In this document: piece by piece, positions 1 through 28,994 of the stretch
Position numbering within the stretch: position 1 is the stretch's first letter
Layout: the number at the start of each line of letters is the position of its first letter
Virus record (IMG/VR): IMGVR_UViG_3300042923_000600
Location: 1 to 28,994 of that record
DNA: 28,994 bases
DNA from: a virus
Reading direction: 5' to 3' (one strand)
Program-made: the position numbers and the translations under genes
The notes under the pieces: model-generated
What the model was told of the DNA's origin: nothing
What the model saw: the letters and a program-made list of their open reading frames with translations, nothing else
Databases searched by the model: none

Positions 1-20
1 CTAGCGGTCGCGGCGGTTCC

Positions 21-30
21 GGGGTAGAAT
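21..30 (+). promoter_or_regulatory. Putative late promoter -10 box (GGGGTAGAAT)
   Basis: The ten bases GGGGTAGAAT lie about 47 bases before the first plus-strand gene. The same ten bases occur at 25161-25170, before the giant gene. AGCGG precedes both copies (3-7 and 25142-25146), 18 and 19 bases upstream. No TTGACA-like -35 box is visible. Its place at the head of a structural gene run suggests a late promoter; the role is inferred from the repeat and its position. Confidence 0.45.
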
Positions 31-76
31 GGCGTGAGTGGGCCGAAATGGCCCCCATCCGACCTAGGGAGGAACC

Positions 77-1231
77 GTGGCGACCCTGCCGCTGAAGACA
101 AAATTGTATCGTGAGCTCAAGCTCGCGATCGAATCGGGAGCCACCATCCCCGAGTTCGCCGAGAAGGATTATGTGTACTGGAAGGAAGAGGAGCTCCAGG
201 AGCTCCACAACCGGTACCTGAATCCCGACTACGTCGCTGCCCCGCCCGAAGAGCCGGAGGACGACGCCTACGACCTGGACGCCGCCGTCGCCGCGATGAC
301 CTACGACGACTGGGCGATCGAGCAGCTGAGCAAGCCCGAGAACCAAGAGGCCCTCCTGGAGCATGCTCGAACCGGTACTCCGGTCGTGACCGAGGACAAG
401 CCGAACGTCAACCCGGCCCTGAACCACTCGGCCTACGAGGCGGCACAGGCATCCAAGCCTCAGAACGAGAAGCAGACGTACACCGATTGGGTCAGCGAGG
501 TCGTCAGCGACCCGGCAGTGCAGGCGGCGATGGCAGCATACGCCCAGCAGGCTGTGGCCCCCGCCACCGCTCCGGACGCCGCTGGCCTGCCGGATGGCCT
601 GGGGATGGGTGACCCCTCCCAGGCCCAGAGCGGGGCACCTGTGGGTAAGCAGTACGCGGTCCCGCGCGAGCAGTGGTCGCAGGTCCCGCCTCGTGAACTC
701 GCTCGCCTGCTCAAGGTGCCGTTCAGTGACAAGGCCGCAGACCGTGCCGGACTCACGTTCAACACGCACGGACCCGACGACATCCTCCGGATCGACTCCC
801 GTGGCATGGTCTGGTTCAAGGACGAGGTCCCGAAGCCCGCGATCCCGAAGCGTCGCATGCGTCGCAAGGTCAAGACCATCGTCGGCGAGATCGAGCAGGT
901 CCAGACCTACCGTCCGGATGGCGGACTCGACGAGACGTTCGAGGTCGATGGCGGTGAGAAGCACGAGATCGAAATCAAGATCAGCATGCCTGCCTCGCAG
1001 GTCGGCATCTACCTCGACCCGCGCATGCCGTTCAAGATTCATCAGTACAACGGTCGTCGGGCCTTCGACTACGACGAGGTCATGCGCTACTACGGTGGCA
1101 GTGAGCTCGTCCCGTCGTCGATCAAGACGATCTACATCGACATCGATCTCTGCTTCGAGATCAAGTCCGTGCGCGACACCATCGAGCGCGCATACCGTGA
1201 AGAAGTGCTTGGAAGGAGCATTCTGCGATGA
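77..1231 (+). CDS. Hypothetical protein, 384 aa, probable virion/assembly gene
   Basis: I do not recognise the family. The GTG start follows a strong AGGGAGGAA ribosome site at 66-74. The N-terminal 100 residues are acidic and helix-rich. An alanine/proline/glycine-rich linker covers about residues 150-195. A more globular C-terminal half follows, opening with a basic patch (PKRRMRRKVK, near residue 258) and ending in a beta-rich segment (YIDIDLCFEIK). There is no signal peptide or membrane segment. The gene overlaps the next by four bases (ATGA), so the two are probably translationally coupled. Its place in a plus-strand block ahead of the terminase suggests a structural or packaging role, which is inference only. 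Confidence 0.85.
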   Translation: MATLPLKTKLYRELKLAIESGATIPEFAEKDYVYWKEEELQELHNRYLNPDYVAAPPEEPEDDAYDLDAAVAAMTYDDWAIEQLSKPENQEALLEHARTGTPVVTEDKPNVNPALNHSAYEAAQASKPQNEKQTYTDWVSEVVSDPAVQAAMAAYAQQAVAPATAPDAAGLPDGLGMGDPSQAQSGAPVGKQYAVPREQWSQVPPRELARLLKVPFSDKAADRAGLTFNTHGPDDILRIDSRGMVWFKDEVPKPAIPKRRMRRKVKTIVGEIEQVQTYRPDGGLDETFEVDGGEKHEIEIKISMPASQVGIYLDPRMPFKIHQYNGRRAFDYDEVMRYYGGSELVPSSIKTIYIDIDLCFEIKSVRDTIERAYREEVLGRSILR

Positions 1232-1896
1232 CCGAATCCACTGCAACCGAAGAGGCGCTGGTCGCCGATCCCGCTCTGGAGGTCGACGAGCAGCTGCCGT
1301 TCGATCCGTCCGCGCTTCCCGAAGAGCTGCTCAACAACGAGCTGTTCATGGAAGCGGCAAAGCGTGCTCACACCGGCCAGTACCAGCACACGTTCTTCGA
1401 GGTCTTCGAAGACCAGCTGGAAGGCTCGGTCGCCGCGACCGAAGCCGAGCTGACCGTCGAGGTCGCCGACAGCATCCTCAAGGCGTGGCCGTGGCTTCGC
1501 TACGTGGACCTGGAGCTGTACCTCGTGTACCGTTCCCGGATGCTCCGCGAGCTGCTCTCGGCTCTGGTCGAGACCTACCCGCTCGATCGTGAGGTGCTCT
1601 TCGCACAGAACGCCGACGACTGGAAGCTGCACCGCGAGGCCTACATGGAGCTCATGGTCCAGTGGACGGCCATCAACAACAAGTGGACCAAGGAGTACCA
1701 GGGTCTGCGACTCGGCGATCGTAAGAAGGCGATCCTCCACTGCGTGATCGCTGATCTCACGTACATCACGCTCGGCCCCGACGGCATGGTCGAGAAGTTC
1801 AAGTACATCGCCTTCTTCGATCACCCGGACTGGGCGATCACGAAGGAAGAGTCGGACAAGATGCAGGCACGCATCAAGGAGCTGAGTGATGAGTGA
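1228..1896 (+). CDS. Hypothetical protein, 222 aa
   Basis: The family is not recognised. The ATG overlaps the stop of the previous gene by four bases, and GGAAGGAGC lies just upstream. The protein is acidic and mostly alpha-helical, with an aromatic-rich middle (around residues 90-160, including WPWLRYVDLELYLVY and YMELMVQWTAINNKW). No cysteine motif or hydrophobic anchor is seen. It is followed with overlap by the Gly/Ala-rich protein. The three coupled genes 77-3016 look like one functional unit, possibly a virion or assembly module. Confidence 0.85.
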   Translation: MTESTATEEALVADPALEVDEQLPFDPSALPEELLNNELFMEAAKRAHTGQYQHTFFEVFEDQLEGSVAATEAELTVEVADSILKAWPWLRYVDLELYLVYRSRMLRELLSALVETYPLDREVLFAQNADDWKLHREAYMELMVQWTAINNKWTKEYQGLRLGDRKKAILHCVIADLTYITLGPDGMVEKFKYIAFFDHPDWAITKEESDKMQARIKELSDE

Positions 1897-3016
1897 TGGA
1901 AACACCAACATCGACCCCGCCGTGGGTGGTGAAGCTCCCGAAGGCACAGCATCCCTTGCGAACCCCTTCAGTGGTTATGCGATGGATGCAGACTTTGCGT
2001 CGGTCTGGAACGAAGTCTACGCTGAAGAAGACCCGGAAGCTGCAGGAGCAGAACCTGGCTCGGCAGAAGCTGGTTCAGCAGGAGACCCGGCACCTGCTCC
2101 TGGTGGAGAAGGAGCTGGAGCAGCAGGTCCGGATGCTGGAGCACAGGCTGGAGGAGCTCAGCCCGAGGCCGGAGCCGGAGCTCCTGGACCAGCAGGACCG
2201 GACGTATCACCTCAAGCCGGATCTACTCAAGCTGGACAGGCTGGACAACCCGGCACTGCCGCTGATGGAGTGGCTGGAGCAGCAGGAACGCTCGACGCCC
2301 TCGTCGTCATCCCCCAGCTCGCAGTAGCATCGGAGCAGATCAACTCCCGCATGGAGCAGACGTTCCAGGCGGCGGCGATGGATGAGATCAGGAGCAAGGC
2401 CGACCCGAAGTACTTCGAGGCGATGGCCATGCACCCGTTCAGGCTTGTGGGTCGGACGGTCCCGTCCATGGTGGAGGGCCAGCCCGACATCAAGCTGCGT
2501 GACACGCAGGAGGCGCGTGACTGGCAGGAAGCCACTGCTCAGCTGTTCAAGGAAGAGGCAGACGCCCTCGTCCGCGAGAAGCAGCAGGAGCTCCAGCCCA
2601 TCATGGGAGTTCTCCAGGACAGCTTCATGCTGTTCCAGAACAACCCCGACCTGTTCCCGCGTACCACGCAGTACGACAAGGAGCTCGCCGACCGCGTGAT
2701 GGAGATCGGGAAGTCCTACGAGTACCGCGTCGGCGGCAAGCTCATCGGCTACCACACCAACATGCAGCCGATCATCAACTCGATTCGTGCCGACTTGGCG
2801 AAGAGTCGTGGAGTCTCGGGCGAACGGTCCGCTCAGGCTCGGAGTGAACAGCAGCGACAGCAGGCGGCCGGACAGGCTCGAACCACGGACGGACAGTTCG
2901 CTGTCGATGGTCCGCAGGCGGGTATCACCAGCAAGGCTGGTCTGAGCGGCGATGAGGGCGAGGATTACTCCCCGTTCATCTCGGCGCTAGGACTGCCGTC
3001 GAACCTGTTCATCTAG
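1889..3016 (+). CDS. Gly/Ala/Pro-rich protein with helical C-terminal domain, 375 aa
   Basis: I chose the ATG at 1889 over the in-frame GTG at 1886 because AAGGAG at 1876-1881 is well spaced for it. It overlaps the previous stop. After a short N-terminus, residues of about 48-140 are a low-complexity Gly/Ala/Pro/Gln stretch resembling a collagen-like or flexible linker. A helical domain of about 200 residues follows, then a Gln/Ala-rich tail. The linker uses mainly GCA, GCT and GGA codons, unlike the G/C-ending codons elsewhere in the gene, and the next frame stays open for 143 codons (see findings). A scaffold-like or virion-internal role is possible but unproven. Confidence 0.85.
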   Translation: MSDGNTNIDPAVGGEAPEGTASLANPFSGYAMDADFASVWNEVYAEEDPEAAGAEPGSAEAGSAGDPAPAPGGEGAGAAGPDAGAQAGGAQPEAGAGAPGPAGPDVSPQAGSTQAGQAGQPGTAADGVAGAAGTLDALVVIPQLAVASEQINSRMEQTFQAAAMDEIRSKADPKYFEAMAMHPFRLVGRTVPSMVEGQPDIKLRDTQEARDWQEATAQLFKEEADALVREKQQELQPIMGVLQDSFMLFQNNPDLFPRTTQYDKELADRVMEIGKSYEYRVGGKLIGYHTNMQPIINSIRADLAKSRGVSGERSAQARSEQQRQQAAGQARTTDGQFAVDGPQAGITSKAGLSGDEGEDYSPFISALGLPSNLFI

Positions 3017-3020
3017 ACTG

Positions 3021-3061
3021 GACGGGTAGTAGGCCCCTCCCCAGTAAGCCTGCTACCCGTC
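3021..3061 (+). terminator. Hairpin after the structural trio
   Basis: GACGGGTAGTAGGC (3021-3034) pairs with GCCTGCTACCCGTC (3048-3061). This gives a 14-base stem with one G-T wobble and a 13-base loop, five bases after a stop codon. No T-run follows (CCCCCTATCA), so it may be a weak or Rho-assisted terminator, or an mRNA-stabilising or processing hairpin. Confidence 0.6.
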
Positions 3062-3081
3062 CCCCTATCAAGGAGAAGCAA

Positions 3082-3297
3082 GTGAACGCAGCAAAGCCCA
3101 AGGAGACGGAGAAGGCTCCCGAGCCCGAGGTCGTGGAGGACGAGCCCCAGGAGGGCGAGGACACCACGCTCGAAGCTCGCTTCGACACTCTCTACACGGA
3201 GATCGACGGCACCACGGAGTCGAGCGTCAGCAAGACGCTCATCCTCCGCCAACTGGCCGAGCTCAAGTCGCAGGCGCTCGGTCTCCGCAAGGTCTGA
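3082..3297 (+). CDS. Small acidic hypothetical protein, 71 aa
   Basis: The family is not recognised. The GTG start is preceded by AAGGAG at 3070-3075. The first 30 residues are Pro/Glu/Lys-rich and probably disordered. The rest is a predicted helix (LEARFDTLYTEIDG, then SVSKTLILRQLAELKSQALG). It lies directly before the terminase genes. A small-terminase role cannot be shown, because no helix-turn-helix is evident. Confidence 0.7.
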   Translation: MNAAKPKETEKAPEPEVVEDEPQEGEDTTLEARFDTLYTEIDGTTESSVSKTLILRQLAELKSQALGLRKV

Positions 3298-3302
3298 TCG
3301 CC

Positions 3303-3404
3303 ATGACGAAGAAGTACGATGGGCGGAAGGTCTTCCTCTGGTGGGTTCTTCCGCTCATCGTGCTCTTCGTCCTTACCCCATACCTGGTAGTTATCTATGG
3401 CTGA
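3303..3404 (+). CDS. 33-aa single-span membrane protein
   Basis: This very short gene starts at ATG 3303, five bases after the previous stop, and ends at TGA 3402-3404, eight bases inside the terminase gene. It has a basic N-terminus (MTKKYDGRK) followed by an uninterrupted hydrophobic helix of about 22 residues (VFLWWVLPLIVLFVLTPYLV). The topology is that of a small inner-membrane protein with a cytoplasmic N-terminus. A lysis or membrane role is possible but not shown. The tight packing between neighbours and the clear membrane segment support a real gene. Confidence 0.6.
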   Translation: MTKKYDGRKVFLWWVLPLIVLFVLTPYLVVIYG

Positions 3405-4887
3405 GAAGTTCCCGCTGTTCTATAAGCCCCGCCCGTACCAGGCGGAGCTCCACAAGATGTGGCAGACCAAGCGCTATGGTGTTGCTGTCATGTCACGACA
3501 GTCCGGCAAAGACACGTCCATGTCAATGGAGACAGTGAACGCACGTCTTGCCTTCCCCAAGACCACCGGCGTGTATGTCGGTACCGATGCTCCCTCGATC
3601 CGAAACATCCTCTACGACAAGTCGTACTGGGATGATGAGCGTCAGCTGCAGGTTCGCATGCTGCAGGATAACGTGCCCACCAGTCTTGTGGACTGGAAGG
3701 ACACGGTCATGGAGGGTCGCTTCAAGAACAAGTCGATCCTCAAGATCGCCGGGTACTTCCAGACGGGCAAGGGCCAGAACGGTGTCGGTACGTCGTTCGA
3801 CGACTACTCGTTCACTGAGCTCAGCCTGTTCCACAAGGAAGACCCGATCCCTCGTCTCCAGCCCATCATCGACTCGGAGAACGGTCACAAGCGTCTGATG
3901 ATCGCTGCCACCCCTCGTGGCAAGCGGCAGAACGCCCTGTGGCAGTTGATGGAGTCGATCAAGAACCGGCCCGACGCCCAGATCATCATCCGTGGTATCG
4001 ACGATCTGAACAACATCATGCGGATGCACGGACTCCCCGTACTGCTTCGGCCTGACCAGCTGGAGCAGATTGAGGACACGTACCTGCGGCGCTTCGGCAA
4101 TGCTCGTATGTTCGCCCAGGAGTACCACGTCTCGTTCGAAGAGATGGACGCGGCGGCGGTCTATGGTGAGGCGCTCATGCGACTCAAGGCAGACCATCGT
4201 CACGATGAGTTCTCCTGGGACCGGAGCAAGCCCATCTATGTGGCCTTCGATATCGGCTCTGCGGGCAAGCACTCGGATGCTACTGCCTGGATCGCTTTCC
4301 AGTGGTACAACGAGAAGCTGTTCCTCATCGACTGCGGTGAGGGTCACGGCAAGGCTCTACCTGAGTATGTCGATGTCTTGGCCCAGCGACCCTGGTTCAA
4401 CCAGCTGCAGCAGATCATCCTGCCCTGGGACGGTGACCACCACGTAGCGGCTGTCACCACAACCCCGGCTGACATGATGCGTCAGCGGTTCCCCAACGTG
4501 GCGGTGCTGGCGAAGGGCACGAACACCTGGACGGTGCGCGGCCTGCCGAACACCGACAGTGCTGATGTGATCACGATGGTGCAGCAGGTCCGTCTGACTC
4601 TGTACAAGACCTACATCAATGGTCTGCGTCACAACGAGCACAAGTCCACCACGCGGCCCAACTGTGACCGTGTGTTGGACTGCATGGAGAACTACAAGTA
4701 CTCGTACAGCGAGTCCACGGGTGAGTACTCCCCGTACCCTGTGCACAACAAGTACTCGCACATGATGGACGCACTGCGCTACGTGGTTCAGGCGACGAAG
4801 GAGCTCAACTTCTTCGGCACGCTCGCGAACACCAACCAGTCGTCGTCCTCCCATTCCTACGAAGAGAGCTACGAGGGGGCGTACTGA
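3397..4887 (+). CDS. terL: Terminase large subunit (ATPase and nuclease)
   Basis: This is the DNA-packaging motor that drives genome translocation into the prohead and cuts concatemers. The ATPase domain shows a Walker A variant SRQSGKDT (residues 33-40), a Walker B/catalytic segment DDYSFTE (135-141) and a coupling motif ATPRGK (171-176). The RNase H-fold nuclease domain starts with YVAFDIGSAGKHSDATAW (Asp285 a likely metal ligand). WDGDHH (344-349) follows, with a C-terminal SHMMDALRYV helix typical of the family. The 496-residue length is normal. The start overlaps the small membrane gene by eight bases, and the stop overlaps the next ATG. Confidence 0.95.
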   Translation: MAEKFPLFYKPRPYQAELHKMWQTKRYGVAVMSRQSGKDTSMSMETVNARLAFPKTTGVYVGTDAPSIRNILYDKSYWDDERQLQVRMLQDNVPTSLVDWKDTVMEGRFKNKSILKIAGYFQTGKGQNGVGTSFDDYSFTELSLFHKEDPIPRLQPIIDSENGHKRLMIAATPRGKRQNALWQLMESIKNRPDAQIIIRGIDDLNNIMRMHGLPVLLRPDQLEQIEDTYLRRFGNARMFAQEYHVSFEEMDAAAVYGEALMRLKADHRHDEFSWDRSKPIYVAFDIGSAGKHSDATAWIAFQWYNEKLFLIDCGEGHGKALPEYVDVLAQRPWFNQLQQIILPWDGDHHVAAVTTTPADMMRQRFPNVAVLAKGTNTWTVRGLPNTDSADVITMVQQVRLTLYKTYINGLRHNEHKSTTRPNCDRVLDCMENYKYSYSESTGEYSPYPVHNKYSHMMDALRYVVQATKELNFFGTLANTNQSSSSHSYEESYEGAY

Positions 4888-5207
4888 TGGCTAAGCTTTC
4901 AAAGCACAAGAGCGTTCGACAGGCCCTGCAGTACGTGGAGAACGAGCCTGAGTGGCCCGACACGCCACGGCTCGACATGCCTGTCTGGGAGATCGTGGCT
5001 CGGAACCTGTTCGATCACGCTAACAACCCTGACAAGAGCCGCACGTCTATGAACAGAGCGGTGCGTGCTCAGAAGATCATCCTCGACCGGCTGACCGGCA
5101 CGCGCCGGACAGGCACGAACCCCGCTGTGCGCAATGCTCAGCAGGTTCACCTGGCCGACCTGACAGCAGGCATCGAGCCCGTCCGCGATCCTGAGCAGGT
5201 AATCTGA
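4887..5207 (+). CDS. Hypothetical protein, 106 aa, downstream of terminase
   Basis: The family is not recognised. The ATG shares one base with the terminase stop (TGATG), so translation is probably coupled. The protein is basic and helical, with a segment rich in Arg/Lys (MNRAVRAQKIILDRLTGTRR, about residues 55-74). It could be a packaging accessory or nucleic-acid-binding protein; this rests only on position and charge. Confidence 0.75.
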   Translation: MAKLSKHKSVRQALQYVENEPEWPDTPRLDMPVWEIVARNLFDHANNPDKSRTSMNRAVRAQKIILDRLTGTRRTGTNPAVRNAQQVHLADLTAGIEPVRDPEQVI

Positions 5208-5491
5208 TGAGTACTGAACTGGTCCATGTTCGGAAGCTCCGCTCTGACATTCCTGAAGAGCACACGGGCTCTGACGACGAGCGGTTCGAGTGGCTGTGGA
5301 TGCAGCGCCTCGCTACCGTCGGCAGCATCTACTTGCGCGCGAAGAACCCGAGAGACCGCATGGCAGCAAAGGTCGTGCTGGACTCTACAATGTCAGCGAA
5401 CCTTCCATCAATCGAACTTCTGCTTCGACGCCTAGAAGGCGGTGCCGTAGCTGATCAGACACTGGTGGAAGAGGAATCTCTGCCGATCTAA
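5207..5491 (+). CDS. Hypothetical protein, 94 aa, last plus-strand gene of the left block
   Basis: The family is not recognised. The ATG overlaps the preceding TGA by one base. It is an acidic-to-neutral helical protein with SDDERFEWLWMQRLATVGSIY near the middle and LPSIELLLRRLEGG near the end. Its last 107 bases overlap, tail to tail, the 3' end of the first minus-strand gene. Both frames look genuine outside the overlap, so the overlap may be real or one protein may end earlier in related phages. Confidence 0.7.
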   Translation: MSTELVHVRKLRSDIPEEHTGSDDERFEWLWMQRLATVGSIYLRAKNPRDRMAAKVVLDSTMSANLPSIELLLRRLEGGAVADQTLVEEESLPI

Positions 5492-5756
5492 CAGCGGACG
5501 GAACAGGGCGTGTGTCCAGCCTGAGTTGCTTGAGAGCCTTAGCAACGGCTCCCTGACAGCTACCACACTTGCATGCTAGAGGGTGCCAGTATGCCTCATC
5601 GAGCGCGTAGGTCAAGGGCATGACCCTGTCAGCGAACGGAATGACAACGATCGGGTTCTTCTCGTTCTCGATCCGCCAGACCCTCTGCTGCTCGGTGGCC
5701 CGCCAGCGTGCGTAGCCTGGGTCAGTCTTCTTCATCTTGGTCGAGCACTCCTGCAT
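5385..5756 (-). CDS. Hypothetical protein, 123 aa
   Basis: The family is not recognised. Residues 1-82 look like a genuine soluble domain with a small Cys cluster (ACKCGSCQ). The C-terminal 36 residues are read antisense to the plus-strand 94-aa gene. The start is uncertain: ATG 5756 has a closely spaced GGAG, while ATG 5735 (MKKTDPGYARW) has AGGAG twelve bases upstream and a smaller overlap with the gene before it. It is the last gene of the minus-strand arm. Confidence 0.65.
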   Translation of the reverse strand: MQECSTKMKKTDPGYARWRATEQQRVWRIENEKNPIVVIPFADRVMPLTYALDEAYWHPLACKCGSCQGAVAKALKQLRLDTRPVPSAVRSAEIPLPPVSDQLRHRLLGVEAEVRLMEGSLTL

Positions 5757-6303
5757 CGTACTCCGGCCACAGGGTCAGGCACGCAGGCTTGCGCCGCTCT
5801 ACCCTGAATCCCTTGTTCACGGTGTAGGCCTTCCCCACAGGCCGACCCAAGATGGTGGTCTTCTTCGGTGTCCCGAAGTACTCTTTGAGGATTGCATTGA
5901 TGTGCCTCAAATGCATATTGGCGCTGCCGTTTGCAGCGCCCCCTCTCCAGTTTTCTTTATCTACCCCCTCGGCCTCGACGATCTCTTTGATCGTCTGGCC
6001 GGTTGCCCATTCAAAAATCATGGGCGCGTTGATCTTGTGACCACGATAGCGAGTGCCGGGACGCAGAGAGCGGATGAACAACCGCACCTGCCTCTCCCAC
6101 TCTACCCGAGCAGGGTTCTCGGTGATGACGAAGTCTGACCTCGTCAACGGGAGTCGTCCCCTACTGCTCTTGGGTAGGGTCAGTGACGTGACTAGGTCTG
6201 CCGTCTCTGCCTCGCCTGCTGTGCTGGGAAAAAGAATGGCGGGGTCGAACTCCTTTGCGAGAGCTCGTTCCAACTCGGCCATTTCCCTATCTGCCTCACT
6301 CAT
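5722..6303 (-). CDS. Hypothetical protein, 193 aa
   Basis: I place the start at ATG 6303 (MSEADREMAELERAL). It follows GGAAGG and lies 32 bases after a TATAAT box; the open frame runs further upstream, across the promoter. The protein has an acidic helical N-terminus, then a basic core (WERQVRLFIRSLRPGTRYRG), and a segment with GGAANGSANMHLRHINAILK that resembles a DNA-binding helix pair. No catalytic motif was recognised. It begins its own transcription unit after the primase terminator and overlaps the next gene. Confidence 0.7.
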   Translation of the reverse strand: MSEADREMAELERALAKEFDPAILFPSTAGEAETADLVTSLTLPKSSRGRLPLTRSDFVITENPARVEWERQVRLFIRSLRPGTRYRGHKINAPMIFEWATGQTIKEIVEAEGVDKENWRGGAANGSANMHLRHINAILKEYFGTPKKTTILGRPVGKAYTVNKGFRVERRKPACLTLWPEYDAGVLDQDEED

Positions 6304-6334
6304 GGTTTCCTTCCGACACATGGGCTCACGGCCC

Positions 6335-6340
6335 ATTATA
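6335..6340 (-). promoter_or_regulatory. Promoter -10 box TATAAT
   Basis: Read on the minus strand, GGCTATAATGGGC lies between the primase terminator and ATG 6303. The -10 is a perfect consensus, but no TTGACA-like -35 is visible at 16-18 bases. A short inverted repeat (TGGGC CGTGA GCCCA) immediately follows it. Similar TATAATGG boxes occur at 18743-18748 and 23637-23642 on the same strand. Confidence 0.6.
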
Positions 6341-6344
6341 GCCT

Positions 6345-6381
6345 TAAAAACGAAAGGAGGGGTGGCCGTAGCCACCCCTCC
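6345..6381 (-). terminator. Rho-independent terminator after the primase gene
   Basis: GGAGGGGTGGC (6356-6366) and GCCACCCCTCC (6371-6381) form a perfect 11-bp stem with a 4-base loop. On the minus strand it is followed at once by TTTCGTTTTT. It starts ten bases after the stop of the primase-polymerase gene. This is the clearest intrinsic terminator in the window. Confidence 0.9.
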
Positions 6382-6390
6382 GTGCTTGAC

Positions 6391-7200
6391 TCAGCCGTAC
6401 TTGAAGATGTTCTCGATGATCGAGTGGATCTCGCTTATCGAGAGCCCGAGCTCTTCTCCTCGCTCGGTGACACGAATCTCCCAATCCGGATAAGCCGTTG
6501 CATACATCTGCGTCCCGATTGCGTAGAGACGTTGATTGCGTGTCCCGACTTTAGCCGGTTGAGCAAGCTGCGTTGCCAGTCTGTCGTGGATGATAACGAG
6601 CTCATCCTCATCCAGTCCTTCGGTTCCATGCCTGGTCACCTTCGCGTTGTGCCTGATCTGCTTGGCCCTGGTCAGCAGGTCGTAGAACGTCATCGGCAAC
6701 TCAGCGATCGGCTTGCCGTTCCACTTCTGGTTGTCGTGGTGGTACACGACGCCCGTGCCTCTGATGTCGACGCCGGGGATGATCCCGTTGTGATCCTCCA
6801 GGTCATCGAACCCTCTCAGCGCATTCCATGTCGCCATCGGGATACGGTAGAACAGGTGGTACCCGTTCCCGCCCTTGCTCCGCTCTGCCAGGGTCTCCGG
6901 CAGGCGAAGGAGCTGCGCCGTCTGAAGTCCGCCGTTCTTGCCGTCGATGTCGATGCACACGAACGGGATGCTCCGCATCACGAACGCGAACGGCTGACGG
7001 AACTTCGTGAAGGCGTCTACCGAGCGCTTGACGGCGAACCGTCCTGCTTCTCGGTTGGTGACGAAGTCCTTGGCTCCCCATCCGCTCTCGGTCTTTCCGG
7101 AGGGTCCCACTCGAACCAGGGACAGGGTTCCGTACTCCGCGAACTCTGCAGGAATAGGTTCCGGATCTGTGTACTGTTCATTGTTCTCGAACCATTGCAT
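6391..7200 (-). CDS. Primase-polymerase (AEP superfamily, prim-pol N-terminal domain)
   Basis: This archaeo-eukaryotic-type primase domain probably makes primers for phage DNA replication. The metal-binding motif is DID at residues 84-86 (FVCIDIDGKNGG). The nucleotide-binding motif is SKGGNGYHLFY with His115, and the third acidic motif is GVDIRGTG with Asp145. This order and spacing match bifunctional primase/polymerase N-terminal domains. The usual C-terminal helicase is encoded separately by the gene just upstream, with a two-base gap. The start has GAAGG at a good distance. Confidence 0.85.
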   Translation of the reverse strand: MQWFENNEQYTDPEPIPAEFAEYGTLSLVRVGPSGKTESGWGAKDFVTNREAGRFAVKRSVDAFTKFRQPFAFVMRSIPFVCIDIDGKNGGLQTAQLLRLPETLAERSKGGNGYHLFYRIPMATWNALRGFDDLEDHNGIIPGVDIRGTGVVYHHDNQKWNGKPIAELPMTFYDLLTRAKQIRHNAKVTRHGTEGLDEDELVIIHDRLATQLAQPAKVGTRNQRLYAIGTQMYATAYPDWEIRVTERGEELGLSISEIHSIIENIFKYG

Positions 7201-7202
7201 GC

Positions 7203-8594
7203 TTAGCCTTCCGCTACCTGTTGATCCTCTTCGTCGCTCTTCTGGAACATGCCCAGTGCGTGCAACGTCGTAGGCTTGATCTCTGTGATCAGTCGTCGTG
7301 TGGCAGGCTTGCCACCCTCACGACGCGTGACGCGCTTGATTACGAAGTGCTCTCCCAGCATGTCCCACACATCGTTCGCAGTACGCTCTCCATATCCCTG
7401 GTTGTGGAGCCAGGGCTGGAGAATGTCTGCGAGCTTGTCAGCACGGTACTCTCCCGTGCCGAGCTCCTTGAGGATGCTACCATCCTTACGGATGATGTCC
7501 TCCAGGAACGCCAGCACAGGGCTGGTGTCCACGATGTGCGAGACCTGCAGGTTCTTGCTCTCCTCTGACGGTGCCAGCCTGGAGCTGAGTTCGTCTTCGG
7601 GTACCCAGTGCTCCCACAGGAGTGTGAGCAGGGCGTCCATCATCTTCTCGCTCTGCATGTAGGCGAGGAAGTTCAGGTCGTCCGGGTACTCGTTCGGGAA
7701 GTTGAAGCGCACGAGACGCTTCTGGAGAGCAGCGCTCTTGTCTCGCGCCTTCGGCTCCTTGTTGAGAGCCTCGATGAAGAGCGCGTTTGTCTGTACCTCG
7801 AAGGGTTCGTTCTCGAACTTGAGTTCGATGATCAGAGGCTCACCTGCCACGATCGTCTTCTCCGGTCCCGATTCCGGAATATAGGCCTGCGGCCCATCGA
7901 AGACGATGTTGGCGAGCTTGTTGTTCAGCGTGTTCAGGATAGGCCGTTGTGCGGCCATTGCCTGACGCTGAACGCCACTGATGTTGCTCTTGCCCAGAAG
8001 CTTCTTGAGCATCTTGAGCAGAGTACCCTTACCGTTACGGCCTTCGCCGAGCAGGATGATGTACTTGACGGCTGACCACCCAGGCTGCAGCGCAGTAGCC
8101 AGGTGGTACAGGAGGCTCCGTGCTTGTGTTTCCCCGTCGAGCCACTCGACGAGGATCTTGAAGAGTTCTTCGACGTACTTGTAGTCAGATGACTCCTTGG
8201 GGATGATCGTGTAGGGAATGTAGTTGGCGACGAAGTCACCAACCGTGTGCGGAGTAAACCCCATGTCCGTCAGACGCCCGAGCTGACCGAACGAGTCCTT
8301 GACCAGGACGTTCGGCACTGCGTCGTAGACAGGCGTAGCCTGCTGACGGAGCATGTACTTGAAGTTGGCGAACTCCACCGGAGCGCTGAAGAGGATGTCA
8401 AGCATCTTCGTCCTCTTGTACAGCGCCTCGTTGTTGAGCTCAGTCCAGATCGTGCGGTCCGGTGCGGGGTTGTCCTCACCGGTCTCGTAATCCACAGGAA
8501 CATAGATGAGCCCATTGTACAGTCTCATGTCTACGACAGCTGCCATCGCAACTGCGATGGTAACGAGGTCGGCTTTGCCGTAGACCCTAGGCAT
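7203..8594 (-). CDS. SF3/D5-like replicative helicase
   Basis: This is a probable replication-fork helicase of the D5/P4-primase C-terminal type. Residues 183-191 are GEGRNGKGT (Walker A), inside a typical SF3 context (VKYIILLGEGRNGKGTLLK). ANIVFDGPQ may serve as Walker B, and RDKSAALQKRLVRFNFP matches the sensor/arginine region of the family. A winged-helix-like C-terminus follows. I chose ATG 8594 (MPRVYGKAD) rather than GTG 8630 because it overlaps the stop of the upstream 47-aa gene by eight bases. It pairs with the adjacent prim-pol gene to form a split primase-helicase. Confidence 0.85.
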   Translation of the reverse strand: MPRVYGKADLVTIAVAMAAVVDMRLYNGLIYVPVDYETGEDNPAPDRTIWTELNNEALYKRTKMLDILFSAPVEFANFKYMLRQQATPVYDAVPNVLVKDSFGQLGRLTDMGFTPHTVGDFVANYIPYTIIPKESSDYKYVEELFKILVEWLDGETQARSLLYHLATALQPGWSAVKYIILLGEGRNGKGTLLKMLKKLLGKSNISGVQRQAMAAQRPILNTLNNKLANIVFDGPQAYIPESGPEKTIVAGEPLIIELKFENEPFEVQTNALFIEALNKEPKARDKSAALQKRLVRFNFPNEYPDDLNFLAYMQSEKMMDALLTLLWEHWVPEDELSSRLAPSEESKNLQVSHIVDTSPVLAFLEDIIRKDGSILKELGTGEYRADKLADILQPWLHNQGYGERTANDVWDMLGEHFVIKRVTRREGGKPATRRLITEIKPTTLHALGMFQKSDEEDQQVAEG

Positions 8595-8730
8595 TGATGC
8601 TGGACCTGGTGCTTGTCTGGCCGAGAGCACGTAGCATCCCGACCTTCAGTTCGATCTTGACTCGTTCTACTGCAGACAGGTCTTCATAGACCAGCATGCA
8701 GAGATACCTCTCGATCTCCGTTTCCAACAT
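8587..8730 (-). CDS. Small helical protein, 47 aa
   Basis: This short gene runs from ATG 8730 (GAGGG just upstream) to TAG 8587-8589, overlapping the helicase start by eight bases. The product is amphipathic and helical (MLETEIERYLCMLVYEDLSA, then VERVKIELKVGMLRALGQ). The overlap with the helicase start and its fit between stops support a real gene. A helicase accessory role is guesswork. GATAAT at about 8764-8769 on the minus strand could be a weak promoter. Confidence 0.55.
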   Translation of the reverse strand: MLETEIERYLCMLVYEDLSAVERVKIELKVGMLRALGQTSTRSSINA

Positions 8731-8781
8731 GGCGCCCTCTTTCAGTGCAGTTCCGTATTCTCAATTATCACATGCTTGGCA

Positions 8782-9981
8782 CTAGAAGGTGGCTGTTACG
8801 ACCAGTCGCGGTCGTGCATCTGCCGCACCTCGTGGGAGGATACGACCGATGAGTTGACGACGTAGCGACGGGTCACCGTCGATGTCGTCGAGGATCAGCA
8901 TGGACGTACACACCTTGTCGATGCCATCCATACCTGTTGCGATTGCGGTTGTACCGATAAGCCAACCGCCCTGCGCGTTGATGAACTCGTTCTTGATCGG
9001 GTCCACGTTTGTCTTCGGCGTGTCTCCGTCGATGAGCCACGTGTTCCCCGAGAGAGTCCGCTTCAGCGCCTGTGCCACTGTCTTGTGAGCACAGAACACC
9101 ATCCACTTCGTTCTGTCAGGGAACCTCGACAGCTCCAGAGAGACCTCATCGAGAATCTCTTCTCGGATCAGTCCCTCTTCGTCAATGAAACGGTGGTTGA
9201 TGCGCGCGTGACGCTTCTCCATCTCACTGTTCATGATGCGCTTCTTGCGACGGTTGATGTTGTATCGCTCGAAGAGATCATCGTCGAACGCTGGGAGGTA
9301 CAGGTCCCTCGGCGTCCACGTCGCCGTATCCTCGATGTACGAGACCCACGGCCTGCTCAACAGGAAGTCGATGGCAGAGTCGTAGTTCTTGAACGGCGTG
9401 TCCTTGTCCACGTCAGGGACACGTGAGAACCTGTTCATCTGACAGTTGCAGTTATCCCACAACCAGTTGATGTAGTTGCGGCCTGGTGCTTCGTCTCCGA
9501 TCGCAGTGAGACAGAATACTCTCTCTGCGTCGTTGTAGTTCGGCGTGGCGGAAGCCAGGACGATGTCGCCCTGGAACGTGCGCATCATGCGGTTGAGCTT
9601 CTTCCAGCCCGCCGCGCTGTGTCCACCCATTTGGTGGAACTCATCGATGATCCAGGCCACGTCAGACTTGGAGTACTTGGTGTTCTCCATCCGGAACTTC
9701 TGAACAGAGTCGATCCTGATGTCCAGGCCCAGCGCCTTGGCGTCAGCGATCCAGTCCCCATGCGTAGCAGGCGGAGCGATGACAACTACACGCTTGTGCC
9801 CTCGCGTTGCGATCAGTGCGAGAGCGGTCTTGGTCTTGCCCTTCCCCGTCGGGAAGAAGAGCAGCTGTCGCTTGAGGGATGCGCCCCACTGGAGGTACGC
9901 ATCCCTCTGCGACGGAGACCAAGCCTCGAACTTCGGATCGGTGGCCCGAAAGATTTTCTCAGCTTCGTCCCACGTGACCAT
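8782..9981 (-). CDS. SF2 DEAD/DEAH-type helicase
   Basis: This ATP-dependent DNA/RNA helicase or translocase belongs to superfamily 2. Seen in order: Walker A FPTGKGKTK (43-51), motif Ia VVVIAPPATHGDW, DEFH box IIDEFHQ (113-116), motif III SATP (144-147), and C-terminal motif VI RRQLIGRILPRG. The length of 399 residues is normal for a compact phage helicase. The start is ATG 9981, overlapping the upstream stop by one base (TGATG); the open frame extends much further upstream but there it is a shadow of the previous gene. A role in replication or recombination is expected from its neighbours. Confidence 0.9.
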   Translation of the reverse strand: MVTWDEAEKIFRATDPKFEAWSPSQRDAYLQWGASLKRQLLFFPTGKGKTKTALALIATRGHKRVVVIAPPATHGDWIADAKALGLDIRIDSVQKFRMENTKYSKSDVAWIIDEFHQMGGHSAAGWKKLNRMMRTFQGDIVLASATPNYNDAERVFCLTAIGDEAPGRNYINWLWDNCNCQMNRFSRVPDVDKDTPFKNYDSAIDFLLSRPWVSYIEDTATWTPRDLYLPAFDDDLFERYNINRRKKRIMNSEMEKRHARINHRFIDEEGLIREEILDEVSLELSRFPDRTKWMVFCAHKTVAQALKRTLSGNTWLIDGDTPKTNVDPIKNEFINAQGGWLIGTTAIATGMDGIDKVCTSMLILDDIDGDPSLRRQLIGRILPRGAADARPRLVVTATF

Positions 9982-10652
9982 CAGAGACGCTCGTCGTGCT
10001 CTCCGGGAACGTCGCGCAGCATGTCGCGCTCGGCGTTCTCGTAGGGGTGACGCGGACCAGGGTCCGGCATGCGACGACGGACGAGCTTGACGTCGGAACG
10101 GTCGAGGATCGCCTGACCACGGGCCAGGAACTTCTCGACGATCGCGCCCTCCTCGTCGTTCTGCGTCGGCCCCTTCTCCCGACGGTTCTTGATCTCCATG
10201 TACTCCTTCGCCGTCGTGGCCTCGATCATGTCCGAGCCGATGACCTCCTTGGCGATCTGGAGGTAGCCCTCGATGTCGTCGTAGTTGTCCTTGTAGTCCG
10301 GCATCTTGCCGAGACGGTGGAGCTTGACGAGCATGAAGATCGCAGGCACGTCGACCGGCTGGACCTTGCGGCCCGACAGGTAGGCGTTGATCATCGCCGC
10401 CTGCTCGACCTGGTTCTGCACCTTGTCGCCGTAGGCGGAGCGTGCGTCCAGGATTTCGATCGTTGCTTCCGGGTTCGGAATGTGCTGCATCTTCTCGCTG
10501 GGGCTCCACGGGTCCCGCTCGAACGTGGTACGTACCACGTCGGAGCCGTCGCACCAGTAGCGTCGCGGCGGCTCGAACTTGACGTCGACCTGCCACTCGT
10601 GCTGGTCGTGTGCGTGCTCCGTGAAGCAGTGAAGCGGGTTGCGGTCAGTCAT
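9981..10652 (-). CDS. DUF6378-like protein, 223 aa
   Basis: Starting at ATG 10652 (MTDRNPLHCF), this gene overlaps the WhiB stop by eight bases. The N-terminal 90 residues carry scattered Cys/His. The middle (about residues 95-155) has MLVKLHRLGKMPDYKDNYDD followed by IEGYLQIAKE, which resembles the DUF6378 domain common in phage genomes (helical, K-R and D-D-GYL pattern). The C-terminus is charged and probably flexible. No enzymatic activity can be assigned. It sits between the WhiB and helicase genes and is coupled to both. Confidence 0.7.
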   Translation of the reverse strand: MTDRNPLHCFTEHAHDQHEWQVDVKFEPPRRYWCDGSDVVRTTFERDPWSPSEKMQHIPNPEATIEILDARSAYGDKVQNQVEQAAMINAYLSGRKVQPVDVPAIFMLVKLHRLGKMPDYKDNYDDIEGYLQIAKEVIGSDMIEATTAKEYMEIKNRREKGPTQNDEEGAIVEKFLARGQAILDRSDVKLVRRRMPDPGPRHPYENAERDMLRDVPGEHDERL

Positions 10653-10977
10653 TGGTTCCATCCTTCTTCTTGGTCTGTTCGTCCAGCACCTTCTGCAGTG
10701 CTTCGCGTTCCTTCGGGTTGAGGCCTCCGTACATACCGAAGCGGTACGTCTTCTGCCCTTCTTCCTTTGGCTTCTCCTTAGCCATGACAAACGCCAGGCA
10801 CTTGAGCCTGACGGAGCAATGCTTCTCGCAGAACTCCTTGGCGTCAGCCATCTCGCGCTTAGTCTCGGGGAAGAACTGTTCAAGGTCCTTCCCCACGCAG
10901 GCGCTCTTGTCCATCCACTCATGCTTGAGTGGAGGTTCGAAGCCGTCGGCTCTGTCTACATAGAGACGAGTGACCAC
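10645..10977 (-). CDS. whiB: WhiB-family iron-sulfur transcription factor
   Basis: WhiB-like proteins bind a [4Fe-4S] cluster and usually act with the host primary sigma factor. The four cysteines are Cys26, Cys49, Cys53 and Cys59, with the family turn FGMYGGLNPKERE (79-91) and a basic C-terminus. The second pair is spaced Cys-x3-Cys (FCEKHC), whereas most members have Cys-x2-Cys. The start is GTG 10977 with AAGGAG upstream, overlapping the resolvase by 22 bases. It is likely to redirect or modulate host transcription during infection. Confidence 0.9.
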   Translation of the reverse strand: MVTRLYVDRADGFEPPLKHEWMDKSACVGKDLEQFFPETKREMADAKEFCEKHCSVRLKCLAFVMAKEKPKEEGQKTYRFGMYGGLNPKEREALQKVLDEQTKKKDGTND

Positions 10978-11501
10978 GGCTCTCCTTCCACATTGTCGAG
11001 GATGAACTGATACAGGATCTCGTTGAGGACCGGGATGCTGATCCCGACCTTGAGCGCCACCCGAGAGGCGCTCACGAGGTCTGCGTGGTTGGTGCTCTCG
11101 TTGAAGCGAGCGACACCGAACAGCTTGAGCATGTCGCGCGTCACCACGTTCTTGATGCCCGTGTTGTCGACGACCATGCTACCAGGCATGAGCTTGTGTG
11201 TCTTGTCCACCATGTACAGCATGTCTTGGTCCTGCCGCACGTTGTTACCGCGCTGGCGATAGCCCTCGACTCCACTGAACGTGGGTGCGTTGCTCTCCTC
11301 TTGCTTGAGGAAGAGCGGCAGACCGATGGTGTAGGCAGGGTCCAGCTCCGTGATGGCCCTGGTCTTCTCGTTGCGACGCGGAACGTCAGCCCACACCTGG
11401 TGTCCTACGCTCCACGTCTTCTCCCTGGAGTCGAAGCGGAGCGCCACGAGTCCAGTGTCCTTGATACCGGGGTCCACCCCGATGAGTGTCATCTTGGTCA
11501 T
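10956..11501 (-). CDS. RuvC-like Holliday junction resolvase
   Basis: This RNase H-fold nuclease is predicted to cut branched DNA before packaging. The catalytic set is visible: Asp10 in IGVDPGIKDTGLVAL, Glu79 in SGVEGYRQRG, and Asp141 in NHADLVSASRVAL. The length is 181 residues, close to RuvC. I chose ATG 11501 because AAGGAG precedes it; the open frame upstream runs through a hairpin. It follows the DNA polymerase gene and its hairpin. Confidence 0.85.
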   Translation of the reverse strand: MTKMTLIGVDPGIKDTGLVALRFDSREKTWSVGHQVWADVPRRNEKTRAITELDPAYTIGLPLFLKQEESNAPTFSGVEGYRQRGNNVRQDQDMLYMVDKTHKLMPGSMVVDNTGIKNVVTRDMLKLFGVARFNESTNHADLVSASRVALKVGISIPVLNEILYQFILDNVEGEPWSLVSM

Positions 11502-11516
11502 GATTCTCCTTGGTCC

Positions 11517-11550
11517 AGTGGCGGGGAGGGAGTCACCACTCCCCGCCACT
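11517..11550 (-). terminator. Hairpin between polymerase and resolvase genes
   Basis: AGTGGCGGGGAG (11517-11528) and CTCCCCGCCACT (11539-11550) form a perfect 12-bp stem with a 10-base loop, five bases after the polymerase stop. No T-run follows; instead the resolvase ribosome site comes next. It may attenuate transcription or protect or process the mRNA rather than fully terminate. Confidence 0.65.
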
Positions 11551-11555
11551 GTAGC

Positions 11556-13955
11556 CTATTTGATGTAGCGGTACGCCGACTTGACGTCCACTGCGAGGGG
11601 AAAGTCCTTGAGCACGGTGTAGCTCATGTTCTTCCGAACGAGGTCCATGACCTCTTCCTTGGTCTTGTTGCTCGTGGGCTGCCAGTCCACGTTGAGCTCA
11701 TCATGGAACTGTCCCATGATAGGAGCGTCACGGACGGTCTGCATGTCACGCCGCAGACCTCCGAGGCTGTCGAAGAACATCTCTCGACACAGCGACTGGG
11801 TGAAGATGCCCGCGAGCTTCCCACCATAGATGCTGTAGTACGTCTCCTTCTTCGTCTTCGGGTGAATGTAGGTTGCAACCCACAGGTCTCCGTTGAGCCG
11901 CTCCGCAGGCTTGTAGTAGCAGAGCTTGTCTCCACGGAAATAGCATCCGTGTACGAAGCGCGTGACGTATGGAGTACCGTCAGGCAGCAGGAGTTGGAGG
12001 CACAGCGACACCGAGCCGGGGTGCTGTGCTGCCATGCTCTCGACCTGGAAGGGCGTCGAGCGAGCGATCATGCCGTGCCCGATCTGGACCTGCAAGGGCG
12101 TGTTGCCTCGCACAGAGTCCTTGAGCAGGTCATCGAGCGTACGCCAGAACGCCACGATGTTCGGGTTCGCCGCACGCCAGTTCGACACGTCCTCCAGCGC
12201 CGTCTCGATCGTGACGCTGAATCCCAGACGGAACATGAAGTCCTGCACGGCTGCTGCCGATGCCTGGTACCCACAGCTCAGCTCCGAGTACTTACCTCGG
12301 GGTCGCTGAGCAGGGGTGACGTCGTCATAATCGACGTTGAAGTACTTCGAAGCAAGTACCCTGTACACGTCCTTACCCTCACGATAGGCGTCGAGCTTCC
12401 ACTCTTCGCCTGCCAGGTAAGCGAGACCTCGTGACTCAACTGCAGAGAAGTCGCCGACGATGATCTCTCCCTCAGGATGACGAGCAGTGAACACCTGCCG
12501 AAGCTGGCCTGCCATGTCACCGTTGGACCACGGCTCCTGGAAGTCGTAGACCGTCGAGATGTCCTTGACATACTCGTTACCCTCCTCGTCCTTCATCATC
12601 TTGAGCTTGCCGAGGTTCTGCATCTGTACGCCCCGACCTGTGGTACGGAACGTCTGGCCAGCACCGACGTGCATGTACTGGTCACGGAGGATGTCATCAT
12701 CCGACACGAGGTCGAGGATCTTCGGCAGCTTGCTGAGCGTACTGCCTCCGATTTCCTGCTTGGTTTCCAGCAGAGACTGGACCTCACGCAGTCGTCCGAC
12801 CTGACGGAGAGTCTCAGGCGTGAGAGTCATCAGAGCCTCGTCGTCCCAGACCCAGACGTCACCATCCATTCGCATGGGCAGGACGTTGATGTCGTCCTTC
12901 TGGTTCTTGCTGATGACCTCGACGATCTGCTTGCGCACCTTCTCCAGTGCGATGGGCAGATGGTATTTGTCCAGGCTCCCGACCTTGAAGCCGCGCTCCT
13001 CACAGTAGCGCTTGAGCTGAGCAGGCGAGTTGAAGTTGATCTCGTCTCCTGTCTCAGTGAGGAACACACGCTTGGCGATGATGTTGTTCGCCCACGCCCG
13101 CTGCTTCATCTTGAGAATGAGCGGACGATCGATGTGCCAGCCCGCCTGGTTCTGCTCCCACGTCGACTGCTCGTCGTAGGCCTCGTTGATGAGGAGAAGC
13201 GGGTCGAACAGGTCGAGGATGCGCTTGGCGGTGAGACGAATCTCACGACTACCCTTCGCGTCCATCTCACAGTACTTGATGAACAGCTTCCACTTGTCCA
13301 TGTGCCCGTGTTTCTCGATGAGCTCAGGTGTGGGGCCGTCCGGGTACTTCTCGTTCGGCACACAGAACAGCATGACGAGGTCGTTGCCTTCCTCCAGCTT
13401 GTGGCTGTTGGTCAGCTGTCGTGACGCCACGATGAGCTTGGACTCCGCTCCGAGACAGCGAGCGTCGACAGCACTGTCCTCGAACCGGAACGGGTCGAAG
13501 TCAGGCAGGAGCCAGTGAGTCACGGCACGCTCGAACGGGGCGTTGTGCGCCATGATCGGAGCCTTGTCGTGATCGCTCAGCCAGCCCATGAAGCGGGTGG
13601 TGACGTTGCAGTCGTCGTCCCACACGTCTCCGTCTCGCCACATGCAGTTGAACACCCAGTCGTAGGTGTGCTCTCCCTCGTGTGTTGCGACGCTGGCCAT
13701 GAGTGTCTTGAACTCAGGGTCAGCGACGTAGTTCGCCAGACCCCGCACCGGAAGATTGGTGCGGGACCAGGTCTCGTAGTCGAGACCGCTCGTCTCGTCG
13801 GTGTCCGTGATCTTCTCCGGTACCCACTTGAGAGGAGGCACACCACCCTCCCAGATCTTAGGTTCGGGATCGATGATGGGCTTCATGTCCAAGGAGGACA
13901 CATCGTTCCACGGGTCCGGATCGGGGGTGTACCCCATCTCGTAGTGTTTCGGCAT
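11556..13955 (-). CDS. DNA polymerase I-like (family A) replicative polymerase
   Basis: This DNA polymerase has a 3'-5' exonuclease domain and a family A polymerase domain. Exonuclease motifs: LDYETW (Asp59, Glu61), HNAPFERAVTHW (137-148) and YCEMDA (229-234). Polymerase motifs: motif A GDFSAVESRGLAYLAGE (501-517), motif B RPRGKYSELSCGYQ (551-564) and motif C QFHDELNVD (749-757). The length of 799 residues has no room for a 5'-3' exonuclease, as in many phages. The start ATG overlaps the stop of the upstream gene by one base and follows GAGGA. It is expected to work with the primase, helicases and ssDNA-binding protein of the same arm. Confidence 0.95.
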   Translation of the reverse strand: MPKHYEMGYTPDPDPWNDVSSLDMKPIIDPEPKIWEGGVPPLKWVPEKITDTDETSGLDYETWSRTNLPVRGLANYVADPEFKTLMASVATHEGEHTYDWVFNCMWRDGDVWDDDCNVTTRFMGWLSDHDKAPIMAHNAPFERAVTHWLLPDFDPFRFEDSAVDARCLGAESKLIVASRQLTNSHKLEEGNDLVMLFCVPNEKYPDGPTPELIEKHGHMDKWKLFIKYCEMDAKGSREIRLTAKRILDLFDPLLLINEAYDEQSTWEQNQAGWHIDRPLILKMKQRAWANNIIAKRVFLTETGDEINFNSPAQLKRYCEERGFKVGSLDKYHLPIALEKVRKQIVEVISKNQKDDINVLPMRMDGDVWVWDDEALMTLTPETLRQVGRLREVQSLLETKQEIGGSTLSKLPKILDLVSDDDILRDQYMHVGAGQTFRTTGRGVQMQNLGKLKMMKDEEGNEYVKDISTVYDFQEPWSNGDMAGQLRQVFTARHPEGEIIVGDFSAVESRGLAYLAGEEWKLDAYREGKDVYRVLASKYFNVDYDDVTPAQRPRGKYSELSCGYQASAAAVQDFMFRLGFSVTIETALEDVSNWRAANPNIVAFWRTLDDLLKDSVRGNTPLQVQIGHGMIARSTPFQVESMAAQHPGSVSLCLQLLLPDGTPYVTRFVHGCYFRGDKLCYYKPAERLNGDLWVATYIHPKTKKETYYSIYGGKLAGIFTQSLCREMFFDSLGGLRRDMQTVRDAPIMGQFHDELNVDWQPTSNKTKEEVMDLVRKNMSYTVLKDFPLAVDVKSAYRYIK

Positions 13956-14515
13956 CAGATATCCTCGATCGTGATCGGCTTGTTCTTCTTGGTGAACGTG
14001 ATCTCCCAGTCGGTCGGGAAGTCGGCGTAGTTTCCCGTCATCCCTGTGGCGTTACGGATCGCGTAGAGCTTTCCGTACCAGTCCTGCAGGTCGGCGTGTG
14101 CCTGGTCACGCTCTTCTTGCGTGGCCCTGCCTTCTTCCACATCCCAATGGAAGATCTGCCTCGGCTGTTCTCCAATGAGCTTGAGGAGCTGGTCCCAGAC
14201 CTCTCGCCTACCATCATCGACAGCGTCCTCGTACAGACGATACGCCTCGCGATAGAGGGTCTTGCGCGTCGCACCCTCCAGGTTCATGCCGTACCGCCAG
14301 AGCAGGCGTCGGAGCCAGGCACGGGCGTATGCACTCTTGAGCGGACGCTTCATGTATCGCTCTTCGAGTGCAACATGCCAGCCGATCGAGTCATCGAAGT
14401 GAGGCGACGAGTTAACGTTCTTGTAAACCTCAGCGTTCAGCTCTTCGTACTCGACCGTGTCCTTGGTCGCGAGCTTCTGCTGCCACCGCTGGGTGGCCTT
14501 GCGACGTTCTGTCAT
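13955..14515 (-). CDS. Hypothetical protein, 186 aa
   Basis: The family is not recognised. ATG 14515 is preceded by AAGGAAGAG and overlaps the upstream gene by four bases (ATGA). The protein is basic at the N-terminus (MTERRKATQRWQQKLATK) and helix-rich, with RPLKSAYARAWLRRLLWRYG in the middle and tryptophans throughout. It is coupled to the DNA polymerase start, so a replication accessory role is possible. Confidence 0.75.
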   Translation of the reverse strand: MTERRKATQRWQQKLATKDTVEYEELNAEVYKNVNSSPHFDDSIGWHVALEERYMKRPLKSAYARAWLRRLLWRYGMNLEGATRKTLYREAYRLYEDAVDDGRREVWDQLLKLIGEQPRQIFHWDVEEGRATQEERDQAHADLQDWYGKLYAIRNATGMTGNYADFPTDWEITFTKKNKPITIEDI

Positions 14516-14841
14516 CGCTCTTCCTTGTTCATGAGGAGCTCGACGATGTACTCCGCCGTCGCGTCGCGCGCGTACTCGATGAGACGCTCGATGAGCCTGT
14601 CATCTCCGGCGGTCTCGATCCGGTCGAGGAACTCCATGAGCTCCTCGTCGCTCTCGATCTTCATCCCTGCCTGCTCGTCGACCGCCAGCTCCAGCGTGAA
14701 GCCGGTGATGGGGTCCACGAAGCCAGGCCACGAGGTCTGGACGGTCGACGTGCCGATGTGCACGACCTTCTCACCGTCCTTGTAGACGCCGAACGGGGAG
14801 GGAACCTCCACCAGCTCGTCGCTCTTCTTGTAGTCGGTCAT
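14512..14841 (-). CDS. Hypothetical acidic protein, 109 aa
   Basis: The family is not recognised. ATG 14841 has AAGGAG at good spacing, overlapping the nuclease stop region; the longer frame upstream is a shadow of the nuclease gene. A short beta-rich N-terminal part (FGVYKDGEKVVHIGTSTVQT) is followed by an acidic helical C-terminus (IESDEELMEFLDRIE). It is embedded in the recombination/replication run. Confidence 0.75.
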   Translation of the reverse strand: MTDYKKSDELVEVPSPFGVYKDGEKVVHIGTSTVQTSWPGFVDPITGFTLELAVDEQAGMKIESDEELMEFLDRIETAGDDRLIERLIEYARDATAEYIVELLMNKEER

Positions 14842-14842
14842 C

Positions 14843-16078
14843 TTAGTCTCCTTCCAAGACATCGATGTCGGATTGCTGCTCGTCGCGCTCACCATAGAGC
14901 ATGGTGAGCATGGCAGGGCAGGCCTTGCTACCCTTGTCACTGCGTGAGTGCGGGTTGGCCGGACAGAACGTGCAGTGCCCTCCGGGTGTGAGCTTCTTGT
15001 CTCCACCCAGGATAGCGCGCTCGCTCTCCTTCATCTCGTTACTCCACTCGTGGAGCTTCGCGAACGAGATGGTCCAGTCGTTCGTGTTGTTGCGCTGCAT
15101 GATGTGCAGCTTGACCTCCGGGTAGTTGACACCGCCGAACGTCCACGCGTAGTACATGAGCTGCGTGTTGTTCGTTGCGTCGATCTCGATCTCACCCATC
15201 TTAAGGTCCAGCACGTGCATAACGTACTTGTCCTTGATGACGAGGTCGACCGTGGTCTTGGGCTTGGTGCTCAACCACTCGGCTGTGGTCTTGACCTCCA
15301 CGAGAATCTCGAGGGAGTCTGCGTCCATCGTGTCAATGAGGTCTGCCACGTACTCGATGGCCTCAGCCATAGCAACCACGTAGCGAGGTTCGACGGCCTT
15401 GTCACGGGTACCCGTGACGCTGCCCGACGCATCCTTGACAGGGACCTGGTAGACCAGAGCGACGGCGATCTCGTATGCGATGGGCGGTGCTACCTTGTAG
15501 AGCATGAACCACCACACGATGTACGCCTTCTTGTCAGACAGGAGCTTGATCCTGTCCCGGCGCTCGCTGATCTCTCTCAGGAACTTGGCTTTCTCCCTGA
15601 GTCCCTCGCCCGGAGAAACGGCATCCGCGAAAATTTCGTGGAGTTGCGTACCGACCCCCTTCCAGCCATCGTCGTTGCGCTCCGGATACTGGAAGCCCGG
15701 AATCGCTTCTTCGAGGTTCGCGCTCCCGTGGCACTTGTGGTACCTGTTCGCGTATGATGCGCTGAACCTGAACTCGTGACTCATCGGGATCACGTCGTTC
15801 TCATCCAGGACATCGAGTACTTCTGTTGTCATCGGCATCCTCAGCTTTCCCGTGTCGGTGCTCATGAGTCTTGTCGGCTCCGCTCCGTACGCTCGGAGCA
15901 GGGCCGTGTGCTTCTTGCACGTCGTGTAGATGGTCTCGACCCAGTTGTTGCAGTCCTTGAGTTCACACCTGTAGAGCGACGTGCAGGCGTAGCATGTGGT
16001 GTAGCCTTCCCAAGCGTAGCGCTTGACAAGGTGCCCACAGCTACTGCACAGGCGGCGGGTTGCCGTTGACGTCGACAT
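14843..16078 (-). CDS. Cas4/RecB-like exonuclease with N-terminal zinc domain
   Basis: This is a PD-(D/E)XK nuclease of the DUF2800/Cas4-RecB type. The core shows Asp278, Asp291 and Lys293 in TTVDLV...HVLDLKMGE, followed by NNTQLMYY (the QL motif). Four cysteines (Cys116 in RYHKCHGS; Cys369, Cys372 and Cys387 in HCTFCPA...KACPA) fit a Cas4-like iron-sulfur cluster. The first 55 residues add CSSC, CYAC and further cysteines, a zinc-ribbon-like domain not usual in the family. Start 16078 is a judgement; it lacks a clear ribosome site and overlaps the 41-aa gene by 38 bases. It is likely to process DNA ends in recombination. Confidence 0.85.
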   Translation of the reverse strand: MSTSTATRRLCSSCGHLVKRYAWEGYTTCYACTSLYRCELKDCNNWVETIYTTCKKHTALLRAYGAEPTRLMSTDTGKLRMPMTTEVLDVLDENDVIPMSHEFRFSASYANRYHKCHGSANLEEAIPGFQYPERNDDGWKGVGTQLHEIFADAVSPGEGLREKAKFLREISERRDRIKLLSDKKAYIVWWFMLYKVAPPIAYEIAVALVYQVPVKDASGSVTGTRDKAVEPRYVVAMAEAIEYVADLIDTMDADSLEILVEVKTTAEWLSTKPKTTVDLVIKDKYVMHVLDLKMGEIEIDATNNTQLMYYAWTFGGVNYPEVKLHIMQRNNTNDWTISFAKLHEWSNEMKESERAILGGDKKLTPGGHCTFCPANPHSRSDKGSKACPAMLTMLYGERDEQQSDIDVLEGD

Positions 16079-16166
16079 GGTCGTCGTCGTCCGGGTGGAC
16101 GGGCCGGATGCAGCGCATGCGCTCTTCCTGCCCTTCGAGGTCCCATTCGAACTCACACCAACGCAT
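16041..16166 (-). CDS. Small acidic protein with Cys/His, 41 aa
   Basis: The ATG at 16166 has an excellent AAGGAG seven bases upstream. The product starts MRWCEFEWDLEGQEERMRC and continues with His and an Asp-rich run (HPDDDDHVDV). The gene overlaps the upstream zinc-finger gene by 14 bases and the nuclease start by 38. It could be a small metal-binding protein; the function is unknown. Confidence 0.55.
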   Translation of the reverse strand: MRWCEFEWDLEGQEERMRCIRPVHPDDDDHVDVNGNPPPVQ

Positions 16167-16362
16167 CAGCGTTCTCCTTCTTATCGAGGTTCCGGTGTGC
16201 GCCCTTGCAGACACACATGCAGATACCTCCCTTGTGGCCCTTCGGGAACTGACAGCCGTGCCTGCGCCCGTTGATCTTGTCACCGTTCTTGGCGGTGTCG
16301 TGCGTCGACCACATGGTCGGGCACAGGTTGGCGATGGCCTCGTTACGTTCTTGCTCTTCCAT
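16153..16362 (-). CDS. Small Cys/His-rich protein, 69 aa
   Basis: Start ATG 16362 follows GAGGG; an in-frame ATG at 16392 is also possible. The sequence contains CPTMWSTH and then HGCQFPKGHKGGICMCVC, a Cys/His pattern typical of small zinc-binding phage proteins. The specific family is not recognised. It heads the nuclease unit after the hairpin at 16398-16429. Confidence 0.65.
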   Translation of the reverse strand: MEEQERNEAIANLCPTMWSTHDTAKNGDKINGRRHGCQFPKGHKGGICMCVCKGAHRNLDKKENADALV

Positions 16363-16397
16363 TTGCCCTCGATCTTGTTGTGAAGTGTGCATAGATA

Positions 16398-16429
16398 AGG
16401 CGGGGCACCTGCCGACAGGTGCCCCGCCT
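16398..16429 (-). terminator. Hairpin after the ssDNA-binding protein gene
   Basis: AGGCGGGGCACCTG (16398-16411) and CAGGTGCCCCGCCT (16416-16429) form a perfect 14-bp stem with a 4-base loop, 28 bases after the stop. On the minus strand it is followed by TATCTATG rather than a clean T-run. It probably ends or attenuates the 17.2-16.5 kb transcript. Confidence 0.7.
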
Positions 16430-16456
16430 CAGGGAAGCGGTCCTGTAGCTACAGGA

Positions 16457-17206
16457 TTACTCTTCCCAGTCGTCCCCGTCTTCGAGGACTGCGGCGTCGC
16501 CTGCTCCGCCCGTGACCGGCAAGCCGAGATGCGGGAGCAGGTAGAGCGCGTTGCCGTACGCCGTGACAGCGCCGTTGCCCGCCGCGTTCTCGAACGCGTT
16601 CATGCGGAGCGACGTGCGGAAGTGCCAGTTGGCACCCCACCACAGGGCGTCCGGGTCCTTGCGCTCGTCCGGCAGCTCGATCTGGCTGAGCGGGACGGTG
16701 ACCTGCACGCCGTCCTGCTTGATGATCGCCTTCTTCGGGAAGTCCTTCTCGAACGGCCCGGAGAACTTGATCTTGTACTCGTAGCCGTCGGGCGCGTTCT
16801 CACGGTCCTTGGGCGTGAGGTAGCGGAGCGGGAGGTTGGGCTTCTCCTTGCGCCCTTCCGCCACGGTCCACTTCTCGTCCGAGACCTGCTTGATGAGCTC
16901 GTCGACGAGGTCGGCGTCGAGCGCCTTGCTCCGACCGAACTCGTCCTTGAGACGACGTGCGAAGGGCAGGTACGTCTCAGCGAGGTACGTCACCGCCTTG
17001 CGGTAGTTGTCCTCGGTGAGCAGGAGGTTCGCACCGATCTTGTCCGGGTACTCCGGCGGGTTGATCTTGCGACGCGTGCGCCACTCGGTGAGGGCCTCCA
17101 GGTCCGCCTCACTCGTGATCGGGAAGGACAGGAGTCCCTCGATGACGAGGTTCTTGGGCCAAGGGATCTCGATCTTGGACGGTGCTGCTTTGGTTGAGGT
17201 TGCCAT
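16457..17206 (-). CDS. Probable single-stranded DNA-binding protein, 249 aa
   Basis: The C-terminus is strongly acidic with a terminal aromatic (DAAVLEDGDDWEE), as in phage ssDNA-binding proteins that recruit partners. The segment FENAAGNGAVTAYGNALYLL resembles the conserved strand-turn of DUF2815/gp2.5-like proteins. Its place beside replication genes fits. No exact family match can be made by eye, so the call is moderate. Start ATG 17206 is preceded by a purine-rich GAGAAAGAG. A hairpin follows the gene, consistent with a highly expressed unit. Confidence 0.6.
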   Translation of the reverse strand: MATSTKAAPSKIEIPWPKNLVIEGLLSFPITSEADLEALTEWRTRRKINPPEYPDKIGANLLLTEDNYRKAVTYLAETYLPFARRLKDEFGRSKALDADLVDELIKQVSDEKWTVAEGRKEKPNLPLRYLTPKDRENAPDGYEYKIKFSGPFEKDFPKKAIIKQDGVQVTVPLSQIELPDERKDPDALWWGANWHFRTSLRMNAFENAAGNGAVTAYGNALYLLPHLGLPVTGGAGDAAVLEDGDDWEE

Positions 17207-17244
17207 GCTGGCTCTTTCTCTTGTGATGGTTGTTGTCTGCTTGA

Positions 17245-17514
17245 CTAGGCTGCTTGACTGAGTTGGTCGATGAGGTCGTTGATCCGCTGGGGCTGGAAGC
17301 CAGCCCAACCGCCTGACTCGCCTCCGTCGATGAGAACGACGGGAGCAGACAGGTGCCCGAGTTCCTTGAGGGTGTTGGTCGTTGTCTCGTCCATGACGAT
17401 CCGCTCATACGGAACGCCCTTCGTGGTCAGGACCTTTTCGGTCATGATGCACTGACGACACTCGATCTCACCCCTCTTCGTGGGCTCGGGCTTGACGTAG
17501 ACTGTGACCTTCAA
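17245..17514 (-). CDS. nrdH: NrdH-like glutaredoxin, 89 aa
   Basis: This thioredoxin-fold redoxin carries the CRQC active site (residues 19-22), a cis-proline segment SAPVVLIDG and the C-terminal signature WAGFQPQRI that resembles NrdH. NrdH usually donates electrons to class Ib ribonucleotide reductase; no reductase is encoded here, so it may serve the host enzyme. The start is a TTG at 17514 behind a strong AAGGAGG that overlaps the upstream stop; no in-frame ATG is available. Confidence 0.85.
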   Translation of the reverse strand: MKVTVYVKPEPTKRGEIECRQCIMTEKVLTTKGVPYERIVMDETTTNTLKELGHLSAPVVLIDGGESGGWAGFQPQRINDLIDQLSQAA

Positions 17515-17523
17515 TGGGCCTCC

Positions 17524-17718
17524 TTAGCGTGTCAGCAAGAAGCGGAAGTGCTCCTTGCTTCTGGTCCTCTTGGCTCCACACTTGCACTGCCAGGTGTAGT
17601 ACTTGTCTGACAGATGTGGACGCTTCCGAAGTCTCATGCGGTGCTTGTGCACCTTCATCTCTTTGGCCTCGACTTGCTCGTTGCCAACGGTGTAGTGCAT
17701 GGTGCAGTCCTTACACAT
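17524..17718 (-). CDS. Small zinc-ribbon-like protein, 64 aa
   Basis: Two Cys pairs are present, MCKDC at the start and WQCKCGAKRT (about residues 43-52), separated by a basic His/Arg-rich segment (HKHRMRLRKR). This suggests a compact zinc-binding, nucleic-acid-contacting protein. ATG 17718 overlaps the upstream stop by eight bases. The family is not recognised. Confidence 0.7.
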   Translation of the reverse strand: MCKDCTMHYTVGNEQVEAKEMKVHKHRMRLRKRPHLSDKYYTWQCKCGAKRTRSKEHFRFLLTR

Positions 17719-18712
17719 TGACAGCTTCGAGCGCGAGGTTGGCAGCGTCGAACAGTACCCTGTCCGGCGTCAGCATCTGCCGCTTGAAGCGCGTGATCTT
17801 GGACGTGGCTGCACGCACGTGACCCTGGTACGAGGACGCTGCCTCGAAGAGTCCGAGTGCCGTGCCACGCACGCCGTCACTGAACCCGTTGAACATCTCG
17901 ATCGTGAGTTCGGCTCGCGCCATCTTCACGTTCTCCTGCACACGGTCGCTGATGACAGCCGTGTTGGGCATCGGGATGAACTGGTCCACGAACCAGACTG
18001 TCTGGTCCATGTTGACCTTGAGGTTGGCCATCGCCTCCTTCATGTCCTTCCAGAGGTCGATGCCACGCCGCCACTCACCGAGGAACTCGGTGATCTCCTC
18101 GATGCGCTCGCGCATGTTGGTCGTGTGCGCCAGAGACAGCGACATGTTCTGCATGTCGGCCATGAAGTCCGCGTAGGAGCTGGTGTTCCAGCACTGGATG
18201 CGGACGTTCGTGTTCTGGAAGCGGCACGCCTTGCCAGGCACATACGAGTTCTGCAGTGCCTGATACGAGAACGACGTACCCTGCGGGTCGCCCTTGATCG
18301 TGATCTCCTCGTCGAGCTTGAGCAGGATCCAGATGTCTCGCCCGTCTCGGAGCGAGCCTGCCGTCTCGATGAGCACGCCCTTGTTGCGGCGCTGAATCTC
18401 TTCGACGATGTCCCAGAGTTCGGACGGCTGAATCTCCGGGCGGTCACGCGGAACAGGTGCGAGCACCATGTCCGTGTCGGACCGCACGTTGATCTGCTCG
18501 TCTTCGATGAGCTGGAACTGGTGCGTCAGCTCGCCGGTCGGTGTGATGACCGGCACGCGACGGTAGATGTCCTCGCGCAGAACGCTGAACGGGTGTACGA
18601 GCTTCTCCGCCTCTTCCCGAGTCGGGTACTCGCTAAGAAGGTCCTCTAGTCCGTGCCACATGGGCTCGCGTACTGAGAGGACCTTGTCGGTCTTTCTGAT
18701 TTCGTGCGCCAT
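17711..18712 (-). CDS. DUF932 (phage/plasmid-like) protein, 333 aa
   Basis: The length and features such as KVLSVREPMWHGLEDLLSEY, VLREDIYRRVPV, and the segment around CRFQNTNVRIQCWNTSSYAD with LSLAHTTNMRERI are typical of DUF932 proteins, found widely in phages and plasmids. Their biochemical role is unknown. Start ATG 18712 (MAHEIRKTDK) follows GGAAGGAAC and a promoter with a TATAAT box. The frame upstream of the start is a structured leader. Confidence 0.8.
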   Translation of the reverse strand: MAHEIRKTDKVLSVREPMWHGLEDLLSEYPTREEAEKLVHPFSVLREDIYRRVPVITPTGELTHQFQLIEDEQINVRSDTDMVLAPVPRDRPEIQPSELWDIVEEIQRRNKGVLIETAGSLRDGRDIWILLKLDEEITIKGDPQGTSFSYQALQNSYVPGKACRFQNTNVRIQCWNTSSYADFMADMQNMSLSLAHTTNMRERIEEITEFLGEWRRGIDLWKDMKEAMANLKVNMDQTVWFVDQFIPMPNTAVISDRVQENVKMARAELTIEMFNGFSDGVRGTALGLFEAASSYQGHVRAATSKITRFKRQMLTPDRVLFDAANLALEAVNV

Positions 18713-18742
18713 ACTGGTTCCTTCCATCGACGCGATCCAACC

Positions 18743-18769
18743 ATTATACCACGTCTCGGCGAGGCGTGG
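18743..18769 (-). promoter_or_regulatory. Extended -10 promoter with adjacent operator-like palindrome
   Basis: On the minus strand, TGGTATAAT (extended -10; TATAAT at 18743-18748) lies about 31 bases before ATG 18712. Directly upstream, 18749-18769 is a near-perfect 21-base inverted repeat, CCACG-C-CTCG/CGAG-A-CGTGG, occupying the spacer where a repressor or activator would sit. No TTGACA -35 is present. Regulation by a phage factor such as WhiB or an HTH protein is possible. Confidence 0.6.
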
Positions 18770-18809
18770 GTTTCCCTTGTGACGGGAGTTATTGAAGTGA
18801 TTTCGAGAG

Positions 18810-18886
18810 GTGCCCGCCTCTGGACCCGGCCTGCCACCCGAATGGGGGAGGCTACGGTCGCCCCAACGGGGCGCAGAGGCGGGCAC
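18810..18886 (-). terminator. Long hairpin region between the 88-aa gene and the DUF932 promoter
   Basis: GTGCCCGCCTCTG (18810-18822) pairs perfectly with CAGAGGCGGGCAC (18874-18886), enclosing a second hairpin GCCCC-AAC-GGGGC (18860-18872). The 156-base gap 18769-18924 holds no gene. A terminator for the upstream unit, or a structured leader, are the alternatives; no T-run is seen. Confidence 0.5.
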
Positions 18887-18924
18887 ACGGCCACGGTGCG
18901 GGGGTCACCCGCGCCGGGCCACCC

Positions 18925-19191
18925 TCAGTGGTGGGTCTCCAGGCAGTCGGCGTTGTCGGTCTCCAGAGCGAGGACCTTGAAGCGCTCGATCTCTGCCTTG
19001 ACGCGGTCGATCTCCTCTTCGGTGTGATCGTCAGCGTGGTGGGCGAGGTAGTCCTCGCCTGCCTCAGCCTGCTTCCGGAAGATCTCCGCCTGCGTCCGAT
19101 GCCAGGCCAGATGCTCCCGATGGTTCTTCGCCTTGAGGCTGTTGTTCATCATGCGCGTCGCCTGCCGGGAGCGCTTGATAATGAGATGCAC
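18925..19191 (-). CDS. Helical hypothetical protein, 88 aa
   Basis: GTG 19191 has GGAGG six bases upstream; ATG 19152 is an alternative. The sequence is a long charged helix, probably coiled coil (HLAWHRTQAEIFRKQAEAGE, EEEIDRVKAEIERFKVLALE), ending in a His pair. Its first 128 bases overlap the previous gene in another frame; this frame has the better codon usage there. The function is unknown. Confidence 0.65.
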   Translation of the reverse strand: MHLIIKRSRQATRMMNNSLKAKNHREHLAWHRTQAEIFRKQAEAGEDYLAHHADDHTEEEIDRVKAEIERFKVLALETDNADCLETHH

Positions 19192-19414
19192 TGCTAACCT
19201 CCATGATGGTCATGATCTCGCTACCAGGGTCGAGATGTGCGATGAGTGCGAACTTGAGAGCTTCAAGAGCGCATGGTCCCAGCTGCCGACCCTGTTTCAG
19301 GTCTGCAGCCAGGTCCTTGATGACGACTTCGATGTACTCCATGTTGACGTTGTGCAGCTCGATCAAGTCCCCGCAAGCAGGGCAGTCGAACTGCACGATG
19401 CGAGCTGCGGGCAT
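19064..19414 (-). CDS. Hypothetical protein with CPAC motif, 116 aa
   Basis: ATG 19414 (MPAARIVQFDCPACGDL) overlaps the stop region of the upstream gene. The Cys pair near the N-terminus suggests a partial zinc ribbon, followed by helices (NMEYIEVVIKDLAADLKQG, LGPCALEALKFALIAHLD). The last 43 residues, read in the overlap with the 88-aa gene, are Gly/Glu/Ser-rich with poor codon usage. That tail may be non-functional or the result of a frameshift. Confidence 0.6.
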   Translation of the reverse strand: MPAARIVQFDCPACGDLIELHNVNMEYIEVVIKDLAADLKQGRQLGPCALEALKFALIAHLDPGSEIMTIMEVSSASHYQALPAGDAHDEQQPQGEEPSGASGLASDAGGDLPEAG

Positions 19415-19734
19415 TAGTCCTCCGGACGGTTGAGCGCCTCGTCGAGAGCGAGCTCGCAGAAGATGACGCCGAGCGGGACGGTGTTGTGATACACCTTGAA
19501 GTACATGCTCGACACGTTGCCGATGGGTGTGGCGAAGACTCGACGCAGTCGCTTCTCGCCCTTGAGCAGGATCATGTACGGAGTCTGACGCTCCGTGTAC
19601 GGTCCCTTGAACTGTGCTGCCTTGGTGGTGTTGTTCTCGACACGCTCGACGCGCTCGATCGCATCGTGCTTGAGCTTCCAGGTGTCGGTGACGATGCAAC
19701 GTTCCCGCATCGGTGTGATGTCGTGCTGGCTCAT
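19414..19734 (-). CDS. Hypothetical protein, 106 aa
   Basis: The family is not recognised. ATG 19734 overlaps the preceding stop by four bases (ATGA). It has a basic helical first half (TWKLKHDAIERVERVENNTT) and a beta-rich second half (PYMILLKGEKRLRRVFATPI, MYFKVYHNTVPLGVIFCEL). It belongs to a chain of small coupled genes of unknown function. Confidence 0.7.
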   Translation of the reverse strand: MSQHDITPMRERCIVTDTWKLKHDAIERVERVENNTTKAAQFKGPYTERQTPYMILLKGEKRLRRVFATPIGNVSSMYFKVYHNTVPLGVIFCELALDEALNRPED

Positions 19735-20027
19735 GCTAGCTCCTTGAAGAATCTCGTAAGCTTCTGACGAAGCAATACGTCGGGGAACTCCGAGATGCTA
19801 GTAGCCTTCATCATACCCGAGGGCATGATGATCAGGCGCACGTTACCGCCCTCAAGAGGGACGAGAGTAACGAGCAGGACGGGGCGTCCTGGTCCTAGCT
19901 TAACCTCGAAGGGTCGTGTACTGCCGATGTACATGCGAATGAACGGCAGATTGTACTCAACAAGGACATCGAATAGATCCTTGTTGTAGGCGATGATACG
20001 CCTGAGCGTGTCGAGCTTAGTACCCAA
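19731..20027 (-). CDS. Hypothetical protein, 98 aa
   Basis: The start is TTG 20027 with AGAAGG upstream; no better ATG lies nearby. A helical N-terminus (TLRRIIAYNKDLFDVLVEYN) is followed by beta-strands (RPVLLVTLVPLEGGNVRLII). It overlaps the zinc-ribbon gene by 11 bases. The family is not recognised. Confidence 0.65.
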   Translation of the reverse strand: MGTKLDTLRRIIAYNKDLFDVLVEYNLPFIRMYIGSTRPFEVKLGPGRPVLLVTLVPLEGGNVRLIIMPSGMMKATSISEFPDVLLRQKLTRFFKELA

Positions 20028-20199
20028 TGTTCACCTTCTCAGGTGTGTGGACAGGGCACTCCGGATTCCACTCACCTTCGATGTAGCTAGGAATGTGAGG
20101 TTCTCCAGGTATCCGTGCCTCATAGAGAAAGCACGTACAACCTGGACAGAAGTGCGTCATGTAGTGCGTGTTCTCAGCACCACAGAAAGGGCATGTCAT
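20017..20199 (-). CDS. Small zinc-ribbon protein, 60 aa
   Basis: MTCPFCGAENTHYMTHFCPGC shows two Cys-x2-Cys knuckles of a zinc ribbon; a later Cys/His (ECPVH) is also present. ATG 20199 lies shortly after a strong hairpin, with no clear Shine-Dalgarno, so expression may be weak or use a structured leader. It may bind nucleic acid or protein. Confidence 0.7.
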   Translation of the reverse strand: MTCPFCGAENTHYMTHFCPGCTCFLYEARIPGEPHIPSYIEGEWNPECPVHTPEKVNIGY

Positions 20200-20208
20200 G
20201 ATGTGGCA

Positions 20209-20244
20209 CAGCCCCTGCCTCTCTCGGGTGAGAGGCAGGGGCTG
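20209..20244 (-). terminator. Strong hairpin after the 156-aa gene
   Basis: CAGCCCCTGCCTCTC (20209-20223) and GAGAGGCAGGGGCTG (20230-20244) form a perfect 15-bp stem with a 6-base loop, 32 bases after the stop at 20277. There is no T-run. Terminator, attenuator or 3' protective hairpin are all possible. Confidence 0.65.
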
Positions 20245-20276
20245 CTATCCCTGGTAGCGGGACTGTTGCCGACGAC

Positions 20277-20747
20277 TCAGAGCTCGACGCCCTGGGCCTT
20301 CAGCAGCTCGGCGAGCGCCTGCAGGTCCTCGGGCGAGGCGGAGGCGATGATGTCCTCGGCCTTCTCCTTGACCGTCTTGACGACGCGCGGCTTCTTCTCG
20401 CGCAGCTTCTCCTCGAAGGCCTCGGCGTCGAACACGAAGTTCGCGTAGCCGTTCTTCGCGTCCTCGTTGGTGAGGGCCTTGATGGCGAGGTTGAGCTGGG
20501 TCTCGTCGCTCTTCTTGCGGAAGACCTCGACGGGGTTGTCGACGCGGTCGGCGACCTCGGCGAGCGCCGGGACCTGGTTGCCGAAGAGCTCCTCGACCCG
20601 GTCGGGTGCGAGGTCCGAGATGATGTTGAAGTACTCGACGAAGCGCTTGACGCTCTGTCGGGGCCGGTCGCCGATGGCGGCACGCGTGGCGGCGGCGGCC
20701 TCGCTGATCTCGGTCGAGGTCTCTTCGGGAGTGGTGGCCTTAGCCAT
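20277..20747 (-). CDS. Hypothetical protein, 156 aa, likely highly expressed
   Basis: ATG 20747 (MAKATTPEETSTEIS) has GGAAGGAAG upstream. The protein is helical and highly charged (PRQSVKRFVEYFNIISDL, AEAFEEKLREKKPRVVKTVK) with a C-terminal helix (PEDLQALAELLKAQGVEL). Codons are almost all G/C-ending, suggesting strong expression. The gene is a monocistronic unit between a structured leader with its own -10 box and a strong hairpin. The family is not recognised; an abundant early DNA- or host-binding protein is a guess. Confidence 0.8.
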   Translation of the reverse strand: MAKATTPEETSTEISEAAAATRAAIGDRPRQSVKRFVEYFNIISDLAPDRVEELFGNQVPALAEVADRVDNPVEVFRKKSDETQLNLAIKALTNEDAKNGYANFVFDAEAFEEKLREKKPRVVKTVKEKAEDIIASASPEDLQALAELLKAQGVEL

Positions 20748-20772
20748 GATGTTCTTCCTTCCGGATGGTTTC

Positions 20773-20845
20773 AGCGGGTGCACCCGCTACTGAGTGTTCG
20801 TACTCAGTGTGCGAGGGCCGGTCCCGAGACGCCAGAGTCGGGACC
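20773..20845 (-). promoter_or_regulatory. Structured 5' leader: three consecutive hairpins
   Basis: AGCGGGTGCACCCGCT (20773-20788) is a perfect 16-base palindrome. ACTGAGT/ACTCAGT (20789-20795, 20802-20808) and GGTCCCGA/TCGGGACC (20820-20827, 20838-20845) are perfect hairpins. They occupy the leader between the -10 box at 20885-20890 and ATG 20747. They may control translation or stability of the 156-aa protein mRNA, or bind a regulator. Confidence 0.55.
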
Positions 20846-20884
20846 AGCCCCCACGCACCGAGGGCGGTGGTTGGGCGTACTACT

Positions 20885-20890
20885 ATTATG
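20885..20890 (-). promoter_or_regulatory. Putative -10 box CATAAT
   Basis: On the minus strand GGGCATAATAGTAG lies in the gap after the 88-aa gene (20916-21182) and 138 bases before ATG 20747. It resembles the TATAATGG boxes elsewhere on this strand. No -35 is seen. Confidence 0.4.
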
Positions 20891-20915
20891 CCCTGTTCCG
20901 CCGCCCCACGCGCGC

Positions 20916-21182
20916 CTAGTTCGTGTCGATCACGAATAAGCCGGGCGTGTTCGTCGGTTTGATCTTGCCGATCAGCGTCAGGTGCTTGCCGATTACTGCT
21001 CGTGCGTGGATGAGTTCACTTGGCGTGACCATTACCACAACGCGCAGATCGATCGTGCCCGCTTCCAGCTCAGCGAGCAAGGTCAGTAGCTCCACGAAGA
21101 AGCCTGGCTTCTCGCTCGTGGTGCACTCCCTATACGCTATGAGAACTGGGTTCGGGACAGCGCCTAGCATGGTGCTGTTCAT
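20916..21182 (-). CDS. Hypothetical protein, 88 aa
   Basis: ATG 21182 overlaps the upstream stop (ATGA). The protein has alternating hydrophobic strands and a helix (PGFFVELLTLLAELEAGTID, LRVVVMVTPSELIHARAVIG), suggesting a small alpha/beta fold. The family is not recognised. Confidence 0.7.
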   Translation of the reverse strand: MNSTMLGAVPNPVLIAYRECTTSEKPGFFVELLTLLAELEAGTIDLRVVVMVTPSELIHARAVIGKHLTLIGKIKPTNTPGLFVIDTN

Positions 21183-21496
21183 TGTGAGATCACCATGATC
21201 GGGAAGCCGAGCGGGTTCTGCAGCATGACTGCTGTCCAGTAACCGCCGAGCTCCTTGATGTTGGTCTCTCGAAGCTCTTCAGGTGTGTTGCGAAGAGCAT
21301 CGTTGATGAGGACGGTGAAGTCTGTCCACTTGTCGGGCTTGGTCATGACCACGTAGTCCGTGTACTTCCACTTGCCTGACGGCGTGAAGAAGTCGATCTG
21401 CCACGTGTTCGACGTTGCACCCATGCCGTCGATCAGGGTCTCTCGACCCTTCATGATCTCGATGGCCGCCTTCTGCACAGCGAGAGGCGCGCTCAT
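21179..21496 (-). CDS. Hypothetical protein, 105 aa
   Basis: ATG 21496 overlaps the small membrane gene by four bases (ATGA). It has a mixed alpha/beta composition (NTWQIDFFTPSGKWKYTDYV, then a helix and AVMLQNPLGFPIMVISQ). The family is not recognised. It is part of a tightly coupled run of genes at 22.1-20.9 kb. Confidence 0.7.
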   Translation of the reverse strand: MSAPLAVQKAAIEIMKGRETLIDGMGATSNTWQIDFFTPSGKWKYTDYVVMTKPDKWTDFTVLINDALRNTPEELRETNIKELGGYWTAVMLQNPLGFPIMVISQ

Positions 21497-21594
21497 TTCA
21501 GCACTGCCCCTGCTACCATGAGCATGCCTGCCATGACGCAAGCGCCGCCAGCGAACATGCCGATGATGAGGTGCTTGAACTCTGCTCGGGTCAT
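21493..21594 (-). CDS. 33-aa single-span membrane protein
   Basis: ATG 21594 lies two bases after the stop of the upstream gene, and the stop overlaps the next ATG by four bases. MTRAEFKHLI leads into a hydrophobic, glycine-rich helix (IGMFAGGACVMAGMLMVAGA), giving a basic N-terminus and one membrane span. The coupling on both sides supports a real gene despite its size. The function is unknown. Confidence 0.6.
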   Translation of the reverse strand: MTRAEFKHLIIGMFAGGACVMAGMLMVAGAVLK

Positions 21595-21596
21595 GG

Positions 21597-22127
21597 CTAG
21601 CCCTGCAACTCGCCGATGGTGGTGTACGCCTCCTTGAGCTCGCGCTCTCGGGCTTCGAGCTGCGCCTGCAGGTCGTTGACTCGCAGCTGTGACTCCGTCA
21701 ACTGCTCGACGACCGAGTTCACCTGCTCCTTGATCGCGTACGGGTCGATCTGCTCGACGCCCTCGATCTGAAGCATCTCCAGACCCTGATTGAAGAGCAG
21801 GGCCACGATGGCGTACGAGTAGCTCGCGTCCTGCGCCCGCTGAACGCTGCCGAGCCACGTCTTCGCCTCGATCGAGGCTTCGATGCCGAGCTTGTCGATG
21901 AGACTGGCGACGTTACCCTCCCACCCGCTCTTGTACTTGAGGCCGAGCGAGTCGATGACGGCCACGCCGAACAGGCATGCCCCGTCCTGACCGTTGGCGG
22001 AGTACTGGCACACCTCGGTGTGGGTGTAGTCGAGTCCACGCCACAGGATCGCGGCGCGAGCGGCCTCGACGAACTGCTTGAGCGTGATGGTGATCTGAAC
22101 GGGCTGAATGGTGTTGTTGAGGTTCAT
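21597..22127 (-). CDS. Hypothetical protein with C-terminal coiled coil, 176 aa
   Basis: ATG 22127 follows GAGAGAAG. Residues of about 1-125 form a helical/beta domain with Cys40 and Cys51 (TEVCQYSANGQDGACLFG). Residues 130-176 look like a coiled coil (VVEQLTESQLRVNDLQAQLE, ARERELKEAYTTIGELQG). The family is not recognised; a structural adaptor or partner-binding protein is plausible. Confidence 0.75.
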   Translation of the reverse strand: MNLNNTIQPVQITITLKQFVEAARAAILWRGLDYTHTEVCQYSANGQDGACLFGVAVIDSLGLKYKSGWEGNVASLIDKLGIEASIEAKTWLGSVQRAQDASYSYAIVALLFNQGLEMLQIEGVEQIDPYAIKEQVNSVVEQLTESQLRVNDLQAQLEARERELKEAYTTIGELQG

Positions 22128-22151
22128 GTTCTTCTCTCTGTGTGTGGTGTA

Positions 22152-22520
22152 CTACTCGTTGGGACAGCCGGGGATGTGTGGATCGCAGAAGCACTCGGAG
22201 CACGTGGCCCGCATGCGATCGTGGATGATACGGTACGTGACGTTGGTCTGTTCAGCCCGACGCCAGCGCTCGACCTCGTGAATCTCGGTGAGCGTCAGGC
22301 CTGACTCGATCATGCGGTTGAGGACGACACGACGCTGTGAGACAGCGAGCTGTGTCCGACCGATGGCGACGGCGATGTCGACATCAGATGTCGGCTTGCC
22401 ATTGATCGTGCGAGACAGGACGATCTCGTCTTGATGAGAGGTCCAGAGCTGACGGTGGTTGTCAGCGGTCTTGAGCGTGTACTGCCGTGTGGCCTCACGC
22501 TTCTTGTCGTCACTGCTCAT
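22152..22520 (-). CDS. Putative helix-turn-helix (SANT/Myb-like) DNA-binding protein, 122 aa
   Basis: ATG 22520 overlaps the upstream gene by 11 bases. The segment around residues 30-70 (HQDEIVLSRTI...DVDIAVAIGRTQLAVSQRRVVL) fits the pattern of a Myb/SANT or GcrA-like helix-turn-helix, where GRT-x-x-AV-x-x-RR forms the recognition helix. The C-terminus has three cysteines (CSECFCDPHIPGCPNE) and could bind metal. It may regulate early transcription. Confidence 0.65.
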   Translation of the reverse strand: MSSDDKKREATRQYTLKTADNHRQLWTSHQDEIVLSRTINGKPTSDVDIAVAIGRTQLAVSQRRVVLNRMIESGLTLTEIHEVERWRRAEQTNVTYRIIHDRMRATCSECFCDPHIPGCPNE

Positions 22521-22998
22521 TGAAGTACGCCTCCACGATCTTCTCCAGCTTGGCGAGGTCGGTCTCGAAGCGGTTGAGCAGGTCGTTGAGACGCTCCTCA
22601 CTTGCTTCGGCGTGGGCACGTGGTGCTTGCACGCGTACCATCTCACGCTGTACCTGGTTCGGGTCCCAGCCGATCGAGTCGCGATGCGCCTTGCGAGCGG
22701 TCTGTACCCAATCCCACTTGAGGTCGTAGGCCTCGTACTTGTCCACGATCTCGTTGATCGTGAGCGTCGGGTTCTCGAAGTCATGACGAAGCTCGGTCAT
22801 GTTGAGACCGGACGTGGTGATCTCATCGAGAAGAGGCTTGCGCCCCTTACGGAGCGGTTCGAGTCCGTGGAGTCGACGCCACTTGGCACGATTGCGAACG
22901 ACCCAGTCATAAGCGAGATTGAACTGTTCAGATACCTGCCAGTTCGTGAGGCTGTCGTTGGCAAACGCAGCCGTCAGCTCGGGTGAGAGCTGGTTCAT
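22510..22998 (-). CDS. Putative DNA-binding protein, 162 aa
   Basis: ATG 22998 has AAAGGAG at good spacing. Two helix-turn-helix-like stretches are visible: LTNWQVSEQFNLAYDWVVRN (about residues 17-36) and LTINEIVDKYEAYDLKWDWV (about 78-97), each followed by basic residues. The C-terminal 40 residues form a coiled coil (ERLNDLLNRFETDLAKLEKI). It is coupled to the next HTH-like gene, so the pair may act together as regulators. Confidence 0.65.
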   Translation of the reverse strand: MNQLSPELTAAFANDSLTNWQVSEQFNLAYDWVVRNRAKWRRLHGLEPLRKGRKPLLDEITTSGLNMTELRHDFENPTLTINEIVDKYEAYDLKWDWVQTARKAHRDSIGWDPNQVQREMVRVQAPRAHAEASEERLNDLLNRFETDLAKLEKIVEAYFNEQ

Positions 22999-23024
22999 GC
23001 TGTACTCCTTTTGTAGTTGTGGAC

Positions 23025-23060
23025 GTGTGCCGCACCAACGGGGAAGAGGGTGCGGCACAC
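23025..23060 (-). terminator. Hairpin between the membrane gene and the HTH pair
   Basis: GTGTGCCGCACC (23025-23036) and GGTGCGGCACAC (23049-23060) form a perfect 12-bp stem with a 12-base loop, five bases after the stop at 23066. There is no T-run; the ribosome site of the next gene follows. This matches the other U-poor hairpins of this arm. Confidence 0.6.
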
Positions 23061-23065
23061 GCTCC

Positions 23066-23437
23066 CTAGCCGATTGACAGGGAGTTGTTGATCAGGTTCA
23101 GCGAGATGTACTCACCGCTGGCCTTCCTGACCTTGAGGAACAGGTCGTACTGCGAGTTGTAGAGCTGGCAGTACGCGAGAGCCGAGTAGAGGTCGTCGCC
23201 GAACCTCTTGGTCTCGATGAAGTCGCCCGAGACGGAGTCGTGGAGGGTGACGGTGACGAGCTCAATGTCCAAGCGACTCTTGAGAGAGTCGAGCTCGGTC
23301 TGGAGGCGTTCGAGCTTACGCTCGTAGCGCGACCCCATGAGCATGAGGATGATCAAGCCGGATGCGCTCGCTCCAAGGAGCATGGCACCGAGAGCTATGG
23401 TCATCAACTGCTCTGTCGTGATGATGAGAGATCCCAT
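23066..23437 (-). CDS. Membrane-anchored coiled-coil protein, 123 aa
   Basis: ATG 23437 has AAAGGAG upstream. Residues of about 12-34 form one hydrophobic span (TIALGAMLLGASASGLIILM), followed by a charged coiled coil (YERKLERLQTELDSLKSRL) and a soluble beta-rich C-terminus with FGDDLYSALAYCQLYNSQYD. It is the first gene after the promoter at 23637-23642, with a 200-base leader containing a three-armed inverted repeat. The function is unknown. Confidence 0.75.
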   Translation of the reverse strand: MGSLIITTEQLMTIALGAMLLGASASGLIILMLMGSRYERKLERLQTELDSLKSRLDIELVTVTLHDSVSGDFIETKRFGDDLYSALAYCQLYNSQYDLFLKVRKASGEYISLNLINNSLSIG

Positions 23438-23505
23438 CTCTTCTTCTCCTTTGATTTAGTTATGAATAAACTAATTGTCTATTCTTCTACCAGAAAACAT
23501 TCTAT

Positions 23506-23551
23506 TGTAGATGGCGATAGCAATCGCCTGAGCATAGCTATGCTCTCTACA
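23506..23551. repeat. Three-armed inverted-repeat element (three-way junction)
   Basis: TGTAGA (23506-23511) pairs with TCTACA (23546-23551). Inside are GGCGAT-AGCA-ATCGCC (23513-23528) and the perfect 16-base palindrome GAGCATAGCTATGCTC (23530-23545). All pairs are Watson-Crick, so the strand is undecided. On the minus strand it lies in the leader of the membrane gene. It may be an RNA regulatory element, a protein site or an origin-type DNA structure. Confidence 0.6.
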
Positions 23552-23636
23552 CATTGTGATAACGAATTTCTAGTGCTGAGCACGAAGTGCTAGCTGTATA
23601 TTGCAATTCTCGGCGGAGCCCTCTGTCCTAGCGTCC

Positions 23637-23642
23637 ATTATA
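23637..23642 (-). promoter_or_regulatory. Promoter -10 box TATAAT
   Basis: On the minus strand GAGAGCTATAATGGAC matches the TATAATGG boxes at 6335 and 18743. It would start a transcript near 23630 that runs through the three-armed element to the membrane gene at 23437. The -35 is not recognisable. Confidence 0.5.
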
Positions 23643-23704
23643 GCTCTCCTCGTCCAGCGCCGCCTACGCCTGCGACCGGAGGTGTAGCAGGCGAGAGACT
23701 AAGT

Positions 23705-24071
23705 GCTTCTATTCCCGTATCGCGGGGTATTTGGCGCCAGTAGAAGCTGTATTAGAAGCGCCCCCCCATGCGAGACATGGTGAGTTGGGCTCTAAATATC
23801 TTCGTAGACTACCGTAGACTCAAAAACTACCATTCTTGCGGAATCCCGTATGATTACACGAGTGAGATCATAGATAGATCTCACGTGCTACAAGAATTTG
23901 GAAAAGAAAAATGTAGTACAGAAATGTGTAATCATAGTAAATTCTACCACGACTGGGTAGTTTTGGGTCTACGGGTCTACGGAGGTAATTCGCTCATGTC
24001 TCGTATGGGAACCCGCTTCTAATCTACCCCTGATACGGTGATTAGAAGCAGTTGCTACGGTGAATAGAAGC
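23705..24071. repeat. Dispersed 7-mer TAGAAGC / GCTTCTA repeats
   Basis: TAGAAGC occurs at 23741, 23753, 24043 and 24065. Its complement GCTTCTA occurs at 23705 and 24015. The copies can pair in alternative ways: 23705 with 23741, 23753 with 24015, or 24015 with 24043 (GCTTCTAAT/ATTAGAAGC, nine bases perfect). They frame the structured RNA and could be switching or processing elements. Confidence 0.55.
23751..24023 (+). ncRNA. Candidate large structured non-coding RNA
   Basis: Helices by eye, outside in: H1 23751-23760/24014-24023 (10 bp). H2 23765-23779/23995-24009 (15 bp, one G-U). H3 about 23795-23831/23956-23990 (about 30 pairs, small bulges, three G-U). H4 23849-23859/23926-23936 (11 bp). 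H5 hairpin 23862-23869/23877-23884 (8 bp, 7-base loop). H6 hairpin 23885-23892/23912-23919 (8 bp, one G-U). H5 and H6 stack in a three-way junction closed by H4. All wobbles are G-U on the plus strand and would be A-C on the minus strand, so the plus strand is the likely RNA. GC content and codons are unlike the flanking genes. No known family was recognised; style and phage context recall ROOL/GOLLD-type ornate RNAs. Confidence 0.6.
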
Positions 24072-24143
24072 TCGATGGCAGCCCCCTATAGCTTACGTTT
24101 AGCTACTCAGCCTGCCACATGGCTTGTTACGTATTGTGAAGGG

Positions 24144-24218
24144 CAGACTGACGTTCGTAGTCTAGTGACCGGACAAGTCTTAGACATGTCTAGGTCACTA
24201 GGTAGGAGCGTTAGTCTG
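24144..24218 (+). ncRNA. Second structured RNA element with competing hairpin
   Basis: CAGACTGACG (24144-24153) pairs with CGTTAGTCTG (24209-24218), with one G-U on the plus strand. Inside, CTAGTGACC (24162-24170) pairs with GGTCACTAG (24193-24201), capped by GACA/TGTC and GTC/GAC around a TTA loop. The 5' arm can also pair with CGTAGTCT (24156-24163), a mutually exclusive fold. It may be a further domain of the RNA at 23751-24023 or a separate switch. Confidence 0.5.
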
Positions 24219-24261
24219 TTCTCTTTATGTTATCGTCATTTCCTCGTTTGGTTGTGGGTCT

Positions 24262-24279
24262 CGTCACTGTCCAGTGACG
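24262..24279. repeat. Perfect inverted repeat CGTCACTG/CAGTGACG
   Basis: CGTCACTG (24262-24269) and CAGTGACG (24272-24279) are separated by TC. It could be one more hairpin of the structured plus-strand transcript, or a DNA-protein site. Confidence 0.45.
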
Positions 24280-24339
24280 CAGGCGCAATAAGCTAGAACT
24301 GAGACATGGACGTGCATTATTGTTCGTCTATTGTCGTTA

Positions 24340-24374
24340 GATAAAAAGAAACAGAGCTAGGCTCTGTCCCTTTT
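24340..24374. terminator. Bidirectional terminator
   Basis: ACAGAGC-TAG-GCTCTGT (24351-24367) is a perfect 7-bp hairpin. On the minus strand it is followed by TTTCTTTTTATC, ending the 114-aa gene transcript. On the plus strand it is followed by CCCTTTT, which would end a transcript coming from the structured region. Since no plus-strand protein gene lies upstream, the second half supports a non-coding plus transcript. Confidence 0.75.
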
Positions 24375-24387
24375 AGCCGATGCCGTG

Positions 24388-24732
24388 TTACGGCTTGGCT
24401 GTTGCAGTCTGCTGCGTGAACGCGTGCAGAGCTGCTGTGACGGCCTGTGCCACGATCGTGGCGATGTCCGTCTGTTGTGCGGCTGGCTGTGCCTTGCCGA
24501 CGTTGTTGATGTCCATGATGGCGAGAGCCTTGCTGCGTGCAGCGTCGTCTTCGCGTACCTGGATGCGTCCGGTGTTGTCGACGTAGAGCAGTGCTCTGGT
24601 CGCGAGATCGCTGCCCTGGATGGCGAGCTGGGTCTCGTTGTATGCCTTGGTGGATTCGCTGTCCACCATCTTGTTGACCAACCTGTTCGTGGGATCGAAC
24701 ATGTTGCTGACAAGCTGCTCCTGGAAGCTCAT
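24388..24732 (-). CDS. Hypothetical protein, 114 aa
   Basis: ATG 24732 has TAGGAG at good spacing. The protein has a helical N-terminal half (MSFQEQLVSNMFDPTNRLVN), a short beta part (LLYVDNTGRIQVREDD) and an Ala/Gln-rich helical C-terminus (IATIVAQAVTAALHAFTQQT). The family is not recognised. It is the first gene of the minus arm and a monocistronic unit ending at the bidirectional terminator, so it may be expressed very early. Confidence 0.75.
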   Translation of the reverse strand: MSFQEQLVSNMFDPTNRLVNKMVDSESTKAYNETQLAIQGSDLATRALLYVDNTGRIQVREDDAARSKALAIMDINNVGKAQPAAQQTDIATIVAQAVTAALHAFTQQTATAKP

Positions 24733-24885
24733 TGTGACTCCTAGTGTCTAGTGTAGTACCTTAGTTAGTACCGATTAACCTATTTGATTTGTGTAGCCTT
24801 GGGCTACTTGTTTGTGACGTTAAAGTCACTTATTTACTACTATATACATAGTAGGGGGGTATAGTGTGTTGTTATTGTTTAATTG

Positions 24886-24891
24886 TATAAT
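24886..24891 (+). promoter_or_regulatory. Putative plus-strand -10 box TATAAT
   Basis: AATTGTATAATATCG is a perfect -10 within an AT-rich stretch. A transcript from here would carry a hairpin-rich leader of about 300 bases to the giant gene. No good -35 lies at 16-18 bases. Confidence 0.4.
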
Positions 24892-25160
24892 ATCGATCTG
24901 CTCCGAAAGAAATTCCAAATTCTTGTAGCCAGGTTGCTACAGACCCATGTAACACATGGAAACGAGGATAGTCTCCTCTCGACCTCCCGATTTAGCCAAA
25001 ACCGGTACAGGCTACTGGGCTAGTCTCCAGGTCTGGAGGCTTGTCTCCCGGCAGCTCCCGAAAGCGGCCAGAACGCGGTGCGCGCAGCCCGGTTAGCCAC
25101 ATGCTCCAGAAGATCGTGATCCACGGCGAAACGCGGCGGCCAGCGGATGGGGTGCCGGGC

Positions 25161-25170
25161 GGGGTAGAAT
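25161..25170 (+). promoter_or_regulatory. Putative late promoter -10 box (GGGGTAGAAT)
   Basis: This is identical over ten bases to 21-30, with AGCGG at 25142-25146. It lies 40 bases before the giant gene start. The shared element at the head of both plus-strand blocks suggests a common late regulator or polymerase. Confidence 0.45.
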
Positions 25171-25209
25171 TAGAGCGTTGCCCCTCATGCTCTCGGAAAG
25201 TTGGTCCTC

Positions 25210-28200
25210 GTGGCTCGCGACTGGTCCTCGTTCGGCGGTACGAGCAACGACGACGCCCAGGATGTTGCGCCCGCGAAGGGAACCGACTGGTCGCGCTTCG
25301 GCGGTACGGGAGTCAGCAACAAGCCGTGGGAGCAGGGTGTCGGCTGGCAGGCCGGTGGCCAGATGGGCTCCACAGCCAACGCCTTCGACAACGAGTTCTA
25401 CGACAAGTGGAACCAGGACATCGAGAAGGCTCAGAAGGAGAACCAGCTTCTCGACCTGTACGACAAGAACCGCAAGTTCACTGGCATCGTCACCCGCGAC
25501 GACGCAAAGCACGGTGTCAAGTTCGGTGACGTCTATCGAGACGGCGAGAAGCAGTTCAACATGCTCGACGACGCGGACATCCCGCGCGCTGAAGCGTACC
25601 AGATGCTCGCCCGTGTCACGCTCAGCGACGATGAGCTGGCTCACGCGCAGAACCAGGACCGTCTCGAAGAGATGGTCGAGGACAAGCGACGCGTCAGCGA
25701 GAACGACGCTCGCAAGGGCCGCTCCGCGAAGGCGTTCGACGACAAGGTGCAGTCCCGGCAGGAGGAGTTCAACGCCGGGCTCGGCGACGAGGCGCTCATT
25801 GTCGGTGCCAGCGCGGGAGGCGCCGCAGCTGCTCTTGGTATCGCCGCCACCGCTGCTGCTGCCACAGGTGTAGGCCTCCCGGTTGCTGCACTGCTCGGTA
25901 TCGGCGCACTTGGTGTCGGCATCGGTGCTACCGGCGGGCTCATGAACAAGGACCTGCTCAGCGAGAACGCAGCTCGCCAGCAGATTCTCATCGAGGAAGC
26001 GAACCGGCGCAAGGACGGTGCCGGAGTCGCTCAGTTCCTTCGGAGCTTCGGTGAGGTCTACGGCCAGTCGATCCAGCCTGCTACCAACATCGTCATGGGT
26101 GGTCAGGACCTCATCGCGGGTGGAGGGAAGTGGAACAATGAGTCGGACTGGTACGCCACGGACCCCGAAACCGGAGAGTCTCTTCGGCACGGCTTCTGGG
26201 ACGCTGCTCGGTTCGGGGCAGGCGCTGTCGACGCTTTTGGAAGCTCAGCCGGAGCAGGTCGAATCGCGTACGTGGGAAGCATCGGAGCTTCCCTACTGGG
26301 CCAGGGCACACAGCTCGGGTACCAGGGCGAGATCTTCAACGACCGGTCCGGGGAGTTTCAGAGTATCTACACCAACGAGCAGGGCGAAGCGGACCCGTTC
26401 CGCGCCGCCAGCGCGTGGGGAGCGTTCGGCATCGACGCCGTCCAGTCCCTCGGAGTGCAGGGGATGCTCTCATCTTCGATTCGGCGAGGTCAGGGTACCA
26501 CTGGTCTGGCCAACGAGCGAGTCACGGCGGGCGGGCGATCGTTTACGCTTGACGCCGATGGAAGAGCTACCGGTCGAGCTGGCTTCGATGTATCCTTCCT
26601 GGCTCCTTCTGAAGCCTTCCGAGGCGTCACAGCTGCGAGCCTTCTCCGACTCAAGAACCGCGGCAATGTCGTAACCGCAGACGAGCTCTACCGTGCCGTC
26701 CGGAACATCGAGAACAAGGCCGGTGCGGGCTGGGGCGCGACTCTGACGACCGGCCTCGCGGAAGGCTACGAGGAAGGCGTGCAGGCCCTGCTCAACCAGT
26801 GGGCGACCGGCGAGGAGTTCGACCTCGACGAGATCGTTTCCGGCGCGACGCAGGGTCTGAGCGCCGGTCTCGGTATGGGTGCTGCAGGCGCGCTCATGGC
26901 GAGGGGCGGAGACAAGAGGCTCCGCGACCAGGCCAATGCTGCCCGCGTCGTCACTGCTCGCCCGGACGAGATGGATGCTCTCAAGCCCATCTCGGACGAG
27001 GAGTGGAGCAACATGACGGACACGCAGAAGCGCGTGGCCGCCAACCTCAACACGGTCGAGACCGCGGCCATGCAGACCGCACTCGGCAACGTGAGTCTCC
27101 AGCAGGCGAAGACGATCCTGCTCAAGGACCCTGCTGCTCAGCAGCGCCTGGACATCGCACGCATCGCGCTCAGCGAAGCAGAGATGCGGAACGCTGCTCC
27201 CAACACCAAGTCCTACATGCGCATCACAGCGTTCGAGGACACGAAGATTCCTGGCGACAAGGTCCAGGCCTCGTTCGCTCGTGTCGGTGAGCTCATCGAG
27301 GACCAGCGCGTGGCCCTGGAGCTCATGGCTCGTGGCGGCGCGGCTGACCAGCAGATCGACCCCGAGACCGTGCAGATGGCCGGAGAGGCCGTCGCCGAGC
27401 TCGACCAGCTGGTGCCCTGGATGCAGAACCAGATGGTCGCGTTCTCTCGAAGCAACCGTCGCGAGCGCGCATTCATCATGGACCAGATCAATGCGGTGCT
27501 GGACCACTGGGGCTCGGGCACGCCGGTCGACACGAACCTCAGCCTCCCGGAAAACCTCGTCACGACGGACCCCGCGCTGGCTCTGAGCCGTGCTTACGCG
27601 GTCAGCATCAACTTCGCTCGTGACCCGATCGACCAGAACATCTCGTTCCAGCTGCTCGTCCCCACAGTCTCGCAGACGATGACTGAGATGAACGCGAACC
27701 AGACGATTCAGGTCTCGTACTCCATCCTCGACGCGATCGGCGGAGACTTCGACGGTGACCGTATCCGGTCCGTCCAGCGTCTCGCCACGAGCCCTGCCGA
27801 GTTCCGCCGTGCTCGTTCGGGTCAGCGCTCTCTCATGAGCGACCGGACCAGTGCCATCGCTGAGCGCCACTTCGAAGAGGCCTGGCTCGACAACTACCGC
27901 CAGGCAGCACAGTCGCAGCAGATGCAGGACCTTCTCCTGCGCACACGCGCGAACGTGCGCTTCGCCATTCGTGATCAGGTCGACGCCGACCCCATCCTGC
28001 AGCAATACATCTCTCAGGCCTTCGCCCAGATCGAAACGGGGTCGAAGACAGCGATCAAGGACTTCGTGACTGCCGTCATGAAGGACACTCGCATTGCACC
28101 GAGGCTGCTTGCTAAGGGAGCCGACGGCCTGTTCAACGTTCCGGAGAGGCTCAACCGCCTCTTCAGCAATGCGATGGCGGACTTCAGTCAGCGACTCAGT

Positions 28201-28994
28201 GTCGTGACGGCTCCCGACCCCATCGTGTACGATGTCAAGGACCCCATCCCCATGAAGCAGGGTGGGCCTGTCATTCGTGAGCGGCGCGCGGTAACGGCTG
28301 GGCGCACCATGTTCCAGGAGAGCCCGGCAGCTCAGATCTTCCGGATCTTCCAGGAACTTCGTTACTCGCCGCTCCGAACCCCGGTGGAGGCACGCCACCT
28401 CGTCGACCGGGAAGAGCCTCTCCTGGCCGACCTGCAGGCTCTGTACCTGCAGATCGGCCAGGGTGAGGTTGAGAGTGTTGTCGAAGCGGCGTACGCCGAC
28501 TCCGAGGTCAACGCTCGCGTGATCGCTTGGACGCAGCAGATGTCCGACGAGAGCGCTCGTCAGGGTGAGCGCATCCCCGTGGCGGTCCTGGCCTCGATGG
28601 CTGTGCCTCACTTCGGTCAGGACGGTCGCTTCGACGGCTACGTGACGCTGACGCAGTCCCTGCTGGAGCGCTCGATCGCCATCGACGAGTCCAAGTACGG
28701 GCCACTCATCTCGGGTGACCCGAACCTGCAGGCTCGCTTCACCAAGCTCCGTGAGATGACGAAGCCGCCTCGCTCGGACTCGAAGGCCCCGGTTCACAAG
28801 AAGCGTGCCGGTGCGGCGTTCGTGTATGTCTACGGCCAGATGTCGGTCCGTGACCTGACCGAGATCCACGGTTCGATCCTCAACGACCAGGCCACGATCG
28901 ACGAGCTCTACCGCTCGTACCGTGACCAGGACTACCACGGTCGCCACTCGTGGATGAAGTCGGCTAAGACCAGTGGACAGTACCCCGAGTTCAT
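25210..28994 (+). CDS. Giant protein, 5' part (at least 1261 aa), candidate DFDGD-type RNA polymerase/virion protein
   Basis: The gene is open from GTG 25210 to the window end. GGAAAG lies nine bases upstream; TTG 25201 is an alternative start. The N-terminus repeats DWSSFGGT and DWSRFGGT. Residues of about 196-250 form an Ala/Gly-rich hydrophobic hairpin (ALIVGASAGGAAAALGIAAT and beyond) that could insert into membrane. Residues 804-851 contain RDP (804-806), then SYSILDAIGGDFDGDR with Asp846, Asp848 and Asp850. This resembles the catalytic double-psi barrel motif DFDGD of cellular beta-prime, YonO and crAss-like phage RNA polymerases, including the upstream Arg-x-Pro spacing. A virion-ejected polymerase would fit the size and membrane segment. 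The polymerase call is inference from one motif; the gene itself is certain. Confidence 0.8.
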   Translation, partial: MARDWSSFGGTSNDDAQDVAPAKGTDWSRFGGTGVSNKPWEQGVGWQAGGQMGSTANAFDNEFYDKWNQDIEKAQKENQLLDLYDKNRKFTGIVTRDDAKHGVKFGDVYRDGEKQFNMLDDADIPRAEAYQMLARVTLSDDELAHAQNQDRLEEMVEDKRRVSENDARKGRSAKAFDDKVQSRQEEFNAGLGDEALIVGASAGGAAAALGIAATAAAATGVGLPVAALLGIGALGVGIGATGGLMNKDLLSENAARQQILIEEANRRKDGAGVAQFLRSFGEVYGQSIQPATNIVMGGQDLIAGGGKWNNESDWYATDPETGESLRHGFWDAARFGAGAVDAFGSSAGAGRIAYVGSIGASLLGQGTQLGYQGEIFNDRSGEFQSIYTNEQGEADPFRAASAWGAFGIDAVQSLGVQGMLSSSIRRGQGTTGLANERVTAGGRSFTLDADGRATGRAGFDVSFLAPSEAFRGVTAASLLRLKNRGNVVTADELYRAVRNIENKAGAGWGATLTTGLAEGYEEGVQALLNQWATGEEFDLDEIVSGATQGLSAGLGMGAAGALMARGGDKRLRDQANAARVVTARPDEMDALKPISDEEWSNMTDTQKRVAANLNTVETAAMQTALGNVSLQQAKTILLKDPAAQQRLDIARIALSEAEMRNAAPNTKSYMRITAFEDTKIPGDKVQASFARVGELIEDQRVALELMARGGAADQQIDPETVQMAGEAVAELDQLVPWMQNQMVAFSRSNRRERAFIMDQINAVLDHWGSGTPVDTNLSLPENLVTTDPALALSRAYAVSINFARDPIDQNISFQLLVPTVSQTMTEMNANQTIQVSYSILDAIGGDFDGDRIRSVQRLATSPAEFRRARSGQRSLMSDRTSAIAERHFEEAWLDNYRQAAQSQQMQDLLLRTRANVRFAIRDQVDADPILQQYISQAFAQIETGSKTAIKDFVTAVMKDTRIAPRLLAKGADGLFNVPERLNRLFSNAMADFSQRLSVVTAPDPIVYDVKDPIPMKQGGPVIRERRAVTAGRTMFQESPAAQIFRIFQELRYSPLRTPVEARHLVDREEPLLADLQALYLQIGQGEVESVVEAAYADSEVNARVIAWTQQMSDESARQGERIPVAVLASMAVPHFGQDGRFDGYVTLTQSLLERSIAIDESKYGPLISGDPNLQARFTKLREMTKPPRSDSKAPVHKKRAGAAFVYVYGQMSVRDLTEIHGSILNDQATIDELYRSYRDQDYHGRHSWMKSAKTSGQYPEF

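Follow-up and report, generated by a model that had tools for sequence, protein, structure and literature searches.

Antisense RNAs of the ColE1 RNA I and CopA type are stem-loop RNAs in which a loop matches a leader sequence, and the ROOL and GOLLD RNAs are large structured noncoding RNAs of phages. Origins consisting of iterons and a stem-loop occur in rolling-circle plasmids and in circular single-stranded DNA viruses. The locus analyzed here is a long foldback in a noncoding gap of a phage genome. Unlike in the RNA I and CopA systems, its predicted target is on the same strand at a distance of about 1 kb. As with ROOL and GOLLD, it is a large structured noncoding stretch in phage DNA; however, it is a single long foldback of repeats without any Rfam match, and kinship with these RNAs, to which an earlier sequence-only reading had likened it, is not supported. 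As in iteron-plus-stem-loop origins, lineage-specific repeats lie close to a conserved hairpin, whereas here several such hairpin boxes occur in both orientations in a double-stranded DNA tailed phage, and no Rep-type initiator was identified.

Among the mycobacteriophages of cluster A, those without RepA have RNA-based prophage origins that need a transcribed noncoding region, according to the accessible part of the source (PMC7157519). As far as that part goes, the likeness, which is one of description and not of sequence, is to an actinophage noncoding region of some hundred bases that is transcribed opposite to the neighbouring gene and is required for replication. However, the origins described there are prophage origins beside parABS in temperate phages, whereas repeats and a hairpin box dominate here. 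For lytic relatives of the present phage, no parABS is reported, and the accessible part of PMC7302621 reports no integrase or repressor. The early promoters of phage N4, as described in the available portion of PMC4496689, are also comparable, being small hairpins with conserved stem bases and a loop that contains purines, found in a podophage that likewise has a giant protein. The boxes differ in that the loop has five bases instead of three, they occur as inverted pairs and the polymerase is only a candidate.

In the literature on cluster EK, Eekayvirinae and actinophage noncoding RNA, mostly outside subscription papers, no mention of a structured RNA or of repeats in the gap was found; this holds for PMC8281081 and for the accessible parts of PMC7302621, PMC12022796, PMC13014141 and PMC13069448.

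In this study, the window, i.e. the whole stretch of DNA analyzed (an IMG/VR virus record of 28,994 bases), was compared with related genomes. Tentatively, the foldback is read as a plus-strand antisense-type regulatory RNA in an iteron-like control region of an Eekayvirinae-related podophage. The main rival, a DNA-level element without RNA function, most likely a replication origin, is nearly as likely because sequence alone does not separate the two.

The gap, its relatives and the fold

Parts of the DNA polymerase side of the window are resembled by 33 phage records of Microbacterium podophages, some of which carry the subfamily name Eekayvirinae, and judged by this resemblance the phage is a relative of that group. 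The closest relative found, G001, shows 91% identity over a 921-base query; G002 and G010 come next, with 72% and 61% identity, respectively, over the first 400 residues of the giant protein. Weak BLAST matches (E 0.9 to 3) pointed to the corresponding gap in named phages. The set of 31 genomes examined is not an unbiased sample because the box, or a similar gap, was what led to many of them. Searches for further members of the clade returned seven stretches with the P_R pattern (three known relatives and four without boxes nearby), two loci with the giant protein, both already known, and four loci by alignment, namely three known ones and a distant relative, L183, which was left out of further comparisons. 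According to the accessible parts of the sources, KingKamren has direct terminal repeats of 203 bp (PMC12022796), and Akoni, TinyTimothy, ArMaWen and others of its cluster are circularly permuted (PMC7302621, PMC8281081, PMC13014141).

The features are collected in Table 1. To the right of the gap lie a minus-strand gene, a second gap and the giant gene. Both flanking genes are on the minus strand, and the plus-strand foldback is antisense to them, as had been read from the letters; its GC content, which had been called lower than that of the surroundings, is 0.432, compared with 0.597 for the window.

Table 1. Positions of the features in the window
Feature	Position	Strand	Remark
Flanking gene ORF	23066-23437	-	
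Noncoding stretch NC1	23438-24387		Between two minus-strand genes; holds the foldback
TAGAAGC repeat	23705-23711	-	
TAGAAGC repeat	23741-23747	+	
Foldback element, inverted-repeat arms closing a three-way junction	23751-24023	+	Fold, shuffles, rank, double-sided changes
TAGAAGC repeat, left arm	23753-23759	+	
Hairpin box CCATGCGAGACATGG, exact	23766-23780	+	Conserved in relatives
Three-way junction	23849-23936	+	Predicted de novo folds of G001 and G010 contain a similar junction
Apical stem-loop stretch, complementary to the giant-gene leader	23887-23903	+	17/17 inverted match
Hairpin box, two mismatches, inverted	23994-24008	-	
TAGAAGC repeat, right arm	24015-24021	-	
TAGAAGC repeat	24043-24049	+	
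TAGAAGC repeat	24065-24071	+	
Long hairpin followed by TTCTCTTT	24144-24226	+	Alignment with G001
Hairpin resembling a terminator, directly beyond the upstream minus-strand gene	24346-24372	-	
Flanking gene ORF	24388-24732	-	
Promoter-like GGGGGGTATAGT upstream of the giant gene	24854-24865	+	Conserved
Complementary site in the giant-gene leader	24913-24929	+	
Start of the giant gene (13 kb, cut by the window end)	25201-28992	+	Possible RNA target

The plus strand of the foldback has a minimum free energy (MFE) of -129.6 kcal/mol (z -13.7) and the minus strand one of -108 (z -9.9); in neither case did any of 200 shuffles fold as well. With a linear GC correction, none of the 576 stretches of 273 nt compared outranked the element on either strand; the list contains it twice, from the 50-nt grid and as a separate addition. 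The plus-strand MFE structure has 102 pairs and ten helices of at least 4 bp, and at its end the helices 23849-23859/23926-23936, 23862-23869/23877-23884 and 23885-23892/23912-23919 form a three-way junction. The claim of a large branched plus-strand structure ending in such a junction is thus confirmed. Nine G-U pairs are present in the whole structure, among them all five that the sequence-only reading had named (23770/24004, 23799/23985, 23802/23982, 23820/23966 and 23887/23917). Rfam 15 gave no match at the gathering thresholds in the whole window and none up to E 1 in 23437-25210, in agreement with the statement that the element belongs to no known RNA family. The exact fold is restricted to the clade of the window. 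Among relatives the number of boxes, their orientation and the centre of the element vary, and the notion of one large conserved ornate fold is not supported.

For covariation, the window, G001 and G010 were aligned by sequence alone, with the fold of the window as the reference. Double-sided changes were found in 14 of the 102 pairs, compared with an average of 4.6 in shuffles, none of 500 of which reached 14; a slid alignment as a control gave two to five such pairs. G001 keeps 91 pairs, with one double change and seven broken pairs, whereas in G010 38 pairs are unchanged, 13 are doubly changed, 11 are singly changed and 37 are broken. Pairs are therefore kept by double-sided changes, as in a structured RNA, and nearly all of these changes come from one relative, G010. 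Helix 6 has them in four of its 11 pairs; in the loop-bearing helix 9, which is paired to 66.7%, they are absent. The covariation among homologues that the sequence-only reading had called for is thus seen in this set, but not by the same count in Akonivirus, where nine sequences have double changes in four of 102 pairs, a number reached by 92 of 500 shuffles. In the same nine sequences the doubly changed cells number nine, compared with 3.1 in shuffles (0 of 500 as many), the covariation score is also above shuffles and further pair types are not. An extruded DNA cruciform would retain the same double-sided changes, a point that counts for the origin explanation.

An 84-codon ORF at 23768-24022 was ruled out as a coding gene; in G001 it contains stops and a shifted frame, so the amino-acid conservation that would have spoken against the helices is absent there. 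To the right of the foldback, at 24258-24299, a small hairpin followed by GCAGGCGCAATAAGCTAGAAC is strongly conserved in the window, G001, G002 and G010, and Burro and further relatives have sequences like it; it is possibly a separate small structured element.

Strand preference and the giant-gene leader

The plus strand folds better than the minus strand in 19 of 23 genomes, whereas the minus strand does so in G003, Fede, CrunchyBoi and Pabst. Alifold gave -73.5 for the plus strand versus -58.8 for the minus strand in the set of the window, and -132.7 versus -122.8 in Akonivirus, in which the minus-strand fold has more doubly changed pairs than the plus-strand fold (seven versus four). The G-U pairs had been taken as the mark of selection on a plus-strand RNA. 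A bias towards the plus strand is seen only with isolated mismatches inside helices, three of which in the window are G-U on the plus strand and none on the minus strand, and not when all aligned arm mismatches are taken (four versus five). With two matched bases required on each side, 16 representatives gave 24 G-U mismatches on the plus strand versus six on the minus strand (p 0.0014); with one matched base, the numbers were 39 and 23 (p 0.056). The window, G002 and G010 alone gave five versus zero (p 0.06). Outside the boxes and their five flanking nucleotides, 13 isolated mismatches versus four were counted in the representatives. Composition predicts a plus-strand share of 0.51. The 16 representatives were taken from the 23 genomes after exclusion of close kin (G001, Dashyla, Astartes, Mazun, Zhengyi and LilyLou), and the count was also made without L053, which has no such mismatch, seven later-added genomes and Burro. 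The G-U strand bias thus varies with how the mismatches are counted, and the p values are optimistic because related sequences are not independent and strand-biased mutation could give the same sign.

The apical loop of the window is complementary to the leader of the giant gene over its full 17 nt, a result reached by none of 300 shuffles, and no third copy of this sequence was found in the window at up to three mismatches. In G001 the complementarity extends over 16 of 16 nt, and in G010 it is a gapped match of about 24 nt with flanks that differ from those of the window on both sides. A gapped test of the whole stretch was positive for the window, G001 and G010, with none of 300 shuffles reaching the match in any of the three, while G002 (p 0.013) and Phedro (p 0.037) had nominal matches on the same strand. 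The ungapped test picked out the window and G001, whereas G010 scored 27, with shuffles reaching 31. Complementarity is therefore present in three of 22 genomes, from two lineages of the clade of the window, and absent in 19. The hairpin of the window pairs with its own leader at -27.8 kcal/mol and with that of G010 at -25.4 kcal/mol (lowest of 300 shuffles -21.1 kcal/mol). The corresponding values are -24.7 and -17.0 kcal/mol for the hairpin of G001 with its own and the G010 leader (lowest of 300 shuffles -17.3 kcal/mol), and -26.8 and -17.0 kcal/mol for that of G010 with its own and the window leader (lowest of 300 shuffles -19.2 kcal/mol). When the whole noncoding region was folded against the leader as a duplex, the energies were near those of shuffles among the rows listed. 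The leader also holds CCATGTAACACATGG at 24945-24959, a box-like palindrome without the GAGA loop.

A plus-strand RNA would fold into a long arm made of inverted copies of a lineage-specific repeat together with the hairpin box conserved in the group, and the tip at the three-way junction would expose AGAATTTGGAAAAGA. The exposed 17 nt would pair with the 5' leader of the mRNA of the giant gene, which lies on the same strand at a distance of about 1 kb and about 50 bases downstream of the conserved GGGGGGTATAGT, and expression of the giant gene would thereby be delayed or lowered. Transcription, the ends of the RNA, its pairing inside the cell and whether regulation is negative are inferred. 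The same region may also be a replication origin.

Sites for the initiation and termination of such an RNA were sought in the sequence. A sigma-70 scan of 23400-25250 found no promoter. GGGGGGTATAGT and its variants occur in all 20 genomes scanned; its matrix score is circular because the matrix was built from those sites, whereas the conservation itself is direct. To the right of the foldback, plus-strand terminator hairpins score 39 in G001 and 43 in G010 (the latter also 39 on the minus strand), while the window has no plus-strand match. The long hairpin of the window was not called as a terminator, although its short counterpart in G001 was, on the plus strand. In G002, L119 and several others, plus-strand matches fall only on the terminator hairpin of the upstream minus-strand gene. 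Because of this pattern across genomes, plus-strand termination is weak evidence.

Repeats, hairpin boxes and a possible DNA origin

If the element acts as an origin at the DNA level, the repeats would serve as binding sites of an initiator, which would open the box or extrude it, and the RNA-like fold would be a by-product of inverted repeats. The layout of the gap, with lineage-changing repeats beside a conserved box, inverted arms and an AT-richer centre, would be that of such a site. The 15-bp hairpin box CCATGnGAGACATGG has 121 copies (83 distinct with their context) in the same gap of the 31 genomes, in either orientation, and its number and orientation vary as those of a DNA site do. 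This list admitted up to three mismatches and kept only matches containing GAGA, so that the constant GAGA is partly built in. At up to two mismatches, one to seven copies per genome are found in either orientation, and the box is present even in the distant singleton Burro. Pairing of the bases adjacent to the box was within the shuffle range at 12 distances, with distance 2 at the shuffle maximum. In IMG/VR the exact 15-mer occurs in at least 119 stretches; among the matches listed, five have at least two copies of the 13-base core, and all five are from genomes with a relative of the DNA polymerase of the window. Most of the single exact matches are probably due to chance. The box is present in all four polymerase relatives whose contigs hold the region (G001, G003, G009 and G010); two more, G007 and G008, complete the six polymerase relatives, and by gene spacing their contigs should end before it.

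All six exact copies of TAGAAGC in the window lie within 23705-24071, whereas for TTAGAAGC with one mismatch allowed six of 11 window matches lie in the gap, 11 being the chance expectation. The repeat changes with lineage, being TAGAAGC in the window, CGGTTACG in Akonivirus, GCGAACCG in Tinytimothyvirus and GTTACCT in Burro. In Astartes 11 of 12 copies of CGGTTACG are in the gap, yet only 11 of 19 of the shorter GGTTACG. The short repeats thus form an array limited to a single noncoding region, as those of iteron-type origins do. In its anatomy the gap content is that of an iteron array, and the repeat-and-box array is the feature common to the group. The arms are able to pair because they are inverted copies from this array, which resembles a DNA control region just as much.

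An origin would further agree with the concentration of lineage-specific repeats in both orientations in the gap, and with the constant position of the gap upstream of the replication-gene side of the genome. However, neither the G-U bias towards the plus strand nor the complementarity of loop and leader follows from an origin by itself, the cumulative GC skew has a maximum, not a minimum, near the gap, and no initiator was identified.

The giant gene and the meaning of the locus

The giant protein, the role of which was left open in 2020 (accessible part of PMC7302621), provides a lead on a virion RNA polymerase. The frame 25201-28992 contains GGDFDGDRIR at residue 849, which resembles the catalytic DxDGD motif of two-barrel RNA polymerases. 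This motif is invariant in six of six aligned giant proteins, those of the window and G001 being nearly identical, and reads DNDGD in Astartes and DFDGD in Burro. In P23-45 a giant virion polymerase was found through DFDGD, according to the available portion of PMC10770324. A profile search with the giant protein gave unrelated top matches (E 0.11) and RNA polymerase gamma at E 1.4. Pfam and PHROGs gave nothing at the limits used, except for three PHROGs matched by one member each (E 0.03 to 0.06), and the predicted structure has a pLDDT of 36. As a virion RNA polymerase, the giant protein is a lead only.

The boxes might then be hairpin promoters or binding sites for an N4-like virion RNA polymerase, namely the giant protein. 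The N4 enzyme reads extruded hairpin promoters, as far as the accessible part of PMC4496689 describes, and with P23-45 as a precedent the motif agrees with this explanation. It is nevertheless very unlikely, given that the N4 enzyme is of the T7 type and not of the DxDGD type, that no polymerase match was significant and that the orientation of the boxes is inconstant. Still less probable is a minus-strand leader RNA of the leftward operon containing the foldback, for although the minus strand also folds strongly and Tinytimothyvirus-type and related genomes have a second, minus-strand copy of the GGGGGGTATAGT core on the right-hand side of the boxes, the window, G001 and G002 yielded no copy of this kind, the minus-strand terminator of the upstream gene scores at least 35 in 16 of 18 genomes scored and the plus strand folds better.

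The plus-strand regulatory RNA remains the reading that is tentatively preferred. The control region is described here for a group of Microbacterium phages with many isolates, and no earlier account of it was found; the analysis also sets up a clear test of an RNA versus a repeat-based origin in these phages. It is rather unlikely, on present estimates, that the arms of an iteron-like origin array give rise to a plus-strand RNA whose three-way-junction loop controls the leader of the gene for a giant virion protein, perhaps a packaged RNA polymerase; if this is true, one RNA would link the control of replication with the early transcription of the next infection.
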